Shown here: piece by piece, positions 1 through 64,000 of the stretch
Position numbering within the stretch: position 1 is the stretch's first letter
Layout: each line of letters begins with the position of its first letter
Source of the DNA: Desulfobacterales bacterium
GTDB lineage: Bacteria; Desulfobacterota; Desulfobacteria; Desulfobacterales; JAIPEE01
Reading direction: 5' to 3'
NCBI GenBank assembly: GCA_021737275.1
Contig: JAIPEE010000022.1
Coordinates: forward strand, 1-64,000
DNA: 64,000 bases
Made by a program: the position numbers and the translations under genes
Notes under the pieces: generated by a model
Told to the model about the DNA's origin: nothing
The model's database searches: none
The model's input: the letters and a program-made list of their open reading frames with translations, nothing else

Positions 1-81
1 ACATTTAAAGGGAGCATTAAGACCAAACGGTTTAGTGCGGCGCTTGATGTTGATTATCTGGAGGAAATTATGTTCACCTGA
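1..81 (+). CDS. C-terminal end of a gene cut by the window edge
   Basis: Frame 1 is open from the first base to a TGA at 79-81 and encodes 26 residues ending LDVDYLEEIMFT. The composition is protein-like and hydrophilic, unlike the low-complexity hydrophobic alternative frame starting at 35. Too little remains to name the family. The next gene starts 185 bases downstream after an AT-rich gap, so it is probably a separate transcription unit. Confidence 0.45.
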   Translation, partial: TFKGSIKTKRFSAALDVDYLEEIMFT

Positions 82-266
82 TCAAAAACATAACGCAAAC
101 ATGATAGGGGCTCTATATATTTTACATGCGTTGCCCCTTCCCGGTTTGAATGGGATCTTGCAGTATATTTTTTTCTTTATTATAATGCAGGCGGTTTGTA
201 ATTTTATTCAATTTTCATACTTTCTTTTGTCGTATACTATCCGGCACCTTTAACCGGAGACAGAAA

Positions 267-527
267 ATGAAATTAAAAGTAACTTGCTATGACGGGCATC
301 AGGGAGAAGAAAAACCACAGCGTTTTGAACTTGGTGATAATAAAATTGAAGTAAAAAATATAGTTGACCAGTGGCTTTCAACTGATTACCGGTATTTTAA
401 AATCATTGGCAATGATGATTCAACATATATAATACGCCATGATCTAAATATCAGGATATGGGAGCTGGTGATGTATTGTAAAAAAGGCACCGGCGGCTTC
501 CAATCCTTATCATTCAAAGACGCCTGA
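267..527 (+). CDS. small conserved-looking hypothetical protein (86 aa)
   Basis: An 86-residue soluble protein with no signal peptide or membrane segment. A purine-rich ribosome-binding site (ACCGGAGAC) lies 7-8 bases before the ATG. The sequence alternates short charged beta-like stretches (KLKVTCYDG, RYFKIIGNDDSTYIIRHD) and ends in a Gly/Ser-rich tail, which suggests a small all-beta fold. I recognise no named domain. It stands alone between an unknown upstream gene and the helicase at 640. Coding status is supported by the RBS and the residue composition; function is unknown. Confidence 0.6.
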   Translation: MKLKVTCYDGHQGEEKPQRFELGDNKIEVKNIVDQWLSTDYRYFKIIGNDDSTYIIRHDLNIRIWELVMYCKKGTGGFQSLSFKDA

Positions 528-639
528 CAAACTCAAAACTCTCCTGTTGCTTTTACAATTTTTTAACCGTATAATTCAGATATATAAAAAATTTAATAAT
601 TTAGAGAAAGATTGAAAAGGTACAAGGTTTAGAAACATT

Positions 640-2160
640 TTGATAAAAAAATTATTTAAAAAAGTTTACGATAAACTTTCAGGAAAAACTCAATACAAGA
701 AACCATCTCCGGAACAAGCCGTAACAAAACTTCCGGAATCTCATAAACCGGATGACCAACCGGAACAAAAAAGACAAGCTCAACAGCGCTCAAAACCTGT
801 GGCCGGGAAAAAGTGGTGTATTTCTTCATTCCATGTTCCACCTGAAGAAGGCAAAACCCGGTTTCATGATATGGATCTTCCGTTACCATTGATGCATGCC
901 ATTTCAGATCTGGGTTTTAAGTACTGCACACCCATCCAGGCAGAAATTCTACCCAGCACACTTGCCGGCAAAGATGCTTCGGGACGGGCTCAAACCGGCA
1001 CAGGAAAAACAGCTGCTTTTTTGATAACCGTAATAACAAAACTTCATACGAAACCGATTAAAGGAAAAAGACGATCCGGTGTTCCCAGGGTTCTGATTCT
1101 TGCACCTACACGAGAACTTGTTCTCCAGATTGCAAAAGAGGCCATGGAGCTTACAAAATTCTGTCACTTAAAAATTGTCACTGTTTTTGGCGGTATGGAT
1201 TATAAAAAACAGAAACGACAGCTCTCAGAAGGTATTGTTGATATTGCCGTGGCCACACCCGGCAGACTGCTGGACTTTCTCAGGCATAAAGACATCAATC
1301 TCAGAAAAGTTGAAACACTTATCATTGATGAAGCAGACCGCATGCTGGATATGGGCTTTATTCCGGATGTCAGAAAGATTATTTACAGTACGCCCAAAAA
1401 AGAAAATCGGCAGACACTTCTTTTCAGCGCCACATTGACGCCTGAAATAACACGTATGTCTGCCAGTTGGACCTGTGACCCGGTCAGTATTGAAATAGAA
1501 CCTGAACAGATTGCCGTGAATACGGTTGATCAGGTTGTCTATATTGTTACCAATGACGAAAAGTTTGCACTACTTTACAATGTTATTACAAGAAAAAAAC
1601 TTACACGTGTTATAATTTTTTGCAATCGTCGGGATGAAACCCGTGATCTTGAAAAAAAGTTGTCACGATATGGAATGAACTGTGCACTTCTTTCAGGAGA
1701 AATCCCTCAAAATAAACGTATTAAAACACTGGACAATTTCAAGGCCGGCAAAATACAAGTGATGGTCGCCACTGATGTAGCCGGTCGGGGTATTCATGTT
1801 GAAGGTATGGATCATGTTATAAATTATATGTTGCCCCATGATCCGGAAGACTATGTTCACCGAATTGGACGTACCGGCCGCGCAGGCACTGCAGGCACTT
1901 CCATCAGCTTTGCCTGTGAAGATGACTCCTTTTATATTCCTGCAATAGAAGAATTTATTGGGAGGAAGCTTGATTGTATCCAGCCGGATGAAGACTGGCT
2001 TATAGCACCGCCGCCGCCACCCAGAAAGAAGAGGTCTCCCCAGGAAAAGTCCCAAAAAAAGAAATTTTATTCCAAAAAGTATCAGGGCGGTAACAAAAAA
2101 CCTGGAAACAGGCGTCCAACTAAAAATCGTCCTGCCCCAAGGCGCTCTTCAGCCGCTTAA
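640..2160 (+). CDS. DEAD-box ATP-dependent RNA helicase, RhlB-like
   Basis: A 506-aa RNA helicase with all core DEAD-box motifs in order: Q-motif region CTPIQ (about 96-100), Walker A AQTGTGKT (about 118-125), PTREL, DEADRMLD (motif II), SAT in LLFSATL, and HRIGRTGRAG (motif VI). The FHDMDLPLPLMHAI stretch before the Q motif and the overall order resemble RhlB, the helicase of RNA turnover complexes. A basic N-terminal arm (about 1-75) and a Lys/Arg/Pro-rich tail (about 450-506) probably bind RNA. The frame opens with TTG at 640; no internal ATG precedes the conserved core except at about codon 77, so the TTG start is preferred although its RBS is weak. It is followed by a strong hairpin terminator. 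RhlB-type assignment is moderate; DEAD-box assignment is secure. Confidence 0.93.
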   Translation: MIKKLFKKVYDKLSGKTQYKKPSPEQAVTKLPESHKPDDQPEQKRQAQQRSKPVAGKKWCISSFHVPPEEGKTRFHDMDLPLPLMHAISDLGFKYCTPIQAEILPSTLAGKDASGRAQTGTGKTAAFLITVITKLHTKPIKGKRRSGVPRVLILAPTRELVLQIAKEAMELTKFCHLKIVTVFGGMDYKKQKRQLSEGIVDIAVATPGRLLDFLRHKDINLRKVETLIIDEADRMLDMGFIPDVRKIIYSTPKKENRQTLLFSATLTPEITRMSASWTCDPVSIEIEPEQIAVNTVDQVVYIVTNDEKFALLYNVITRKKLTRVIIFCNRRDETRDLEKKLSRYGMNCALLSGEIPQNKRIKTLDNFKAGKIQVMVATDVAGRGIHVEGMDHVINYMLPHDPEDYVHRIGRTGRAGTAGTSISFACEDDSFYIPAIEEFIGRKLDCIQPDEDWLIAPPPPPRKKRSPQEKSQKKKFYSKKYQGGNKKPGNRRPTKNRPAPRRSSAA

Positions 2161-2190
2161 GACGCAGGGAGTGCTTCATAAAAGCCTTTC

Positions 2191-2228
2191 ATGGAAACTG
2201 CCGTTGTTTTCATAACGGCAGTTTCCAT
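2191..2228. terminator. perfect 15-bp stem between convergent helicase and hsp20 genes
   Basis: ATGGAAACTGCCGTT pairs perfectly with AACGGCAGTTTCCAT across an 8-base loop. It sits just after the helicase stop (2160) and before the end of the convergent Hsp20 gene (2247), so it can serve as a bidirectional terminator. Confidence 0.8.
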
Positions 2229-2246
2229 TACTGTGGGTACCAGGGG

Positions 2247-2690
2247 TTAGTGAATTGTAATCTGCTTTGGTTTTGGTGCTTCAGGTTTTGGTATTTCAAT
2301 TTTCAGAATTCCATCCTTGAAATCTGCTTTGATCTTTTCAGGATCAACTTCAGCAACCAGATTAAAAGCTCTTTCAAACTTGCCAAAAGTTCTTTCTCTT
2401 CTATAGTAGCTGTCCTCTTTGACCTCATTGTCAGACGAACGTTCTCCTCTCAGTGTGAGAACTTTCCCCTTAACATCAATTGAAATATCTTTTTTATCCA
2501 CACCCGGGAGCTCTGCCTTTAAAACAATTTTATCTTCATTATCATAGATATCGACTGCCGGATCCCAATTGCAAAGGCAAGCCTCTTCATCGCTTTTTAC
2601 AGCCGGTTTCCAGAAGTCTTCAAACATCCGGTTAACATGACTGTTCAGGCTGAATAAATTTTTTGTCGGATTAAATCTTACCAGTTCCAT
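2247..2690 (-). CDS. Hsp20/alpha-crystallin small heat shock protein
   Basis: A 147-aa small heat-shock chaperone that holds unfolding proteins in a refoldable state. The alpha-crystallin domain spans roughly residues 40-140, with the signatures DIYDNEDKIVLKAELPGVD, ISIDVKGKVLTLRGER and the C-terminal beta strand GILKIEIPKP. The family IXI/V-type tail motif appears as KQITIH at the end. The N-terminal arm (MELVRFNP..LFSLNSHVNRMFEDFW) is typical of class A bacterial Hsp20. Length is normal. A sigma70-like promoter lies at 2746-2773 on the same strand; I see no clear CIRCE element or ROSE-like thermometer. Confidence 0.96.
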   Translation of the reverse strand: MELVRFNPTKNLFSLNSHVNRMFEDFWKPAVKSDEEACLCNWDPAVDIYDNEDKIVLKAELPGVDKKDISIDVKGKVLTLRGERSSDNEVKEDSYYRRERTFGKFERAFNLVAEVDPEKIKADFKDGILKIEIPKPEAPKPKQITIH

Positions 2691-2745
2691 ATGAGTGCCT
2701 CCATTTTATGTTTGTTAATAAATGTTTTATTTTTCTTTTGATTAA

Positions 2746-2773
2746 AACATATGATCATTTTTTTTGTTGTCAA
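2746..2773 (-). promoter_or_regulatory. predicted sigma70-type promoter of hsp20
   Basis: On the minus strand TTGACA (2768-2773) is followed after 16 bases by TATGTT (2746-2751), about 55 bases upstream of the Hsp20 start. Close to consensus; not tested. Confidence 0.5.
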
Positions 2774-2897
2774 TATCATAATTTATATTTTTTTATTGCA
2801 TTACTATTCATATATTAATATATAAGTAATGAATTAAACAAATAAGACAAGATACTGAAAAAGCTTTGACACATTCAATCTCCGTGGAGGTATAACC

Positions 2898-3494
2898 ATG
2901 GCTGAAAACAAAAAAAACGGATGGACAATTAACATCTCCCTCCCCAAAACAACATCATCAGCCCTCAGGGGGAAGCAATCTGTGAGAGCAACGTTCAAGC
3001 TGCCGGAACGAACAATAGATGCGATCAGCATCGTTGCTACCCATCTTGGAATAAAACAAAAGTCACTATTCGACCATCTCTTAGAGGACATACAAACCCT
3101 TGATACAATTGCCCGTAAAGTCCGGGAAGCAAAACAGGAGATTAAATCACGCAGGCAAAAAACCTTTGTCATGAGCCGTAACACCCTGTCTTCAATAGAA
3201 AAAATATCAAGAGACTTTGGAATCCCAAGAGATACCCTGGTAGACTATTCCATTCAACGGCTCATGCCGATTATTGAACGGGAACGGGAAAAGCATAAAA
3301 AAAGAAAGGCGATTGCAAAAGAGCTGATTAATCATTTTAAAGAGGGTGAAAAAATTTTAAAAAAAACAAAGAAACTCCTTGGAGATGATGATCCGGTTTC
3401 TATTGAGCTTCAAAATGCGATGATTGCCTGTGTCAATTCTTACCGGAACATTGATGCTTATATTGAAAGAGGAAATATTATTGAAGGGTTTTAA
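2898..3494 (+). CDS. unknown protein with two tandem ribbon-helix-helix-like segments (198 aa)
   Basis: A 198-aa basic, soluble protein preceded by a strong RBS (GGAGGT, 6 bases before the ATG). Two segments look like repeats of one another: residues about 28-65 (VRATFKLPERTIDAISI..., ending KSLFDHLLED) and about 87-122 (KTFVMSRNTLSSIEKIS..., ending DTLVDYSIQRL). Each has a short strand followed by two helices around a turn (HLGIKQKS and DFGIPRDT), the layout of a ribbon-helix-helix DNA-binding unit. The C-terminal 70 residues are a Lys/Glu-rich helical region. A DNA-binding role is an inference from this pattern; I do not recognise a named family. No antitoxin/toxin partner adjoins it. Confidence 0.75.
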   Translation: MAENKKNGWTINISLPKTTSSALRGKQSVRATFKLPERTIDAISIVATHLGIKQKSLFDHLLEDIQTLDTIARKVREAKQEIKSRRQKTFVMSRNTLSSIEKISRDFGIPRDTLVDYSIQRLMPIIEREREKHKKRKAIAKELINHFKEGEKILKKTKKLLGDDDPVSIELQNAMIACVNSYRNIDAYIERGNIIEGF

Positions 3495-3671
3495 AGATCT
3501 GTTATATGGAACAGGGCAGTTCTCTCCTCTCAACATCAAGAAAAGGCCACACCGAAGCATGGCCCCATTTAACTATCTGATTTGACTTTTAAAGCTATAA
3601 TTCAGAGACCAACAGACAAACACACAGAGACACACCTCCTGTTCAAAGCAACTATCAGATGTTATGCCCGT

Positions 3672-3688
3672 CCGGGAACCTTTCCCGG
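3672..3688. terminator. GC-rich stem-loop after the cyclic-nucleotide-binding gene
   Basis: CCGGGAA-CCT-TTCCCGG, a perfect 7-bp stem with a 3-base loop, ends one base before the stop codon of the minus-strand gene at 3689. No T-tract follows on the minus strand, so it may be a weak terminator or a 3-prime stabilising hairpin. Confidence 0.4.
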
Positions 3689-4186
3689 TTAAGGCTCGGG
3701 CTCTTCATGCAATATATCCATAACCTGTCTTGTCCCAAAGGAATCGAATGTCTCCGATATCTGTGCAGAAGATAACATTTTATAAGCGTTTACAAGCCGG
3801 TTTCCTATCAATCCGGCTATCCGCTTAATAAAAGCAATTCCATTCACCGGATCATTGCATATGATTTCATCGACCGTGGGCTTTTCAAACACAATCAGAT
3901 CAGTTGGCTCAGCGCAAAATGCGGATGCAGAATAAAAATTACGCTCAACCAGGCTTGACCAGCCAAATGCCTCTCCAGCATGGTTAACTACATGGACCAT
4001 CCGGCAGGCACCACCGATACTTATCTTTATACGGCCCTTGATCAGGATATAAAAATGATCCGCCGGGCTTCCCTCTTTAAAAAGATATTCACCTGCATTG
4101 TGGCTCTTTTTTGATGAACGCTCAATCATCTCCTTAACAAAATCATGATCGAGTCCCCAGAAGATATCAGCCTGTTTTAAGAACAT
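3689..4186 (-). CDS. cyclic nucleotide-binding (Crp/Fnr sensor-like) protein without a DNA-binding domain
   Basis: A single cNMP-binding beta-roll domain fills most of the 165 residues: the segments GEYLFKEGSPADHFYILIKG and GEAFGWSSLVE are the usual hallmark strands and turn. In the canonical fold a phosphate-binding cassette with an Arg follows GE; here the sequence is GEAFGWSSLVERNFYSASA, so classical cAMP binding is uncertain. There is no C-terminal winged helix, unlike Crp/Fnr regulators of about 220 aa. I place the start at 4186 because a strong GGAAAGGGGG purine tract precedes that ATG; an in-frame ATG at 4222 would add 12 residues. It probably acts as a ligand- or redox-sensing partner protein. 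Confidence 0.85.
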   Translation of the reverse strand: MFLKQADIFWGLDHDFVKEMIERSSKKSHNAGEYLFKEGSPADHFYILIKGRIKISIGGACRMVHVVNHAGEAFGWSSLVERNFYSASAFCAEPTDLIVFEKPTVDEIICNDPVNGIAFIKRIAGLIGNRLVNAYKMLSSAQISETFDSFGTRQVMDILHEEPEP

Positions 4187-4309
4187 GACACCCCCTTTCC
4201 ATAAAACAGCGTGCTCAAACATACTATTTTATGTTTTGCAAAAACAAATAATGTAAATCCTGTTGCCGGAGCCAATAGAAAACCTATTCTTCCATCGCAA
4301 AAAAAATAA

Positions 4310-4609
4310 TCATCCATCTTCTTCATGATAAACCGGTTGCCCGAGTGATTTCAGTGAAAAATTGTAAAATACATGATGCCCGTCATAGTCCATAACCCTT
4401 AAATCGTCAGCCTGTTTCAAATCTCCCAGGATCACCTCATAATGTTTTCCATAGAGTTCCTTCACCTTACTCTCCGGAACTTCATAAGCGATATATTTTT
4501 TAATTCCTTTTGCGGCGAGCTTGATCACGAGATTAATGTCATCCAAAGAATCATACGTTGTGAGGATCAGTATCGGGCCGGTTCCTGTAAAAAAAATACC
4601 AGCTTTCAT
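4310..4609 (-). CDS. small hypothetical protein (99 aa)
   Basis: A 99-aa soluble protein with an excellent RBS (AGGAGG, 6 bases before the ATG). The N-terminus MKAGIFFTGTGPILILTTY is a beta strand/turn rather than a signal peptide, followed by an amphipathic helix (NLVIKLAAKGIKKYIA) and a second alpha/beta unit. I do not recognise the family. It stands alone, transcribed in the same direction as the cNMP-binding gene downstream. Confidence 0.65.
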   Translation of the reverse strand: MKAGIFFTGTGPILILTTYDSLDDINLVIKLAAKGIKKYIAYEVPESKVKELYGKHYEVILGDLKQADDLRVMDYDGHHVFYNFSLKSLGQPVYHEEDG

Positions 4610-5108
4610 GACAAACCTCCTTTTTTAAAGCACCCAATGATCTAATTTATTAAATATCAGGAAGGTATCCGGTTTCTATCTGACGAAACAGGTTTTGTCT
4701 AAACAATACCCAATAATGGAGTTATGGATTATATCCTACGGGCTCATCTAAAGCGGGTCAGCCCTATCCGAATACCCCCTGATATTGTTGCAGAAATTAC
4801 AGCCCGTATTTCAAATATAATTTAGATTGACATCAGGTCTGATAATTAAGAGAGATAGCAGCCCTGAATGAATACCATTTCATCGCAAAAGGAATAATGC
4901 ATATAACAAAAAAAGCAGTGAGTGTTAGATTTAGGAAATATGATTGAAATTCGTAAGAGAGGCGGATCAATTTCAGATTGTTTATATTCGTATATTAATT
5001 CTCCAACAGCTAAAGTCAAGATAAATGAAGCATTAAAGGCAGATATTCGGATTTTTTTCACCATCAAAATCATCACTTGCCATTTATCCGCACCCTATAG
5101 CTGTTTTG
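4610..5108. other. intergenic stretch without a convincing gene
   Basis: About 500 bases. Short open stretches exist on the plus strand (a 33-codon frame from 4733 ending at 4834, and a 98-codon frame from 4922 that runs across the 3-prime end of the WYL gene). Neither has an RBS plus a plausible full-length protein. They may be decayed coding sequence; I make no gene call. Confidence 0.4.
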
Positions 5109-6086
5109 CTATTTATAAAGCCCGGCCATCTTTTCAGCCTCAGCCCCGATTTCATCTTTCAGGGCCGATGGTTTTATCACCATCGCCTTTGAGCCCCACC
5201 CAAGTAACCAGAATTTAATCTCATCCGTTCCAGCCACCTCTGCCTCAAAAAGAATTGAGCCGTCATCCTGTGTGTGAATCTGCTGAGTTTCATGCCACAC
5301 TTTTTCTCTTATATATCCTGCAATATCCGCATCAAACCATATCTTTACTTTTGAAGGTTCGCCCTGAAAAACGCCAAAACTTGTCCGCATAAAATCCTCA
5401 GCACTAAAATCATCTGGAATTTCGAAAGATTCTTCTACAAAATCCAAAGCGTTTATCCGATCAAGCGCAAACAAGCGAACCGATTTTCGTGTTTTACAAT
5501 AACCGATCAGATAAAATGTACCGTCAAAAAACCAGATATGATATGGTGCCACTTTTCGCAGGGCCTCCTCATTACGGCTCATGGTATAATACAATATTTC
5601 AATATATTGTCTGCTTTCTATGGCTGAATTGATCTGATCCACCAGGTCTTTGAATGCTCCAAATTGTTTATAGGGCCGCTGCCCGATATGGAGATTTTTT
5701 TCTATCTGCTCAAGAAAATTGATATATTCGGCCGGAAGCATGGTTTTTACTTTTTGAAAAAATGACTTCAGGGAATCATAGAACACAGTTCCCTTAAGCA
5801 CTTTGAGCATATCACGGCCAAAATAAAGCGCCATCAGTTCAGTCAGGTTCAGGGGAATCGGCATCTGATGCTTTTCTGCATCCAGCATAAACCAGACATT
5901 TTTCCCGTCCCTCTTTTCATTATAGATAGGAAATCCGGCTTTTTCGAGTGCTTCAATATCCCGGTAAACCGTTCGGGAATGGCACTCAAGCTCTTCTGCC
6001 AGATCCGGAACAGACTTGCCTGCCCTGGATGCTGTCAGCGCCTGTATAATCTGCCACTGCCTTCCAAGTTGATCACCGCGCGCCAT
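5109..6086 (-). CDS. HTH/WYL-domain transcriptional regulator
   Basis: A 325-aa DNA-binding regulator. Residues about 1-65 form a DeoR-like winged HTH (SVPDLAEELECHSRTVYRDIEALEKAGF), and about 140-215 form the WYL domain (YIEILYYTMSRNEEALRKVAPYHIWFFDGTFYLIGYC, with the W-x-L/Y core). A C-terminal WCX extension follows (KIWFDADIAGYIREKVW). Length is standard. WYL proteins bind nucleic acid or nucleotides and control stress or defence genes; the target here is unknown because no divergent partner gene remains (the region upstream holds only a pseudogene). Confidence 0.9.
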   Translation of the reverse strand: MARGDQLGRQWQIIQALTASRAGKSVPDLAEELECHSRTVYRDIEALEKAGFPIYNEKRDGKNVWFMLDAEKHQMPIPLNLTELMALYFGRDMLKVLKGTVFYDSLKSFFQKVKTMLPAEYINFLEQIEKNLHIGQRPYKQFGAFKDLVDQINSAIESRQYIEILYYTMSRNEEALRKVAPYHIWFFDGTFYLIGYCKTRKSVRLFALDRINALDFVEESFEIPDDFSAEDFMRTSFGVFQGEPSKVKIWFDADIAGYIREKVWHETQQIHTQDDGSILFEAEVAGTDEIKFWLLGWGSKAMVIKPSALKDEIGAEAEKMAGLYK

Positions 6087-6188
6087 AAATTTTCCTCATT
6101 TCATAAATAACTGTTTTTATAAGATTTATCATAATATTCCACCAATAGAAAGAATATTTATCTAAAGCATAATTGATAAAACAGCCAG

Positions 6189-6575
6189 GCCTTCAACATC
6201 AAACCCGAAGAGGCAGAGGACGCCTTAATATACGATCTTGGAAATCGGCAATGGGATATTCCCAAGCTAAGAGAATTATTCGAGATCTTTCTTCCCCAGA
6301 ATTCCGTATTTCATGATGTTGAGGTGGAACATAATTTTAAGAACACAGACTGGAAGATAATGTATTTGAATGCGCGGCGTATCTACAGAGAGGCAAACCG
6401 GACCGAATTGATTCTGCCGGCCATCGGGGATGTGACTCGGCGTGAATATATTATCAAGGTGTTGGAACAGGTAAAGTGGAAAGTGAGCGGCATAAACCAT
6501 ACGGCTGAAAACCTTGGCCTTGAACGCATCACCTTGCGCTCCCGCAGGTATAAACTCAATATCCAAAAACCATAA
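6189..6575 (+). pseudogene. PAS/two-component remnant fused in frame to a Fis-type HTH tail
   Basis: One frame is open from 6189 to the TAA at 6575 but has no start codon: an in-frame TAA lies at about 6177-6179 and the first GTG is at 6324, inside a conserved domain. The first about 80 codons (EEAEDALIYDLGNRQWDIPK, then LPQNSVFHDVEVEHNF and YLNARRI) match the PAS-like domain found in CheR/CheB-fused and hybrid sensor proteins. The last about 45 codons (YIIKVLEQVKWKVSGINHTA, then LGLERITLRSRRYKL) match the Fis-type HTH at the end of sigma54 activators. The two pieces join within a few residues. I read this as the leftover of an internal deletion. Confidence 0.7.
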
Positions 6576-6861
6576 ATTCTCATCTCAAATTCAATCCCCT
6601 TATTCTTTGCTATTATAGATTCCGAAAAATGCTGAAAAAAGGTCATATATAACCATCGGTTAAATGTGGCCCTTTTATATGGTGTTTAATCACTTCAATG
6701 AACGGGCTTTTGAGCTGTTTATTCAAATAAATCAAACGGATGTGTAATAAAAACTAAATCACATGAATCTGGCACAAAACTTGAGTCTATAAAACCTAAA
6801 GGCGCTCTTAATCTGTTAACTTTAATTCTGATCTAAAAAAATGTAAAAAAGGAGATCCACA

Positions 6862-8163
6862 ATGAATCGTATTTATCTAAAATTTTTATGCTTATTGATA
6901 TTACTTGGCTTTGTTGCCAGCTGCGCATCCTATACCCGGCCCGACTTAAATCAGCTTGATATACAACCAATCCAGAAATCCGGAATGCAGAAAGTTGATA
7001 ATTTTTTCATCATCATGGATCGCTCACAATCTATGGATCGTGTTTTTGATGGAGAGCGTAAACTTGATGTTGCAAGAACAACGATTGCCCGCATGAGTGA
7101 AACGCTGCCAGAAATGGAAATTATGAGCGGATTCAGAACATTTGGTTATCATTATTTTGGGGACGGAACAGATTTGATAAATGGCCTGTCATCTCACTCA
7201 AATTCTGACCTGAAAAACAATCTGATCATGATTAACGATGGTGCCAGTAAGAATTATCTTGATGAAGCACTCTATGCTGCCGCTACTGACCTCGAATCTT
7301 CTAAGGGAAAGATCGCTCTCTTTATTGTTAGTGATGGTATGAATATGGCTGCAGGTAGTAAAAAAGCACTTTCACATTTAACAAAAGCTTTTGGTGACCG
7401 GATATGTATTTACCCGATTTCAATTGGTAATAACGAAGCCGGCAAGGCATACATGGATGAGCTGGCAAATATCGGCAGTTGCGGGTTTGCTGTTACAGCA
7501 GATGATATTGCTTCACCGGAAGCCATGACGAGATATGTTTATAAAGTCTTTTTTATTGATTACCAGGATAGTGACGGTGACGGCGTAATAGATCCTATGG
7601 ATGAATGTCCCGACACACCGGCTGGTATAGAGGTAGATAAAAATGGGTGTGAAAAAGACAGCGACCGGGATGGTGTTGTGGATTCAAAGGATAAATGCCC
7701 CAATACACCGGCTGGTATAGAGGTAGATAGAAATGGGTGTGAAAAAGACAGTGACCTGGATGGTGTTGTGGATTCAATGGATAAATGCCCAAACACTCCC
7801 AAGGGTGCAATGGTTAACAATTATGGCTGCTGGGTCCTCGCAGACGTGACTTTTGACACTTCCAAAGCAACCATAAAAGACAGCTTCATGGAAGAGTTGA
7901 ACAATGTTGTTAAGGTTCTGAAGAAAAATCCTGATATCCAAATCATGGTTCAGGGATTTACCGATAATGTTGGTAATATCGGTTATAACCTTAAACTTTC
8001 CCAGAGCAGGGCTCAGGCTGTAATGGAATACCTCGTGAGTAACGGTGTTGATTCATCACGCTTAACTGCTAAGGGTTTTGGAATAAACAATCCGATTACG
8101 ACAAACAGTACGGCTGAAGGCAGGGCAAAAAACCGCCGGGTTGAGTTGAAACCTGTTCAATAA
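6862..8163 (+). CDS. outer-membrane lipoprotein with vWA, thrombospondin type 3 repeats and OmpA domain
   Basis: A 433-aa lipoprotein with a strong RBS (AAGGAG). The signal peptide ends in a lipobox (FVASC, Cys21). A von Willebrand A domain follows, with an intact MIDAS motif DRSQS (53-57). Three Ca-binding thrombospondin type 3 repeats of about 30 residues come next (about 236-323), then a C-terminal OmpA peptidoglycan-binding domain (QGFTDNVGNIGYNLKLSQSR; NRRVELKP at the end). The order suggests a lipid anchor, a Ca-stiffened stalk and cell-wall anchoring. It is monocistronic, with a hairpin terminator downstream. The domain combination is unusual, but each domain is clear. Confidence 0.93.
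   Translation: MNRIYLKFLCLLILLGFVASCASYTRPDLNQLDIQPIQKSGMQKVDNFFIIMDRSQSMDRVFDGERKLDVARTTIARMSETLPEMEIMSGFRTFGYHYFGDGTDLINGLSSHSNSDLKNNLIMINDGASKNYLDEALYAAATDLESSKGKIALFIVSDGMNMAAGSKKALSHLTKAFGDRICIYPISIGNNEAGKAYMDELANIGSCGFAVTADDIASPEAMTRYVYKVFFIDYQDSDGDGVIDPMDECPDTPAGIEVDKNGCEKDSDRDGVVDSKDKCPNTPAGIEVDRNGCEKDSDLDGVVDSMDKCPNTPKGAMVNNYGCWVLADVTFDTSKATIKDSFMEELNNVVKVLKKNPDIQIMVQGFTDNVGNIGYNLKLSQSRAQAVMEYLVSNGVDSSRLTAKGFGINNPITTNSTAEGRAKNRRVELKPVQ
7567..7830 (+). repeat. three tandem 90-bp thrombospondin type 3 coding repeats
   Basis: Repeats at 7567-7656, 7657-7746 and 7747-7830 encode DSDxDGVxDxxDxCPxTPxG units. Units one and two share a long near-identical DNA stretch around CACCGGCTGGTATAGAGGTA, showing recent duplication or conversion within the gene. 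Confidence 0.85.
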
Positions 8164-8183
8164 AAAATCTGAATCATTATAAG

Positions 8184-8231
8184 ATAAGGTGCGGCTCCCT
8201 CACATTCTGGAGAGCAGTGCCTTATTTTTTT
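8184..8231 (+). terminator. rho-independent terminator after the OmpA lipoprotein gene
   Basis: ATAAGG (8184-8189) pairs with CCTTAT (8220-8225) around an imperfect inner stem and is followed by a run of seven T residues. Confidence 0.6.
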
Positions 8232-8288
8232 ACAACCAAAATCAAATTTCACAGTTTTACGATCTTATAACAAAACGCCATTTTTTTC

Positions 8289-8407
8289 GTCTCCACCCCT
8301 TCCTGTCCGGTGAAGCTTTCGCACATATGGAAATTCCAACCACCCATATCTCCGTATCCTCAGTACGCACTGTTCAGCGCTTTTTTATTTCCTCTCACGC
8401 CTTATAC
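8289..8407 (+). repeat. degenerate copy of the dispersed heptamer-period repeat
   Basis: Contains CCTCAGTACGCACTGTTCAG and CCTCTCACGCCTTATAC, diverged versions of the word family found in the other intergenic copies (19.7, 37.0, 39.0, 40.5, 42.0, 43.4 and 49.9 kb). Confidence 0.5.
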
Positions 8408-8429
8408 TTTTTGTTATTTTTTTTATTTT

Positions 8430-8463
8430 TGTGACCGTATCTGTCACACACCTTCCGTATGAT
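8430..8463 (+). promoter_or_regulatory. Crp/Fnr-like palindrome and -10 element upstream of the Sel1 gene
   Basis: TGTGAC-N7-GTCACA (8430-8448) is a 6-bp inverted repeat of Crp/Fnr type, followed by a -10-like TATGAT (8458-8463). A nearly identical element occurs at 45783-45800 upstream of the YheU-like gene, including matching bases after the palindrome. This supports a shared regulator of the Crp/Fnr superfamily. Confidence 0.5.
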
Positions 8464-8556
8464 GAAATCAACATCAAGATTAACCTTGGCAATTTAGTTA
8501 ATGATTTCAATGTTTTTATCATTAAAAAAAAATAGCCGAATAAAAGGAGAAATATT

Positions 8557-9192
8557 ATGTACGCAATCAATTATGATGAACAGACAACCAATGAAATGGC
8601 ATTAATCGCTTATCAGGTCGGCAATTATAAAACAGCTTTTTCCATGTGGAAATCCCTGGCTGATGAAGGTGATCCCATTGCCCGATTCAATATCGGCTAT
8701 ATGTTTGATCATGGCCAGGGCATCAAAAAAAACTACAGGGAGGCACTCAGATGGTATATTCTGGCAGCAGAACAGGGAAATGCTGATGCCCAGTACAACC
8801 TCGGCTGCATGCATGATGCCGGAGACGGTATTAAAAGAGATTACCTTAAGGCTGCCCGGTGGTATCTTGAAGCTGCCCGCCAGGGACATATGAAAGCTCA
8901 GTTTCATATTGCAAATATGTATGAACTGGGTCAGGGCGTATTAATGGATAAGACAGCGGCAGCGGCATGGTATCTGAAATCTGCAGCACAGGGTTACACC
9001 GAAGCACAGGTTTATATTGGATGTATGTATGAAACCGGAGAAGGCGTTGTGCAAAGTTATGAAGATGCGCTTAAATGGTATGAAAAAGCGGCTACCCATG
9101 GACATAATGAGGCCACAAAAAGATTTTCAACACTTTCAGAAAAAATTATACCGAAAGATGATGATAATGTACTGCAGTTCAAATTATTTTAA
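8557..9192 (+). CDS. Sel1-like (TPR-type) repeat protein
   Basis: A 211-aa protein built of about four to five Sel1 repeats: ARFNIGYMFDHGQGIKKNY, AQYNLGCMHDAGDGIKRDY, AQFHIANMYELGQGVLMDK and AQVYIGCMYETGEGVVQSY, each followed by an A..W(Y) helix. Such repeats form a solenoid for protein-protein contacts. There is no signal peptide, so it is probably cytoplasmic. The RBS is AAGGAG, 8 bases upstream. It has its own palindrome-controlled promoter and a strong terminator at 9244. The partner is unknown. Confidence 0.92.
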   Translation: MYAINYDEQTTNEMALIAYQVGNYKTAFSMWKSLADEGDPIARFNIGYMFDHGQGIKKNYREALRWYILAAEQGNADAQYNLGCMHDAGDGIKRDYLKAARWYLEAARQGHMKAQFHIANMYELGQGVLMDKTAAAAWYLKSAAQGYTEAQVYIGCMYETGEGVVQSYEDALKWYEKAATHGHNEATKRFSTLSEKIIPKDDDNVLQFKLF

Positions 9193-9243
9193 GCAATTTC
9201 ATCAGATATCTTCAGCAACACGGAAAAACAACCTGCCGGCGAG

Positions 9244-9278
9244 AAGTGTTGGATATCATAATAATATCCAACACTTTT
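9244..9278 (+). terminator. hairpin terminator after the Sel1 gene
   Basis: AAGTGTTGGATAT and ATATCCAACACTT form a perfect 13-bp stem with a 7-base loop, followed by T residues, about 50 bases after the stop at 9192. Confidence 0.75.
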
Positions 9279-9425
9279 ACTTCCATTTGCCTTAATATTT
9301 ATTTTTACCTATTATTTCAGCATATTATTTATTATTTTATGCAATCCATCTTCTCCTTGAAACACAAATCCCATCATGCTATTAGCCCTACAAAATAAAA
9401 TATTGGGGAGTTGAAATTCAAGATC

Positions 9426-10259
9426 ATGTTGTTTGATCAAAAGTTAAAAAATATTATTAATGAGCATAAAACGCTATTCATGGTTTTGCTGATCGGACTG
9501 TTTTTACTGGAAATGGAGATCTTTCTGGTTGCAGCGACGAAGGCCGGCCATAAATCATGGCTTCAGGTTACTGATGCCAAAGGTAATGTGATTTATAAAA
9601 CAGTTCGGGATGATATCATCACTCTGAATCATGATAAGTTTGAAAAGACATTCGGACCACTTAAAAATTACCATGTTAAACAGGTAACGGAAAAAGTACC
9701 CTTCCCTTTCAGGGCATGGTTTGTAGCCGCAATAGGTCTTCCAGTTGGTGGGATGCTGCTCCTTGGTTTTGTTATCCGGTCCTTTTCAGCCATATTTACC
9801 GGTGACCGGCGCCTAAAGACAACCCGGGAAAGTGAAAGTCTGATTCATAATGCTGGCAGCCGGTTTGAAATGTTTGTAAATAAAATCAGCCGGCTCAATA
9901 TTTTTGTAATCGGGTTTTTGATATTTGCCGGTATCATCAGCTACTGGATTATCCCCAATTTTTTTGTTTCTGCAGGAAAAATTGGTCTTGAAACCATAAC
10001 CCGGTATAAATGGTTCTTTCTTTCAGTAACAGCTATAGGTATCGCCGTATTCTGCTGGATCATATACCTGAGATTCCTTCTGGCTAAAAAACAAATTGAT
10101 AGTCAGACAGAGATTGAAAAGGTTCGTCTGCAGATGAGATATGAGCCCAAAGGCCCCAGAAAAATACTGCCGGTCAAGCCATCACTTACAGGGCACAGCA
10201 CCCCTCCGGTAGTGGAATGGAATAAGGATTCAATCGTCGATCTGGCCGACCACAGATGA
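9426..10259 (+). CDS. hypothetical membrane protein, four predicted TM helices
   Basis: About 277 aa. Hydrophobic segments are at about residues 16-38, 100-123, 157-178 and 195-218. A periplasmic-type domain of about 55 residues lies between the first two (WLQVTDAKGNVIYKTVRDDI). The C-terminal 60 residues are polar and probably cytoplasmic. I chose the ATG at 9426; an in-frame TTG at 9411 abuts a GGGGAG tract directly, leaving no spacing, whereas the ATG sits about 15 bases after it. I do not recognise the family and its neighbours give no clue. Confidence 0.7.
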   Translation: MLFDQKLKNIINEHKTLFMVLLIGLFLLEMEIFLVAATKAGHKSWLQVTDAKGNVIYKTVRDDIITLNHDKFEKTFGPLKNYHVKQVTEKVPFPFRAWFVAAIGLPVGGMLLLGFVIRSFSAIFTGDRRLKTTRESESLIHNAGSRFEMFVNKISRLNIFVIGFLIFAGIISYWIIPNFFVSAGKIGLETITRYKWFFLSVTAIGIAVFCWIIYLRFLLAKKQIDSQTEIEKVRLQMRYEPKGPRKILPVKPSLTGHSTPPVVEWNKDSIVDLADHR

Positions 10260-10300
10260 CATATCCGCCTGTCATTTAAAATAATTCAGGATTGCACCCG

Positions 10301-10400
10301 GTACTCAGAACTCCGGTTTTTCCAAGTTCCTGTTTTATCCTCCCCACGCCTTATCCCTGACTTTCCACTCTCTTCTAACTCATCGCTGTACGCAGTACTT
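10301..10400 (+). repeat. degenerate heptamer-period repeat copy
   Basis: Contains GTACTCAGAACTCCGGTTTT, CCCCACGCCTTATCCCTGAC and CTCATCGCTGTACGCAGTAC. Words and order match the other copies. It fills the gap between two convergent genes. Confidence 0.6.
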
Positions 10401-10409
10401 TAATAATTT

Positions 10410-11843
10410 TCACCTTCTTTCCCCAACCAAACAGGAAATCTCAACTTCTCCTTTACCATTTTTCAGAATCAGGGTTTTATCAAGTTGAAGCGGTTTTACT
10501 TTAAACAGCTCACCGGTCTTTGTAATATCATTCAACTGAAACGGCTCAGTATAAACCGCTCTCATATCTTTCAGCTTAAGTTTTCCACCTGTCACCGTTA
10601 CAATATCAGGTTTCAGTATCACATTTTCCAGAATCAGATGCGGCATAAGTTTGCCTGTCCAGTTAATCTGTACCGGCAGCTTTTTACTTATTTCCTGGTC
10701 CAGAGTAATATCAACCACCGACGGAATTGATTTTATCAGGGCGATACCTGGCGGCAAGCTAATGTTATTTTTGCTTATTTTATAGGTATTTTTCCCAAGT
10801 TTTGAATCACTTAAATCAAATTTAATCTGCATTTGTTCCGGCCTGATGGACTTGATCAGGGTGCCGGATCCACTTAAAAGCAATTGGACACTGTTTACCG
10901 AAGTACTGAATATCTGGATATCCGACTGGCGGTTTGAGTATTCAATGGGGACATCCACAGTCCTGACCGTATCAAGGCTTCTGGCAAAACTGAACCATAC
11001 TGATGTAACAAATAAAAATGAAATGACAGCGGCATAAACAATTCGTGTTTTTTCCCTCCGGACAAACTCCGGTTCACCCTCATCAAAACCAAGGTGATTA
11101 TGTAAAATGTCCACCAGGTGTTCACGACTGACAATGTTTATAACCTTTAAGCCTTTGGCAACAACTATTTCGCCACGCTCTTCCGAAACAATAATGACTA
11201 ACGCATCTGCCTGGTCAGCAAGCCCGATACCGGCGCGATGCCTTGTGCCGTAATATGAGGGCAGATCCTCTCTTTTGGTCAGCGGCAAAATCGCCCCGGC
11301 CGCCATAATCTTGTCATCTTTAAGGATTACCGCACCATCATGAAGCGGATTACCATGCCAGAATATACTGGTAAGTAGTTCACTGGATATTTTACCTCTA
11401 ACCTCTATGCTGCTTTGTATGAAGTCCTTGAGATCTTTTTTCCCGGGACATACAATTATAGCGCCGTCTTTTCTTTGTGACAACTCAAAAACACTATCCA
11501 CAATACTGTCGATGGGCGTATCTGTAAACTTATGAGAAAATCCCCATAAAATGGATTTCATATTTGTGGCTTGCAAAACGGACCTTATCTCATTTCGGAA
11601 AACAACAATGATAATAAGCGCTGCAACTGCTAAAATCCCCTGAATGGCATAACTGGTCACGATCAGCTCAAGCTGCCCGGCAATCCTGCCAAAAATCAGC
11701 AGCATGGCAAAACCGATTAAAACACGAATGACATAGGTGCCTCTGAAAAGCACATAAAGCCGGAATAGAATATAGCTGCTAATTGCAATATCAATAAGAT
11801 CCTGCCACCGTATATTGTACAAAACTAAAAAGAGATTTTCCAT
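10410..11843 (-). CDS. cdaA: membrane diadenylate cyclase (CdaA/DacA type) fused to YbbR domains
   Basis: A 477-aa protein expected to make c-di-AMP from two ATP. Three N-terminal TM helices (about 13-90) are followed by the DAC domain with both catalytic motifs: DGA (169-171, in LHDGAVIL) and RHR (201-203, in GTRHRAGIG). A fourth TM helix (about 267-287) leads to an extracytoplasmic region of about 185 residues with YbbR-like repeats (VPIEYSN..., LPVQINWTG...). In Firmicutes the cyclase (CdaA) and its YbbR regulator (CdaR) are separate neighbouring genes; here they are one polypeptide. It lies 5 bases downstream of the DUF2914 gene and is probably co-transcribed. No c-di-AMP phosphodiesterase or receptor is visible in the window. 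Confidence 0.92.
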   Translation of the reverse strand: MENLFLVLYNIRWQDLIDIAISSYILFRLYVLFRGTYVIRVLIGFAMLLIFGRIAGQLELIVTSYAIQGILAVAALIIIVVFRNEIRSVLQATNMKSILWGFSHKFTDTPIDSIVDSVFELSQRKDGAIIVCPGKKDLKDFIQSSIEVRGKISSELLTSIFWHGNPLHDGAVILKDDKIMAAGAILPLTKREDLPSYYGTRHRAGIGLADQADALVIIVSEERGEIVVAKGLKVINIVSREHLVDILHNHLGFDEGEPEFVRREKTRIVYAAVISFLFVTSVWFSFARSLDTVRTVDVPIEYSNRQSDIQIFSTSVNSVQLLLSGSGTLIKSIRPEQMQIKFDLSDSKLGKNTYKISKNNISLPPGIALIKSIPSVVDITLDQEISKKLPVQINWTGKLMPHLILENVILKPDIVTVTGGKLKLKDMRAVYTEPFQLNDITKTGELFKVKPLQLDKTLILKNGKGEVEISCLVGERR

Positions 11844-11848
11844 ATTGA

Positions 11849-12283
11849 TTATTCCGTAATACTGAAGCTTAATATCTTGAATACTTTTCCGTTCGGATCG
11901 GTAATTTCAACCTGCCAGGGCCCCATATCGCTCTCTCTTATCCGGATCCGGCTGAATGTGCCCCAACTCGGTACCTGCAGGATCAGCTTGAAACTGCTGA
12001 TCAGTTTTTCTTCTTTGTACCAGTTATGAAAAATAAATGTGTTCTCAAAAACCGGATCAAACTTTGAATAACAGTACACAAACTCCTTATCTGCCGAAAA
12101 AACAATGGTTGGAAAAGTCGGTTTGAAGTCTTCAACGCCCTCACACATGTTTGCCACAGTTAGAACAGGCGATTTCCGATTCGAACTATTAACAGGCGCC
12201 TCTGCGCTATGAGCAGCGTCACAGACTGTTACCATTATCAATATAAAAATCAATAAAACCAATCTATTTTTTAAAGATTCCAT
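11849..12283 (-). CDS. exported DUF2914-domain protein
   Basis: A 144-aa secreted or periplasmic protein with a signal peptide (KNRLVLLIFILIMVTVCDAAHSA). The DUF2914 core follows (FIFHNWYKEEKLISSFKLIL, then WGTFSRIRIRESDMGPWQVEI), a small beta-sandwich domain of unknown function. The start at 12283 gives a conventional signal peptide; an in-frame ATG at 12319 would add 12 polar residues in front. Its stop lies 5 bases before the diadenylate cyclase start, which suggests co-transcription. A role with the extracytoplasmic YbbR part is possible but is inference. Confidence 0.8.
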   Translation of the reverse strand: MESLKNRLVLLIFILIMVTVCDAAHSAEAPVNSSNRKSPVLTVANMCEGVEDFKPTFPTIVFSADKEFVYCYSKFDPVFENTFIFHNWYKEEKLISSFKLILQVPSWGTFSRIRIRESDMGPWQVEITDPNGKVFKILSFSITE

Positions 12284-12432
12284 TTTTGTCCCATTGGATA
12301 ACAATTCATATCTGATCACTCAGAAAACTAATTTTATTAAAATAATTTGGGCGTTTCTTTTTAACGGGTTTTCATTATAGCACATAAACATCAGGTCCAA
12401 TTAAATTTTTTTGATTTTTTTATAAATATTTC

Positions 12433-12475
12433 TTGACTACATAACAACGTTATGTTCACATAACCTAATTATGCA
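12433..12475 (+). promoter_or_regulatory. TetR operator cluster and promoter of the dehydrogenase operon
   Basis: A -35-like TTGACT (12433-12438) is followed by alternating 7-bp arms: ACATAAC (12439-12445), GTTATGT (12449-12455) and ACATAAC (12458-12464). These create two overlapping palindromes; the second, GTTATGTTCACATAAC, is a 16-bp inverted repeat. It lies 38 bases before the TetR start, as expected for an autoregulatory operator. A 14/16 match lies at 15461-15476 before the second dehydrogenase. Confidence 0.65.
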
Positions 12476-12502
12476 ACATGCATTAGCCACACTGGAGATA
12501 CC

Positions 12503-13147
12503 ATGACCACTTTCTTTGCCAAGCAGAAAGAGACGGAGAGACAGCATCGGATCGACCATATTCTTGAAGCTGCAAAAACCGTTTTTATGGAAAAAGGTTA
12601 TAAAAATGCGACACTCCGGAAGATTGCGCTCAAGGCCCAGATCACTACCGGAGCCATATATGTCTATTTTTCCGGCAAAGATGAGCTCTATGCTGAAGTC
12701 TGCAAGCAGATCTTTCACCTGATGAACAGTTATCTGGATAAAGCCTCAAAAGTCGATGGCGACATAAAACAGCGAATCATGTCCATGGCTATGGCTATCC
12801 TTCGGTTTGAGAAAGACCATCACGATGCTGCAGATATGCTGGCTGCCAACTTTTCAATACTGAATCTGCCGGATAAACTTTCTGAGGAACTGTCTGAACT
12901 TGGCAGTCAGACAACATACTATATTACCCGGATTATAATTGACGGAAAAAAAGAAGGCTTTTTCCCACCGGACAAAGATGATGTCCGTTTAGCCCTTTCA
13001 CTATGGTCAAGCCTTGAAGGTTTTCTGTATATGAATGATTATGGCATTTTTGATAAGTACGACATCGACTTTGAAGAACTTGTTAAAGATCATATCAACT
13101 ATTTTATCTGCGGAATTCAGCAGTACAAAGAGGAGGAAAACGCATGA
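12503..13147 (+). CDS. TetR/AcrR-family regulator of the saccharopine-dehydrogenase module
   Basis: A 214-aa protein. The N-terminal HTH (about residues 12-58) is typical: ATLRKIALKAQITTGAIYVY with the recognition helix and F(S)GKDELY turn. The C-terminal all-helical ligand domain is variable, as usual in the family. RBS CTGGAGA. The stop overlaps the start of the next gene by 4 bases (ATGA), so the regulator and the dehydrogenase are translationally coupled. The palindromes at 12439-12464 are the likely operator. The inducer is probably a substrate or product of the adjacent enzymes, which is inference. Confidence 0.93.
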   Translation: MTTFFAKQKETERQHRIDHILEAAKTVFMEKGYKNATLRKIALKAQITTGAIYVYFSGKDELYAEVCKQIFHLMNSYLDKASKVDGDIKQRIMSMAMAILRFEKDHHDAADMLAANFSILNLPDKLSEELSELGSQTTYYITRIIIDGKKEGFFPPDKDDVRLALSLWSSLEGFLYMNDYGIFDKYDIDFEELVKDHINYFICGIQQYKEEENA

Positions 13148-14376
13148 AAAAGATACTCGTCGTCGGCGCCGGTGCACAGGGTGGACCATGTGCATCCATT
13201 CTTTCAAAACAGGAAGAAATTTCAGAAATTCGTCTGGGTGACATCAATCTTGATTTTGCCAAAAAAATCGCAGCAAAAATTGGCGGAGACAAAATTAAAG
13301 CGATAAAACTTGATGCGGGTAACAAAGATGAGATTATTAAAGCAGCAGAAGGCGTGGATGCCGTTATCAACCTGACCCTGATTGATTTCAATGATAATAT
13401 TCTTCAGACAGCTATCGCTGTTGGCGCCCATTACATTGACACGGCCAATGATTATGCCTATCTGAAAGAGATGGCTGCCGGATCAACCACCCTGCCATAT
13501 CAGGAAGCGTTTAAAGGTACCGGCAAAACTGCACTTATGGGCTGCGGTGCATCACCGGGCGTCACTAATGTAATGGCCCGTTATGCCTGCGATCAGATGG
13601 ATGAAGTAGAAAAAATTTATGTCCGGATCGGCAGTGCCGGACTTGGCAAATCTGAAGAAATTGTCAGTGCCTGGAACCCGGGCTGGTCTCCTGAAATTGC
13701 GCTACTTGATTTTGCAGAAAAACCGATGATTTTTGAGAATGGAAAGTATAAAACTGTTCCGATTTTCGGACGACCTGAAAATTATCAATTTTCGGAACCA
13801 TTTGGTAAAAGTCTTCTGGCATCTCACTCTCATGAAGAGCCATACACGATGCCTTACTATATCGGTAAGGGATTGAAAGAGGTTGATTTCAAATATCCGG
13901 TAGATTATATGGCCGGTACATTTGTAAAGATGGGCTTTGCCGATGACCGTGAGATCGAAATTAAAGGTGTAAAAGTGTGTCCCAGGGATGTTCTGATGAA
14001 ACTGGTACACAGACCGGCCAATGAATTTCTGGATGAAACAGAAGAGTCAATCCATGAATCAGCAGGCTATGCATGGATTATGGAAATTGAAGTTAGCGGT
14101 CTGAGAAATGGCAAAAAAGTAAAACACATTATTGAACAAAAATTTGTTATGGATAAAGAGGCCAGGCAGTATTTATTTAAGACGTTTGGTTCAAGCCATA
14201 TTGGTGTATCGCTGCCTGCAGTGGTCGGCACGAAAATGTGTCTGGCTGGTGATACGGAAAGCGGCGTCATTTCATCTGAGTGTCTTAGCCCGGATAAATT
14301 TTTTAAGATAATGGCCGATATGGGTTCTCCGGTTAAGCTTACGGAAAAAATTGAAATCATAACCAGTTTCACATAA
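13144..14376 (+). CDS. saccharopine dehydrogenase-like oxidoreductase, copy 1
   Basis: A 410-aa protein with an N-terminal Rossmann fold (ILVVGAGAQGGPCASIL) and the family continuation AVINLTLIDFNDNILQTAI and GAHYIDTAN. True saccharopine or carboxynorspermidine dehydrogenases of this family couple reductive condensation or cleavage of an amino acid with a keto or aldehyde acid using NAD(P)H; the substrate here is not known. It is translationally coupled to the TetR gene upstream. A close paralogue of full length lies at 15492. Both keep the central block SHSHEEPYT. No lysine-pathway neighbour is present, so a role in amine or diamino-acid metabolism is inference. Confidence 0.9.
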   Translation: MKKILVVGAGAQGGPCASILSKQEEISEIRLGDINLDFAKKIAAKIGGDKIKAIKLDAGNKDEIIKAAEGVDAVINLTLIDFNDNILQTAIAVGAHYIDTANDYAYLKEMAAGSTTLPYQEAFKGTGKTALMGCGASPGVTNVMARYACDQMDEVEKIYVRIGSAGLGKSEEIVSAWNPGWSPEIALLDFAEKPMIFENGKYKTVPIFGRPENYQFSEPFGKSLLASHSHEEPYTMPYYIGKGLKEVDFKYPVDYMAGTFVKMGFADDREIEIKGVKVCPRDVLMKLVHRPANEFLDETEESIHESAGYAWIMEIEVSGLRNGKKVKHIIEQKFVMDKEARQYLFKTFGSSHIGVSLPAVVGTKMCLAGDTESGVISSECLSPDKFFKIMADMGSPVKLTEKIEIITSFT

Positions 14377-14455
14377 TTATATTTTTACTACTTTTCTCCC
14401 TCATCTTCCTTCAGAAGGAGAAAGAAAATTTTTAATACTTTTTAAAAATTATAAT

Positions 14456-15295
14456 ATGGAAGCAGTAATATTTGCATTACTTTCCTGTATTTGCTGGGCC
14501 AGTGCGGGATTCATCGGCGGGTTTAAAAACAAAACCGTTCACATTCTGTACATACTGGCTGCATCTTATATTACAGGATTTGTAATTATATCAATCGTAG
14601 TCACTGTCAGGAGCCGGGGATTTCCAATGGACTCGCATCTGCTCTATGGTGCTTTTGCCGGTATGATTGCGCCCATTGCAGTGGGCTGTCTGCTTCGTGG
14701 TCTATCTGTCGGCAAAATGGGGGTGATCTCCGCCATTGCTGCAACCGGTGTTTTAATTCCGTTAATATATGACCTTGTTCTGGGCAATTATCCAAATATA
14801 TACCAGTTTGCCGGTATGATTATGGCCATTATCGGCGTTATGATCATCTCGCTTGAAAATGCAGGCCACCAAAATGGCAAACGAATTGTGGCCGGTGTCG
14901 GGCTGGCGCTCTGTTCAGCATTTTTGTTCGGCTTTTTTAATTTATTCATTGATGCCGCCAGTAATATTGATCCGTTCTGGACCATTTTCTGCCTTCGTGT
15001 CAGTTCACTGGTATGCATCAGTTTTGCACTTGCAGTAAAACGCCCTAAACTGGAGTTTACCCGGCGGGACCTGCCGGTGATGCTTTCCATGGGCCTTTTT
15101 GAAACGGGCGGTTCCCTGTTTTTTGCACTGGCTTCAACAAAGGGTCTGGTCAGTGTTATTTCGGTGATTATTGCCATTAATCCTGCTGTTGTGGCCCTGC
15201 TTGCATTTTTTATTTTAAAACAACAACTAAGCAGAAAACAGATTACAGGCATTTCGGTTGCTCTGGCAGGCGTTTCTATAATTGTTTATGGTTGA
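14456..15295 (+). CDS. EamA/DMT-superfamily transporter
   Basis: A 279-aa membrane protein with about ten hydrophobic helices and the internal duplication typical of EamA exporters (helix starts MEAVIFALLSCICWASAGF and RIVAGVGLALCSAFLFGFF). The family exports amino acids and other small metabolites. It sits between the two saccharopine-dehydrogenase-like genes, in the same direction, about 80 bases after copy 1, so export or uptake of the pathway substrate is likely. No good RBS directly precedes the ATG, although AAGGAG occurs at 14415; translation may depend on read-through from upstream. Confidence 0.9.
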   Translation: MEAVIFALLSCICWASAGFIGGFKNKTVHILYILAASYITGFVIISIVVTVRSRGFPMDSHLLYGAFAGMIAPIAVGCLLRGLSVGKMGVISAIAATGVLIPLIYDLVLGNYPNIYQFAGMIMAIIGVMIISLENAGHQNGKRIVAGVGLALCSAFLFGFFNLFIDAASNIDPFWTIFCLRVSSLVCISFALAVKRPKLEFTRRDLPVMLSMGLFETGGSLFFALASTKGLVSVISVIIAINPAVVALLAFFILKQQLSRKQITGISVALAGVSIIVYG

Positions 15296-15460
15296 GCTGA
15301 TGATAAACTTGATATACAAACAGCATAAAATTATCATTTCCCCTTCTGATATTGACGATATTCTTCTGGAACTTGCAGTCTGGTAGACCATTTAGATTTT
15401 CATCTGTAATAATTATCTTAAAAAAATTTACCCGGCAGAACATGAGCAACAGTTTCTATT

Positions 15461-15478
15461 GTTGTGTTCACATAAAAC
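15461..15478 (+). promoter_or_regulatory. second copy of the TetR operator, before dehydrogenase copy 2
   Basis: GTTGTGTTCACATAAAAC matches GTTATGTTCACATAAC (12449-12464) at 14 of 16 positions and keeps the palindromic core. It sits 14 bases before the ATG at 15492, overlapping the leader, where a repressor would block transcription. Confidence 0.55.
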
Positions 15479-15491
15479 AAGGAGTTTTATA

Positions 15492-16727
15492 ATGAAAAAA
15501 ATATTAGTTGTGGGCGCCGGTGCCCAGGGTGGCCCCTGTGCCTCAATTCTGGCAAGACAGGAAGAGATTTCTGAAATTCGCCTCGCTGACATCAACCTTG
15601 AATTTACTCAGAAAGTGGCAGCAAAAATCGGAGGCAATAAAGTCAAACCGATAAAACTTGATGCCGGTAACAAAGAAGCGCTGATTGAAGCGGCCAGAGG
15701 CGTTGATGCTGTTATAAATCTGACATTGATTGATTTTAATGACAATGTCATCCAGGCAGCTATTGCTGCCGGGGCCCACTACATTGATACTGCAAATGCC
15801 TATGAATATCTGGATGAAATGGCCAAAGGTGTATCCACCTTAAAATATCACGAAGAGTTTAACAATATCGGTAAAACCGCGCTCATGGGCTGTGGTGGAA
15901 CACCGGGCCTTACCAATGTGCTGGCCAGGTATGTGTGTGATCAGCTTGATGAAGTCGATAAGCTGTACATCCGTATTGGCGGAACCGGACTTGGAGAACC
16001 GGATGATATTGTCAGTGCATGGGATCCGGGCTGGTCTCCTGAAATTGCATTACTTGATTTTGCAAAAAAACCGATGATCTTTGAAGATGGGCAGTATAAA
16101 AAAGTTCCTGTCTTTAGTCGCCCTGAAGATTATCAATTTGACGAACCGGTCGGGCAGAATCTGCTGGCATCTCACTCCCATGAAGAGCCATATACCCTTC
16201 CATATTTTATCGGCAAAGGCATAAAGGAGGTCGATTTTAAATATCCGGTGGATACAATGGCCGGCACATTTGTAAAAATGGGTTTTGCCGATGATGAAGA
16301 GATTGAGGTCAAGGGTGTAAAGATTTGCCCGAGAGATGTATTAATGAAACTGGTTCACAGACCGGCCAATGGTTTTCTTGATGAATCGGAAGAAGAGATC
16401 AACTCATGGGAAGGTTTCTCATGGGTCATGGAAATAGAGGTTACCGGTTCACGCAACAACAAAAAGGTCAGACACGTCATTTCCCAAAAATTCCATATGG
16501 ATAAAGCGGCCAGACTAAACCTTTTTAATACATTTGGCTCAAGCCATATTGATGTTGCGCTGCCGGCTGTCGCCGGCGCAAAAATGTGCCTTGCTGATAA
16601 TACCGATACCGGTGTTATCTCTTCAGAATGTCTTGATCCCGACTCCTTTTATAATATTATGACAGGCATGGGGTTTCCGGTTGAGTTCGAAGAAAGGGTT
16701 GAAAGCATTACCCGTTATGGAAAATAA
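15492..16727 (+). CDS. saccharopine dehydrogenase-like oxidoreductase, copy 2
   Basis: A 411-aa paralogue of the enzyme at 13144. Whole stretches are identical or nearly so, including ILVVGAGAQGGPCASIL, LLASHSHEEPYT and GTFVKMGFADD, with most differences conservative. I place the start at 15492, where AAGGAG stands 8 bases upstream; an earlier in-frame start at 15459 would add 11 residues across the operator. It heads a probable second unit with the aminotransferase at 16791 (63-base gap). The recent duplication with both copies intact suggests related but distinct substrates or a heteromer; this is inference. Confidence 0.9.
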   Translation: MKKILVVGAGAQGGPCASILARQEEISEIRLADINLEFTQKVAAKIGGNKVKPIKLDAGNKEALIEAARGVDAVINLTLIDFNDNVIQAAIAAGAHYIDTANAYEYLDEMAKGVSTLKYHEEFNNIGKTALMGCGGTPGLTNVLARYVCDQLDEVDKLYIRIGGTGLGEPDDIVSAWDPGWSPEIALLDFAKKPMIFEDGQYKKVPVFSRPEDYQFDEPVGQNLLASHSHEEPYTLPYFIGKGIKEVDFKYPVDTMAGTFVKMGFADDEEIEVKGVKICPRDVLMKLVHRPANGFLDESEEEINSWEGFSWVMEIEVTGSRNNKKVRHVISQKFHMDKAARLNLFNTFGSSHIDVALPAVAGAKMCLADNTDTGVISSECLDPDSFYNIMTGMGFPVEFEERVESITRYGK

Positions 16728-16790
16728 TAGCTGAGAAGTAGTGTTGCTCCATTATTTTTTAATTAAAAATAGAAAAGGAGAAAATTTAAA

Positions 16791-18125
16791 ATGGAAAACA
16801 AAAAAGAAGCCATATTAAAAGAGCTGGCAAAACGTACACCCAAATCCGGTAAATACTGGGAAGAATCCAAAGATTTGATTCCAGGCGGCCTCATGAGCGG
16901 TGCACGGTCAATGGCGCCTTATCCCGTTTATGTAGAACGTGCAAAAGGTGCCTACCTATGGGATATTGACGGAAATAAATATATTGATTGTGTCTGTTCA
17001 TATGGTGTTCATCTGCTGGGCCATGGCCCTGAATCTGTTGTAGAAGCAATAGGTAAGCAGTATGACCTGGGCTTAAGCTATGGCACACCGCACACACGGG
17101 AGATAGATTTCAGCAAACGATTTGTGGCGTGTGTACCGTGTGCTGAAATCGGCATGGTTTGTAATACAGGAACCGAAGCCACTTTACTCGCCTGGCGCCT
17201 TATGAGAGCAGCAACAGGAAAAAATAAAATAGCCAAATTTGAAGGCTGTTATCACGGCTGGCATGATTATGCCCAGTGGAGCGTAGGAATTAATCCGGAT
17301 AAAATGGGACCGGCAGATCGGCCCAACATCAATCCGGGAGCCTCAGGGATTCCTGATAAAATAAAAGAAACCATGCTTATGCTCCCCTTTAACGACAGTG
17401 CATTTGATTTAATTGAAGAACATGCTGATGAGCTGGCAGGTGTGGCAATTGAGCCGGTTCTAGGCGGCGGGATGCTGCCCGTTGATAAATCCTTTCTTGA
17501 AAAATTAAGAAAAGTGACTAAAAAACTTGGTATTTTACTCCACTTTGATGAAGTCATTACCGGATTCAGGCTGGCCCTGGGCGGATACCAGGAGATCACC
17601 GGAATTCTTCCGGATCTGGCCACTTATGGCAAAATTGTTGGCGGCGGACTGCCAATTGGCGCCATTGCCTGTTCCAAAGCCCTGGTGAAAGTAGCCCAGG
17701 AAACTGATAACGGTTGGGCTGCTGCAGGAACATTCAGCGGTAATCCCCTGACCCTGTCAACCGGTGCAGCAACATTAAAATATCTCCAGGAGAACACTCA
17801 TATTTATGAAGACATGATGAAGAAAGGTGAGTTTCTCAGAAACGGATTTAATGATTATGTCAAATCAAAAGGTTATCCGTTCTGCATGACCGGCCTCGGT
17901 TCCATGTTCCAGATTCATGCACAGGCTGAACTGCCACTTGTTCCCAGGGATACGCTGTATCAGGATGAAGATGCTCTTGAAAATCTTCAGCTTCAATTCC
18001 GCCTGAATAATATCCTGCTGCCATGGATGCATCTGGCTTTCTTTGGTGCAGCGCATACTGAGGCAGATCTTGGAGAAATGCTGGAAGGATTCAAGGCTTC
18101 AGTGGATGGTACAATGGAGATGTAA
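16791..18125 (+). CDS. PLP-dependent class III aminotransferase, glutamate-1-semialdehyde aminomutase-like
   Basis: A 444-aa fold-type I PLP enzyme. Visible landmarks: GTEATLLAWRLMRAATGK (phosphate and cofactor region), CYHGWHD, the Asp of the PLP pyridine contact in HFDEVITGFR, and the Schiff-base Lys in ATYGKIVGGGLPIGA. The pattern is closest to the HemL/GSA aminomutase branch, but the context (two saccharopine-dehydrogenase-like genes, EamA and MATE exporters, no heme genes) suggests a different amino acid or amine substrate. RBS AAAAGGAG. It lies 63 bases after dehydrogenase copy 2 and is probably in its operon. Confidence 0.93.
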   Translation: MENKKEAILKELAKRTPKSGKYWEESKDLIPGGLMSGARSMAPYPVYVERAKGAYLWDIDGNKYIDCVCSYGVHLLGHGPESVVEAIGKQYDLGLSYGTPHTREIDFSKRFVACVPCAEIGMVCNTGTEATLLAWRLMRAATGKNKIAKFEGCYHGWHDYAQWSVGINPDKMGPADRPNINPGASGIPDKIKETMLMLPFNDSAFDLIEEHADELAGVAIEPVLGGGMLPVDKSFLEKLRKVTKKLGILLHFDEVITGFRLALGGYQEITGILPDLATYGKIVGGGLPIGAIACSKALVKVAQETDNGWAAAGTFSGNPLTLSTGAATLKYLQENTHIYEDMMKKGEFLRNGFNDYVKSKGYPFCMTGLGSMFQIHAQAELPLVPRDTLYQDEDALENLQLQFRLNNILLPWMHLAFFGAAHTEADLGEMLEGFKASVDGTMEM

Positions 18126-18255
18126 TTGTATTTTCAACGCTTCAAAACCTTAATCATTGTTTAGATTCAGGTTACGATTAAGAGTAAAATTATGAAAAAT
18201 CAGATCTCCAAGTTCGGTGAAAGAATATGGTGTATCCTGTGAAAAATTGTAATTC

Positions 18256-19683
18256 ATGAATTGGTTTGTTAACAGATGGCAGGGTCCGGGCGGATATCGT
18301 GAAGTCCTGAGAATTGCATTTCCGCTTGTTTTGAGTACCGGTCTTACCGCCATACAGTATGTGGTGGACCGAATTTTCCTTGCCCGATATTCAGCTGAAG
18401 CTATTGCGGCGGCACTACCGGCCGGTCTTCTGAACTGGGCCGTGATGAGCCTTTTTTATGGCATGGCCCAGTATGTCAATACATTTACTGCCCAATATTA
18501 TGGTGCTGACCGAATGCACCGGATCGGCCCGGCCCTCTGGCAGGGCATCTATATCGGGGTTTTTGGCGGACTTTTCATGCTGCTGCTGATTCCGTTTTCG
18601 CCATTTATATACAATCTGATCGGACATGATCCTTTAATTCGAACCTTTGAAACTGAATATTTCCAGATTCTCTGTATGGGTGGTATGCCGGCCATGGTTT
18701 CAGTTGCCTTTTCAGGTTTTTACACAGGCCGGGGAAATATCTGGCCGGTACTGGGTGTAAGTACGCTGATGACGGCTGCCAATGTTATTCTGGACTACAC
18801 TATGGTTTTCGGCAACTGGGGCTTCCCGGAAATGGGTATACACGGTGCCGGCTATGCCACCGCTATTGCTGCGCTTATCTCATGTGCAACGTACTCATTC
18901 ATGACATTTTCTCCTGGAAACAACCATCGCTGGAAAACATTGTCCGGATGGCGGCCCGACCGGAAACTTTTTTTCAGAATGATCAAGTATGGCTTTCCAT
19001 ACGGCGTTCAGATGTTTATGGATCTTCTTGGTTTTACAGTTTTTGTGCTGCTTGTAGGACGCCTGGGAATTGTTGATCTGGCAGCAACCAACATCGCTTT
19101 TAATATTAATACACTGGCATTTGAGCCCATGCTGGGCGCCGGAATGGCGGCATCCGTTCTGGTAGGACAATATCTTGGAAGCGATCAGCCGGAACTTGCT
19201 CAGCGGTCCGCATATTCAACATTTCATATATGCCTTCTTTATATGTCAATCGTATCACTGAGTTATGTGCTGGTTCCGGATCTTTATATTTCTCTTTATG
19301 CATCAGAGCGAAATGCAGAAAATTTTAACCGGATGCGTGATCTTGTTATCGTATTACTCCGTTTTGTCGCTGTGTACTCCTTGTTTGACGCTATTTGTAT
19401 TATTGGCGGATCCGTTCTTAACGGTGCCGGAGATACCCGGTTTGTTATGAAAACAAATCTTCTATCGTCCATGTTGATATTGGTAATTCCTACATATGTA
19501 GCCATTGTTTTGTTGGGATACGGATTGATGACATCCTGGGTTCTGGTTACCTGTTACATGATTATTATTTCAATCATATTCTCCCTGCGTTTTTTAACCG
19601 GCAAGTGGAAAGATATGCGGGTAATCGAACGGCAACCGCCAATTACAATTATTGACAACGATATCGAACCTTTAAGCACATAG
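18256..19683 (+). CDS. MATE-family efflux transporter
   Basis: A 475-aa integral membrane protein with about twelve TM helices in two homologous halves. Each half begins with the MATE-type signature (REVLRIAFPLVLSTGLTAIQ and KLFFRMIKYGFPYGVQMFMD), and the loop GSVLNGAGDTRFVMK is characteristic. MATE pumps exchange Na+ or H+ for cationic metabolites and drugs. It is 130 bases after the aminotransferase and the last gene of the module, which suggests export of a pathway product or toxic amine. No strong RBS precedes the ATG. Confidence 0.93.
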   Translation: MNWFVNRWQGPGGYREVLRIAFPLVLSTGLTAIQYVVDRIFLARYSAEAIAAALPAGLLNWAVMSLFYGMAQYVNTFTAQYYGADRMHRIGPALWQGIYIGVFGGLFMLLLIPFSPFIYNLIGHDPLIRTFETEYFQILCMGGMPAMVSVAFSGFYTGRGNIWPVLGVSTLMTAANVILDYTMVFGNWGFPEMGIHGAGYATAIAALISCATYSFMTFSPGNNHRWKTLSGWRPDRKLFFRMIKYGFPYGVQMFMDLLGFTVFVLLVGRLGIVDLAATNIAFNINTLAFEPMLGAGMAASVLVGQYLGSDQPELAQRSAYSTFHICLLYMSIVSLSYVLVPDLYISLYASERNAENFNRMRDLVIVLLRFVAVYSLFDAICIIGGSVLNGAGDTRFVMKTNLLSSMLILVIPTYVAIVLLGYGLMTSWVLVTCYMIIISIIFSLRFLTGKWKDMRVIERQPPITIIDNDIEPLST

Positions 19684-19744
19684 CCGCACAGGTATTATTC
19701 CTCTCCCTGCCGCCGCTGCCATGGTGCGGGAAGTACGCCCGTTG

Positions 19745-19885
19745 TCTTTTCTCGTCGCTCAGCACTCAGCGCTTTTGTTTTATCTCCGCACTTTGGTTTA
19801 ATACCCCCACCCCTGACGCCTCATCGATCAGCACTCCGGTTTTATTCTCAACACTCTGGTTTTTCCTTTATCACTGCCCTTTTTA
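19745..19885 (+). repeat. heptamer-period repeat copy
   Basis: Contains TCGTCGCTCAGCACTCAGCG, CCTGACGCCTCATCGATCAG and CTCAACACTCTGG, separated by T-rich GGTTTTAT-type spacers. Same word order as the other copies. It fills the gap between the MATE and DnaJ-domain genes. Confidence 0.65.
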
Positions 19886-19947
19886 TTTTTCCTGAAATAT
19901 GCTAACAATCTCCTTATTATTAAAAGTTGTTTATAAGTGAATTATAT

Positions 19948-20298
19948 ATGGATACTACTGACCTGAACCCATATGAAATTTTGAATCTGACACCCAATTC
20001 ACCGAAGATTGATATCAAACGGGCATACCGCCGTATGGCCATGGAGTATCATCCGGATCATAATGCAAATAACCCGGAATCTGAAGAGATCTTCAAGAAG
20101 ATCCAATGGGCATATGAAGAACTTACAGATGAGAAAAAGAAAAAAAAGGAATATCCGAAACCTGTCCGAACACGGCCCCATCCACCCAGTTTTTTCAAAA
20201 ATAAAGATCCGCTTATGAGTTTTATCTATACCATGATGGAGCGGCAGCGATATAAGAAACATTTTGAATCCACCAAAGCAAAACAGTCTACTGATTAA
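19948..20298 (+). CDS. short DnaJ-domain protein
   Basis: 116 aa. The J domain covers most of the first 65 residues (PYEILNLTPNSPKIDIKRAY, then the HPD motif in EYHPDHN, then FKKIQWAYEELTD). The rest is a basic tail. There is no zinc-finger or C-terminal substrate domain, so it may recruit DnaK to one specific client. I place the start at the ATG at 19948; an in-frame TTG at 19927 would add seven residues. It is monocistronic. Confidence 0.88.
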   Translation: MDTTDLNPYEILNLTPNSPKIDIKRAYRRMAMEYHPDHNANNPESEEIFKKIQWAYEELTDEKKKKKEYPKPVRTRPHPPSFFKNKDPLMSFIYTMMERQRYKKHFESTKAKQSTD

Positions 20299-20479
20299 GT
20301 AACGGAGATAAGCCCGGCTCGATGAAACGCGCCGGTACAGAGCATGACAAGGAGTCCCGCATTAATGCAATACGCCAGCCCTGACTTAGCGTATTTATAA
20401 AAAAGGGTTATAAAAATTAACGAATTTTAGTATTTTACTGATTCCAATTTTTCAACAAACGTTGAAATAGGGTTTTATA

Positions 20480-21538
20480 ATGAAGGTAAAACGAAAAGAC
20501 ATTACAAACGGCGCTATCCATGCCCTTCAAAAAGCTTTTGAAAATATTCCGTTTATTGAAATGATCGATATTGGATTTGAGGCTTCCTTTGGAAAAAACA
20601 GCTCAAACCTGATTTTTAATCTGAAACTACCGGACAGGATCAAAAAGGTGATTGTTGAGATAAAGCCCAACGGGCAGCCCCGTTTTGCACGGGAAGCAAT
20701 CGACCGGATTGTTCAATATAATCAAAAGGCCCCTGATTCATACGGTGTTTTCATGGCACCTTATATTTCTTCGACTACGGCTAAAATTTGCCGCATTAAC
20801 AATATCGGCCATATGGATCTTTCAGGCAACTGTCAGATTTTTTTTGATAATATCTATATAGAAATGTCCGGCCAATCCAATAAGTATAATGAGAAAAGAG
20901 ACCTGCGATCAATTTTTTCACCAAAATCAGAACGTGTGCTGCGCGCCATGCTGCATCATCCCGGGAAAAAATGGAAAGTTGAAGAACTCAGAGATGAATG
21001 CAATGTCAGCATCGGACAGGTATCCAATGTCAAAAAACAGTTATCGGACCGGGAATGGCTTTCGGTTAAAAGGGGCAGTATACACCTGACGGAACCGGCA
21101 AAGCTTATCAGGAAATGGGCATCCCGGTACCATCTAAAATTAAACAAAGTCCTGGAATTTAATACCCTGAAAAGCGCCCGGAAAATTGAGCAGGATCTTA
21201 CCGATTATTGCCGGGTCAGAAAAATAAATTATGCCCTAACCGGATTTTCCGGAATGGCGGCAGCCGACCCTTCCTTTCATCATATGAGCGCCATGATGTT
21301 TATGGATGAAATCCCTGATGATATCAACATTGCGTTGTCATTAAAAAAAGTGGAAAGAGGCGGCACCCTTACACTGTTAATCCCCTATGATGATGGAATT
21401 TATTATGGAACCCAATCATATGATGGCCTGAACGTTGTTGCCCCGCTCCAGCTTTATCTTGATCTTAAAGATCTTGAGGGTCCTGGGAAAGTAGCCGCAG
21501 AAACAATATATAAAAGGATTATCGATAGCTGGACGTAA
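20480..21538 (+). CDS. AbiEi-family (type IV antitoxin-like) protein with a nuclease-like N-terminal domain
   Basis: 352 aa. The C-terminal half carries the AbiEi-type pattern (LTGFSGMAAADPSFHHM, then LLIPYDDGIYYGTQSYDG and VVAPLQLYLDLKDLEG). A winged-HTH-like segment lies at about 155-205 (GKKWKVEELRDECNVSIGQV). The N-terminal 140 residues include a beta strand ending in VEIK and the later ICRINNIGHMDLSGNC stretch, which resembles restriction-nuclease-like folds. No AbiEii nucleotidyltransferase toxin gene adjoins it, so it is an orphan. Family assignment is by motif recall. Confidence 0.7.
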   Translation: MKVKRKDITNGAIHALQKAFENIPFIEMIDIGFEASFGKNSSNLIFNLKLPDRIKKVIVEIKPNGQPRFAREAIDRIVQYNQKAPDSYGVFMAPYISSTTAKICRINNIGHMDLSGNCQIFFDNIYIEMSGQSNKYNEKRDLRSIFSPKSERVLRAMLHHPGKKWKVEELRDECNVSIGQVSNVKKQLSDREWLSVKRGSIHLTEPAKLIRKWASRYHLKLNKVLEFNTLKSARKIEQDLTDYCRVRKINYALTGFSGMAAADPSFHHMSAMMFMDEIPDDINIALSLKKVERGGTLTLLIPYDDGIYYGTQSYDGLNVVAPLQLYLDLKDLEGPGKVAAETIYKRIIDSWT

Positions 21539-21619
21539 ATGTTTGGAAAAAACAGTATTAATTTTTAATCGGTTAATCATACTTTATAAAAAGCCAATTT
21601 CTTATTCGGATATGCCGCA

Positions 21620-24178
21620 ATGAACGATACAGAACTAACACATAAATCAGAAAAACCCGCCGGCACCCTCGGTACTTTTGCAGGGGTATTTACCCCGAGT
21701 ATTCTCACCATTCTCGGCATCATCCTTTTCCTCAGGTTGAGCTACGTCACCGGCAGCGCCGGCATCGGCCGTGCTTTTCTTATTATCCTGCTGGCCAATA
21801 CTATTTCCGTGCTGACCAGCATGTCTCTGTCTGCCGTAGCGACCAATATTAAAGTGAAGGGCGGCGGAGATTACTTTCTTATCTCACGCACGCTTGGCCT
21901 CCAGTTTGGAGGTGCTATCGGTATGGTTCTGTTTCTGGCACAATCTGTTTCTGTCGCATTTTACGCTATCGGTTTTTCCGAAGCCGTAACTGCGCTGCTC
22001 CCGCAATATACTTTTTTATCCATCAGAATCGTATCAACCTGTGCTGTTTTGTTTCTTTTTGTTTTTGCCTGGCTGGGTGCGGATTGGGCGACAAAATTTC
22101 AATATGTGGTCATGGTACTTTTAATTGCTGCACTGGCTTCATTTTACTGGGGCGGGCTTCCCAGGTGGGAAACCTCTCAGTTTATGGCCAACATCTCTGC
22201 ACCTGATAATGCACCGCCGTTCTGGATTATCTTTGGTATCTTTTTTCCAGCCGTCACCGGATTCACCCAAGGCGTCAGTATGTCCGGCGACCTGAAGAAT
22301 CCCGGTAAAAGTTTGCCGTTAGGAACTTTTCTGGCTGTCGGGATTTCAATTCTGGTTTACTTTTCTGTCGCATTTATTTTTGCCGGGATATTGCCCAATT
22401 CAGCCATGATGGATGATTATAGTGCCATGAACAAAATTTCCCGTTTCGGCTTTATTATAGATGCCGGTGTTATTGCCGCTACACTCTCTTCTGCCATGGC
22501 ATCATTTCTCGGTGCGCCCAGGATATTGCAGTCACTGGCAGGGGACAAAATATTCCCTTTTCTCGGTTTTTTTGCCAAAGGCCATGGCGTGTCAAACAAT
22601 CCCAGACGCGGCATTCTGCTCACAGCCGTTATCGCTTTTTGCATCATAGCAATCGGCCAGTTGAACCTTGTCGCTAAAATTGTATCCATGTTTTTTTTGA
22701 TTTCATACGGTCTTTTGAATTATGCCACCTATTACGAAGCCAAAGCGGAAAGTCCGTCATTCAGGCCAAGATTTAAATGGTTTAACCGGAAGCTGAGCCT
22801 GGCCGGATTTATCATCTGTCTTATCGTTATGATGGCACTTGATATCGAATATGGTATTATTGCGGCGGCTATTTTATTTGCTATTTATTACTATCTGAAA
22901 ATGAAATCAGGGCCTTCACGATGGGCTGATGCCGGACGATCCTATCGCTTCCGGGAAATCCGAAACCTCTTGCTGACAACAGCATGCGAACCCGATCATG
23001 CCCGTGACTGGCGTCCGAATATTCTGGCATTTACCAATGACTCGGAAAGAAGACAACGCTTACTGAAATTTGCCGACTGGATTGAAGGCGAAAGCGGTTT
23101 CATTACGGCAGTACGAATCATTGTCAGCAAGGGCGGTAAAGCCATTAAAATGAAAGCGGCGGCTGAAGCTGAACTTAAGGCTGATATTACTAAATACAAT
23201 ATTCCGGCATTTTCACTGGTTGTGCGGGCGCCGGATATTTCTGATGCCATTTCTGTTGTTCTGCAAAGTTACGGTATCGGAGCTCTCCATGTGAATACTG
23301 TATTGGTAAACTGGTTTGGTGAAACCGGCGAAGGGCTTCAGAGTATTAGCTCACACAACTATACGCACCATATTCGAACCACATTCCGCTATGGATGCAA
23401 TATCATTATCTTCTGTGCAGATGAAAATAAATGGGACAGACTGTCTAAAATCGAGCCCGGCGCTCGTCGGATTGATATATGGTGGCAAAACGATGCTACC
23501 GGCAGCCTGATGCTGATACTGGCACACCTGATGACAAAAAGTAAAGAGTGGGTCGGCGCCGGAATTCGTGTCATCGCCCAGGGCGACACCATCAATCTTT
23601 TGGGGGAAGAGGAGAAACTCCGGCAAACCCTGGATGATTACAGGATCGATGCGACGCCATTTATTGTCAATGACTTCTCTCGTGAATCCATTGTCAAACA
23701 CTCTGCCGATGCTGCGCACGCTTTCATGCCCTTCAATATTGAAGGTGATAAAATTACAGATAGAGACGGCGGATCTTTTGAACGCATTTTCCCCAAAATG
23801 CCGATGGTGGCATTAGTAATGGCCGCAGAAGACATTGATCTGGATGCTGAACCGGATGAGGGTGCTGCCGGTGAAATTGCTGAGATTATAGATCAGGCAA
23901 AAGAGATCCAAAAGAAAGCAGAAAAGGCAGAAAAAGAATCCGGTATGGCACAAAAGGAAGTAAAAGAGATCAAAGAAAAATATTACGATGAAATCAGTGA
24001 CGGTGTTCTTGCGGAGGATGTTAAAAAAAAACTGACTGAAGCCGAAGAAATGGCCGAAAAAACATTCAGGAAAGCAACCAGGGCACGCGCCAAAGCGGAT
24101 GAAATTGAAAAAGATGCAATTGAAAAAGGCATTAATATTCCAGTATCAGCCAAAAAAAAACCGGATGCCGGTAAGTAA
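21620..24178 (+). CDS. SLC12-like amino acid/cation-chloride permease with a long cytoplasmic tail
   Basis: An 852-aa APC-superfamily transporter. The N-terminal about 430 residues hold about twelve TM helices with the SLC12-like start GVFTPSILTILGIILFLRL and GGGDYFLISRTLG. The long cytoplasmic tail (about 440-750) resembles that of bacterial and eukaryotic cation-chloride cotransporters (NILAFTNDSERRQRLLKFAD; GDTINLLGEEEKLRQTLDDY). The last about 90 residues are a charged coiled coil. The ion or substrate is unknown; context does not help, because the flanking genes are unrelated. Confidence 0.85.
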   Translation: MNDTELTHKSEKPAGTLGTFAGVFTPSILTILGIILFLRLSYVTGSAGIGRAFLIILLANTISVLTSMSLSAVATNIKVKGGGDYFLISRTLGLQFGGAIGMVLFLAQSVSVAFYAIGFSEAVTALLPQYTFLSIRIVSTCAVLFLFVFAWLGADWATKFQYVVMVLLIAALASFYWGGLPRWETSQFMANISAPDNAPPFWIIFGIFFPAVTGFTQGVSMSGDLKNPGKSLPLGTFLAVGISILVYFSVAFIFAGILPNSAMMDDYSAMNKISRFGFIIDAGVIAATLSSAMASFLGAPRILQSLAGDKIFPFLGFFAKGHGVSNNPRRGILLTAVIAFCIIAIGQLNLVAKIVSMFFLISYGLLNYATYYEAKAESPSFRPRFKWFNRKLSLAGFIICLIVMMALDIEYGIIAAAILFAIYYYLKMKSGPSRWADAGRSYRFREIRNLLLTTACEPDHARDWRPNILAFTNDSERRQRLLKFADWIEGESGFITAVRIIVSKGGKAIKMKAAAEAELKADITKYNIPAFSLVVRAPDISDAISVVLQSYGIGALHVNTVLVNWFGETGEGLQSISSHNYTHHIRTTFRYGCNIIIFCADENKWDRLSKIEPGARRIDIWWQNDATGSLMLILAHLMTKSKEWVGAGIRVIAQGDTINLLGEEEKLRQTLDDYRIDATPFIVNDFSRESIVKHSADAAHAFMPFNIEGDKITDRDGGSFERIFPKMPMVALVMAAEDIDLDAEPDEGAAGEIAEIIDQAKEIQKKAEKAEKESGMAQKEVKEIKEKYYDEISDGVLAEDVKKKLTEAEEMAEKTFRKATRARAKADEIEKDAIEKGINIPVSAKKKPDAGK

Positions 24179-24418
24179 TATTCCCCTTCCTTTTTTTCCG
24201 GTTAAACACACCGGCCATTCCCAGGCATTTCAGGCTGATTATCGCACTAATTGGCAGAAAAGCATAGACATCCGGCGGTCTTAGAACAAACATCATCTGC
24301 CCTTTGCCGGGCTATTAACAAAAACAGAAAATTAAAGAAAAGAAGTCATGGATGTGGTATATATTTTTAAAATTTTCAGAAAATACTTTTAAACCTTATA
24401 AAATAAGGAGTTCAGTTA

Positions 24419-25786
24419 ATGAAAAATTTCTCGCCTTCTTACTCTCCACATCAAGGTTATAAACCACCCGATTTATATGAGTATTTTGTTGATAATTTCT
24501 GGTTTGAAACCACTGACCTTGTAGATAAAAAAATAAATGTTCCTTTGCGTGGCAGCCACAAAGCGGATATCGTTATTATTGGCGGCGGCTATACCGGCCT
24601 TTCTGCTGCCTATAATATTCATAAGCAATTTCCGGATAAAAAGATTATGATCCTTGAAGGTGCCTGCTGCGGTTATGGCGCCAGCGGCAGAAACGGCGGA
24701 TTCTGCACGGCAACTGCAATGCTGGATGAAAGTTGCAAAAAAGATCATGATGCGCGACAGAAATGCATTAAAGTAAGCACCCACGGTATCTCTCAGATCA
24801 AGGAAGTCATGGATAAATACGGCCTGGATTGTGATTTTGAAGAAAACGGTATGCTTGATGTGGTTTTTGATGAAAAACAGGCTAAAACACTGGAAGCTGA
24901 ATGCCGGAATCTGAAAGAGTGGGGACTGACATCCTCTTTTATCCAGGGACAAGTCCTTCAGGATGAAATCAAATCATCCCGGTGTATCGCAGGTCTCAAT
25001 ACCGCCCATGGCGCAACGATTAACCCTGCTAAACTAGCGAGAGGCATGAAAAAGGTTGTTGAGGGCCTGGATGTTGAAATCAGGGAGAAATCCGTGGTGA
25101 TCCGCATTATCCCCGGCAAAACCCATCATATACATACTGAACTCGGAGAAGTAAAAGCGCCGGACATTGTCCTGGCTACCAATGCCTATTCTCATAAAAT
25201 CGATTTTTTCAAAAATCGGGTGTTTCCCATGTGCACATTTGCGGTGGCTACCGAACCGCTTACCTCATCACAAATGGAAAGCATCGGCTGGCAAAATCGT
25301 CAGGGAATTTCCGACCGCAGAATGTTATTCAATTACAGTATCCTCAGTAAAGATAACCGGATTGTCATCGGCGGATCTGATTTTCTCTATTATGCCAATG
25401 ACGGGCTCAGTTCCGGTAACAATATGACGGTTACCAATAAGATTATCAAGGACCTTCATAAAACATTTCCGTCCCTCAGGGATATCAAAATCGAACATGC
25501 CTGGGGCGGTTCAACAGCCGGTTCCATTGGATATACACCATCTATCGGTGTTATGGGTGAACACAACAATATCTATTATGGTGTTGGATTTAGCGAAGGC
25601 GTTCCGGTTACGCAAACTGCCGGTAAAATTATCGCGGATCTTATGGCCGGCAAACAAAATGAATTTACCACGCACTCTTTTGTCAATCGTAATATCCCCT
25701 ATGCAGGCCCACGATTTTTAAGATCCATGTTCGGTACCCTGGCTAAATGGTACCTGGTGAATATTATTCGTGGTGGGGGGCATTGA
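24419..25786 (+). CDS. DAO-family FAD oxidoreductase (PuuB-like amine/amino acid oxidase)
   Basis: A 455-aa flavoenzyme. The dinucleotide-binding motif is ADIVIIGGGYTGLSAAYNI (about residues 51-69), followed by the family hallmark GASGRNGGFC. The DAO fold resembles gamma-glutamylputrescine oxidase and glycine/sarcosine oxidases, which oxidise primary or secondary amines and N-methyl groups. The RBS is AAGGAG, 8 bases upstream. It is alone here but has a paralogue at 57080 inside the MttB cluster, so a related methylated-amine or amino acid role is likely. Confidence 0.9.
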   Translation: MKNFSPSYSPHQGYKPPDLYEYFVDNFWFETTDLVDKKINVPLRGSHKADIVIIGGGYTGLSAAYNIHKQFPDKKIMILEGACCGYGASGRNGGFCTATAMLDESCKKDHDARQKCIKVSTHGISQIKEVMDKYGLDCDFEENGMLDVVFDEKQAKTLEAECRNLKEWGLTSSFIQGQVLQDEIKSSRCIAGLNTAHGATINPAKLARGMKKVVEGLDVEIREKSVVIRIIPGKTHHIHTELGEVKAPDIVLATNAYSHKIDFFKNRVFPMCTFAVATEPLTSSQMESIGWQNRQGISDRRMLFNYSILSKDNRIVIGGSDFLYYANDGLSSGNNMTVTNKIIKDLHKTFPSLRDIKIEHAWGGSTAGSIGYTPSIGVMGEHNNIYYGVGFSEGVPVTQTAGKIIADLMAGKQNEFTTHSFVNRNIPYAGPRFLRSMFGTLAKWYLVNIIRGGGH

Positions 25787-25933
25787 TCTTTTTGATTTTT
25801 ATTGCCCGGTACAACAATTCTCTTGTTTTTCGACTATGTAGGAAGGGCACGCTTCACGTTGCTCATCCTAAATTTTTCATGATATACAATCCCAGCTTAA
25901 ATTGCTAACATTATACAAATTTTAGAGATATCT

Positions 25934-26344
25934 ATGGATAATCGGCCAAAAGTTGGAATCGCTGTAATTGTTTTAAAAAACAAAAAGGTACTTCTATGCA
26001 AACGAAAAAATACCCACGGTGAAGGGACCTGGTGTTTTCCCGGTGGATATCTTGAATATGGAGAATCTTTTGAAATATGCGCCAAACGCGAGGTTTTAGA
26101 AGAAACCGGTTTGAAAATTTTCAATATCCGGCATAGCACCTTTACTAACAATATTTTTGAAAAAGAGGCTTTACACACGGTTACACTCTTCATGATTGCA
26201 GACTACGAAAGCGGATCAGCTAACGTCCGTGAACCGGATAAATGTGAAAAATGGGATTGGTTTGACTGGAATGATCTGCCAAAACCGCTGTTTCTGCCAA
26301 TCAGAAATTTGATTGCAAACGGTTTTGATATATTTCAGGTATAA
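25934..26344 (+). CDS. Nudix hydrolase
   Basis: A 136-aa Nudix protein that hydrolyses nucleoside diphosphate derivatives. The Nudix box GX5EX7REUXEEXGU is complete: GYLEYGESFEICAK then REVLEETGL, with the catalytic Glu residues present. The preceding strand WCFPGG and later strand WDWFDWNDLP fit the MutT-type fold. Small, stand-alone, with an 18-bp perfect palindrome just after its stop. Confidence 0.93.
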   Translation: MDNRPKVGIAVIVLKNKKVLLCKRKNTHGEGTWCFPGGYLEYGESFEICAKREVLEETGLKIFNIRHSTFTNNIFEKEALHTVTLFMIADYESGSANVREPDKCEKWDWFDWNDLPKPLFLPIRNLIANGFDIFQV

Positions 26345-26356
26345 TCCAATTTTAGC

Positions 26357-26374
26357 ATTTCATCATGATGAAAT
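26357..26374. repeat. 18-bp perfect palindrome
   Basis: ATTTCATCATGATGAAAT reads identically on both strands and lies 13 bases after the Nudix stop codon. It could be an operator or a short terminator stem with no loop; no further copy was noticed in the window. A second hairpin (AACCATCCA/TGGATGGTT, 26381-26413) follows. Confidence 0.45.
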
Positions 26375-26594
26375 ATTTTAAACCATCCACCTTAAAAAAT
26401 ACGATGGATGGTTGAGCTGTAACGCTAAACTTTAGCTCTTAATACTCACCTTCTTTTATTCTTTCTCAGCACTTATGTTTTTATTGACATGTGTTTCCTG
26501 ATGCTTATCTATTGGTATACCTGTTAAAAACATTGAACTGCATTTCGTACTAATAAAGGAGCGTTTGAATATTAAATTGTAAAATGAGGTGGTT

Positions 26595-29500
26595 ATGCTT
26601 TCGAAACCCAATGTGATAGGCATTGATATCGGATCTATTTCCATTTCTGTTGTCGAAATGTCTCTCGACAGACTCATCCTTAACACCGCCTATGCCTTCC
26701 ATCACGGTGACATTGAAGAAACCGCCGAAAAAATTCTGAACGGATTTGATCTTTCAAAGATTTCATGGATTGCCGCCACAGATTCCACACCTGCCTGTAT
26801 CAGGGCACAGAAGAAATATAACAGCCAGATTGCCGTTATCGAAGCCGCACAATTCCGGCAGAAGGAATTCAGGTCCATCCTCTATGTGGGCGGTGAAAAG
26901 TTCGGCCTGATTGAATTTGATAAAAACGGGCATTATGCGAACCATAAAACCAATACATCCTGTGCGGCCGGAACCGGCAGTTTTCTGGAGCAGCAGGCCC
27001 GGCGACTGAATCTGCCGGATATCATGACCCTCAGTGAAATTGCTTTCAGAAACAGGAGACGCACACCCAAAATCGCCTCCAGATGTTCGGTCTTTGCCAA
27101 AACAGACCTGATCCACGCGCAGCAGGAAGGCTGCACACCTGAAGAGATCTGTGACGGGTTATGTCTGGGTCTGGCCAGAAATGTAGCGGACACGGTTTTC
27201 AGCGGACAAAAGGATGTCAGTCCGGTTCTTTTTTGCGGTGGCGTTTCCAAAAACCGGGCTGTGGTCAGACATATAAAGAATCTCACTTCATATGACATTA
27301 TAGCAGACGAAATATCTCATCTTTACGGTGCCATGGGTGTGGCCCTGGCCCTTTCCAGGGAGATGATATCCCTTAAGGAAACATCCGTCCGGCCCTTAAA
27401 AATTAAATCGCCCAAAGATATCATCATTGCACAAAAACAGGAGCGGCAGTATTTTTATGACCCATTAAAACTTTCGCTTTCAGACTATCCGGATTTCACC
27501 ACCCATGAACAGTATGTTTTTAATAGCAATCATTCGCCTGCAGCAGTTGAGGCCGATCTTTACAAGGATTTTACCTGTCTGAAATCTCCGGATGTATATC
27601 TCGGCATTGATATCGGTTCCACCAGCACCAAGGCAGTGATCACCGGCAAGGACAAGACCGTTCTGGCCGGCGCCTATACCATGACTGCCGGTCGTCCGGT
27701 TGATGCGGTCTGTGCCCTGTTTGAAGCATTTGACGATATGATCAAAAGGAAAAAGGCAGCCCTCAATATCATCGGCTGTGGCACAACGGGATCAGGTCGA
27801 AATTTTGCCGGGAAAATCATTGATGCCGACATTATGATTGATGAAATATCCGCCCATGCCCGCGCGGCCTTCGAACTGAATCCCCGGACGGATACCATCA
27901 TTGAAATCGGCGGTCAGGATGCCAAATTTACGACCCTCAGAAACGGAATGGTTACTTTTTCCGCCATGAACAATGTCTGTGCCGCCGGCACCGGCAGTTT
28001 TATAGAGGAACAGGCCAAAAAAATGGGATGCCCCTTGTCTGAATATTCGGACCACGCAGAAAACACTAAAGCGCCCATGGCCTCTGAACGATGTACGGTT
28101 TTCATGGAAAGGGATATCAACCATTATCTCAGTGAAGGATTTTCCCGGAATGAAGTCCTTGCATCTGCACTTCATTCTGTCAGGGAAAATTATTTGCTGA
28201 AAGTGGCCACCGAAGGCCTTATCGGCAATACCATATGCTTCCAGGGCGCAACTGCCAAAAACAGGGCACTAGTCGCTGCATTTGAACAGCGCCTTAGAAA
28301 ACCGATATTTGTATCCAGGTACTGTCATCTCACCGGTGCACTGGGCACCGCCCTGACCCTTATCGATGAACAGGTAAAATGTACTTTTTTCAGGGGCCTT
28401 GACCTTTTTGGAAAGAAGATCCCTATACGGACGGAAGTCTGCAATATCTGCAGCAACCACTGTAAGATTACGATCGCAGATATTGATGAAAATCAGGCGG
28501 CCTATGGGTTCCTGTGCGGTCGGGATTATGACACCAAACATTTTGTAAACAACAACCGCTCCGGTTTTGATCTGCTCAAAGCCAGAAAAAGGGCATTCCG
28601 GATAAAACCCGAACCGGCTGTTGAAACCACAAACCAGCCTGAAAAACAGATCACCATCGGTATCCCCGCAGCACTTCATCTGTATGAAGACCTCCCGCTG
28701 TGGAAAAAATTCTTTGACCTGCTGTCAATCAACATCATTACCAGCGAAAGTTTCAAAGACAGTGTCAAACAGGGCAAACAGATGACCGGTGCTGAGTTTT
28801 GCGCACCGCTCACTTCTCTTTACGGCCATGTCCGATATCTTGCGGACAGGGCTGACTATATTTTCCTGCCCCTTTACCTTGAAAACAAAAAAACAGAAAA
28901 CGGCAGCCGGCGGCAGTACTGTTATTATACCCAGTTTTCCCCTGCCCTGGCATCGCTCTCCGAAGGCCACAACAGGCAGAAATTCCTGATGCCGGTCATT
29001 AAATATCTCTACGCCGGCCTTCACACCCGGCTCCAGTTATATAAAATGATCAAGCCCATTACCGATGGCATCAGCTTTTTTGAAGTCACATCCGCCTATG
29101 AAAAAGCACTGGCCTTCAGGGAAAAAGCTGAAAGAGAGCTGAACCGCATATTTCATAATGAACTGGAGAAGACAGAAGATATCAGCGTTGTCCTGCTGGG
29201 GCGTCCCTATACGGTCCTGAACCCGGCTGCCAACAATTCCATTCCGGATATTTTCGCATCCATGGGCATCAAAACATTTTACCAGGATATGGTCGGCGAA
29301 CCTGAAAATAAAAAAAATACTCTAAAACCCCTTCTGGATGAACTTCACTGGTACTATGCTGCAAAGATTATGGAAACCGCCGAAACCATTGCAACCCGGA
29401 AAAATGTTTATCCTGTGTTGATTACAGCTTTTAAATGTGCGCCGGATTCCTTTATCAAAAACTATTTCAAGACAATCATGGAGCGCCATGAAAAGCCCTA

Positions 29501-30878
29501 CCTGATCCTTGAGCTGGATGAACTGGATTCCAGTGTGGGCTATGAAACCCGGATTGAGGCTGCTATCCGATCCTTCAGAAATCACCATAAATCCGCCAAT
29601 ATTTCCGAAACGGCGCTTACGCAGCCGGAGGAAACGGTTTCATATATATTACATCGTCACAAGGTCACATCCTCACTTTCAGGAAAAACACTGGTCATGC
29701 CCAACTGGGATCCGGTTACCGTCTCTTTTCTTTCAGCTATCCTGAAAAGAGAAGGTGTTGAGAATATCATTATGGACGAAACCGCGACATCCATCCGGCA
29801 GAGCATGAAATTCAATACCGGCCAGTGTATTCCGCTCAATGCCATTATTCAGGGCTTTATTAACAGTGTCGAACAGCATGGACTTGACCCGGCAGATACC
29901 GCGCTCTGGATGGGCCATTCCGAAATTGCCTGCAATATCCGGCTTTATCCCTGGCATGCCAGACAGGTCCTGACATCATTTGGCAAGGGCTTTGAAAAAG
30001 CAGATATCTATACCGGGCAGATTTCATTTATTGATATTTCGCCAAGGGCCGCCATGGACACCTATTTTGCCTACATGTTCGGCGGGATGCTGCGGAAAAT
30101 CGGCTGCCGGATCAGGCCTTATGAAGTCACCAAAGGTGAAACCGACCGGACCATAACAAAAAGCATTTCAGTTCTGTCCGACACATTTGCCGGGCTCCGA
30201 TCAAAGGAAGATGCAGTTTCCGAAATCATACACTGGTTTGAAACCATCACCGTCAAAAAGGAAATCCGACCCAGGGTCGCCATATTCGGTGATCTCTATG
30301 CCCGGGACAATGATGTGATGAATCAGGATCTGATCCGGTTTATCGAAAAGCACGGTGGTGAAGCCATTACCACAACCTATACAGACTATTGTAAAATGAT
30401 TGCCCCGGCCTATTTCCGGAAATGGTTTATAGAAGGGAAATTTCTTTACATGATTTCAACCGGCACACTCTTTGCCATGATGCGCCGCCTTGAAAAAATA
30501 TACTATAAGCTCTTTAACAGCATTCTTGACGAGCCGTATCCGGAATTTAATGATTCACCTGGAAGTATTCTGGCTGAATTTAATATTTCGCGTGAAAATA
30601 CCGGTGAATCCATGGATAACATCCTCAAGATCCACTATATCAAAAAACATTACCCCGGTGTCTCGTTGTTTGTCCAGGCCGGCCCGGCCTTCTGCTGCCC
30701 CTCTCTGGTCACCGAAGCCATGGCAAAAGATATTGAACGCCATACCGGCGTTCCGGTTGTTTCCATTACATACGACGGCACCGGCGGAAACAAAAATGAC
30801 GCGATTATTCCCTATCTGAAATATCCGCGAATCGATCGTTCTGAAATAGATATACAGCAAAAAACACGGCCCGGATAA
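26595..30878 (+). CDS. giant 2-hydroxyacyl-CoA dehydratase activase-like protein (two BadF ATPase modules + DUF2229)
   Basis: A 1,427-aa protein. Two ASKHA-type activator modules, at about 1-255 and 338-580, each carry the ATPase loop (IDIGSIS; IDIGSTSTKAV) and the cluster-binding cysteines in CAAGTGSF (Cys123 and the equivalent near 455) and SRC/SERC (Cys164 and equivalent). Then comes a Cys-rich linker (CNICSNHC, GFLCGRD), a DUF2229-like region (about 650-900) and a dehydratase-subunit-like C-terminus (about 980-1400, TGQCIPLN). In HgdC the activator is a homodimer bridged by one [4Fe-4S] cluster; here both halves are in one chain. The real substrate and any separate dehydratase are not in the window. 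Start at ATG 26595 (GTG at 26589 in frame). Confidence 0.9.
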   Translation: MLSKPNVIGIDIGSISISVVEMSLDRLILNTAYAFHHGDIEETAEKILNGFDLSKISWIAATDSTPACIRAQKKYNSQIAVIEAAQFRQKEFRSILYVGGEKFGLIEFDKNGHYANHKTNTSCAAGTGSFLEQQARRLNLPDIMTLSEIAFRNRRRTPKIASRCSVFAKTDLIHAQQEGCTPEEICDGLCLGLARNVADTVFSGQKDVSPVLFCGGVSKNRAVVRHIKNLTSYDIIADEISHLYGAMGVALALSREMISLKETSVRPLKIKSPKDIIIAQKQERQYFYDPLKLSLSDYPDFTTHEQYVFNSNHSPAAVEADLYKDFTCLKSPDVYLGIDIGSTSTKAVITGKDKTVLAGAYTMTAGRPVDAVCALFEAFDDMIKRKKAALNIIGCGTTGSGRNFAGKIIDADIMIDEISAHARAAFELNPRTDTIIEIGGQDAKFTTLRNGMVTFSAMNNVCAAGTGSFIEEQAKKMGCPLSEYSDHAENTKAPMASERCTVFMERDINHYLSEGFSRNEVLASALHSVRENYLLKVATEGLIGNTICFQGATAKNRALVAAFEQRLRKPIFVSRYCHLTGALGTALTLIDEQVKCTFFRGLDLFGKKIPIRTEVCNICSNHCKITIADIDENQAAYGFLCGRDYDTKHFVNNNRSGFDLLKARKRAFRIKPEPAVETTNQPEKQITIGIPAALHLYEDLPLWKKFFDLLSINIITSESFKDSVKQGKQMTGAEFCAPLTSLYGHVRYLADRADYIFLPLYLENKKTENGSRRQYCYYTQFSPALASLSEGHNRQKFLMPVIKYLYAGLHTRLQLYKMIKPITDGISFFEVTSAYEKALAFREKAERELNRIFHNELEKTEDISVVLLGRPYTVLNPAANNSIPDIFASMGIKTFYQDMVGEPENKKNTLKPLLDELHWYYAAKIMETAETIATRKNVYPVLITAFKCAPDSFIKNYFKTIMERHEKPYLILELDELDSSVGYETRIEAAIRSFRNHHKSANISETALTQPEETVSYILHRHKVTSSLSGKTLVMPNWDPVTVSFLSAILKREGVENIIMDETATSIRQSMKFNTGQCIPLNAIIQGFINSVEQHGLDPADTALWMGHSEIACNIRLYPWHARQVLTSFGKGFEKADIYTGQISFIDISPRAAMDTYFAYMFGGMLRKIGCRIRPYEVTKGETDRTITKSISVLSDTFAGLRSKEDAVSEIIHWFETITVKKEIRPRVAIFGDLYARDNDVMNQDLIRFIEKHGGEAITTTYTDYCKMIAPAYFRKWFIEGKFLYMISTGTLFAMMRRLEKIYYKLFNSILDEPYPEFNDSPGSILAEFNISRENTGESMDNILKIHYIKKHYPGVSLFVQAGPAFCCPSLVTEAMAKDIERHTGVPVVSITYDGTGGNKNDAIIPYLKYPRIDRSEIDIQQKTRPG

Positions 30879-31237
30879 TAAAATGGACAGATACGGTATT
30901 ATAAGGCTGGATAAAATGACCAAAAACAATGAACCGGTTGTTTTAGCAACTGACTTCAAGGTTGAGTTTGGACTGAATAACTTATCACATATTTCATGAT
31001 TTTTTCTTATCATACGAAAAATAATTAAATCCAACTTCACGGTTGACCTGAATGCTGTTGTGCTCCAACAGTTGGATTTTAGCGGACTAAAATCTAACGA
31101 GTATCAATATGTCACGGATGGTCCCAATATTTCTTACAACTTTAATTCACCTAATGTTGTATTGCATTATTAAAGTATAAATTTAATAATAATACGATTG
31201 AGAAAAACTTATCTGAATTAAATTAACGAGGTTGGCA
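30879..31237. other. intergenic region with one doubtful small frame
   Basis: About 360 bases. A 38-codon frame (30883-30999) starts 4 bases after the giant activase stop but has no RBS, no domain, and ends in an AT-rich tract. I see no terminator or promoter clear enough to call. Confidence 0.4.
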
Positions 31238-31810
31238 ATGAATTTAAAATTAAAAATATATTTTTCTGCTCTTATTTTTATTTTATTAATACCGGCGCCG
31301 AGCGCACAAAGTGCCGAAATAGAAAATGTATTTTTTGAGGACAGCTTAACGGTTGATGAGACGCGTCTGTCGGCTCGGGGTACGGGTCTGTATCGATATC
31401 TTGTCGTTATAAAAGCCTATGTCGGGGTACTTTATGTTGAAGAAGGCAAATCGACCGGGGATGTGCTTTCAAATACAGCAAAACGGCTTGAGCTTGAATA
31501 TTTTCATGCTATCGATGGTGAGGATTTCGGGCATGCCACCAATAAAGTAATCGGCCAAAATACGGACTCAGAAACGCTGGCGAAGTTGCAACCCAGAATT
31601 GAAGCATTCAACGCCCTCTATAGAGATGTAGAACCCGGAGACCGATACGCGCTAACCTACATTCCGGGTAGGGGAACCGAACTGGCCCTGAATGGAACAA
31701 CACTTGGTGTTATCAAAGGTGAAGACTTTGCATCGGCGATTTATGCGATGTGGCTGGGCCGGGAACCCATGAATAAATCGTTTAAACGGCAGTTAATGAA
31801 GTCACCATAA
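31238..31810 (+). CDS. exported chalcone-isomerase-like protein
   Basis: 190 aa. Signal peptide (KIYFSALIFILLIPAPSAQSAE) then a chalcone-isomerase-like domain: GTGLYRYLVVIKAYVGVLYV and the C-terminal block GVIKGEDFASAIYAMWLG. Such proteins bind fatty acids or related lipids in their plant relatives and recur beside cyclopropane-fatty-acid operons in proteobacteria. That fits the lipid operon that starts 235 bases downstream. Start at ATG 31238, 7 bases after GAGG; an upstream TTG (31232) would add two residues. Confidence 0.8.
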   Translation: MNLKLKIYFSALIFILLIPAPSAQSAEIENVFFEDSLTVDETRLSARGTGLYRYLVVIKAYVGVLYVEEGKSTGDVLSNTAKRLELEYFHAIDGEDFGHATNKVIGQNTDSETLAKLQPRIEAFNALYRDVEPGDRYALTYIPGRGTELALNGTTLGVIKGEDFASAIYAMWLGREPMNKSFKRQLMKSP

Positions 31811-32045
31811 AAGGATAACGACAGGGCGAACCAGCAACAGATGGTCGTTTCATATAAACAAATCCCGACATGGCAGCATTGACAATCACCCCATTTTTAT
31901 ATAAATAAATGATATTTAAATAATTTTATTTCGCACTTCCAGTAAAATAATTATTTTAAATATTTCTCAATAATGCCTCTTCTGACGGGGACACATCATA
32001 TATATCGTATATTCAGTATTATTTACCAGCAGACATTTATTAAGC

Positions 32046-32501
32046 ATGTCTGATGCGGTTCAACCAATCGGCACCAGAGGTATCATGGAAAATTTCCTTA
32101 ATATATACCGAAAACTCAATGCAGAAAATCTGGATCTGCTGGCAACCGTATATGCTGATGATATCCGGTTTGTCGATCCCGCCCATGAAATAGTTGGACT
32201 GGACCACCTGCATCGATATTTTGACAGCCTGTACCAAAATATTAAATCTATTGATTTCAGATTTAATCATCACATACAATCGGGCAGAAATGGATATGTG
32301 CAGTGGGAAATGACTTTCTCTCATCCCAGACTGAAGGGAGGCAGTAATATATCAGTCCCGGGTGCCAGTTATATTCAGTTTAACGGGTCGAACAAAGTCA
32401 ATTTCCACAGGGATTACTTTGATCTCGGCGCCATGCTCTATGAACAGCTTCCGGTTCTGGGCCGGATCATAACCATCGTAAAAAGGAGGCTGGGCTCATG
32501 A
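32046..32501 (+). CDS. SnoaL/NTF2-like protein, first gene of the lipid operon
   Basis: 151 aa, NTF2-like alpha+beta cone fold (NAENLDLLATVYADDIRFVD, then EIVGLDHLHRYFDSLY). The family contains cyclases, isomerases and pure binding proteins; the reaction here is unknown. It overlaps the SDR gene by 4 bases (ATGA at 32498), which ties it to the operon. A second possible start at 32085 has a better RBS (AGAGGT) and would shorten it by 13 residues, close to the conserved domain edge. Confidence 0.82.
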   Translation: MSDAVQPIGTRGIMENFLNIYRKLNAENLDLLATVYADDIRFVDPAHEIVGLDHLHRYFDSLYQNIKSIDFRFNHHIQSGRNGYVQWEMTFSHPRLKGGSNISVPGASYIQFNGSNKVNFHRDYFDLGAMLYEQLPVLGRIITIVKRRLGS

Positions 32502-33214
32502 GAATTCTTATAACCGGTGCAACCTCAGGTATTGGCAAACAACTTGCTCTGGATTATCACGCAGAGGGCCACGAAATCTGGGTGGCAGGTCGCAACGAAA
32601 AAGCCCTTGCCGAACTTGCGGAAAAAGGAATTCATACCGGCAGGGTTGATCTTTCTAATCGGGAAGAGAGTCTTAAATGGTTTGCTTCGCTCGATGCCAT
32701 TGATCTGGCCATTCTCAATGCCGGCACCTGTGAATATATTGATCTGCCGGAGTTTGACAGTGCGCTGGTCTCCCGGGTCATGCGCAACAATGTCGAATCA
32801 ATGGCCATTTCCATCGAAGGGTTACTGCCGTTGCTGCGTAAAGGGATCCGACCCCATCTGGTAGGCGTGGGTTCACCCTCTTCATATGTTCCGATGCCCC
32901 GGGCCGAAGCCTACGGTGCATCAAAGGCGGCAATTGCTTACATGATCGATACATTGCGGATATCACTTTACAGAGAGAAAATCGATGTCAGCCTTGTCTC
33001 TCCGGGTTTTGTAAAAACCCCGTTAACGGATCTGAATGATTTCCCGATGCCGTTTATCATTACTGTGGCAGAAGCCAGCGCGTTTATAAGAAAAGGTATC
33101 GCCCGAAGGCGTCTGGAAATTCATTTCCCGAAAAAATTTACCTTAATCCTGAAACTTCTGGCCTGGCTGCCCCGATCGCTCTGGTGCAGGCTTGCCCAAC
33201 GGATGATCAAATAA
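32498..33214 (+). CDS. short-chain dehydrogenase/reductase (SDR)
   Basis: 238 aa, NAD(P)-dependent Rossmann enzyme with TGATSGIGK at the N-terminus, the NAG motif (LNAGTCEY) and the catalytic YxxxK (YGASKAAIA) with a preceding Ser (VGSPSSY). The start overlaps the SnoaL stop (ATGA) and its stop overlaps the next ATG (TAATG at 33212-33216). It probably acts on a fatty-acyl or lipid ketone in this operon; that is inference from context. Confidence 0.92.
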   Translation: MRILITGATSGIGKQLALDYHAEGHEIWVAGRNEKALAELAEKGIHTGRVDLSNREESLKWFASLDAIDLAILNAGTCEYIDLPEFDSALVSRVMRNNVESMAISIEGLLPLLRKGIRPHLVGVGSPSSYVPMPRAEAYGASKAAIAYMIDTLRISLYREKIDVSLVSPGFVKTPLTDLNDFPMPFIITVAEASAFIRKGIARRRLEIHFPKKFTLILKLLAWLPRSLWCRLAQRMIK

Positions 33215-34455
33215 TGAAAAGAAAAAAAATCGCTATCATCGGATCAGGCATCTCAGGGTTGACCTGCGGATATTACCTTTCGCCCGTTCATGATATTATC
33301 CTGTTTGAAGCAGAAGACTATATCGGTGGTCATACCCATACGGTTGACGTTGAAAAGGATGGAGAACAAGCTTCAATTGATACCGGCTTTATCGTTTTTA
33401 ATGAACGCACCTACCCTAACTTTATCAGGCTCATCAGGGAGATTGGTGTTCCTTTCCAGAACACTGAAATGAGTTTCTCTGTCGCAAACGATGCCATTGA
33501 CCTTGAGTACAACGGCACGAATCTTGACACGCTCTTTGCCCAGCGCGCCAATCTGCTAAGGCCCCGGTTCTGGAAAATGCTGACAGATATTCTGCGATTT
33601 AATAAGGACGTACGGCGCAGCGCTATTAATGATGGCAGCCTGACCATTGGTGAATACCTCGTAAAGGGCGACTATTCAGCGCTTTTCAGAGATAACTACC
33701 TACTGCCGATGATATCGGCTGTCTGGTCCATGGGGCTTGACAGCTGCCTTGATTTTCCCTTGCAGTTTTTCATCCGTTTTTTTGACAATCACGGATTACT
33801 GAACGTAACCAACCGACCCCGGTGGCTTACAATCAAAGGCGGTTCAAGCCGGTATATCCCCCCACTGATTAAAAGATTTGAAAAAAATATCAAACTGCAG
33901 TCGCCCGTTACCGGGGTAACCCGGCAGGAAAACAAAGTACTGGTAGAGAGCCCGAACCATAAAGACGTTTTTGATGAAGTTATTCTGGCCTGCCACGGCG
34001 ATCAGGCCTTTAAACTGTTATCGAAGCCGACAGATCAGGAACGCTCGGTCATCGGTGCATTCCGGTGTACAGAGAATCAGGTAGTACTTCACACAGATGT
34101 TTCTCCCCTGCCAAAAAGGAGAAAGGCCTGGGCAAGCTGGAATTACCGGATGGTCGATGCCGGCAGGGAACAAACCACCCTTACTTATAATATGAATATT
34201 CTCCAGCGGCTGAATAAACGGCACACCTACCTGGTCACACTTAATCAGGACATCAGGGAGCAGGATATTCTGGCGCGTTTTACTTACAGCCACCCGGTGT
34301 ATACGACCGATGCAATCAATGCCCAGGAGTTGTGGCACACAGTTTCCGGTGTCGGCAATATTCATTACTGCGGGGCTTACTGGTTCAATGGTTTTCACGA
34401 AGACGGCGTAAGAAGTGCGCTCAGAGTATGCGAAACGCTGGGAGTAACACCATGA
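33214..34455 (+). CDS. FAD-dependent amine-oxidase-fold oxidoreductase of the cyclopropane lipid operon
   Basis: 413 aa. The nucleotide-binding motif IAIIGSGISGLTCGYYL and the early GGHTHTVDVEKDG are typical of the NAD(P)/FAD protein that accompanies cyclopropane-fatty-acid synthases. Relatives are implicated in desaturation or dehydrogenation of a modified acyl chain, as in furan fatty acid synthesis; this substrate is an inference. Start at ATG 33214, which overlaps the SDR stop by one base. An upstream in-frame ATG at 33184 would overlap 30 bases of the SDR gene and is less likely. Confidence 0.88.
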   Translation: MKRKKIAIIGSGISGLTCGYYLSPVHDIILFEAEDYIGGHTHTVDVEKDGEQASIDTGFIVFNERTYPNFIRLIREIGVPFQNTEMSFSVANDAIDLEYNGTNLDTLFAQRANLLRPRFWKMLTDILRFNKDVRRSAINDGSLTIGEYLVKGDYSALFRDNYLLPMISAVWSMGLDSCLDFPLQFFIRFFDNHGLLNVTNRPRWLTIKGGSSRYIPPLIKRFEKNIKLQSPVTGVTRQENKVLVESPNHKDVFDEVILACHGDQAFKLLSKPTDQERSVIGAFRCTENQVVLHTDVSPLPKRRKAWASWNYRMVDAGREQTTLTYNMNILQRLNKRHTYLVTLNQDIREQDILARFTYSHPVYTTDAINAQELWHTVSGVGNIHYCGAYWFNGFHEDGVRSALRVCETLGVTP

Positions 34456-35189
34456 AATCTGCCCTGTATGTCGGAAATATTGCCCACCGCCGTTATATAC
34501 CCAAATCGAACCGGTTCAGATATCCCCTTTTCATGTGGTTTCTGAATCTTGACGAACTCGACAGTTTGCCGCCGCTGGGCCGTTGGTTTTCCACCCGAAA
34601 ATGGGCAATAAGCCGTTTTCACCGGCCGGACTACCAGGGAGATCCGACCGAACCGCTTGCTGATGCAGTAAGGCGCAGAATGGAAACATTGACCGGACAG
34701 TCGGTTACCGGGCAGGTTTGCGGACTCATGAATATGCGGACTTTTGGTCTCTATTTCAGCCCGGTCAACTTTTACTTCGGTTTCGACAAGCAGGATAATT
34801 TTACGCACTTTCTCGCCGCGGTTTCCAATACGCCCTGGAATGAGCGGCACCAGTATGCCCATTATGTGGCCGGTGGCCATTACAAAATGGCCAGTCCGAA
34901 AGTATTTCATGTCTCCCCTTTCAACCCGACAGATCAGCATTATCGCTGGGAGATATCCCCCCCCGGAGATACAATTGGCGTATCGCTGAAAGTGGATGAC
35001 CCGCGCGGCCATATTTTCGAGGCACGTCTGCGGCTGAAGCGTTATCCCCTTACCATGCAGTCCGTGAAAAGGCAGCTGTTGAGAAAACCGGTAATGACAG
35101 CTTATATTTTAACCGGTATCTACTGGCAGGCACTTAAACTTTATTTAAAAGGTGTGCCCTATGTCCCATACCAGAAGGAGATGATATGA
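34452..35189 (+). CDS. DUF1365-family protein
   Basis: 245 aa. The N-terminus KSALYVGNIAHRRYIPKSN and the core FGLYFSPVNFYFGFDKQ are the family pattern. DUF1365 proteins occur almost only beside cyclopropane synthases and flavin amine oxidases, and their reaction is not firmly known. Start at ATG 34452, overlapping the preceding stop by 4 bases (ATGA); an upstream in-frame ATG at 34332 would overlap 120 bases and encode an Arg-rich out-of-family extension. Confidence 0.87.
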   Translation: MKSALYVGNIAHRRYIPKSNRFRYPLFMWFLNLDELDSLPPLGRWFSTRKWAISRFHRPDYQGDPTEPLADAVRRRMETLTGQSVTGQVCGLMNMRTFGLYFSPVNFYFGFDKQDNFTHFLAAVSNTPWNERHQYAHYVAGGHYKMASPKVFHVSPFNPTDQHYRWEISPPGDTIGVSLKVDDPRGHIFEARLRLKRYPLTMQSVKRQLLRKPVMTAYILTGIYWQALKLYLKGVPYVPYQKEMI

Positions 35190-36445
35190 GTCGCTCATCT
35201 GCAAGCGAACGATACGCGTCCATAAAAAATAAAACCTCGGTTTCAGAAAAATGGTCCAGGACCTTTGTCCTGAAAATGTTTGCCCGCATCAAATACGGAC
35301 AGATTACCCTGCAGGAAGGATCGGACCACCGGACCTTTGGCAGTGATCCATCACTGAAAGCACATATCATCGTTCGAAATCCCGGATTTTATAAAAAGGT
35401 ACTTTTCGGCGGGTCGATTGGTGCCGGTGAAGCCTATGTGGATCATCTGTGGGATGTGGATGACCTGACCCAACTGGTAAGAATAATGGTGCGCAATATG
35501 GATCTGCTTGATAGCATGGAGCAGGGATTTGCCTGGTTTCTTCGTCCTTATCGCCGCATCCGTCATGCACTAAATATCAACAACAGGCAAGGTGCAAAGC
35601 GGAACATACTATCTCACTATGATCTGGGTAATGAGATGTATAAAACTTTTCTGGATCCGACCATGATGTACTCTTCCGCCATCTACCCGAATGAACAGAG
35701 TACCCTGAAGGAAGCCTCTCTGAACAAACTGGAAACAATCTGCCGGAAGATTGATCTGAATCCGGCGGACAGAGTCATTGAAATTGGTACCGGATGGGGT
35801 GGTTTTGCCATTTATGCGGCCCGGAACTACGGGTGCCACGTGACCACGACCACCATTTCCGATGCCCAGTATAAAGAGGCGGAAATAAGGATTGCCGAAG
35901 CAGGCCTGACGGAACGCATTACCCTTCTCAAACAGGATTATCGGGATCTTACCGGTCAATTTGACAAACTGGTCAGTATCGAAATGATTGAGGCCGTGGG
36001 TGACCGCTACCTGCCTGAATTCTTCCGGAAGTGCGGTAATCTGCTTAACGAGAAAGGGGTGATGCTTCTTCAGGCCATTACCATTAAGGATCAGAAGTAT
36101 GAACAGTATGTTCATACGGTTGATTTTCTTCAGCGCCATATTTTTCCCGGCGGTTGCGTATTATCCAACAGCAGAATGATCGACCTTATCTTTAAAAAAA
36201 CGGATATGGTGGTGCGCCATCTTGAGGATTTCGGTTTTGATTATGCCAGAACCCTGAAGGACTGGCGAACCCGCTTTAACGAAAATTTTCAGACCCTCAA
36301 AGATAAGGGGTACGATGAGACATTCAGAAGGCTCTGGGAATTTTACCTTTGCTACTGCGAAGGCGGTTTTCTGGAACGCCCCATCAGCGTGGTTCACCTT
36401 ATCACCACGCGTCCGGCAAACCGGGAATGTATGAAATCAATATGA
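35186..36445 (+). CDS. cfa: cyclopropane-fatty-acyl-phospholipid synthase family
   Basis: A 419-aa SAM-dependent methyltransferase that adds a methylene or methyl to unsaturated phospholipid acyl chains. The SAM motif is VIEIGTGWGGFAIYAARNYG (about residues 193-212), and SIEMIEAVG carries the bicarbonate-binding-type Glu region. The N-terminal domain (residues 1-130) is present, so length is normal for Cfa. It is translationally coupled on both sides (ATGA at 35186 and at 36442). Some homologues make methyl-branched or furan precursors instead of cyclopropane; the neighbouring FAD and DUF1365 genes make that possible here. Confidence 0.93.
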   Translation: MSRSSASERYASIKNKTSVSEKWSRTFVLKMFARIKYGQITLQEGSDHRTFGSDPSLKAHIIVRNPGFYKKVLFGGSIGAGEAYVDHLWDVDDLTQLVRIMVRNMDLLDSMEQGFAWFLRPYRRIRHALNINNRQGAKRNILSHYDLGNEMYKTFLDPTMMYSSAIYPNEQSTLKEASLNKLETICRKIDLNPADRVIEIGTGWGGFAIYAARNYGCHVTTTTISDAQYKEAEIRIAEAGLTERITLLKQDYRDLTGQFDKLVSIEMIEAVGDRYLPEFFRKCGNLLNEKGVMLLQAITIKDQKYEQYVHTVDFLQRHIFPGGCVLSNSRMIDLIFKKTDMVVRHLEDFGFDYARTLKDWRTRFNENFQTLKDKGYDETFRRLWEFYLCYCEGGFLERPISVVHLITTRPANRECMKSI

Positions 36446-36948
36446 AACTAATAATTAATGTTGCCATCTACCAGATCATCTGGTTTATCTGCATCCTCGG
36501 TGAAAACAGGGGTGCCTGGTTCGCACTGCCCCTGCTGGCAATGCACCTGTTTATAACGCCGGTACTGAAAGCCGATCTGAAAATGATGGCACTTTTACTT
36601 TTTACCGGTCTCTTCATTGACGGAATTCTCCATAAAATAGGCTTCTTCAGTTTCAATGTCGCCGCTGTGCCGATTCCTTTCTGGCTGGCCATCATATGGC
36701 TCGGGCTCGCGATTATGCCTCATAATTCACTTGCCTGGCTTAAACACCGCCTGCTGCTTTCAGCTTTTTTCGGTGCACTTGGCGGCCCGCTAGCTTACTG
36801 GGCCGGCATCCGAATGGGCGCGGCCTTTTTCAACTGGCCCCTTATACCATCACTTATAGTGCTGGCAATCATTTGGGCGCTTCTCTGGCCGGGTATTATG
36901 TACCTTGCCGGCATTGATCCTGCCGCAAGGAAATTGGAACATAAATAA
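36442..36948 (+). CDS. DUF2878-family membrane protein
   Basis: A 168-aa membrane protein with about six hydrophobic helices (VAIYQIIWFICILGENRG; LLLFTGLFIDGILHKIGFF). DUF2878 proteins recur at the end of proteobacterial cyclopropane/chalcone-isomerase-like lipid clusters and are uncharacterised. Start at ATG 36442 overlapping the Cfa stop (ATGA). The earlier in-frame ATG (36349) lies inside cfa and encodes a basic segment unlike the family. Confidence 0.82.
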   Translation: MKLIINVAIYQIIWFICILGENRGAWFALPLLAMHLFITPVLKADLKMMALLLFTGLFIDGILHKIGFFSFNVAAVPIPFWLAIIWLGLAIMPHNSLAWLKHRLLLSAFFGALGGPLAYWAGIRMGAAFFNWPLIPSLIVLAIIWALLWPGIMYLAGIDPAARKLEHK

Positions 36949-37028
36949 CGTTGAATTCAAGTTGTAATTGAATCACTTAGAACCTTCGAAAAGACATCAT
37001 AAGAAGACTGGCAGTCATCGTTTGAGCC

Positions 37029-37172
37029 GCCCTCCTATCTCCTAATACCTTACTGCCCTTCTCTCATCGCTCAGTACTCAGTACTATGGGTTTATCTCAG
37101 CCCTTATGTTTTTTTGCTTCGAGCCTCAAACCTCAAACAATCCCCCCCTCTCTGTTTTTCTCATCGCTTACT
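37029..37172 (+). repeat. heptamer-period repeat copy upstream of hipBA
   Basis: Contains CTCCTATCTCCTAATACC, CTCATCGCTCAGTACTCAGT, TATGGGTTTATCTCAGCCC, CCTCAAACCTCAAACAAT and a final CTCATCGCTTAC. All main words of the family occur in the usual order. It lies between the lipid operon and the hipBA promoter. Confidence 0.75.
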
Positions 37173-37215
37173 TTTTAAAGCCCTATTTTGATCTATTATA
37201 ATATTTATATGACTT

Positions 37216-37338
37216 TAATAGCCATTAATAAGGCTATTATATATTTTTATTGACATTTTTATTTATAAAATTATAATAGCCCTAATTAAGATTATTATTA
37301 GGTTAATATATTAATAATAGAATATAAAAAGGCTATTA
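37216..37338 (+). promoter_or_regulatory. hipBA promoter with three HipB-type operators
   Basis: Three inverted repeats share the form TAATAGCC-N8-GGCTATTA: 37216-37239 (perfect), 37274-37297 (right arm GATTATTA) and 37315-37338 (left arm TAATAGAA; the right arm reaches the A of the hipB ATG). The 8-base spacer equals that of E. coli HipB operators (TATCC-N8-GGATA). A near-consensus promoter, TTGACA (37250-37255), 16-base spacer, TATAAT (37272-37277), lies between; the second operator overlaps its -10. Confidence 0.8.
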
Positions 37339-37670
37339 TGGATCATTATTCACTGACAGATAAAGCCATTTGTGCTGAAACAGGCCGCCGCATCAAGGCA
37401 CTTCGTCTGCGCAAGAACCTGACCCAGCAGCAATTATCAGAAGCGACCGCGCTATCTCTTAATTCAATTAAAGCCCTTGAATCAGGAAAAGGAAAGCTCC
37501 TCACCATTATTACCGTGCTGCGAGAACTCGGTGCACTGGATGCTCTGGAAAACTTCATTCCGGAGGTCACCATCAGCCCGTTACAGATCGCCCGGCAGCA
37601 GGGTAAAAAGCGACAGCGGGCATCCGGCAAACGCGGAAAAAAAAGCCCGGGAGAGAAGGCATCATGGTAG
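37338..37670 (+). CDS. hipB: HipB-like Xre-family antitoxin and repressor
   Basis: 110 aa. The N-terminal HTH_XRE spans about residues 12-70 (IKALRLRKNLTQQQLSEATA, then SLNSIKALESGKG). The C-terminal tail (about 80-110) is strongly basic and disordered (KKRQRASGKRGKKSPGEK). It would neutralise HipA and repress the operon through the three upstream palindromes. Its stop (TAG at 37668-37670) lies inside the hipA start region, a 7-base overlap. Confidence 0.9.
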   Translation: MDHYSLTDKAICAETGRRIKALRLRKNLTQQQLSEATALSLNSIKALESGKGKLLTIITVLRELGALDALENFIPEVTISPLQIARQQGKKRQRASGKRGKKSPGEKASW

Positions 37671-38974
37671 AACGGGTTGAAGTGGCCACCGTTTATCTTT
37701 GGGAAAACAAAGTGGGCGCCGTTGCATGGGAGGAAGACCGGGGACATGCTGTTTTTGAATACGAACCGGATTTTCTGAAAAAGGGACTCGACATTTCTCC
37801 GATTCATATGGGATTGGATATTGCCCGGCAAGGTGATGGAATTTTTTCTTTCCCGGGGTTAAGCAAAGATACCTATCGCGGGCTGCCCGGCTTACTAGCC
37901 GACATGCTTCCGGACAGATTCGGCAATAGTATTATTGATACATGGCTGACACGAAATGGCCGTGATCCCAAAAGCTTCAACCCCATAGAACGTCTCTGCT
38001 ATACCGGAAAACGCGGTATGGGCGCACTGGAATTTTCGCCGCAAATTAACAAGAAGTTTGACCGGTCAGTACCGGTTGAGGTGACGGCGCTCGTTAAGCT
38101 GGCCGAAAAAATAATGTCCGAACGCCTGGCCCTTGATGTTGCAATTGGAGACAGTGAAAAGGAAAATTCGAAAGCCATTATGGATATCCTGCGCGTCGGC
38201 ACATCAGCCGGCGGTGCACGACCCAAGGCTGTCATTGCAATGAATAGCAGCGGAAACGTCATCTCCGGCCAGGCCGATGTCCCGGAAGGTTATGATTACT
38301 GGATCCTCAAATTTGATGGTGTTCACGATCTTGAGCTTGGTGAACCCAAAAGATATGGCCGTATCGAATACGCCTATTATCTCATGGCAAAGGCTGCCGG
38401 CCTTGATATGGCAGAATGCCGCCTGCTGGAAGAAAACGGGCGGGCCCATTTTATGACAAGACGGTTTGACCGTCAAAACGACATAAAAATACATATGCAG
38501 TCTTTATGCGGCATCGCCCATTATAACTTCAACCGCCCAAGTGCATATGGTTACGAGCAGGCTTTTGAGGTAATGCGAAAATTACGCCTGAGTAAATCAG
38601 ACGCCATACAGCAATACCGGCGGATGCTGTTTAATGTCTTTGCCCGCAATCAGGATGATCATACCAAGAACATTTCATTTCTGATGTATCCTGACGGACG
38701 CTGGAAATTATCGCCCGCCTTTGATGTGGTCTATTCTCACAATCCGGCCGGCAAATGGACCAACCGGCACCAGATGAGTATTAACGGCAAACGCGATCAA
38801 TTTACAATTGAAGACCTTACCCATGTGGGCGAATCCATCAGCATCCCGAAACCGGCAAAGATCATTAATGAAGTACGTGACGCTGTTGAAAAATGGCCCG
38901 GGTTTGCCCGTAACGCCGGAGTAAAAGAAAAATACATTTCAGAAATCGGTGGCCATCATCGTTTGTTTTTTTAG
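37664..38974 (+). CDS. hipA: HipA-family serine/threonine kinase toxin
   Basis: A 436-aa kinase; full length for the family. In E. coli HipA phosphorylates GltX and causes growth arrest. The N-terminal subdomain has WENKVGAVAW, the Gly-rich loop is GTSAGGARPK (about 179-188), the catalytic motif is NQDDHTKN (about 329-336) and the metal-binding DFD-like Asp is in SPAFDVVYS (about 350-358). Everything needed for activity looks intact. It is coupled to hipB by a 7-base overlap. Substrate specificity is not predictable. Confidence 0.92.
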   Translation: MVERVEVATVYLWENKVGAVAWEEDRGHAVFEYEPDFLKKGLDISPIHMGLDIARQGDGIFSFPGLSKDTYRGLPGLLADMLPDRFGNSIIDTWLTRNGRDPKSFNPIERLCYTGKRGMGALEFSPQINKKFDRSVPVEVTALVKLAEKIMSERLALDVAIGDSEKENSKAIMDILRVGTSAGGARPKAVIAMNSSGNVISGQADVPEGYDYWILKFDGVHDLELGEPKRYGRIEYAYYLMAKAAGLDMAECRLLEENGRAHFMTRRFDRQNDIKIHMQSLCGIAHYNFNRPSAYGYEQAFEVMRKLRLSKSDAIQQYRRMLFNVFARNQDDHTKNISFLMYPDGRWKLSPAFDVVYSHNPAGKWTNRHQMSINGKRDQFTIEDLTHVGESISIPKPAKIINEVRDAVEKWPGFARNAGVKEKYISEIGGHHRLFF

Positions 38975-39019
38975 AAGATCTATGGCAACAAAACCAAAAA
39001 TTGAGAGTACCTGCACTTT

Positions 39020-39170
39020 GCTCTTTCCCCGCCCCGATGCTTTCTCCTTACTCCTCACACCTAACGCCTTCCTGCCCTTCCCTCATCGCTCAGAACTCAG
39101 AACTCGGAACTATGGTTTTATCTCAGTCCTTTGCTTTTCCCCTACTTTCTACCCATAACCCCTTACCCTT
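39020..39170 (+). repeat. heptamer-period repeat copy
   Basis: Contains CTCCTTACTCCTCACACC, TAACGCCTTCCTGCCCTTCC, CTCATCGCTCAGAACTCAGA and ATGGTTTTATCTCAGTCC. It fills the hipA-to-Fic gap. Confidence 0.75.
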
Positions 39171-39248
39171 ATTAATAATAACTGTCTTTAGGATCTGAAA
39201 TGTGATAAAGAAAACTATCTTTCAAAAATCTTATCTAATGAGGGAAAA

Positions 39249-40352
39249 ATGAAAAAGTCTTTTGCACCAGACAAACCCTTTAATAATTTACCACTTTTGC
39301 CGCCTAAAGCAGATTTAGAAACCAGAGCAGTTTTAAAGCAGCTAATAAAAACCAACCAGATTCTTGCAGAATTAAAAGGATATTCAGATCTTTTACCCAA
39401 TAAAGCGATTGTCATTAACTCCATCATACTTCAGGAAGCAAAAGACAGTTCTGAGATTGAAAATATTGTAACAACTCATGATGATTTATATAAAGCAATG
39501 GCCTCGGACCAAAAATCAGTTGACCCTGCCGTAAAAGAGGTACTGAACTATCGGAATGCTCTATACAAAGGGCTTAGCCTTGTTAAGCAAAATAATATTT
39601 TAACAACAAACACCATAGTTGCGATCCAGGAAGCATTGGAACAAAACAAAGCGGGTATCAGAAAACTACCTGGGACAAAACCTGTCAATGATAGCACTGG
39701 TCAAATTATGTTTACTCCGCCAGATAACGAAAAGACGATCAGGGATCTTCTGAAAAACCTGGAAGACTATATTAACACTCAAAAAGAAAACATCCACCCC
39801 TTAATTAAACTGGCTGTTATTCACTACCAATTTGAATCTATTCACCCCTTTTATGATGGAAATGGAAGGACAGGACGCATTATCAATGTATTATACTTGG
39901 TTCTTAAAGATCTGCTGAACGAACCATTCCTCTACTTAAGCCGGTATATTATCCAGCATAAATCTGATTATTACAGATTATTGAGAAAGGTAACCTCTGA
40001 AAATACCTGGGAAGAGTGGATACTTTTTATGCTTGAAGCCGTTGAAAAAACTGCGACCCATACGCTTTCATTAAGCAAAAAAATTGTAAATTTGATGGAT
40101 AATGCCCGGAAAATCATACAAAATCAAAAACCTAAAATATATACCCGGGAGCTTGCAGATACACTGTTCACTAATGTATATATCCGAATCGGACATATAG
40201 TTGATAATAAAATCGCCTCCAGAAATATTGCCAGTCGATATCTTAAAGAACTGGAGGAAATTGGAATTTTGAAATACGAAAAAACCGGGCGCCAGAATTT
40301 TTATATAAATACCAGGCTTTATGATTTGATCAAAAATTTTGATATGCACTAA
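39249..40352 (+). CDS. Fic-domain AMP/NMP-transferase with N-terminal inhibitory helix
   Basis: 367 aa. The catalytic Fic motif is HPFYDGNGRTGR (His199). An inhibitory motif of the (S/T)xxxE(G/N) type is present near the N-terminus (SSEIEN, about 67-72), which marks a class II Fic protein that is self-inhibited by an Arg-finger-blocking Glu. A C-terminal winged-helix-like segment (about 295-360) may bind DNA. No separate FicA/antitoxin gene is needed. Fic proteins transfer AMP to target hydroxyl groups; the target here is unknown. Confidence 0.9.
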   Translation: MKKSFAPDKPFNNLPLLPPKADLETRAVLKQLIKTNQILAELKGYSDLLPNKAIVINSIILQEAKDSSEIENIVTTHDDLYKAMASDQKSVDPAVKEVLNYRNALYKGLSLVKQNNILTTNTIVAIQEALEQNKAGIRKLPGTKPVNDSTGQIMFTPPDNEKTIRDLLKNLEDYINTQKENIHPLIKLAVIHYQFESIHPFYDGNGRTGRIINVLYLVLKDLLNEPFLYLSRYIIQHKSDYYRLLRKVTSENTWEEWILFMLEAVEKTATHTLSLSKKIVNLMDNARKIIQNQKPKIYTRELADTLFTNVYIRIGHIVDNKIASRNIASRYLKELEEIGILKYEKTGRQNFYINTRLYDLIKNFDMH

Positions 40353-40449
40353 TTCTATTTGTTTTAGTGCATGTTTTTTTAATATGCACTGGTGCAGTGC
40401 ATATTAAAAACCTCGCTACCAGAGGTGAAGGCTTGGATTGTTTGAACCG

Positions 40450-40705
40450 TAACCCTACTCAGAACTTATCGCTTGTACTTTTCCAACCTCATATCTTCCC
40501 CCATTCAGTACTCAGAACTTCCGGTTTTAATCTCCTCACTCCTAACGCCTTGCTATTCAATTTCTTTTCTCATCGCTCAGGACTCAGCACTCAGAACTAT
40601 GGTTTTATCTCAGCCTCTATGTTTTCCCCCTCCAACCTCAAACCTCAAACCTTTTTTCCCTCTCATCGCTCAGTACTCAGAACTCAGCACTTTTGTTTTA
40701 ACAGC
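40450..40705 (+). repeat. heptamer-period repeat copy, longest single block
   Basis: Contains CATTCAGTACTCAGAACTTC, CTCCTCACTCCTAACGCC, CTCATCGCTCAGGACTCAGC, ATGGTTTTATCTCAGCCTC, CCTCAAACCTCAAACC and CTCATCGCTCAGTACTCAGA. At least two rounds of the same word order are present. It lies upstream of the DUF4143 ATPase. Confidence 0.8.
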
Positions 40706-40798
40706 CACTTATTCTTTCTGATCTTTTGCTGCAACTTTACCTTGAAATTTCATATTTTTTTATTGATTTTTCAATATAAAAATGACAAGTTAAAATCC

Positions 40799-41950
40799 AT
40801 GAATAAAATTATAAGATCAAAAGATTATAATGAAATAAAGTATTTAATACAAAATTTCTCCGTTACAGCAATACTGGGCCCACGACAATGCGGAAAAACA
40901 ACTCTTGCCAGAGACTTTAAGGCCGATCATTATTTTGATCTCGAAAATCCCAGGGATATTGCAAGGCTTGATCAGCCTCAATTGGCACTCGAAAACCTCA
41001 ACGGCCTTATCGTAATTGATGAAATCCAGAGGATACCCGAAATATTCCCCCTTATCCGTTACCTTGTTGATAATAATCCTGAGCAAAAATATTTAATCCT
41101 GGGCAGCGCCTCGAGCGAACTGATTAAACAGAGCTCCGAAACACTGGCCGGTCGAATTGCCTATTGTTACCTTGGCGGTTTCAGGCTCTCCGATATCGGA
41201 TCTGATAACCTGCAAACACTATGGTTCAGAGGCGGATTTCCAAAATCATATCTGCCCGCCACTCACAGACAAAGTATTACCTGGAGGGAAAACTATATTA
41301 CCTCTTTTCTCGAAAGAGACCTCCCTCAGCTGGGCATTAACATCCCGGCAAATACGCTTCGAAGGTTCTGGACTATGCTGGCACATTATCACGGCCAGGT
41401 ACTTAATTATTCGGAACTGGGGCGTAGTTTTGGAATATCGGATATGAAAGCCAGAACATATATCGACATTCTGGAAGGTACGTTTATGGTACGCCTGCTT
41501 CAACCCTGGTTTAACAATACGGGAAAACGGCTTGTAAAAAGCCCTAAGCTTTATCTTCAGGATGCCGGTATTTTTCATTCTCTTCAAACCATTAACAGCA
41601 TGGAGCAGCTACTATCTCACAATAAGCTCGGTGCATCCTGGGAGGGCTTTGTACTGGAAAATGTCTGCAGAAGTATCGGAAAAAGGAATCACGAATTTTA
41701 TTTCTGGAAAACCCATGCCGGGGCAGAACTGGATCTTTTCTGGCAGCATAATGGGAAAAACTGGGGTATTGAAGTTAAATACCACGATGCACCAACGTTA
41801 TCGAAATCCATGAAGATTGCCTGTCAGGATCTTGAACTTGAGGCTCTTTGGGTTATTTATCCCGGGAACTCAGAATACAAAATTGCTGAGAACATCTCAG
41901 CTTTACCACTTAAAAATATTTCTGATACCTGGAATTACGATTTGAGTTGA
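40799..41950 (+). CDS. AAA+ ATPase with DUF4143
   Basis: 383 aa. Walker A is GPRQCGKTTL (about 29-38), Walker B is LIVIDEIQRIPEIFPLI, and the C-terminal DUF4143 domain has the nuclease-like block GASWEGFVLENV, later LDLFWQHNGK and IEVKYHD (a PD-(D/E)xK-type core, E-x-K). Such proteins are widespread, mobile and of uncertain function. Start at ATG 40799; the frame is open further upstream but reads through the intergenic repeat, which is not coding. Confidence 0.9.
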   Translation: MNKIIRSKDYNEIKYLIQNFSVTAILGPRQCGKTTLARDFKADHYFDLENPRDIARLDQPQLALENLNGLIVIDEIQRIPEIFPLIRYLVDNNPEQKYLILGSASSELIKQSSETLAGRIAYCYLGGFRLSDIGSDNLQTLWFRGGFPKSYLPATHRQSITWRENYITSFLERDLPQLGINIPANTLRRFWTMLAHYHGQVLNYSELGRSFGISDMKARTYIDILEGTFMVRLLQPWFNNTGKRLVKSPKLYLQDAGIFHSLQTINSMEQLLSHNKLGASWEGFVLENVCRSIGKRNHEFYFWKTHAGAELDLFWQHNGKNWGIEVKYHDAPTLSKSMKIACQDLELEALWVIYPGNSEYKIAENISALPLKNISDTWNYDLS

Positions 41951-41954
41951 TTTT

Positions 41955-42099
41955 CACACTTATCACTCATCGCTCAGCACTTTGGTTTTATCTCAGCTCT
42001 TATATTTTCGCCTCCAACCTCAAACATTTTTCCATAGCCCCTCACTCCTTCTTGCCCGCCGTAGCCTTGGCGAAGGCGGAACTCCTGTCTCCTGATTAT
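41955..42099 (+). repeat. heptamer-period repeat copy with an embedded GC-rich palindrome
   Basis: Contains CACTCATCGCTCAGCACTTT, GGTTTTATCTCAGC, CCTCCAACCTCAAAC, CTCACTCCTTCTTGCC and, at 42054-42080, a GC-rich block (CCGCC at 42056-42060, GGCGG at 42075-42079) unlike the rest. The embedded block is an imperfect hairpin and resembles a short element I have seen dispersed in many unrelated bacterial genomes. Confidence 0.7.
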
Positions 42100-42216
42100 C
42101 AATTAAATATCATTGTTTTCCATCTTCAATTTATGCTATACGAACCCAGTCTTCCCAGTAGTACCTTAGTACAGAAGTTCTTGAATTTAATACTTTAAAA
42201 TCGGAAACGGTATCAA

Positions 42217-43298
42217 ATGACACGTAAAAAAGATCTTATTATGCCTGACAAAGCTTTGATTGAAGATGTTCGCCAAATCATCGACGAGACGCGTGCCCTG
42301 GTGGCTACAGCTGTTAATACCGGCCTTACTAAACTCTACTGGGAAATCGGAAAGCGAATTTATGAAGAGATCCTCAAGGGAGAACGCGCGGATTATGGTA
42401 AGCAGATTCTTGCCACACTGTCCCAAGAATTGGTCAAGACATACGGTAAGGGGTTCAATCATTCAAATTTAACTCGTATGGTAAAATTTTATGAGTCATT
42501 TAAAGACATAACAATTGTTGCCACACTGTCGCAACAATTGAGCTGGTCGCATTTTCGTGAACTATTACCGCTTGAAAAACCCTTGCAGCGTGATTTTTAT
42601 GCAGAAATGTGCCGCATTGAACGCTGGAGTGTTCGCACCTTACGGCAAAAATTGATTCCATGCTTTATGAACGCACGGCTATTTCTAAAAAACCCGATGA
42701 ACTTATTCGCCATGAAATCGATTCGCTGCGTGAAGCCAATCAGTTGACTCCGGATCTGGTTTTTAAAGATCCTTATTTTCTTGATTTTCTGGGGCTTAGG
42801 GATCGCTATCTCGAAAAGGATCTGGAAGATGCTATTTTGCGCGAACTTGAACAGTTCCTCCTGGAGCTGGGGGCCGGGTTTTCATTTATTGCCCGTCAGA
42901 AACGAATTCAGATAGACAGTGACGACTACTATATTGATCTTCTCTTTTATAATCGTAAGCTTAACCGCCTGGTGGTTATCGATCTGAAGCTGGGTGATTT
43001 CAAACCCGCTTACAAGGGCCAGATAGAACTCTATTTGCGTTGGTTGGATAAGAATGAGCGGCAGGATAATGAACTGGCACCCATCGGACTGATTTTATGC
43101 GCCGGTAAAAAGAAAGAAACCGTAGAACTGCTGGAAATAGAAAATAGCGGCATACGGATGGCCGAGTATATGATCGAACTGCCATCACGTGAAATGCTTG
43201 AGCAGAAACTTCACAGGGCAATTGTGCAAGCGAAGCAAGAGTTTCAAAACCGGCCAGAACTCCCGTTAGGAGAAGAAAACGATGAACCGACATGTTAA
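42217..43298 (+). pseudogene. DUF1016 (YhcG-type) PD-(D/E)xK nuclease, frameshifted
   Basis: The N-terminal half (42217 to about 42655) encodes the DUF1016 N domain (IIDETRALVATAVNTGLTKL, then YWEIGKRIYEEIL) and the C-terminal half, in another frame (about 42652-43298), the nuclease domain with DLLFYNRKLNRLVVIDLKLG (D..IDLK). Restoring one A to the A-run at 42647-42651 (CAAAAA to CAAAAAA) would join LRQK to IDSMLYERTAISKKPDELI without loss, which is the normal family layout (about 360 aa). A frameshift in a homopolymer can also be a sequencing error. Confidence 0.85.
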
Positions 43299-43299
43299 C

Positions 43300-43575
43300 G
43301 CCTCAAACCTCCAACCTTGAGCCTTTCGTTTCCCCGCCTTACTCCTAACTCCTAACTTTTTTTCTGATTTTATACTCAGCACTCAATACTATGGTTTTTC
43401 TCTGCCCTTTGGTTTTCCCCTCCTCACTCCTTACACCTGACTCCTGACTTTTTTTCTGATTTTATACTCATCGCTCAGAACTCGGAAATCAATGCTTATG
43501 GTTTGTTTCTCAGAACTCGGAACTCAGCACTTCGGTTTTAATCTCCTCACCCCTTACACCTTTCTCCTGACTTTT
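43300..43575 (+). repeat. heptamer-period repeat copy with a 92-bp tandem unit
   Basis: Two cores at 43350-43378 and 43442-43470 agree at 28 of 29 positions and are 92 bases apart. Around them are ACTCCTAACTCCTAACT, CTCAGCACTCAATACTATGG, CTCCTCACTCCTTACACC and CTCAGAACTCGGAACTCAGC. It shows that blocks have spread by local duplication. Confidence 0.8.
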
Positions 43576-43673
43576 CAAGCCGTTGAACAAATAACACTGT
43601 TATTTGGTCAAATTTTGTGGTACAAAACTTCAAATTTAGTTTTATCTATCGGAGTTCGTTGATGTAAACAGTA

Positions 43674-43901
43674 GTGTCGGATTTCTTAATGATAGATCGT
43701 TATATAATAAGTTTTCAAAATCTACGGACAGATATAAACAAAAACCGATGGTCTTCTGCCACCTGTTTCCGAGCACCTCATAAACCGTCCCTCCTTTTAT
43801 CAATTCTTTCCTTAATTCAAAACAAAAACTCATTGCAAAAGTATTGGAGTTATTCATCTTTTCCTAAATGCCATGGCATTCTGGATTTCATAACGGCTTA
43901 A
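43674..43901 (+). pseudogene. possible HNH-endonuclease N-terminal remnant
   Basis: A short frame contains FRAPHKPSLLLSILSLIQN, which matches the APHKPLLLLxxL signature near the start of many HNH restriction-type endonucleases. No HNH motif follows and the frame ends after 75 codons. The same DNA in the neighbouring frame reads SVGFLNDRSLYNKFSKST before it, hinting at a lost frame. I read it as a decayed gene in the accessory island. Confidence 0.35.
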
Positions 43902-43906
43902 TTAAT

Positions 43907-44299
43907 ATGAAAATAATGTCATGGAACCTTAATCATCGTATTCAAATGAAAAAGATACCTCCTGGGGTGATTTCTGTTATTGGGTATATAGATCCAGATT
44001 TGATTGCACTAAATGAGTATGTTGATGGTAATGAAAGATCCTCATTTAAAGAAGAATTAAAGAAACTTGGCTTTAAATATATATCGGTATCTCAAAAAAT
44101 CAAACGTCAAAATCAAATTCTAATCGCTTCAAAAGGACATCATAAAAAGGGTGATATATCTCCACCCAACTACGATGAATCCGCTATTACAAACTTTCTA
44201 CATATAATATTTTCTGAGCAAAATCTTGAAGTCGTTGGTTTACGACCACCAGCTTATAAAAAACCAGCTGAGCTCAAAGATTATTGGAAAGAATTATAA
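43907..44299 (+). pseudogene. truncated endonuclease/exonuclease/phosphatase (EEP) protein
   Basis: About 130 aa. KIMSWNLNHR is the typical first strand of EEP nucleases, followed by PDLIALNEYV with the catalytic Glu, then QILIASK. The GDFN and SDHxP motifs expected in the second half are missing, because the frame stops at 44299 after YWKEL. A complete member would be roughly 230-250 aa. The region right after the stop starts with GGGGTCAAGTC, so the gene may have been cut by a rearrangement. Confidence 0.7.
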
Positions 44300-44527
44300 A
44301 GGGGTCAAGTCTCCGTTTGACTTTTATTTGTGTGAATAATGAACGCCCGTAAAATACGGACATTTCCCCTATCCTTCAAGCATTCCCTATACGTATTCCT
44401 TTAAAGACGCAAAACCATACCCCTGCTCAACAATATTTTGCATTCTCAAAAGGAATCGTTTAATGATCAGATGTTGGGTGTACCTGCTCGACCGGAATCA
44501 TGACATTTATAACCCGGGATATCCGCC

Positions 44528-45754
44528 ATGGATATAGTTACCATAATTGTTTTTCTGATTGCGTATACGGGCATTGCGCTGGGCCGGATACCGGGCCTGG
44601 CGCTTGACCGGACCGGTATTGCCCTGATCGGCGCCATTGCCATGGTAATTATCGGCCGGGTGCCGCTCGGCAATGTTCTGCCTTCTATTGATTTCCCGAC
44701 CATTTTGCTGCTGTATGCCCTCATGATTCTTTCTGCCCAATTGCGTCTGGGCGGTTTTTATACCTGGTGTGCCTTAAAAATTACTTTTTTTATGAATCGT
44801 CCGGCATTTTTTTTATTTATCCTCATGCTGGTCAGTGCTTTTCTTTCTGCCCTGCTGGCCAATGATATCATCTGTTTTGCCTTTACACCGGTTCTTATTC
44901 TGGCACTGAGAAAGGCCCGGCTGAATCCATTACCGTTTCTGCTCGGCCTGGCCATTGCCAGTAATATAGGCTCTACGGCCACCATTATCGGCAACCCTCA
45001 AAATATGCTCATCGGCCAGGTGGGGCATCTGGATTTTGGTTCTTTTATGGCATGGTGCGCGCCGCCGAGTATATTGTCGCTGGTTTGCGGATTTCTGATT
45101 ATCCTGTGGCAATATCAAAACCGGTTCCGTGAAAACGAACCGTCTTCCGATTTACAGCAGGATATGGACTGGCCCCCATTAAACCCGTGGCAGAGCATTA
45201 AGGGGATTGCCGCAGTCGTAATTCTGACCGTTCTTTTCTTTACGGGCATTCCAAGGGAATTGAGCGCCATTGCCATTGCCGGTGCACTGTTATGCAGCAG
45301 GAGGATGAGAACGCGCAGCATTCTGGGTCTTCTGGACTGGCACCTGTTGACACTGTTTTGCGGCCTGTTTATCATCATTGCCGGGCTTCAGGCAACAAGC
45401 ATCCCGGCCGACCTGATGAATAGTTTATCCGCAAAAGGCTTTTCCATGGGTGATCCGCTGATACTGACGGGCATATCCACTGTGTTAAGCAACATGGTCA
45501 GCAATGTTCCGGCGGTGATGCTACTGGTGCAGTTCCTCGATATTACCCATCCGGTTCAATGGTATATTCTTTCTGTTTCAAGCACCTTTGCCGGCAACTT
45601 GATTATTATCGGCAGTATTGCCAACATGATTGTGATTGAACAGGCCCGTCAATATGATATTGTGATTAGCTTCAGACAACATGCCAAAACAGGTCTTCCC
45701 GTTACAATCCTGTCTCTTTTGATTCTGCTGGGATGGCAGTTCTTTTTAAACTGA
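44528..45754 (+). CDS. SLC13/ArsB-type anion transporter
   Basis: A 408-aa membrane protein with about eleven helices. The ion-transporter loops SNIGSTATIIGNPQNMLIG (about 152-170) and SNMVSNVPAVMLL (second half) are the paired hairpin motifs of the IT superfamily (SLC13, ArsB, NhaD, CitM). The substrate (sulfate, dicarboxylate, arsenite or Na+) cannot be decided; no arsenic genes are adjacent. Its ATG has no strong RBS. Confidence 0.9.
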   Translation: MDIVTIIVFLIAYTGIALGRIPGLALDRTGIALIGAIAMVIIGRVPLGNVLPSIDFPTILLLYALMILSAQLRLGGFYTWCALKITFFMNRPAFFLFILMLVSAFLSALLANDIICFAFTPVLILALRKARLNPLPFLLGLAIASNIGSTATIIGNPQNMLIGQVGHLDFGSFMAWCAPPSILSLVCGFLIILWQYQNRFRENEPSSDLQQDMDWPPLNPWQSIKGIAAVVILTVLFFTGIPRELSAIAIAGALLCSRRMRTRSILGLLDWHLLTLFCGLFIIIAGLQATSIPADLMNSLSAKGFSMGDPLILTGISTVLSNMVSNVPAVMLLVQFLDITHPVQWYILSVSSTFAGNLIIIGSIANMIVIEQARQYDIVISFRQHAKTGLPVTILSLLILLGWQFFLN

Positions 45755-45782
45755 CAGGTTTTTAGAAATAGCTTCTGATATT

Positions 45783-45815
45783 ATGACCGGATCTGTCACA
45801 TACTTCGTGTAAGAT
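45783..45815 (+). promoter_or_regulatory. Crp/Fnr-like palindrome upstream of the YheU-like gene
   Basis: TATGAC-N7-GTCACA at 45782-45800 shares TGACCG-x-ATCTGTCACA with the element at 8430-8448, including following bases ACTTCGTGTAAGAT that align with the -10 region there. Distance to the start codon is about 45 bases. Confidence 0.5.
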
Positions 45816-45845
45816 CTCCCATAAAAACTAAGAGAGGTACAAATT

Positions 45846-46070
45846 GTGATTATCCCATATGAAAAATTATCTCCGGAAGCTTTGCAGCAAATCATTGAGG
45901 AGTTTGTGACACGGCCCGGAACGGATACAGGCTATACCAAAACTGATCTCGAACAAAATGTTGCGATGGTAAAAAAACAACTGAAACAGAAACTTGCTTT
46001 CATTGTCTTTGATGCCGTTACAGAGACTGCGGATATTGTGTCAAAAAATGCGCTTAGCGGACGCAGATAG
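45846..46070 (+). CDS. YheU-family (UPF0270) small protein
   Basis: 74 aa, starting with GTG after an AGAGAGG RBS. The sequence IIPYEKLSPEALQQIIEEFV, then FVTRPGTDTGYTK and LEQNVAMVKKQLKQK follow E. coli YheU closely in length and layout. The function is unknown in any organism. Presence in an anaerobic deltaproteobacterium is less common than in gammaproteobacteria. Confidence 0.88.
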   Translation: MIIPYEKLSPEALQQIIEEFVTRPGTDTGYTKTDLEQNVAMVKKQLKQKLAFIVFDAVTETADIVSKNALSGRR

Positions 46071-46159
46071 CTCCGCCTCTGCATGGACTTTACATAATAA
46101 GGGTATCTCTGTCCTGTTCACAGCAGGCTTACAATACATAAGCTGATAAGGCTAAAACC

Positions 46160-47464
46160 ATGGATATTGATCAAAATTATAAACGAAATGTTTTTGGTAT
46201 CTCAATTGCTGAAGCGTTGTGGGGAATTGGTGCCCCTCTTGTTGTTGAATCAACTTTTCTGCAGCTGTTTTTGAAAAATTTAGGCGCATCCAGTTTTGCT
46301 ATTGGATTAATTCCGGCACTCTTTTTTATCGGGTGTTCTGTTTTTGCTTTACTTGGCGATTATTGGACAACTCATCTGACATCAAAGCGGACACCGATTA
46401 TCATCTTTCACCTGTTTTCATCTTTATCGGTCATGATGTTTGGAATTGTTCTGCTGTTTTTTGGAGATAACCGTTTCCTGCTGGTGGCTTTCTTTTCTCT
46501 CTATGCGGCATTTTCCATCAGTATCGGTGTGATGGTACCGGTATGGTACAACTATATCGTTAAAATTTTCTCGCCTGAAAAAACAGTTCCGGCACTTGCG
46601 ATTATGATGATATCGCAAAATAGCGCGAAACTGATCTGCAGCTTTTTGATTGTAAAAACCATTGAAAAATATTCTTTTTCAATTAATTCCTCTGCGTTTA
46701 TTTTTATTCTTGTCGGATTAGTGTTTGCTCTGAGCGGGCTTTGCTATCTATTTACCAGGGAAATAAATAGCAGTCGAAATAGCGGTAGTTCGGAGCGGGA
46801 ATCTTTTTTTTATCACTCATTTAAATCGATCCGAATGATTATTAACAATAGAAATTTTCTTTTTTTTCTGGCAGGAGATTTTGATTTTTTTGTTATTATC
46901 TCGATAATCTCTTTTTATGCCAATTACGCCACCATTTATTGCGGAATCAACCCTTCTATTGCCGGCGGTGTGTTTGTCGGCTGTATATACTGTGGTGCAA
47001 TTACAACGAATATTTTATTCGGAATATTCAAATTATTATCATTAAGAAATAAATATCTCATCTCTAAGCTGTTTTCAATTCTGGGAATTATTCTGATGAT
47101 GCTGTTTAGCAGCGGCTGGAGTTTTTTTCTGGCCAGTTTTTTGTTTGGCATCTCCCGCGATATTCGGCCGCTGGCTTTTGCACCGACTGTGAAAAGGCTG
47201 TCAGGATTAGAAGATTCCACAAGTTATTTTGCGGTGGCTCTCCTGTTGAGAATGCCTTTCGCTTTTTGCTTACCATTACTGTATGGTGCTATCCTTGATC
47301 GTTTTTCATATTTGAACGGAAATGAGTATCGGATTATTTTTTTTATTTCAATTTTGATTATTTTTGCGGCTTTAATGTGTGTCCTGAAAACAAATTTTCC
47401 TGTTGAGCCCCTTCAGGCTGGTATTGATACGGATAAACCGGTATTCAAAAACGCTGAGAAATAA
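46160..47464 (+). CDS. MFS-type transporter
   Basis: 434 aa with about twelve TM helices in two six-helix halves (ISIAEALWGIGAPLVVESTF; LIPALFFIGCSVFALLGDYW). I see no classical MFS motif A, so the assignment rests on topology and length, and the substrate is open. The coding strand is rich in T (Phe, Leu and Ile codons). It is a stand-alone gene 90 bases after the YheU-like gene. Confidence 0.75.
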   Translation: MDIDQNYKRNVFGISIAEALWGIGAPLVVESTFLQLFLKNLGASSFAIGLIPALFFIGCSVFALLGDYWTTHLTSKRTPIIIFHLFSSLSVMMFGIVLLFFGDNRFLLVAFFSLYAAFSISIGVMVPVWYNYIVKIFSPEKTVPALAIMMISQNSAKLICSFLIVKTIEKYSFSINSSAFIFILVGLVFALSGLCYLFTREINSSRNSGSSERESFFYHSFKSIRMIINNRNFLFFLAGDFDFFVIISIISFYANYATIYCGINPSIAGGVFVGCIYCGAITTNILFGIFKLLSLRNKYLISKLFSILGIILMMLFSSGWSFFLASFLFGISRDIRPLAFAPTVKRLSGLEDSTSYFAVALLLRMPFAFCLPLLYGAILDRFSYLNGNEYRIIFFISILIIFAALMCVLKTNFPVEPLQAGIDTDKPVFKNAEK

Positions 47465-47583
47465 GGGATTCGGTCTCTTGCGAGAGTGAAAGTTTATGAA
47501 TTATACTTAGCGGGGCTCATCATTTTATTTTTCCGGCTCACCACCCTTATTTTTTGTCATCGTTCGGTAATCAAAATATCCTG

Positions 47584-49068
47584 CTAAAGCAGGGATCCAA
47601 TAGGCATCATTTTCCAGAACCATACTTTTGTCCGTTTAAAGAGAGATGCATTTGAATCCGGATTTTTTTTGGCAGCATCCCAGCTGTTTTCCGGAAGAAT
47701 ATCTTCTAAAATTTTATTTTCAACCTGCTTTGCGAGTTGGCTGCTGTTTATCAGAACACCAATTTCCGTGTTAAGGTTGGCTGACCTGGGATCAAAATTA
47801 AACGTGCCGACATACAATATTTTGCTGTCTACAACAAAGCTCTTGGCGTGAATTGCAAAAACAGGATCCATATGGGATAGTGCGTCATAGCGTTCAATTA
47901 ATTCCTTTTTTATCTCTGAATCAGGCCGAAACTCATAGACATTAATTCCGGTTTTTAGTATTTTTTTGCGCTGACTGCTGTAACCGCTGAAGGCCTTTAA
48001 ATTGTCTGTTGCGGCAAGAGAATTTGTGCTGATTTTTATATTTACACCTTTTTTTATAAGGCCTTCGAACAGTTCAAAACCGCCCTTTGGCATAACAAGA
48101 TATGGCGATTGGATTATTACACTTTTTTCTGCCTTTTTTAAAACACTTATAATTGTATCGGTTGAAACGCCGCCCCCGCCAAGCCCTTTTTCTTCATTTT
48201 TACCTGGCGTATCACGGATAAATTGAATCTCATCCCACACAACTTCCTTTACGAGTTCTGGGAACTTCCGGGGTAATTCATCTAATGTCCGTCTCACATC
48301 AAATGAATAGTTCAAGGGATTTTGGGCATATTCATGAAGCGCCTTATAGCTCTTTTCAATCTGTCCCCATGTCATATTTTTTAATTCTTTTATCAAAAGT
48401 TTTTCAACCGGAACAGCCAGAGTACTTTCCCAGAATGATTCAAAGCTTTTATGAATATCGCTTACCACAGGCCCGGCCAGCAAAATGTCGCGATCACGAA
48501 AATTATATACATGGTCATAATCAAAATATTCATCCGCCATGTTTCGGCCGCCGATAATACTGATTATACCATCAGCAATAAATATTTTGTCATGCATCCG
48601 CTGATTTGACCCTTTAAAATCCGTCATGGCATTTATTATACGCTCAAGTCTTGATATCCCCACAGAATGCTTTGGATTATATATCCTGATATTGATCATA
48701 GGGTGGGCGGAAAGTGCTATAATTGTCTCTTCTGCTGCTGCTTCGATCAGCAGATCATCAACTATTACCCGAATTTTTACGCCTCGCTCAGCAGCCTGCA
48801 GCAGTGCTTCTGCCGCAAGAATGCCGATATTGTCCGTACTCCAGATAAAATACTGAATATCTATTGTTTTTTCAGCATTTTCTGAAAGCCAGGCACGGGA
48901 AAGTAATGAGATCTCTCCTTTTTCAAGAATATATGCACCGCTTTTACTTGAATTTTCTGAAATAACAGCTTTAATTATTTCAGGAAAATCAGCCCGAACC
49001 GGCGCACTTAAAATATAAAATAATCCTAAAGCGAGTAGTATTATAATTTGATGTTTTTCGAGTGTCAT
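47584..49068 (-). CDS. exported phospholipase D/cardiolipin-synthase-like protein
   Basis: 494 aa. N-terminal signal peptide or anchor (HQIIILLALGLFYILSAPVRA). Two HKD motifs are complete: HDKIFIADG (about 155-163, followed by IIGGRNMADEYF) and HAKSFVVDSKILYVGTFNFD (about 407-426). This is the ClsC-like subgroup of the PLD superfamily, which makes or remodels phospholipids in the outer envelope. It is transcribed opposite to the MFS gene; no operon partner. Confidence 0.93.
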   Translation of the reverse strand: MTLEKHQIIILLALGLFYILSAPVRADFPEIIKAVISENSSKSGAYILEKGEISLLSRAWLSENAEKTIDIQYFIWSTDNIGILAAEALLQAAERGVKIRVIVDDLLIEAAAEETIIALSAHPMINIRIYNPKHSVGISRLERIINAMTDFKGSNQRMHDKIFIADGIISIIGGRNMADEYFDYDHVYNFRDRDILLAGPVVSDIHKSFESFWESTLAVPVEKLLIKELKNMTWGQIEKSYKALHEYAQNPLNYSFDVRRTLDELPRKFPELVKEVVWDEIQFIRDTPGKNEEKGLGGGGVSTDTIISVLKKAEKSVIIQSPYLVMPKGGFELFEGLIKKGVNIKISTNSLAATDNLKAFSGYSSQRKKILKTGINVYEFRPDSEIKKELIERYDALSHMDPVFAIHAKSFVVDSKILYVGTFNFDPRSANLNTEIGVLINSSQLAKQVENKILEDILPENSWDAAKKNPDSNASLFKRTKVWFWKMMPIGSLL

Positions 49069-49544
49069 GGTTACTGTAACCTATTATCACCTGTCGTATA
49101 GAACATTGGCTTGGATTGAAGCTTCCAAACTCAGAAAATTTTAATAATTTTAATCTGATTTTTTATATTAACATATTCATTAAGTTCAAAACATCTATAT
49201 TATCTTCCAAAAGAGGTCAAGGCGGAGGGCCGGTCTTTTTAACTGTAAAAAACTATTCGATGATATAGTGGACGTCCGTGACACATTGACTTTTAATGTT
49301 TAGCCGCAATGAAACCTTAAAATATTGACATGACCCCCGATTTTTTCTAAATTATTTACATTATGATTCAATTTATTGCAAAGCACCTCTTAGTTTAAAA
49401 GATTGTTTTATCATTTTTCATTTCCCGTTAACCATTAAAGCTTCTTATATGTTCAACCGATGCTTAAGAATCTCCTTTTTGGAGTAAATAACGGATACAA
49501 ACAACATCTTTCAAAAAGATGATGCATATATTCAGGACATAAAG
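49069..49544. other. intergenic region without a convincing gene
   Basis: About 475 bases. I see a GGGGGTCATGTCAATATT-type sequence on the minus strand (about 49328-49345) similar to GGGGTCAAGTC at 44302, which may be decayed ends of a REP-type element, and a purine-rich tract near 49201. Nothing else is supported. Confidence 0.35.
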
Positions 49545-49844
49545 ATGGAACTCAATTTAACACTGAAAAACCATTGCATAGAAACCGGGATAAAAAAGCA
49601 ATCCGAACAACTCATAAAAAAGTATTTTAAGAAAAACATCACGGATGATAAAAAATCAATTATTGAAGTGCAGATTGACGCGCTTAAATTTATTCTTGAA
49701 CATGCCGACTTCCAAAAATTGAGGCATAACTACCCTGAACTCTGCGACAACGATGAGACGCCGGTTAAAATAATTATTCCAGATAATTATTTTAAAATCA
49801 TAATCATGTGTTATAACCAAAAAATATCGCCTCCATGGAAGTAA
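49545..49844 (+). CDS. small hypothetical protein (99 aa)
   Basis: 99 aa. Hydrophilic, Lys/Asn-rich, predicted mostly helical, with an amphipathic segment (TGIKKQSEQLIKKYFKKN) and a C-terminal beta-like end (VKIIIPDNYFKIIIM). No domain recognised. The base composition is AT-rich like the flanks and the RBS is weak, so this may not be a functional gene. Confidence 0.45.
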   Translation: MELNLTLKNHCIETGIKKQSEQLIKKYFKKNITDDKKSIIEVQIDALKFILEHADFQKLRHNYPELCDNDETPVKIIIPDNYFKIIIMCYNQKISPPWK

Positions 49845-49902
49845 CAAATATGATATCAAAATGCAGGCGCCGATTGCTCTATGGAAATGACGGCTTATGG
49901 CT

Positions 49903-50025
49903 TATTCTCAGAGCTCACAACTCAGCACTTATATTTTCACGCCTTTCTCCTCACGCCCAACGCCTTACTGCCCTTATCCCTTCTCATTGCTCAGCACTCA
50001 GCACTCAGCACTTACGGTTTATTCT
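49903..50025 (+). repeat. heptamer-period repeat copy
   Basis: Contains CTCAGAGCTCACAACTCAGC, CTCCTCACGCCCAACGCC, CTCATTGCTCAGCACTCAGC and the tail CACTTACGGTTTATT. Three consecutive CTCAGCA heptamers occur near 49990-50010. Confidence 0.75.
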
Positions 50026-50137
50026 CCATGATCTTCAGGCTTTTTTCTTGCGGTAATTTTTTTATGGGTTAATATAGAACTGTTAAATATTTCTTTTTAT
50101 AATAGTACGATCGTAAGACTTCACAGGGAGGATATGT

Positions 50138-50596
50138 ATGGATTTAGAAAAATATAAAGATGCGATTTCAGATGCCATTGCAGCTGAAATTGAGGCAAAA
50201 AAATTTTATAAAAAAGTTGCTGAGAAAATTAAGGATGATTATCTCAAAAAGCTTTTTGGAACATTTGCCCGGGAAGAGGCAAAACATGAAGAAATCCTTA
50301 CCGGCATTTTAAACCAGGAAACCATGGATACTTCCGTTTTTAATTTTGAAAAAGATTTTAAGGTGGCTGAAACCATTACAATGCCGGCGGTTAATCAAGA
50401 GATGGATCTAAAAGATGCCATTGCCGTTGCAATGAAAAATGAAGAGTTTGCCATGAAAAAATATATGGCCCTTGCTGAAAATTGTGATGATACCCGGTTA
50501 AAAAAAGTCTTTGAAGATCTTGCCGCCATGGAACGGGATCATAAATTCAAGATGGAAGAATATTTTGTGGATATTGCCTATACGGAGGTCTGGTAA
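50138..50596 (+). CDS. ferritin-like (rubrerythrin-type) di-iron protein
   Basis: 152 aa, a four-helix bundle with the di-iron ligands: AAEIEAKKFY in helix 1, FAREEAKHEEIL (ExxH) in helix 2, KNEEFAMKKYM in helix 3 and AAMERDHKFKMEE (ExxH) in helix 4. There is no C-terminal rubredoxin domain, so it is a short rubrerythrin/ferritin-like variant. Anaerobes use such proteins to reduce peroxide or store iron. RBS is GGGAGG, 7 bases before the ATG. Confidence 0.93.
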   Translation: MDLEKYKDAISDAIAAEIEAKKFYKKVAEKIKDDYLKKLFGTFAREEAKHEEILTGILNQETMDTSVFNFEKDFKVAETITMPAVNQEMDLKDAIAVAMKNEEFAMKKYMALAENCDDTRLKKVFEDLAAMERDHKFKMEEYFVDIAYTEVW

Positions 50597-50745
50597 AATA
50601 AAACGATAATTCTTCTGGATCCTCGTGTTCACGGGAATGGCGGTATTAAAACTTTATATCTCTATCGTTTAATTAATATAAATCACCTTTTTAACTGATT
50701 ACGGGTGGGGATAAATAGTATGTCCCTTAACCCCACCCCTACAAC

Positions 50746-52383
50746 TCAAGCAGCCATTTCAGTTACCATGCCATAACGTTCTTCCCGCTCCCTTAAAACA
50801 TCAGCACTGTTCAGATAATCATCAAAATTCATTTTCCGATCAATGCAGCCTTCCGTGGTAAGTTCCACAATACGGTTTGCCACAGTAGAAACAAACTCAT
50901 GGTCGTGGGAAGCAAAAAGAATCACTTCGGTAAAAGCCACAAGCGCTTCATTGAGCGCGGTAATTGATTCCAGATCAAGATGGTTGGTGGGTTCGTCCAT
51001 AACCAGCACGTTGGAGTCGGACAGCATCATACGTGTCAGCATGCACCGCACCTTCTCTCCACCTGAAAGTACCCCGGTTTTTTTCAACGCCTCTTCACCG
51101 GTAAAAAGCATACGGCCCAAAAAGCTTCTAGCAAAACTTTCGCCCTCATCTTTTGGTGCATACTGTAAAAACCACTGAACAAGGGTCATATCTTTTTCAA
51201 ATAAATGGTGATTCTCTTTTAGAAAACAGGATGTGGAGATCGTCTGTCCCCAGTTGAAGCTGCCGGAATCCGGTTTCATCTTCCCTGCCAGAATCTGGAA
51301 CAGTGTACTTTTAGCCAGGCTGTTATCGCCTACAAATGCAACCTTATCCCCACCCTCTACCACCAGACTAAGATTATTGATCACTTTTTCGCCATCAATG
51401 GTTTTAGTCAGGTTCTCGAGCTCAAGGATTACGTTGCCACATTCGCGCCCTGGTTTAAAGGAAATCCAGGGATATCTTCGTGATGATGCCGGCAAATCCT
51501 CCAGGCTGAGTTTTTCCAACAGCTTTTTTCTGGACGTAGCCTGTTTTGCTTTGGAAGCATTTGAACTGAACCGCTGAATAAATGTAGTAAGCTCTTTGGC
51601 TTTATCCGTCGCTTTCTTATTTTCATTTTGTTTCTGCTTCTGGATCAGGCGGCTTGCATTACACCAGAAATCGTAGTTACCGACAAAGACATTGATTTTG
51701 CTATAATCGATATCTGCGATATGCGTACAGACTTGGTTGAGAAAGTGCCGGTCATGCGAAACAACAATGACGGTATTTTGAAACCGCGACAAAAAATCTT
51801 CCAGCCATTTGATAGACTTCAGATCCAGATGGTTGGTAGGCTCATCAAGGAGCAGCACATCAGGGTTACCGAAAAGCGCCTGGGCCAGCAGCACTCGAAT
51901 CTTGTCTCCGCCTTCCAGCTCTTTCATCTTCAGATTATGCATTTCTTCAGGGATTCCCAGGCCGTTTAAGAGAACGGCAGCATCAGATTCAGCTTCATAC
52001 CCATTCATCTCGCCAAATTCTGCCTCCAGCTCGGAGGATCGGATACCATCTTCCTCTGTAAACTCCGCCTTGGAATATATCTCATCCCGTTCAATGATAA
52101 TAGCCTGGAGCCGTTCATGCCCCATGATTACCGTATTAATGACAGTTTCCTCATCAAAAGCGAAATGGTCCTGCTTCAGGACGGCTATCCGTTCGTTGGG
52201 CCCGACGCTCACATTTCCTTTGTCGGATTCAATCTCTCCTGACAGGATCTTCAGAAAGGTTGATTTACCGGAACCGTTTGCGCCGATGAGGCCGTAGCAG
52301 TTACCGGGAGTAAACTCGATATTGACGTCTTTAAACAAAATACGCTTGCCATAGGCAAGCTCTATGTTGGTTGCGCTGATCAT
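50746..52383 (-). CDS. ABC-F ATPase (YbiT/EttA-like ribosome-associated)
   Basis: 545 aa with two ABC domains joined by a basic linker (the ABC-F arm, about 235-310). The first has GANGSGKST (Walker A), LEGGDK as signature and LLLDEPTNHLDL (Walker B). The second has LSGGEKVRC as signature and VMDEPTNHLDL. The second Walker A reads GDNSLAKST, with Ala in place of the usual Gly. ABC-F proteins bind the ribosomal E site. It is 47 bases downstream of rhlE on the same strand. Confidence 0.92.
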   Translation of the reverse strand: MISATNIELAYGKRILFKDVNIEFTPGNCYGLIGANGSGKSTFLKILSGEIESDKGNVSVGPNERIAVLKQDHFAFDEETVINTVIMGHERLQAIIIERDEIYSKAEFTEEDGIRSSELEAEFGEMNGYEAESDAAVLLNGLGIPEEMHNLKMKELEGGDKIRVLLAQALFGNPDVLLLDEPTNHLDLKSIKWLEDFLSRFQNTVIVVSHDRHFLNQVCTHIADIDYSKINVFVGNYDFWCNASRLIQKQKQNENKKATDKAKELTTFIQRFSSNASKAKQATSRKKLLEKLSLEDLPASSRRYPWISFKPGRECGNVILELENLTKTIDGEKVINNLSLVVEGGDKVAFVGDNSLAKSTLFQILAGKMKPDSGSFNWGQTISTSCFLKENHHLFEKDMTLVQWFLQYAPKDEGESFARSFLGRMLFTGEEALKKTGVLSGGEKVRCMLTRMMLSDSNVLVMDEPTNHLDLESITALNEALVAFTEVILFASHDHEFVSTVANRIVELTTEGCIDRKMNFDDYLNSADVLREREERYGMVTEMAA

Positions 52384-52430
52384 AAAAAAGATTCCTCTAT
52401 ATCACCCTTTTCCGGTACGATTATAGCTAC

Positions 52431-53747
52431 TTATGCAGCGCTTCGCACACTGGCACGATTACTCTTTTTAGGTGAAAATGCGGCAAAAGCCCCTTTATTT
52501 GTTCGACTTTTAATCTTTTCTTTTGGCTGGGGTGCTCTCTCCTTACCCGCTGCCTGTGTCCAATTGACACTTGATTGTGGCCGTTTACCACGAGGCTTTA
52601 CTTTTTTGTTCTGCGATGCTGCCGGGGCATCATAATTGAAATCCGCCAGTGATCGCTTTTCTACCGAACTTCCGATGGCCCTGTTGATGGCTTTAACCAT
52701 CTGGGTATCTTCACTGGTTACCATGGTAAAGGCTTCCCCGGTGCATTCTGCACGCCCGGTACGCCCGATGCGATGAATATAAGCTTCGGGGGTCGAGGGT
52801 ATATCATAATTGATAACATGAGAAACATTGGAAACATCAATTCCGCGTGCGGCAATATCCGTAGCCACCAGAACCTGATACTCTCCTGATTTAAAACCGT
52901 TCAGCGCGGCCTGACGCTTTCCCTGTGACAGGTTTCCCTGTAATGATGTTGAACGATAGCCGGCTTTGATCAATTTCACACCCAGGCTTTTTGCCCGATG
53001 CTTTGTCCGGGTAAACACCAGAACCGATCCGGTGCCATTATTACCCAGAAGCTTTATCAACAGATCCGTTTTTAAATGCTGGGCTACCGGAAATAGTGCA
53101 TGGCTGACGGTCTCTGCCGGGGCAGTGGTTCCAATCTGAACTGTAACCGGATTGTGCAATACATCATTTGCCAGACCGCGAATCTCTTTAGGCATGGTGG
53201 CCGAAAAAAGCAGTGTCTGGCGATTCTTTTGCGGAATGTGGGTCAGAATACGACGAATATCTTTGAAAAATCCCATATCGAACATCTGATCAGCTTCGTC
53301 CAATACCAATACTTCCAACTTGGAAAGATTAATTGTCTTCCGGCCTAAGTGATCCAATATGCGGCCGGGACAACCCACTGCAATATCTGCATATTTGAGT
53401 TCCTCGATCTGACGATTGATACTAACGCCGCCATAAACCACGGTACTGCGCAAACGGGTATGGCGCCCAAGAACCTTGATGCTGTCATGAATCTGTTCGG
53501 CCAACTCACGAGTAGGCGCAATAATTAACGATCGAACCCGACCTCGCGGCCCATTGATCAGCCGGTTAAGGATGGGTAATACAAAAGCAGCCGTTTTACC
53601 GGTACCGGTCTGCGCCAGCCCCATTACATCGCGGCCATTTAAGACCTCGGGAATGGCTTTATCCTGAATGGGGGTGGGTGTTACATAACCCGCATTTTTT
53701 GCGCCTTCGGCAACAGCGGGGTCTAATAAAAACTTTTTAAAATTCAA
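52431..53747 (-). CDS. rhlE: DEAD-box RNA helicase, RhlE-like
   Basis: 438 aa. Q-motif PTPIQDKAI, Walker A AQTGTGKT (about 44-51), PTRELAEQI, DEADQMFDMGF, SATMPKEI, then HRIGRTGRA. A basic tail (about 375-438) binds RNA. In many proteobacteria RhlE is cold-induced; the cold-shock-protein gene upstream (54100) fits that, with a long leader between. Distinct from the RhlB-like gene at 640. Confidence 0.93.
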   Translation of the reverse strand: MNFKKFLLDPAVAEGAKNAGYVTPTPIQDKAIPEVLNGRDVMGLAQTGTGKTAAFVLPILNRLINGPRGRVRSLIIAPTRELAEQIHDSIKVLGRHTRLRSTVVYGGVSINRQIEELKYADIAVGCPGRILDHLGRKTINLSKLEVLVLDEADQMFDMGFFKDIRRILTHIPQKNRQTLLFSATMPKEIRGLANDVLHNPVTVQIGTTAPAETVSHALFPVAQHLKTDLLIKLLGNNGTGSVLVFTRTKHRAKSLGVKLIKAGYRSTSLQGNLSQGKRQAALNGFKSGEYQVLVATDIAARGIDVSNVSHVINYDIPSTPEAYIHRIGRTGRAECTGEAFTMVTSEDTQMVKAINRAIGSSVEKRSLADFNYDAPAASQNKKVKPRGKRPQSSVNWTQAAGKERAPQPKEKIKSRTNKGAFAAFSPKKSNRASVRSAA

Positions 53748-54099
53748 ATGAATAATTCCTTGCTTGAGATCAACTCTATTGATCTCGTCTCAGGCTATCT
53801 CTACAAAACGCCTGTCGGCAAAGAATACATCTGTACCCAAACCGAACCGGACGGCAAAAAGAAGACTTTAACAAATCTTCAAATTCTGATTTTTAGAAAT
53901 ACCTATAAATTTCTACGGATTTTTCGTTCCCAGACTCCTGCGTGTTGGGACGCTTCCGTAATCGGTAAACAGATAAAAACCGCGCAACAATTACGTGGCT
54001 TAATCTATTCGTTTGTATACTGGGAATTTCGTGGCAGGAGATTCCAGAAGTATCCACGCTTATCGGGTGAGATACTCCATTTTTGCAGTGAAACAGAAC
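53748..54099. other. long leader between cspA and rhlE
   Basis: About 350 bases between the cspA stop and the rhlE start on the minus strand. It contains an imperfect hairpin (53925-53952, CGTTCCCAGACTCCTGCGTG and its near-complement). A plus-strand open frame over the region has no RBS and unlikely composition, so I treat it as non-coding. It could be a cold-responsive leader or the rhlE promoter. Confidence 0.45.
53925..53952. repeat. degenerate CGTTCCCAG-type dispersed palindrome
   Basis: CGTTCCCAGACTCCTGCGTG followed by TTGGGACG resembles the CGTTCCCAG-GCTCC-CTGGGAACG element that I recall as dispersed in many bacterial genomes. It is decayed here and I saw only one copy. Confidence 0.3.
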
Positions 54100-54300
54100 T
54101 TAGCTTTTTGTAACATTGACTGCAGAAGGCCCTTTAGGACCCTGCTCAATATCAAAAGCTACCCGGTCACCTTCGTTCAAGCTTTTAAATCCTTCTGAAT
54201 TTATTCCTGAATGATGAACAAATACATCCGGACCGTCTTCCTGCTCAATAAAACCAAAACCTTTTGCGTCGTTAAACCATTTTACTATGCCATTGGCCAT
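54100..54300 (-). CDS. cspA: cold shock protein (CspA family)
   Basis: 66 aa, an OB-fold RNA chaperone. RNP1 KGFGFIEQ and RNP2 VFVHHS are present, followed by [24 protein letters not shown], 7 bases from the ATG. An AT-rich leader of at least about 120 bases lies upstream. It is directly followed by rhlE and ABC-F genes on the same strand, a cold and translation-related cluster. Confidence 0.96.
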
Positions 54301-54680
54301 AATAATATCCTTCTTTCTTAATAATTATAAATTTTAAACTGGAGGGTACTTCAGAAAACTACAGAATTGTTCCTACAGAAATAAAATCGCCCCTGCGAAC
54401 CGCTAATGCAAAGGTCGTGTTAATCTGGTTATAATAGACTAATATTTCACTAAAGCAAGCTAATTGTTGAAATTAAAGAAAATAATCTGAAAAGAAACGA
54501 TTTTTCAGAAACCCAGAGAAGCGACATGTTGACGAAACCGGAGGATATAGCTAATTATATTAGATTATTTTATTATTTATAAAAAACATGAAAATCAGAT
54601 GCATTTATGATACAAAAGCTACCTGAATATTTTGACAGCGCATTGAATTTTAAATAACTGATCCCAGGAGGCCCAAGACT
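54301..54680. other. divergent intergenic region cspA / mttB1
   Basis: About 380 bases between divergent cspA (minus) and the first MttB gene (plus). It must hold both promoters; TATTAT/TATAAC-type sequences near 54430-54450 are candidate -10 elements for cspA. I found no copy of the TetR operators of the MttB2 promoter here. Confidence 0.4.
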
Positions 54681-56204
54681 TTGACCATTCAACAGAACCC
54701 AACCAATAAAGCCATCTGGCCCGGAATAGCCGGCGGAGCCTACAAGCCACTCAGCAATCATGATATCAAGCGCATTCACAGTACCGCACTTGATGTACTT
54801 GAAAATATCGGCATTGCACATCCAACGCCGGAACTCCTTGAATATGCCTTGCCTAAAGGCTGTATCGTGGGCGACGACGGCCGGCTGAAGTTTCCCCGCG
54901 CACTGGTTGAAGATATTATTGCCTCGACTAAAAAACAGATCCCCTATTATGGCGTTGACCCAAAATATGATTTTGAAGTAAGTGGCGAGAGTGTTTATAC
55001 GGGTACGGCCGGCGAGGCTGTCAATATTTTGGATTATAAAACCCAGACATATCGACCCTCTAAACTGACGGATCTGTATGATGCGGCCCGCATGGTAAAT
55101 CAGTTGGATAACATCCACATCCTTATGCAACCCTTTATTGCTACAGAGCATAGCGAAGACCTGTATAATCACGATATTAACATTGCCTATGCCCAGCTGG
55201 CAGGCACTGCAAAGCCATTTACCCTTTCAATTTCACAGCCAAAACATATTGACCCCATTATCTCTCTGTTTGATACATTTCTGGGAAAAGAAGGCGCTTT
55301 TCTGGAGCGCCCATTCTGCTATATTCTTGGCTGCCCGATTCGATCTCCACTGGCGTTCAGTAAAAACAATCTGGCGGTATTAATTAAAACGGCCCAACTC
55401 GGCTTACCAACCGATTCTTGTGTGGCGTCACAGGCCGGTGCAACCGCACCTGCTGCACTGGCGGGTGCAATGGTACAAACATTTGCTGAAACACTGGCCG
55501 GATTATGTGTGGTAAATCTTGTTCGACCGGGTATGCCAATGTGCTTTGGCATGTGGCCTTTTATTACAGATCTTCGGACCGGAAACTTTACCGGCGGAAG
55601 CGGCGAAGAGGCATTGATTATTTCTGCGGCGGCACAGTTATGTAATTATTATGGTTTGATTACAAGTGGCCCGGCCGGTATGACCGATTCCAAAACCATG
55701 GATGCCCAGGCCGGATACGAAAAGGGTATCACAACGTCTACCGTGGCATTAGCCGGCAGTAATATTATCAGCTTTTATCCAGGAATGGTCGGCAGCCTGA
55801 TGGCCCAGTCGTTTGAAGGCATGGTTATTGATAATGATATGCTGGGCAATGTACTTCGTGTTGTTCGGGGCATTGAAGTGACCGATGAAACATTATCATA
55901 TGATGTCATCAAGGAAACCGTTTATGGCCAAGGTCACTATCTTGATCATCCCCAGACATATAAGCTGATGAGAAGTGAATTTGTCTATCCTGAAATGGCC
56001 GACAGACGTTTACCTGAAGAGTGGCAAAAAGATGGCAGTAAAACAATTTATGACCGGGCCCATGAAAAAGTAAAAGAGATGCTTTCGAACTATTATCCTG
56101 ACCATATTGATCCTGCTGCTGATATTCGAATCCGAGATAACTTTCCCATTAAGCTAAAACCTGCAGATATGAAACCTGGTAATGGTCGGTGGGATAAAGA
56201 ATAA
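54681..56204 (+). CDS. MttB-family trimethylamine/betaine methyltransferase homologue without pyrrolysine, copy 1
   Basis: 507 aa, starting with TTG after AGGAGG (8-base spacing). MttB proteins transfer a methyl group from a methylated amine to a corrinoid protein. The complete frame contains no in-frame amber codon, so it is the non-Pyl branch that includes glycine-betaine (MtgB), proline-betaine and carnitine methyltransferases. Visible landmarks: HSTALDVLENIGIAHPTPE, the TIM-barrel segment VASQAGATAPAALAGAM and ALAGSNIISFYPGM. The other MttB gene at 58536 is a distant relative. No corrinoid protein gene is adjacent. Confidence 0.9.
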   Translation: MTIQQNPTNKAIWPGIAGGAYKPLSNHDIKRIHSTALDVLENIGIAHPTPELLEYALPKGCIVGDDGRLKFPRALVEDIIASTKKQIPYYGVDPKYDFEVSGESVYTGTAGEAVNILDYKTQTYRPSKLTDLYDAARMVNQLDNIHILMQPFIATEHSEDLYNHDINIAYAQLAGTAKPFTLSISQPKHIDPIISLFDTFLGKEGAFLERPFCYILGCPIRSPLAFSKNNLAVLIKTAQLGLPTDSCVASQAGATAPAALAGAMVQTFAETLAGLCVVNLVRPGMPMCFGMWPFITDLRTGNFTGGSGEEALIISAAAQLCNYYGLITSGPAGMTDSKTMDAQAGYEKGITTSTVALAGSNIISFYPGMVGSLMAQSFEGMVIDNDMLGNVLRVVRGIEVTDETLSYDVIKETVYGQGHYLDHPQTYKLMRSEFVYPEMADRRLPEEWQKDGSKTIYDRAHEKVKEMLSNYYPDHIDPAADIRIRDNFPIKLKPADMKPGNGRWDKE

Positions 56205-56208
56205 TAAA

Positions 56209-56241
56209 GCAATGAGTACTGAACGGTGAGTTCTGAATTGC
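56209..56241 (-). repeat. short heptamer-period repeat piece in reverse orientation
   Basis: On the minus strand it reads GCAATTCAGAACTCACCGTT followed by CAGTACTCATTGC, the same words as in the plus-strand copies. It is the only copy noticed in this orientation. Confidence 0.5.
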
Positions 56242-56870
56242 TAATCCAGATAATTCGCCAGATAGCTTTTCAACACCAACTTCAACTCTCCAAGGATTTC
56301 AGCTGCCCGTTTTTTATTGTTTTGGTTATATAGATGTTTGTGCGCTCTCCAGATCATCGTATCGGAAATTTCAATAATATTCATACTGATGATTTCCAGT
56401 TTTTCATCACGGATACCATGCATCCTGGTTTTTAATGCTTTTGCAAGCTCTATTGAATATTGATAATTAGACGCTTCATCGTATTCCATCAGCTCAGGAC
56501 TTCCATTCAGAGCACTTCGGACAGCAATGTAACCGGGTTCATTTATCTGCATTTCATAGTAGGTATCAATCAGCTTTCCCAATGCATCCTGGAAATTGAC
56601 ATCAGGATTTTTCATGTGATCATACCGGCCTTCAAGGAGCCTTATATCAGCTTTGGCATGCCGTTCAGCCAGAGCCTTAATTATTGCAAGTTTGTTTGGA
56701 AAATACCGGTATATGCTTCGGATTCTCAAACCTGCCTTTTCGGCAAGAAGTTTAGTTGTAAAGTGGTCGGAACCGACCTTTTCAAGCAGATCCGCCGCTG
56801 TATTCAGAATCAGTTCATACGTTTTAATTGCCCTGGCCTGTTTAGGCTTTACCCTGCGCTCAAGTTCCAT
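56241..56870 (-). CDS. TetR-family regulator divergent from the DAO/MttB2 operon
   Basis: 209 aa. HTH at about residues 20-65 (FTTKLLAEKAGLRIRSIYRY, then FPNKLAIIKAL). The C-terminal half is a variable ligand domain. It is divergent from the DAO gene at 57080 and the intervening 209 bases hold two AAAGGGA-N7-TCCCTTT palindromes. It is therefore a good candidate repressor of the downstream operon and itself, probably responding to a methylated amine; the inducer is inferred. Confidence 0.93.
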   Translation of the reverse strand: MELERRVKPKQARAIKTYELILNTAADLLEKVGSDHFTTKLLAEKAGLRIRSIYRYFPNKLAIIKALAERHAKADIRLLEGRYDHMKNPDVNFQDALGKLIDTYYEMQINEPGYIAVRSALNGSPELMEYDEASNYQYSIELAKALKTRMHGIRDEKLEIISMNIIEISDTMIWRAHKHLYNQNNKKRAAEILGELKLVLKSYLANYLD

Positions 56871-56953
56871 ACCGGTTGAATATCCTTAATAATTAATTGT
56901 CTATAACAAACAGATTAAAGACTGCACTAAAAGTGTATTTATTGTCAACGATT

Positions 56954-57039
56954 AAAAGGGAGCGATACTCCTTTAATTCTTGACATATGCTTTTCAGGAT
57001 GCCTATTATTCGTAAAAAGGGAGCATTAATCCCTTTTTA
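56954..57039 (+). promoter_or_regulatory. promoter and two TetR-type operators of the DAO/mttB2/fixCX operon
   Basis: TTGACA (56980-56985), 18-base spacer, TATTAT (57004-57009). Two palindromes share AAAGGGA-N7-TCCCTTT: 56954-56976 (one imperfect arm) before the -35, and 57013-57039, a perfect 10-bp stem (TAAAAAGGGA/TCCCTTTTTA with 7-base loop), just after the -10. The layout is typical of repressor control of a divergent pair. Confidence 0.7.
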
Positions 57040-57079
57040 ATATATTCAAGTACCCTTTCACAAATAAAGAGGATTCATA

Positions 57080-58426
57080 ATGAGTATCTTTAAAGAAAAA
57101 ATGGTGTTTGAAGAGAACCGGAGCATCTGGATTGAAAACACATCTGGGAAAAGTCCACCGCTGAAAGAAAACATTGAAGCTGATGCGGCTATTGTCGGCG
57201 GGGGATATATGGGATTATCATCCGGGCTTCATATCAAAAAGCTTTTCCCTGAAAAACGGGTTGTTTTACTTGAAGCAAAAGAGATCGGCCATGGTGCATC
57301 CGGCAGAAATGGCGGTATGTGCCTTACTCAGCTGTCAAGCGATTACATGCATGTGGCACACCCGAAAACGCACAAAGCTTCATATGATGCGACCCTGAAT
57401 TGCGTTAAGGAAATCGCCGCTATGATGAAAAAATACGGCATGGAAGACGGCCTTAACGAAGTAGGCAGCCTGATGGTAAACTACTCTCCCCAAAAAACAA
57501 AATACTCAAAAAAATATGCCGGACAGGCAGCTGATATGGGTATACCGGTCGAGTTCTGGGATCGAAACAAGGTTATTGACGCGCTGGGCACTCATGTCTA
57601 TTACGGCGGTTTGTATGATCCTAACAGTTTCGAAATACATCCTTCAAAGTATGTCCATTCGCTCAAACAGGCTGCGCTGGACGCAGGGGTTGAAATTTTT
57701 GAAGATTCGTGTGTTGAACATATTGATGAAGGCACTGTTAACCGGCTGACAATAAAAACATCAGAGGACTTAATCCATGGTGTCAAAGCAAAACAAGTTG
57801 TACTTGGCATGAACGGCTATATCACCAAGCTGGGATACATGAAAAACCGAATTTTTCCGGTCATGATTGAAATGGCATCCACTCCGGCATTAGGAAAAGG
57901 AATATTTGAAAAACTCGGCTGGAAAAATAGAATCGGGTTTCATGATGATAATAACCTGCTTTTTCATTTTGGATCTACACATGACGGCAGAATAGTTTTT
58001 GGCGGCGGGAATGCGGAATACTATTTCAACAATGGCCTTTCCTACAAAAAAGATATTAACAAGCCGATGAATATGCTCCATAAGGAACTTTCCCGTGTCT
58101 ACCCGGCACTAAAAAATGTCTCATTTGAAAAAATATGGACAGGCGTTATTTCATTATCATTAAACCAGCAGCAATCTGTCGGCACTACCGGAAAATTTAA
58201 TAATATCTATTATGCAGTGGGCTGTATGGGGCATGGTGTTTGCCAAATGTATTTTTCCGGAAAAGTAATAGCAGATATGATGTCCGGTGATATCGAAAAA
58301 TGGAAAGATATGCCTTTTTTTAAAAAAAAACTGCCATTGCTTCCGCCGGAACCGCTTAAGTATTTAGGTGCAAACGCTTTTATGACGGCACTGGGCGTGA
58401 TGGATAAATTTCAAATGGAAAAATAG
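57080..58426 (+). CDS. DAO-family FAD oxidoreductase of the methylated-amine module
   Basis: 448 aa. FAD-binding motif DAAIVGGGYMGLSSGLHI (about residues 34-51) followed by GHGASGRNGGMC. It is a paralogue of the gene at 24419 (same order and length) and similar in type to sarcosine/dimethylglycine-type and gamma-glutamylputrescine oxidases. First gene of the operon with mttB2, fixC1, fixC2 and fixX. Electrons could go to FixCX rather than oxygen in an anaerobe, which is an inference. RBS AGAGGA. Confidence 0.92.
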   Translation: MSIFKEKMVFEENRSIWIENTSGKSPPLKENIEADAAIVGGGYMGLSSGLHIKKLFPEKRVVLLEAKEIGHGASGRNGGMCLTQLSSDYMHVAHPKTHKASYDATLNCVKEIAAMMKKYGMEDGLNEVGSLMVNYSPQKTKYSKKYAGQAADMGIPVEFWDRNKVIDALGTHVYYGGLYDPNSFEIHPSKYVHSLKQAALDAGVEIFEDSCVEHIDEGTVNRLTIKTSEDLIHGVKAKQVVLGMNGYITKLGYMKNRIFPVMIEMASTPALGKGIFEKLGWKNRIGFHDDNNLLFHFGSTHDGRIVFGGGNAEYYFNNGLSYKKDINKPMNMLHKELSRVYPALKNVSFEKIWTGVISLSLNQQQSVGTTGKFNNIYYAVGCMGHGVCQMYFSGKVIADMMSGDIEKWKDMPFFKKKLPLLPPEPLKYLGANAFMTALGVMDKFQMEK

Positions 58427-58535
58427 TAATCCATATCAGGTTTTACTTTTTATACTTTTATAATTTTGACCATTTCAGCAAAGAAGCGTATAAATCAATA
58501 AAAATTGCACCCACTTTTTAATAACAGGAGAAAGC

Positions 58536-59978
58536 ATGGGAAAAAAAGCAAGTATCCCCGCATCCGGATTTTTACCTGAAATTCTGTCCAGGACCGATAT
58601 TGAAAAAGTCCTTAATAGTGTTTACGAACTGATGTGCGAAGTCGGAATCCGGTTTGACCCTGATCCGAGGGTTCTTGATCTATTTTCCGCTTCCGGATGC
58701 GATATTTCATCTGAAAGTGTTATCAAAATTCATAGAGATCTTGTAGAAAACAGCCTTGATTCGGTTGCAAAAAAAACACAGCTCTATGACCGAAACGGAA
58801 GCGCTGTTGATATTCCCGGTATCTCTTTTGCCGCAGGCATGGGTTGTATAAATATAGTTGATATTGAAACAGGTGAACGAAGACCGAGTACACGGGAAGA
58901 TCTGGCTATGGTTGCCCGCGTGGTGGATGCCCTTCCGAATATTGACGGTATTTGCCAGCCCTGTAAAATTATAGAACGATCCGATGTTTATGGTGAAATT
59001 GATGAATTTAACGTGATCGCCTCCAATACAACCAAACCGTTTGCGTATATTTCCGAATATGTTGAATCCCTTGAAGCGGCCATTGAGCTTGCTGCAGTAA
59101 TCCGGGGCGGGCATGATCAGTTAAGGGAAAAACCTTATTTTTCTTATGGTATAACACAAATGCCGCTTTATTATGCCCAGAAAGAGATCGACCAGATTTT
59201 TATTGGAATTGAAAATGGAATTCCACTTGGATCCGGCAGTATTATAATCGGAGGTGCAACCGGCCCCATGACCATTGCAGGAAGCCTGGTTCATTGTATT
59301 GCCACAGATTTTGCCCTGATTGTACTTGGACAGCTTATTGAAAAAGGTTGTTATTGTGTAAGTAATTCCGAAGTTAATTTCATGGACCCCCGGAACGGTA
59401 ATTTTGGAGGAATACCTGAAATGCATCTGGGTGAACTGGCCAGAATTCAGATTTTCCATAAACTGGGCCTGTCTGCAGGAAGCGGCGCAGGCGGCAGTAC
59501 CTCCCCGGTATTTAACCAGGATTGTTCGGCCGATGTGGCTTCATCAATGATGCATGCTTTTTACAGTGGTGCCGATTCCACTTATTATCTGGGCGGCATT
59601 GAATCGGGAATGACTTACTCCCTGCATTGTCTTCTTTACGGCAATGAATTGGCCGGCATGGTTCGCCGTATGGAAAAAGGTATAGAAATCAATGAAGATA
59701 CCCTGGCTATGGCGGTTACAAAAAAAGTGGGATTGAAGTGTAATTATCTGGCTGAACGTCACACCGTCAACCACTGCAGAACCGAATTGTGGAACCCCGG
59801 ATATTTTCAGAACCTGAATGTGGAACAGTGGGTACGGGAAGGTAAAAAGGATCTGTTTGACCGGATTGATGAAGATTTGAAAAGAATTTTGGCAGAACAT
59901 CAGCCGGAAGCAATTCCGGATAATGTGCGACAGGGTATGGATGAGGTATTGAAAAAATATGGGGTCATTGAAGAATAA
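58536..59978 (+). CDS. MttB-family methyltransferase homologue without pyrrolysine, copy 2
   Basis: 480 aa, RBS ACAGGAG. The start region DIEKVLNSVYELMCEVGIRF and the barrel segments (SIIIGGATGPMTIAGSLVHC; GLSAGSGAGGSTSPVFNQDC) fit the MttB superfamily, distinct from copy 1 in length and sequence. No amber codon in the frame. It is the second gene of the operon, between the DAO oxidoreductase and the FixC genes. The methyl donor is unknown; betaine-type compounds are the best guess from family members. Confidence 0.9.
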   Translation: MGKKASIPASGFLPEILSRTDIEKVLNSVYELMCEVGIRFDPDPRVLDLFSASGCDISSESVIKIHRDLVENSLDSVAKKTQLYDRNGSAVDIPGISFAAGMGCINIVDIETGERRPSTREDLAMVARVVDALPNIDGICQPCKIIERSDVYGEIDEFNVIASNTTKPFAYISEYVESLEAAIELAAVIRGGHDQLREKPYFSYGITQMPLYYAQKEIDQIFIGIENGIPLGSGSIIIGGATGPMTIAGSLVHCIATDFALIVLGQLIEKGCYCVSNSEVNFMDPRNGNFGGIPEMHLGELARIQIFHKLGLSAGSGAGGSTSPVFNQDCSADVASSMMHAFYSGADSTYYLGGIESGMTYSLHCLLYGNELAGMVRRMEKGIEINEDTLAMAVTKKVGLKCNYLAERHTVNHCRTELWNPGYFQNLNVEQWVREGKKDLFDRIDEDLKRILAEHQPEAIPDNVRQGMDEVLKKYGVIEE

Positions 59979-60023
59979 TGGCCACAAAAGATACTAAACG
60001 TTCAAAAAGCGTTGGGAGGAGCA

Positions 60024-61397
60024 ATGGATAAAACAACCTGTATCGTCGTTGGCGCCGGCCCGGCCGGTTCAGCATGCGCCTTATCCCTTGCCAGAAAAGG
60101 AATCGATACCGTTCTGCTGGAAAGAGGCCGTACGCCCGGTGAAAAGAAAGTGTCCTCGTTTGTTTTGTTAATGACAGAACTGAGACGCCTCATTCCGGAT
60201 TGGGAAAAAGATCTGCCGGTAGAAAGAAATATTATCCGAACGGACCAGGCTATTTTTAACGGTACTGACATCAAGATGATTACAAGTTATAATTATGACA
60301 AGCTTAAAAATCCCGTCTACTTTTCAGCTTTCCGGAGAAAATTCGATGAATGGTTTGCCAAAAAGGCGAAAGAGGCCGGTGCCGAGCTTATTACCGGGAT
60401 GACAGTAACGGATCTGATTATGGATAATGGTCGGGTTGTTGGTGTTAAAATAGATGATGAAGAGCTGTATGCCGATATAGTGGTCGGTGCAGACGGATAC
60501 CACACTAAAGTCGGTGAGAAAGCCGGGCTGGTCACGGAATGGGATCCTGCACGAGCCAGGCTGGCCGTAAAGGAAGTTCTTGACCTCCCGCCGGAAGTAA
60601 TCAATGAACGGTTCCAGTTATCAGACGGTCAGGGATGTGACATGGGCATTATTCCATATCACTTTGGGGAGCTGAGCATTCGCAGTTCGACATTATACAC
60701 AAATAAAGACAGCATTTCGCTGGCAGTTTTTGCCCATCTCGGTGAGTTAAAAGAAAAAAATATTAAACTGCACGATGAGCTGGAAAAATTCAAAGAACAC
60801 CCCTTTATTCATAAATTTATTAAAGGCGCCACATTGCGGGAGTATCAGGCTCATATCATACCTCACGGTGGCCGGGTAAATCCGGAGAATCTGTATGGAG
60901 ATGGTGTGCTGCTCTGTGGTGAGGCCGGAGGCACGACGGATACGGCTTCCGGTATGGGTGTACCCACCTGCATGACAGCAGGCTTGATGGCCGCAGAAAC
61001 TATAGCATTGGCTGTAAAAAAGAAAGATTTCAGTGCTGATACACTGAAGAATTATCTTAAATTTCTGGACAGCACATCAATACTGGATATGATTTATGAA
61101 AGCAAAAAAACCAGTGACTACTGGGTGGACAAAGGAAAGCTTGAACGACCCGATTGTATGGCAGCTATAGCAGACAGCTATAACCAGTATTGGAATGCGG
61201 ACTATATGTCAAAAGACTACCACCCTTTGTTTCTTAATCTTTATTTGAGAGTTGGAAAGTTTTTTGCCCCAAAGCTGATCCGAATGATTGTTACCCCGAT
61301 ATTAAAGGGCTATTCATTTTATGAAAAAACAGTTGAAAAAATTAAAAGAAAAATAAGGCGTCGTTTTTATGAGTGGAAAAAGCAGTATGATAATTGA
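60024..61397 (+). CDS. fixC: FixC-like ETF:quinone oxidoreductase-type flavoprotein, copy 1
   Basis: 457 aa. N-terminal FAD motif CIVVGAGPAGSACALSLARK and the middle segment GVLLCGEAGGTTDTASGMGV are typical FixC. FixC with FixX passes electrons from a flavoprotein to quinone, in diazotrophs or carnitine metabolism. Start at ATG 60024, 4 bases after GGGAGGAG; an earlier TTG at 60012 would add four residues. About 80% identical by eye to copy 2. A decayed fixX start overlaps its 3-prime end. Confidence 0.92.
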   Translation: MDKTTCIVVGAGPAGSACALSLARKGIDTVLLERGRTPGEKKVSSFVLLMTELRRLIPDWEKDLPVERNIIRTDQAIFNGTDIKMITSYNYDKLKNPVYFSAFRRKFDEWFAKKAKEAGAELITGMTVTDLIMDNGRVVGVKIDDEELYADIVVGADGYHTKVGEKAGLVTEWDPARARLAVKEVLDLPPEVINERFQLSDGQGCDMGIIPYHFGELSIRSSTLYTNKDSISLAVFAHLGELKEKNIKLHDELEKFKEHPFIHKFIKGATLREYQAHIIPHGGRVNPENLYGDGVLLCGEAGGTTDTASGMGVPTCMTAGLMAAETIALAVKKKDFSADTLKNYLKFLDSTSILDMIYESKKTSDYWVDKGKLERPDCMAAIADSYNQYWNADYMSKDYHPLFLNLYLRVGKFFAPKLIRMIVTPILKGYSFYEKTVEKIKRKIRRRFYEWKKQYDN

Positions 61398-61446
61398 TGA
61401 AAAAATGGGTGTAGAAAACTATAATATTATTTCTTTTAATTTTTAA
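61369..61446 (+). pseudogene. vestigial fixX start left by tandem duplication of fixC-fixX
   Basis: A 25-codon frame begins MSGKSSMIIDEKMG and stops at 61446. It aligns with the start of the intact FixX (MSGKNSMTVDEKMS). The ribosome-binding site is AAGGCG instead of AAGGAG as in the intact gene. This shows that fixC plus the beginning of fixX was duplicated in tandem and the first fixX was lost. Confidence 0.85.
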
Positions 61447-61460
61447 TACCGGGAGATAAG

Positions 61461-62831
61461 ATGGAAAAAACAACCTGTATCGTCGTTGGTGCCGGTCCAG
61501 CCGGTTCTGCCTGCGCGTTGTCTCTGTCCAGAAAAGGAATCGATACCATTCTGCTGGAGCGGGGCCGAACACCCGGTGAAAAAAATGTGTCGTCGTTTGT
61601 TCTGTTTATGACTGAACTGAAACGGCTCATCCCTGAATGGGAAGAGGATCTGCCGGTTGAAAGAAATGTTGTACGGACAGATCAGGCTATTTTTACCGGG
61701 AACGACATCAAGATGATTACAAGTTATAACTACGATAAAATTGATGACCCTATTACGTTTACAGCCTTTCGAAGAAGATTTGACGCCTGGTTTGCCAAAA
61801 AAGCAAAGGATGCCGGTGCAGAGCTGATAACCGGGATGACAGTTACGGATCTGATTAAGGATAAGGGCCGCGTTATCGGTGTCAGGGTGGGGGATGAGGA
61901 ATTATATGCTGACGTTGTTGTGGGCGCTGACGGATACTATTCCAGCGTTGGTGAAAAAGCCGGGTTAATCACGGAATGGGATCCGGCAAGATGCACCCTT
62001 GGCGTAAAAGAAGTACTTGACCTGCCGCCGGAAGTTATTAATGAACGCTTTCAGGTATCAGACGGCCTGGGTTGTGAAATGGGACTCTGGCATTATAATT
62101 ATGGCAAACTAAGTTTTGGCGGGACAACGCTATATACAAATACAGACAGTGTATCGCTTGGCATTTTTGCCCGTGTTGGTGAGTTAAAAGAAAAAAATGT
62201 TAAGCTGCACGATGAGCTGGATAAACTAAAACAGCACCCCTTTATTCATAACTTTATCGAAGGATCTACCCTGCGGGAATATCAGGCCCATATTATATCT
62301 CACGGGGGCCGCATCAAACCTGAAAATCTTTATGGAGACGGCGTTCTGCTCTGCGGAGAAGCAGGCGGACTCATGGACACCGCTTCCGGAATGGGTGTGC
62401 CGACCTGTATGACTTCAGGCTTGATGGCTGCAGAGACAATTGACTTGGCTGTAAAGAAAAATGATTTCAGTGCGGGTACTTTGAAAAATTACCTGAAATT
62501 TCTGGATACCACATCAATGCTGGATATGGTCCATGAAAGTAAACGTTATAGCGATTCTCTGGTGGGCAACAATGCAGGCAGAGCCAATTATATGGCTGAC
62601 ATTGCAGACAGCTATAACAACTACTGGAATGCGGACTATATGTCAAAAGACTACCACCCTTTGTTTCTTAATCTTTATTTGAAAGCGGGAAAGTTTTTTG
62701 TCCCAAGTCTTATTCGATGGATTGTGACCCCGATAGTAAAGGGTTTTTCCTTGTATAAAAAAACAGTTGAAAAAATAAAAAGAAAAATAAGGAGTCGTTT
62801 TTATGAGTGGAAAAAACAGTATGACAGTTGA
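61461..62831 (+). CDS. fixC: FixC-like ETF:quinone oxidoreductase-type flavoprotein, copy 2
   Basis: 456 aa, RBS CGGGAG. Same layout as copy 1: CIVVGAGPAGSACALSLSRK, GVLLCGEAGGLMDTASGMGV, ending FYEWKKQYDS. The two copies differ scattered along the length (for example DGLGCEMGLWHYN versus DGQGCDMGIIPYH), which suggests both are under selection. It overlaps fixX by 29 bases and is the copy that has the intact partner. Confidence 0.92.
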   Translation: MEKTTCIVVGAGPAGSACALSLSRKGIDTILLERGRTPGEKNVSSFVLFMTELKRLIPEWEEDLPVERNVVRTDQAIFTGNDIKMITSYNYDKIDDPITFTAFRRRFDAWFAKKAKDAGAELITGMTVTDLIKDKGRVIGVRVGDEELYADVVVGADGYYSSVGEKAGLITEWDPARCTLGVKEVLDLPPEVINERFQVSDGLGCEMGLWHYNYGKLSFGGTTLYTNTDSVSLGIFARVGELKEKNVKLHDELDKLKQHPFIHNFIEGSTLREYQAHIISHGGRIKPENLYGDGVLLCGEAGGLMDTASGMGVPTCMTSGLMAAETIDLAVKKNDFSAGTLKNYLKFLDTTSMLDMVHESKRYSDSLVGNNAGRANYMADIADSYNNYWNADYMSKDYHPLFLNLYLKAGKFFVPSLIRWIVTPIVKGFSLYKKTVEKIKRKIRSRFYEWKKQYDS

Positions 62832-63096
62832 TGAAAAAATGTCCACCGTCAAAATCAAGATTGACAAGGAAGCTCATATTACTGTTAACAAAGAGCTCTG
62901 TAAAAATTGCACTGACCGGCCGTGTCTCATTATTTGTGCGGCGGAAAACTACAAGTGGGATGAAAAAAGTGATGATCTTGTTTTTAATTACGAAGGATGT
63001 CTGGAGTGTGGTGCCTGTCGATTAATTTGTCCGCTGAATGCCATTTCCTGGTCTTATCCGAAACACGGTTGTGGTGTTAAGTTTCGATTCGGCTGA
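62803..63096 (+). CDS. fixX: FixX-type ferredoxin
   Basis: 97 aa. Cys pattern CKNCTDRPCLIICAAENYKW and CLECGACRLICPLNAISW. Two cluster-ligand sets are visible, but FixX proteins usually bind one [4Fe-4S]; the spacing CxxCxxxCP in the second half fits. Start at ATG 62803 with AAGGAG 8 bases upstream; a later ATG (62821) is possible. It overlaps fixC copy 2 by 29 bases and closes the operon. Confidence 0.93.
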   Translation: MSGKNSMTVDEKMSTVKIKIDKEAHITVNKELCKNCTDRPCLIICAAENYKWDEKSDDLVFNYEGCLECGACRLICPLNAISWSYPKHGCGVKFRFG

Positions 63097-63373
63097 AGGA
63101 TGAATTTAAAATTGTTCCATCAGTCCGCTTGCTGCATTATTCTGACAGTTTTCTTTCCGAACGAAAGTCAGGATCTTTACACCGCTTTATCATAGTCAGT
63201 TGTGCTGTATCTATAACTGTTTTTATTTGACAAAAATTAAAACCTTTTTTAAAGATATTCTCATGTATATCTGATGTCTATATCTCATTCTGAGTGTTTT
63301 TATCTGAGTTCGATCTATTAGGAAAACAATTTTAAAAATCACCAAAATCAATTAACGCTAAAGAGAATTGGTG

Positions 63374-64000
63374 ATGGATGAAAAAAATAAAATTTTTCTT
63401 ACACGACAAGAAGCGCTAAGAGCCATCCGGTTAGACTTTGAACAATACGGCGCACAGCCTCGCCTTTTCACAGAACTCTGTCGGCCGATTCTGGGCGGCC
63501 GGGCACTTGTCCAAAAAGGGGGGAATCATGCCGGTGTTTGGGTAAAGCATCGGCATAAAAATAAAATGCGGCGTATCAGAGATGATGCGCTTGGAGAATA
63601 TCTTCTCAGGGCATTAAATGAAAACAGTTACCCCGTTTCTGTTCTGGCTGAAATCTGCAGCAAGGTTTTTGAGACAAAAGCCTATTCGGGAAAACAGAGT
63701 AAAACCGGCTGCGACGGTATCTGGATCGAAACCGGTGAAGAATCATTAAATTGCAGACAGTGCGGTTCATGCTGCATCAACCTTATATACCATAAAGACT
63801 GTACTGAAAAAGATTATAACCGCTGGATTGCCATGGGTCGTTTTGATATTCTTGAGCGGGTCAAGCTTGTTCAGTACGGCAGCAAAATAATTGGTTACAG
63901 AATATGGTTTAATCCCAAAACCGGTCGCCTTTTTTCAAAGTGCCCCTGGCTGAAAAAAGATGATTCTAAAAACCACTATAGCTGCACAATTCACGATGTT
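63374..64000 (+). CDS. YkgJ-type Cys-cluster protein, N-terminal part (cut by window end)
   Basis: The first 209 codons of a gene that runs off the window. An open frame from the ATG at 63374 continues to base 64000. It contains LNCRQCGSCCINL (CxxCGxCC metal-binding motif) and later FSKCPWLKK and YSCTIHD, the order seen in YkgJ-family Zn/Fe-chelating proteins. The N-terminal 100 residues are an extra helical domain not recognised. It is 277 bases after fixX, so an operon link is unlikely. Confidence 0.85.
   Translation, partial: MDEKNKIFLTRQEALRAIRLDFEQYGAQPRLFTELCRPILGGRALVQKGGNHAGVWVKHRHKNKMRRIRDDALGEYLLRALNENSYPVSVLAEICSKVFETKAYSGKQSKTGCDGIWIETGEESLNCRQCGSCCINLIYHKDCTEKDYNRWIAMGRFDILERVKLVQYGSKIIGYRIWFNPKTGRLFSKCPWLKKDDSKNHYSCTIHDV

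Follow-up and report, generated by a model that had tools for sequence, protein, structure and literature searches.

A predicted TetR operator region in the tetR promoter of a saccharopine-dehydrogenase locus of a Desulfobacterales bacterium

As judged from its sequence, the promoter of the tetR gene in the window is very probably a TetR operator region, in another register than the 16-mer that the initial annotation had taken for the operator. The window is the whole stretch of DNA that was analysed, i.e. positions 1 to 64,000 of contig JAIPEE010000022.1 (Desulfobacterales bacterium, assembly GCA_021737275.1; genome of 4.26 Mb in 104 contigs). A palindromic predicted operator, O1, overlaps tetR's own promoter, lying within the 17-bp spacer, and is likewise placed in relatives. 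A shared operator unit at the tetR and sdh2 promoters is not supported by the sequences.

Organization of the locus and of the tetR promoter

The features of this locus are on the forward strand. The tetR gene (12503-13147; 214 aa; Pfam TetR_N, 4.2e-15) encodes a protein with the TetR_N helix-turn-helix at its N-terminus (55.7 bits for a Pfam cut-off of 24), and it attains no subfamily cut-off in NCBIfam. Its end is overlapped by 4 bp by the start of sdh1 (13144-14376; 410 aa; Pfam PF03435 and PF16653), a member of the saccharopine-dehydrogenase family, followed by genes for an EamA transporter (14456-15295; 279 aa; Pfam EamA, 1.6e-25), a second saccharopine dehydrogenase, sdh2 (15492-16727; 411 aa; Pfam; 73% identical to sdh1), a class-III aminotransferase (16791-18125) resembling glutamate-1-semialdehyde aminomutase, under the cut-off of that family, and a MATE-family transporter (18256-19683; Pfam MatE, 4.4e-40). 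Both saccharopine-dehydrogenase domains are present in sdh1 and in sdh2, and the likeness of these proteins to carboxynorspermidine synthase (62 and 66 bits, respectively) is far under the cut-off of 800. Saccharopine-dehydrogenase-like genes are strongly expanded in this genome, where they occur at 24 places, several of them adjoining tetR, EamA or class-III aminotransferase genes. Elsewhere in the window, the sequence ATTATGTTCACCTGAT at 67-82 is also present at C11:67, C19:66, C31:186, C60:65, C94:66, C101:65 and other places; this recurrence near contig ends suggests a repeated element with assembly-breaking copies, among them the one where the contig of the window begins.

The tetR promoter starts with the -35-like hexamer TTGACT (12433-12438), of which TTGAC is equally placed in 14 of 23 promoters of the TetR subfamily. 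It is directly followed by O1, the predicted TetR operator ACATAAC-AAC-GTTATGT (12439-12455), a palindrome with perfect arms whose core and position are conserved in relatives; when the genome was searched with ACATAACNNNGTTATGT at 0 mismatches, O1 was the sole match. In relatives, -10 matches peak sharply at a spacing of 17 bp (at least 5 of 6 letters in 9 of 14 promoters), and therefore O1 is exactly the spacer between -35 and -10 of the tetR promoter. The -10 position at this spacing, TCACAT (12456-12461), is poor here (3 of 6 letters), being among the weakest of the scored promoters, while the same position is the best -10 in relatives. Across it lies O2, the predicted second TetR operator ACATAAC-CTA-ATTATGC (12458-12474; 12 of 14 arm letters), a direct repeat of O1 that starts 19 bp after it, with TC between the two. 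A 21-bp matrix built from 11 other operators gave O1 a score of only 7.6, the 16th within the window, the outer letters of O1 being C/G, and the matrix was dropped as proof of O1.

Repeat and palindrome searches place the tetR 16-mer, GTTATGTTCACATAAC (12449-12464), at the junction of these two sites: it joins the right half of O1 to the left half of O2. Any two palindromes placed head to tail appear palindromic around their junction. The conserved unit is the inward AAC-N3-GTT, and the 16-mer is an outward-facing junction between two of them; where a promoter has a single clear core, as in C29, G104 and G127, there is no junction. The proposal of a TetR operator at the tetR promoter is upheld in the sense that operator-like DNA is kept by related TetR genes, the 16-mer itself being set aside as the operator.

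The two 16-mers and the region upstream of sdh2

The 16-mers at tetR and at sdh2 (GTTGTGTTCACATAAA, 15461-15476) are alike at 14 of 16 positions, as had been described, and differ at positions 4 and 16. That the palindromic core is kept in both, as was said, is only partly correct: the tetR 16-mer has 7 of 8 symmetric pairs and the sdh2 16-mer 5 of 8, each of the two letter differences breaking a symmetric pair. The half-site words GTTRTGT and ACATAAM are retained between them, and 11 consecutive letters are identical. When the genome was scanned with RTTRTGTTCACATAAY, a pattern that had itself been loosened towards the sdh2 site, matches with at most one mismatch were found only at these two sites. 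Read from the same scan, the matches with at most two mismatches to the exact tetR 16-mer, besides the tetR site, are the sdh2 site, C43:85602, C52:73701 and C59:13229, the last three comprising one intergenic site and two within open frames. With the 16-mer fixed beforehand, shuffling the sdh2 5' region gave a match of at least 14 of 16 in 11 of 20000 cases; with a free choice of 16-mer across the tetR and sdh2 regions, 130 of 2000 shuffled pairs contained one. Given these figures, the match is mildly surprising and suggestive at best.

No AAC-N3-GTT palindrome is present within 350 bp before sdh2, and a repeat search of 15290-15500 found no tandem repeat like that of tetR. The sdh2 16-mer consists of two half-site-like words that point outward, 2 bp apart, unlike O1. 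Retention of the 16-mer in relatives, which the initial annotation had made its own test, was not borne out: a single match with three mismatches (G465a) was found in 23 other TetR-side promoters, and none at up to three mismatches in 24 other saccharopine-dehydrogenase promoters. Because it has no core, is not well matched in the other promoters scanned and has its half-sites outward, the sdh2 16-mer is in our view no operator of this TetR and may instead represent a chance match, a remnant or a part of the sdh2 leader. The joining of the tetR and sdh2 units into one regulon via the 16-mer is not supported, given the missing operator core in the sdh2 region, the poor recurrence of the 16-mer and the free-choice shuffles.

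Just downstream, a perfect 7-bp hairpin, ATAAAAC-AAGGA-GTTTTAT (15472-15490), encloses the ribosome-binding site of sdh2 and extends over the final 5 letters of the 16-mer. Between eamA and sdh2 (15296-15491) no terminator-like site was found, and promoter-like sites are no commoner than in shuffles, so transcription from the tetR promoter may run through into sdh2. The sdh2 and aminotransferase genes may be co-expressed in this way.

Related TetR genes and other sites in the genome

Across 389 genomes of the order, the four closest TetRs are those of G276, G104, G127 and G013, and all four have palindromes of the AAC-N3-GTT type near tetR; in G013 the two best copies are 3' of tetR, ahead of the gene that follows. 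When 395 genomes of the phylum were searched with a profile, 12 more close TetR members were added, and TTGAC followed by the same core is found upstream of most of them. A strict symmetry scan of 30 phylum-search loci gave sites only at four of them, L187, L188, L190 and L192, of which the first two were known before; its protein pattern missed loci, and for this reason upstream regions were read directly and a looser promoter score was used, composed of TTGAC, AAC-N3-GTT and flank symmetry. A score of at least 7/9 is reached by 14 of 23 subfamily TetR promoters, versus 2 of 43 controls, which are more distant TetRs, and 0.52% of 2300 shuffles. Both the scoring and the cut that delimits the subfamily (about 159 bits to profile A1) were chosen with the upstream regions already in view, and the 43 control loci include at least one gene (G060:C52) counted twice. 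Among the phylum members alone, 11 of 12 attain this score. Near the cut, G578 (158.1 bits) was placed in the controls and G470:C162 (158.7 bits) in neither set; their upstream regions show no exact AAC-N3-GTT core after TTGAC.

A second core with at least 5 of 6 letters occurs in the 14 scoring promoters at +18 in six, at +19 in one, which is the window (AACCTAATT, 5 of 6 letters), and at +36 in two; the remaining offsets between 10 and 44 have none. The nine subfamily TetRs whose own upstream sequence falls short of the threshold comprise those of C18, C29 and C86, with the operator elsewhere in the module, those of G276 and G013, with sites outside the scored position, G598b, with a score of 6, and C6 and both TetR copies of C68, for which no operator was found. 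A covariation between the recognition-helix type (T or P) and the half-site (ATAAC or TAAAC) fitted eight TetRs and was rejected when new members broke it, namely G480 (STGAIY) with AAAAC and G408 (STGAIY) with TGAAC. Loci related by a helix-turn-helix match, which covered only 40-59 residues of other TetRs, mostly from Lachnospiraceae, were set aside; otherwise unused, they lay inside a 774-kb scan.

Related TetRs adjoin class-III aminotransferases in G480 and G445, and in G465, G598a, G525, G715 and G497 the TetR is next to two conserved genes that, judged by their lengths, may encode an efflux pump. At L225, L227 and L228, the TetR promoters carry TAGAGC-N3-GCTCTA-like variants at the same spacer position, beside conserved two-gene runs that are efflux-like by size. 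No relative of the whole tetR-sdh-eamA-sdh-aminotransferase locus was found in the samples of the order, class or phylum, in which this genome is the sole representative of its family.

In the genome itself, window included, 24 saccharopine-dehydrogenase-like matches and 13 TetR matches (E <= 0.001) were considered. Recurrence of the operator at saccharopine-dehydrogenase units, also claimed initially, is seen at other such modules and not at sdh2, which has no AAC-N3-GTT core. Exact copies of WWWAACAACGTTWWW are found only at C18:26250, C29:12518 and C86:46153, all at TetR/saccharopine-dehydrogenase modules: ahead of an amine oxidase-cupin-tetR-sdh run, between tetR and sdh, and ahead of an sdh with tetR downstream, respectively. 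Two near copies (C86:38677 and 38707) are ahead of another sdh, and on C44 a palindrome is 326 bp ahead of its sdh; an exact AAC-N3-GTT palindrome lies within 350 bp for 4 of the genome's 24 sdh genes in total. Both C18 and the window have this palindrome at the head of the unit. The pattern TTGACN{3,8}AACNNNGTT has 16 matches in the genome, four of which are the tetR promoter of the window and the saccharopine-dehydrogenase promoters at C29, C86:38670 and C86:46146; most of the matches are noise, as the reversed-pattern control gave 27. Upstream of an amidase-like gene, L245 (G000:C71:7722) carries TTGACAAAATATAACAACGTT and, 18 bp further along, a second, weaker core; it is a possible further target. 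In the window, a symmetric AAATAACACTGTTATTT followed by GGTCAA lies in an intergenic region at 43589-43605 of the forward strand, and no neighbouring gene was seen to run in the matching direction.

Proposed regulation and relation to known systems

The reading that we consider likely is that TetR is an autorepressor acting at O1 and O2, that the tetR 16-mer is their junction and that this TetR has no proper operator in the sdh2 16-mer. TetR would probably repress its own gene by binding of a dimer to O1, between the -35 TTGACT and the -10 position, while a second dimer could bind O2, 19 bp downstream, across the -10 and the likely start region; occupancy would block RNA polymerase. A ligand, at a guess one of the amines or amino acids on which these enzymes act, would release TetR and switch on tetR-sdh1-eamA, and transcription may continue into sdh2-aminotransferase. 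On this view, the sdh2 16-mer would be a chance match, an unrelated element or a decayed remnant.

That TetR instead recognizes one 16-bp palindrome shared by tetR and sdh2, forming one regulon with two operators, would account for the 14/16 match, for the two best genome matches to the loosened pattern and for the low frequency of such a match in the fixed-16-mer shuffles. We consider it unlikely, since sdh2 has no AAC-N3-GTT core and only five symmetric pairs, one-core promoters have no junction, no well-matched 16-mer was seen in the other scanned TetR-side or saccharopine-dehydrogenase promoters, and a free choice of 16-mer yields such a match far more readily. The conserved half-site words and the run of 11 identical letters could also reflect a weak or decayed site with one outward half-site pair, occupied only through cooperative binding, such as by a DNA loop to O1/O2 at a distance of 3 kb; the outward orientation of these half-sites relative to O1, their 2-bp distance and the lack of a tandem copy in 15290-15500 make this improbable. 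An equally poor prospect is a role of the 16-mer in the sdh2 mRNA leader or as a site for some other regulator: its overlap with the hairpin around the ribosome-binding site would fit, but conserved copies of the 16-mer are missing from other saccharopine-dehydrogenase leaders.

A broader reading, which we hold only tentatively, is that of a phylum-wide TetR subfamily with O1 as promoter spacer, copies at an 18-bp period (up to three) and graded repression, together with a cross-regulation network of paralogous TetRs in this genome. Near-identical operators may connect the amine/amino-acid modules on C61, C18, C29 and two on C86, and possibly the amidase promoter at C71:7722.

The autorepressor reading recalls the tetA/tetR system, with operators between the divergent tetA and tetR. 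A TetR-family repressor with two operators in its own control region is reportedly the subject of Meier et al. 1988, cited in PMC4150764. The likeness lies in a TetR-family repressor with two operators, here predicted, in its own control region; in contrast, here there is a single promoter, O1 fills the -35/-10 spacer and the cores are 18-19 bp apart. According to PMC4150764, two dimers of QacR or of CprB, both TetR regulators, bind cooperatively to one extended operator, and in either case the two dimers share one short site (22 bp for CprB). Two dimers are predicted here as well; however, two complete palindromes stand side by side instead of one short shared site, and therefore two separate dimers are expected. 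The Zur sites of Desulfovibrio (ATGCAACNNNGTTGCAT), described in PMC545781 ahead of zinc uptake genes, are 17-bp palindromes with AAC-N3-GTT, like O1, but belong to another regulator family and have other outer letters (GC next to the core for Zur). A literature search for AACNNNGTT with TetR found the motif only as that of Zur, in PMC545781. The search gave no report of a TetR regulon with saccharopine dehydrogenase and EamA, and none relevant on a TetR operator with saccharopine dehydrogenase.

The register of the operator matters for the choice of test DNA, which is corrected here: the 16-mer alone consists of two outward half-sites, and an EMSA with it could fail for the wrong reason. The rule that emerges, i.e. 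TTGAC, a 17-bp palindrome around AAC-N3-GTT, a -10 and the next copy at 18 bp, is transferable and can be used to predict what a broad TetR subfamily controls, also where its members adjoin aminotransferases or efflux-like gene pairs.

Follow-up and report, generated by a model that had tools for sequence, protein, structure and literature searches.

Several groups of enzymes have been described that resemble the two dehydrogenases of this locus. Carboxyspermidine dehydrogenase (CASDH; PDB 8DEB, 8H4Z/8H52, 4INA and 4RL6) and carboxyaminopropylagmatine dehydrogenase are the closest, with a near-full-length match to the fold, including the Rossmann and catalytic domains, together with the His-Glu-Glu catalytic residues and a DTAN-type motif. 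The roles of the catalytic residues have been described for BfCASDH, and the same study reported that the CASDH-type His-Glu-Glu is absent from L-lysine 6-dehydrogenase (PMC10413350). The lysine saccharopine dehydrogenases/reductases LYS9 and AASS share the Pfam domains and the overall fold (Z of about 30), but lie in another clade and lack the HxHEE motif. L-lysine 6-dehydrogenase (3ABI) and homospermidine synthase belong to the same fold superfamily (Z 36 and 26), at only 19% and 15% identity. The flavin opine dehydrogenases and their SoxAB-like relatives (OdhABC), which oxidise N-substituted amino acids, probably represent the functional class, although they are FAD/FeS enzymes of unrelated sequence and are absent from the cluster described here. 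Little is known of how marine amines (betaines, opines, N-methylated amino acids) are broken down anaerobically once MttB has demethylated them.

The locus lies in the first 64,000 nucleotides of contig JAIPEE010000022.1 of a Desulfobacterales bacterium, hereafter the window. Positions 12503-19683 hold six genes, all on the + strand and at or near the positions given in the first-pass annotation, and the Pfam domains of every product score above the curated cut-offs:

12503..13147, + strand: TetR-family regulator (PF00440, TetR_N, 55.7 bits)
13144..14376, + strand: SDH1, dehydrogenase of the HxHEE clade, sister to CASDH (PF03435 and PF16653; tree, motif)
14456..15295, + strand: EamA/DMT transporter (PF00892, 90.4 bits)
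15492..16727, + strand: SDH2, paralogue of SDH1 (PF03435 and PF16653)
16791..18125, + strand: class III aminotransferase, similar to glutamate-semialdehyde (GSA) aminotransferase, not HemL (PF00202, 176 bits)
18256..19683, + strand: MATE efflux transporter (PF01554; TIGR00797 above cut-off)

The start of SDH1 overlaps the end of tetR by 4 bp. For SDH2, the ATG at 15492, preceded by AAGGAG, agrees with the start of SDH1 and was preferred to the TTG at 15459 given in the list of open reading frames. Both SDHs carry the Sacchrp_dh_NADP and Sacchrp_dh_C domains and are 73% identical, in agreement with the pair of saccharopine-dehydrogenase-like paralogues first proposed. Their dN/dS of about 0.12 indicates purifying selection, and so both look functional. 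No importer, oxidase or methyltransferase was found within the cluster. The whole SDH-EamA-SDH-aminotransferase order was not found conserved elsewhere, and the closest homologue from another genome (G589, 64-67% identity) sits among other genes.

Both dehydrogenases are predicted to share the CASDH fold. The AlphaFold model of SDH2 has a pLDDT of 93.6, and its best structural matches are all CASDH (Z 38-42). The catalytic motif was located in both genes:

13825..13842, + strand: codons of the H-S-H-E-E-P motif of SDH1 (position by gap-free correspondence with SDH2)
16173..16190, + strand: codons of the H228-S-H230-E231-E232-P motif of SDH2 (alignment)

The H-E-E of SDH1 and SDH2 aligns with H228/E229/E230 of BfCASDH, and H230 and E232 (SDH2 numbering) are invariant across the alignment. 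Unlike CASDH, with which they are 23-26% identical, the window SDHs carry an additional His two positions ahead of the catalytic one, and the motif of their clade is HxH(E/D/Q)E. The Arg187-Glu188 position of the substrate site, R-E in every CASDH aligned, is L-D in the window SDHs, and Arg187 is missing from every clade member aligned.

The phylogeny places the window SDHs in a clade apart from CASDH (support 99/97) and from LYS9 and the LOR-linked enzymes (100/100), and the AU test rejects holding them together with CASDH (p-AU 1.2e-42). The HxH(E/D/Q)E clade is an uncharacterised group, sister to carboxyspermidine dehydrogenase and strongly supported as separate. A lysine pathway was rejected on the tree, the motif and the location of the only LOR+SDH pair seen in the genome, which is on another contig, C30 (L012); the cluster itself has no lysine-2-oxoglutarate reductase gene. 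A carboxynorspermidine pathway was rejected on the AU test, the scores of the SDHs against the carboxynorspermidine synthase model NF043000 (62 and 66 bits, against an equivalog cut-off of 800) and the lack of a decarboxylase (CASDC) gene in the cluster. The initial view that neither lysine nor carboxynorspermidine metabolism is involved is therefore supported. The annotation 'saccharopine dehydrogenase' covers at least three separate groups, so that lysine or polyamine metabolism cannot safely be deduced from databases for these bacteria.

The cluster had been regarded as a coherent set with its own TetR, an idea open to challenge if the two dehydrogenases were regulated separately. An operator-like word occurs before both tetR and SDH2, which supports co-regulation:

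12433..12438, + strand: putative -35-like hexamer TTGACT upstream of tetR (read in the sequence; resemblance to consensus only)
12450..12463, + strand: operator-like palindrome TTATGTTCACATAA before tetR (14-bp word, 0 mismatch)
15462..15475, + strand: further copy of the operator-like word, TTGTGTTCACATAA, before SDH2 (1 mismatch relative to the copy at tetR)
19726..19742, + strand: terminator-like hairpin after the MATE gene (consensus match; matches in the region no more than expected by chance)

The TTATGTTCACATAA palindrome overlaps a second palindrome, CATAAC-N3-GTTATG. Neither the rest of the window nor a further 691 kb of this genome holds another such site at one mismatch or fewer. 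TetR presumably binds both sites. Match numbers in the promoter and terminator scans were not above those of shuffled sequences.

The two SDHs belong to an expanded family. This genome contains about 19-20 clade copies and 25 PF03435 matches over the cut-off; a profile of the clade plus CASDH gave 22 matches here vs 3-6 in each of eight other carriers, and a first look at PF16653 gave 23 candidates here vs at most 8 in any of 394 other genomes. Within the order, 27 of 389 genomes carry the clade, preferentially MttB-rich ones (13 of the 27 carriers vs 14 of the 362 others; Fisher p 4e-10, phylogeny not corrected). Two MttB genes lie within the window, about 35 kb from the cluster, and the host appears to live on methylated amines.

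Neighbours were counted within 4 kb of 40 clade genes, several counted genes sharing one locus, against a background of 20 hand-picked regions from this genome only. On this basis, class III aminotransferases lie near 12 of the 40 (3.3% of background genes), SBP_bac_5-type binding proteins near 10 (4.1%), Lrp near 12 and MATE near 8 (both 0 in the background); EamA, like the aminotransferase, recurs next to other clade members. In one subclade MttB occurs near six of the eight members, across six genomes, and no such adjacency was seen for the window subclade. As a general rule MttB adjacency was rejected, given that in this genome a full-length MttB lies within 4 kb of only 1 of 19 members (background 12%); the association with the one subclade was seen in other genomes. 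The G589 homologue adjoins an amidohydrolase, a flavin oxidoreductase, a Pot-type ABC importer and an aldehyde:ferredoxin oxidoreductase-like gene (names partly by inspection). Other relatives (in G528 and on contigs C57 and C92) are flanked by SoxB/SoxA-like flavoproteins similar to the flavin opine dehydrogenases of bacteria (PMC4575208). Catabolic genes predominate around the clade members: MttB, flavin amine/opine oxidases, ABC importers, class III aminotransferases and Lrp.

The reading we favour, with confidence just short of even, is a TetR-controlled operon in which two C-N dehydrogenases cleave an N-substituted amino acid oxidatively and the aminotransferase handles the released amine. 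SDH1 and SDH2 would be NAD(P)-dependent and most likely mainly oxidative. Their substrate, a secondary amine, would be an N-substituted amino acid that is opine-like or stems from a methylated amine, and they would take hydride from it. The conserved His-Glu relay would assist hydrolysis of the resulting imine, so that either an amino acid or an amine is released together with an aldehyde or a keto acid. The aminotransferase would act next on the amino compound set free, and surplus product or substrate would leave through EamA and MATE. The bacterium, Desulfobacterota-like and apparently specialised on amines, may have many such modules in parallel, this operon being one. Here we infer the oxidative direction, the class of substrate, the point at which the aminotransferase acts and the cargo of the exporters.

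Against an oxidative role, the cluster has two exporter-type proteins in place of any importer, oxidase or methyltransferase, a content that fits biosynthesis equally well, and CASDH, the nearest characterised relative, works reductively (PMC10413350). An amine could instead be reductively condensed with a semialdehyde or keto acid, and an opine-like product be exported by EamA and MATE. The cluster contains no importer, and in opine-zincophore clusters an EamA or MatE exporter is a marker (PMC7438024). Such biosynthesis is nevertheless rather unlikely, since the other clade loci mostly carry importers and oxidases, it is hard to imagine some 19-20 exported products, one for each clade copy, in a single genome, and the cluster holds no additional tailoring or synthetase gene. 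The dedicated pathway for one specialised exported product, as first suggested, is not supported, the SDHs being two of many copies whose neighbours, in G589 as elsewhere, are mostly uptake and oxidation genes.

It seems improbable that the SDHs are CASDH variants joining aspartate semialdehyde or a similar aldehyde to a different amine. The fold and His-Glu-Glu residues are kept, and no canonical CASDH-clade sequence was found among the retrieved SDH-family genes of this genome, yet it has two NspC-like decarboxylase genes. However, these are on contigs C8 and C86 only, outside the cluster, and the lost Arg187, the rejected CASDH placement and the low NF043000 score speak against such a synthase. 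A stress response, in which the SDH pair would condense toxic aldehydes or amines, MATE and EamA expel the adduct and TetR sense the toxicant, is distinctly improbable. It would account for the regulator, the two efflux proteins, the operator-like arrangement and the TetR genes within 4 kb of 7 of the 19 clade members in this genome, but the cluster has no classical aldehyde-detoxification gene and clade neighbours elsewhere serve substrate import and catabolism. Biosynthesis of an opine metallophore of the staphylopine/pseudopaline type is hardly credible and was rejected, because, although EamA and MatE are among the exporters expected (EamA, MFS or MatE) and such exporters and SBP_bac_5-type importers, typical of these systems (PMC7438024), both occur around clade members, the six products include no Pfam match to nicotianamine synthase (CntL) or a CntM-type dehydrogenase, and the cluster lacks an outer-membrane receptor or importer.

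Returning to oxidative cleavage, we tentatively raise a wider possibility, in which the clade would comprise undescribed NAD(P) secondary-amine dehydrogenases. Alongside class III aminotransferases and demethylases of the MttB type, they would make up an anaerobic pathway by which Desulfobacterota process amino acids that are N-alkylated or of opine type, and in this lineage they would have multiplied to about 20 substrate-specific copies. In the literature library searched, no paper was found that links saccharopine-dehydrogenase-like genes to Desulfobacterota sediments or to MttB/pyrrolysine. The clade provides named candidates for the steps after MttB demethylation.

The description of the aminotransferase as GSA-like was apt, given that it falls in the same class III branch as HemL. 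It is not HemL itself, since it scores 327 bits against NCBIfam hemL (TIGR00713; cut-off 527) and a true HemL (653 bits) is encoded on another contig of the genome. Residues that we take to correspond to S29 and R32 of HemL appear conserved in the HMMER alignment. Reading the substrate from residues was dropped, as the HTE motif of the window enzyme is HTQ or HSQ in orthologues. In other Desulfobacterota, where orthologues are 70-75% identical, agmatinase-family genes adjoin the aminotransferase in four of seven loci.

Six co-directional genes at 12503-19683 encode a TetR regulator, SDH1, an EamA protein, SDH2, a class III aminotransferase and a MATE protein. The tetR and SDH1 genes share 4 bp; a clear ribosome-binding site lies in the 63 bp between SDH2 and the aminotransferase gene. 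The saccharopine-dehydrogenase-like paralogues SDH1 and SDH2 have 73% identical residues, a dS of about 1.4 and a dN/dS of about 0.12, indicating an old duplication that is maintained by selection. The window comes from contig C61 in a draft assembly of 4.26 Mb and 104 contigs, with 96% completeness and 4% contamination. Since the GC content of the cluster genes is near that of the window, there is by this measure no sign of recent import.

In a maximum-likelihood tree of 56 sequences, SDH1 and SDH2 fall within a clade of 21 members (99/97) that is sister to carboxyspermidine dehydrogenase (CASDH), and LYS9-type enzymes are distant (100/100). A tree constrained to put the pair within CASDH is 119 log-likelihood units worse and is rejected (p-AU 1e-42). 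The suggestion of the first-pass annotation, a possible amino-acid pathway with a secondary amine intermediate, is supported to the extent that both dehydrogenases lie outside these two groups. The trees hold no experimentally characterised carboxynorspermidine dehydrogenase sequence, and that kinship was judged by the NCBIfam model only, which gave 66 bits against a cut-off of 800. A second, quick tree of 67 sequences recovered the clade, here of 40 members (SH-aLRT 95), with three subclades, where the window pair clusters with a member from genome G589 and a copy on contig C18. The frame of the N-terminus of the C18 paralogue (about 8200-8330 of locus L023) opens with ATA or ATT, not the expected ATG, possibly reflecting an unusual start or decay.

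The solved structures nearest by sequence are of CASDH type (23-26% identity in structural alignment); two of this kind, 4INA and 4RL6, were deposited as saccharopine dehydrogenases and have been argued to be CASDH (PMC10413350). SDH2 gave a confident AlphaFold model (pLDDT 93.6, pTM 0.92) that matches CASDH best (Z 38-42), with lower scores for L-lysine dehydrogenase (Z 36), saccharopine reductases (Z about 30) and homospermidine synthases (Z about 26). The H-E-E of both paralogues aligns with the catalytic His228, Glu229 and Glu230 of BfCASDH (PMC10413350), but SDH1 and SDH2 have H-x-H-E-E-P where CASDH has L-x-H-E-E-L, and carry L-D at the R187-E188 positions. Their relatives share the motif HxH(E/D/Q)E(P/Q/V).

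The genome has 25 PF03435 matches over the cut-off, of which about 19-20 are clade members; the others comprise long-branched outliers and a lysine-type enzyme. With a profile of clade and CASDH sequences, 22 matches at E<=1e-40 were obtained here versus 3-6 in eight other carriers; at E<=1e-30, matches occur in 27 of 389 genomes of the order. In the phylum sample, this genome has 23 first-look PF16653 candidates, and no other has more than 8. Two NspC-like decarboxylases are encoded (G000:C8:96633 and G000:C86:28299; 403 and 284 bits, cut-off 409), the former near two long-branched genes of the dehydrogenase family, although none of the dehydrogenase-family genes retrieved from this genome fell in the canonical CASDH clade. 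The fold, chemistry and superfamily of SDH1 and SDH2 are already known; the clade itself, with its expansion and links, is undescribed as far as the searched literature shows.

An operator-like word occurs at two positions in the cluster:

12450-12463, 5' of tetR: TTATGTTCACATAA, overlapped by a second palindrome and adjacent to a TTGACT hexamer
15462-15475, separated by 16 bases from the start of SDH2: a copy of this word that differs by one mismatch

No further site with at most one mismatch was found in the window or in 691 kb of other loci of the same genome. Because the word precedes tetR and SDH2 and appears nowhere else searched, it argues for a single regulator of both cluster halves, with TetR as the protein that would bind these sites. 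The proposal of one co-regulated set is in this way strengthened, as the shared word speaks against separate regulation of the dehydrogenases.

From their superfamily, SDH1 and SDH2 would be expected to perform secondary-amine dehydrogenase chemistry in either direction. The gene neighbourhood of the clade leads us to favour oxidation, tentatively and at just short of an even chance. Within 4 kb of 40 clade genes from this and other genomes, with several counted genes lying in one locus and each family model built from a single seed, we found class III aminotransferases (12), Lrp (12), SBP_bac_5-type binding proteins (10), MttB (9), MATE (8), TetR (7), EamA (6), and SoxB-like and phytoene-dehydrogenase-like flavoproteins (5 each). 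The background, 122 genes in 20 regions hand-picked from this genome, some on MttB-rich contigs, has aminotransferase at 3.3%, SBP_bac_5 at 4.1%, EamA at 4.9%, TetR at 3.3% and MttB at 12.3%, and no Lrp, MATE or flavoprotein of either type. SoxB/SoxA-like flavoproteins, whose FAD/[2Fe-2S] subunits are of the kind found in bacterial flavin opine dehydrogenases (PMC4575208), adjoin near relatives of the window pair on contigs C57 and C92 and in genome G528, there with an EamA gene; LIV- or Pot-type ABC genes likewise adjoin near relatives. The nearest homologue outside the genome (G589, 64-67%) neighbours an amidohydrolase, a flavin oxidoreductase, a Pot-type ABC importer and an aldehyde:ferredoxin oxidoreductase-like gene, some of these named by sequence inspection instead of family scan. 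The strongest point against the oxidative direction is that the window cluster itself lacks an importer and instead carries two genes of exporter type. A FAD-dependent (DAO family) oxidoreductase is encoded at 24419-25786, and the same kind adjoins other clade members.

The window aminotransferase is near glutamate-1-semialdehyde aminotransferases but reaches none of the equivalog cut-offs shown; as a true HemL is encoded at another place in the genome, its identity as HemL was ruled out. Its nearest named relatives come from MAGs of Desulfobacterota (Deltaproteobacteria). Other Desulfobacterota have orthologues at 70-75% (L040-L046), with an agmatinase-family gene close by in four of the seven loci and an arginine:glycine amidinotransferase-like gene in L040. 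These neighbours hint at an omega-amino acid freed from a guanidino compound, weakly so because the orthologue loci are without the dehydrogenases.

With 36 MttB-family matches (33 full-length) and 19 HemL-like class III aminotransferases, the genome looks like that of an amine specialist. About 10 full-length MttB genes carry one in-frame TAG, resembling pyrrolysine-containing MttB. Clade carriers are enriched among MttB-rich genomes, making up 13 of the 27 with at least 20 MttB candidates versus 14 of the 362 others, these being first-look, hand-transcribed counts uncorrected for shared ancestry. MttB adjacency belongs to one subclade (6 of 8 members, six genomes), not that of the window pair. 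The window has MttB-family genes at 54693-56138 and 58578-59948, both free of in-frame TAG and surrounded by flavin oxidoreductase-like genes. On contig C88 (L025, 5761-9916), MttB genes lie on either side of a clade dehydrogenase gene, and in L010 a weak MttB remnant (G000:C43:196875-197036, E 1e-4) adjoins a clade gene of the subclade whose members elsewhere neighbour intact MttB genes. MttB genes at contig ends with identical coordinates (G000:C84:5-1342 and G000:C86:5-1342) may be an assembly duplicate.
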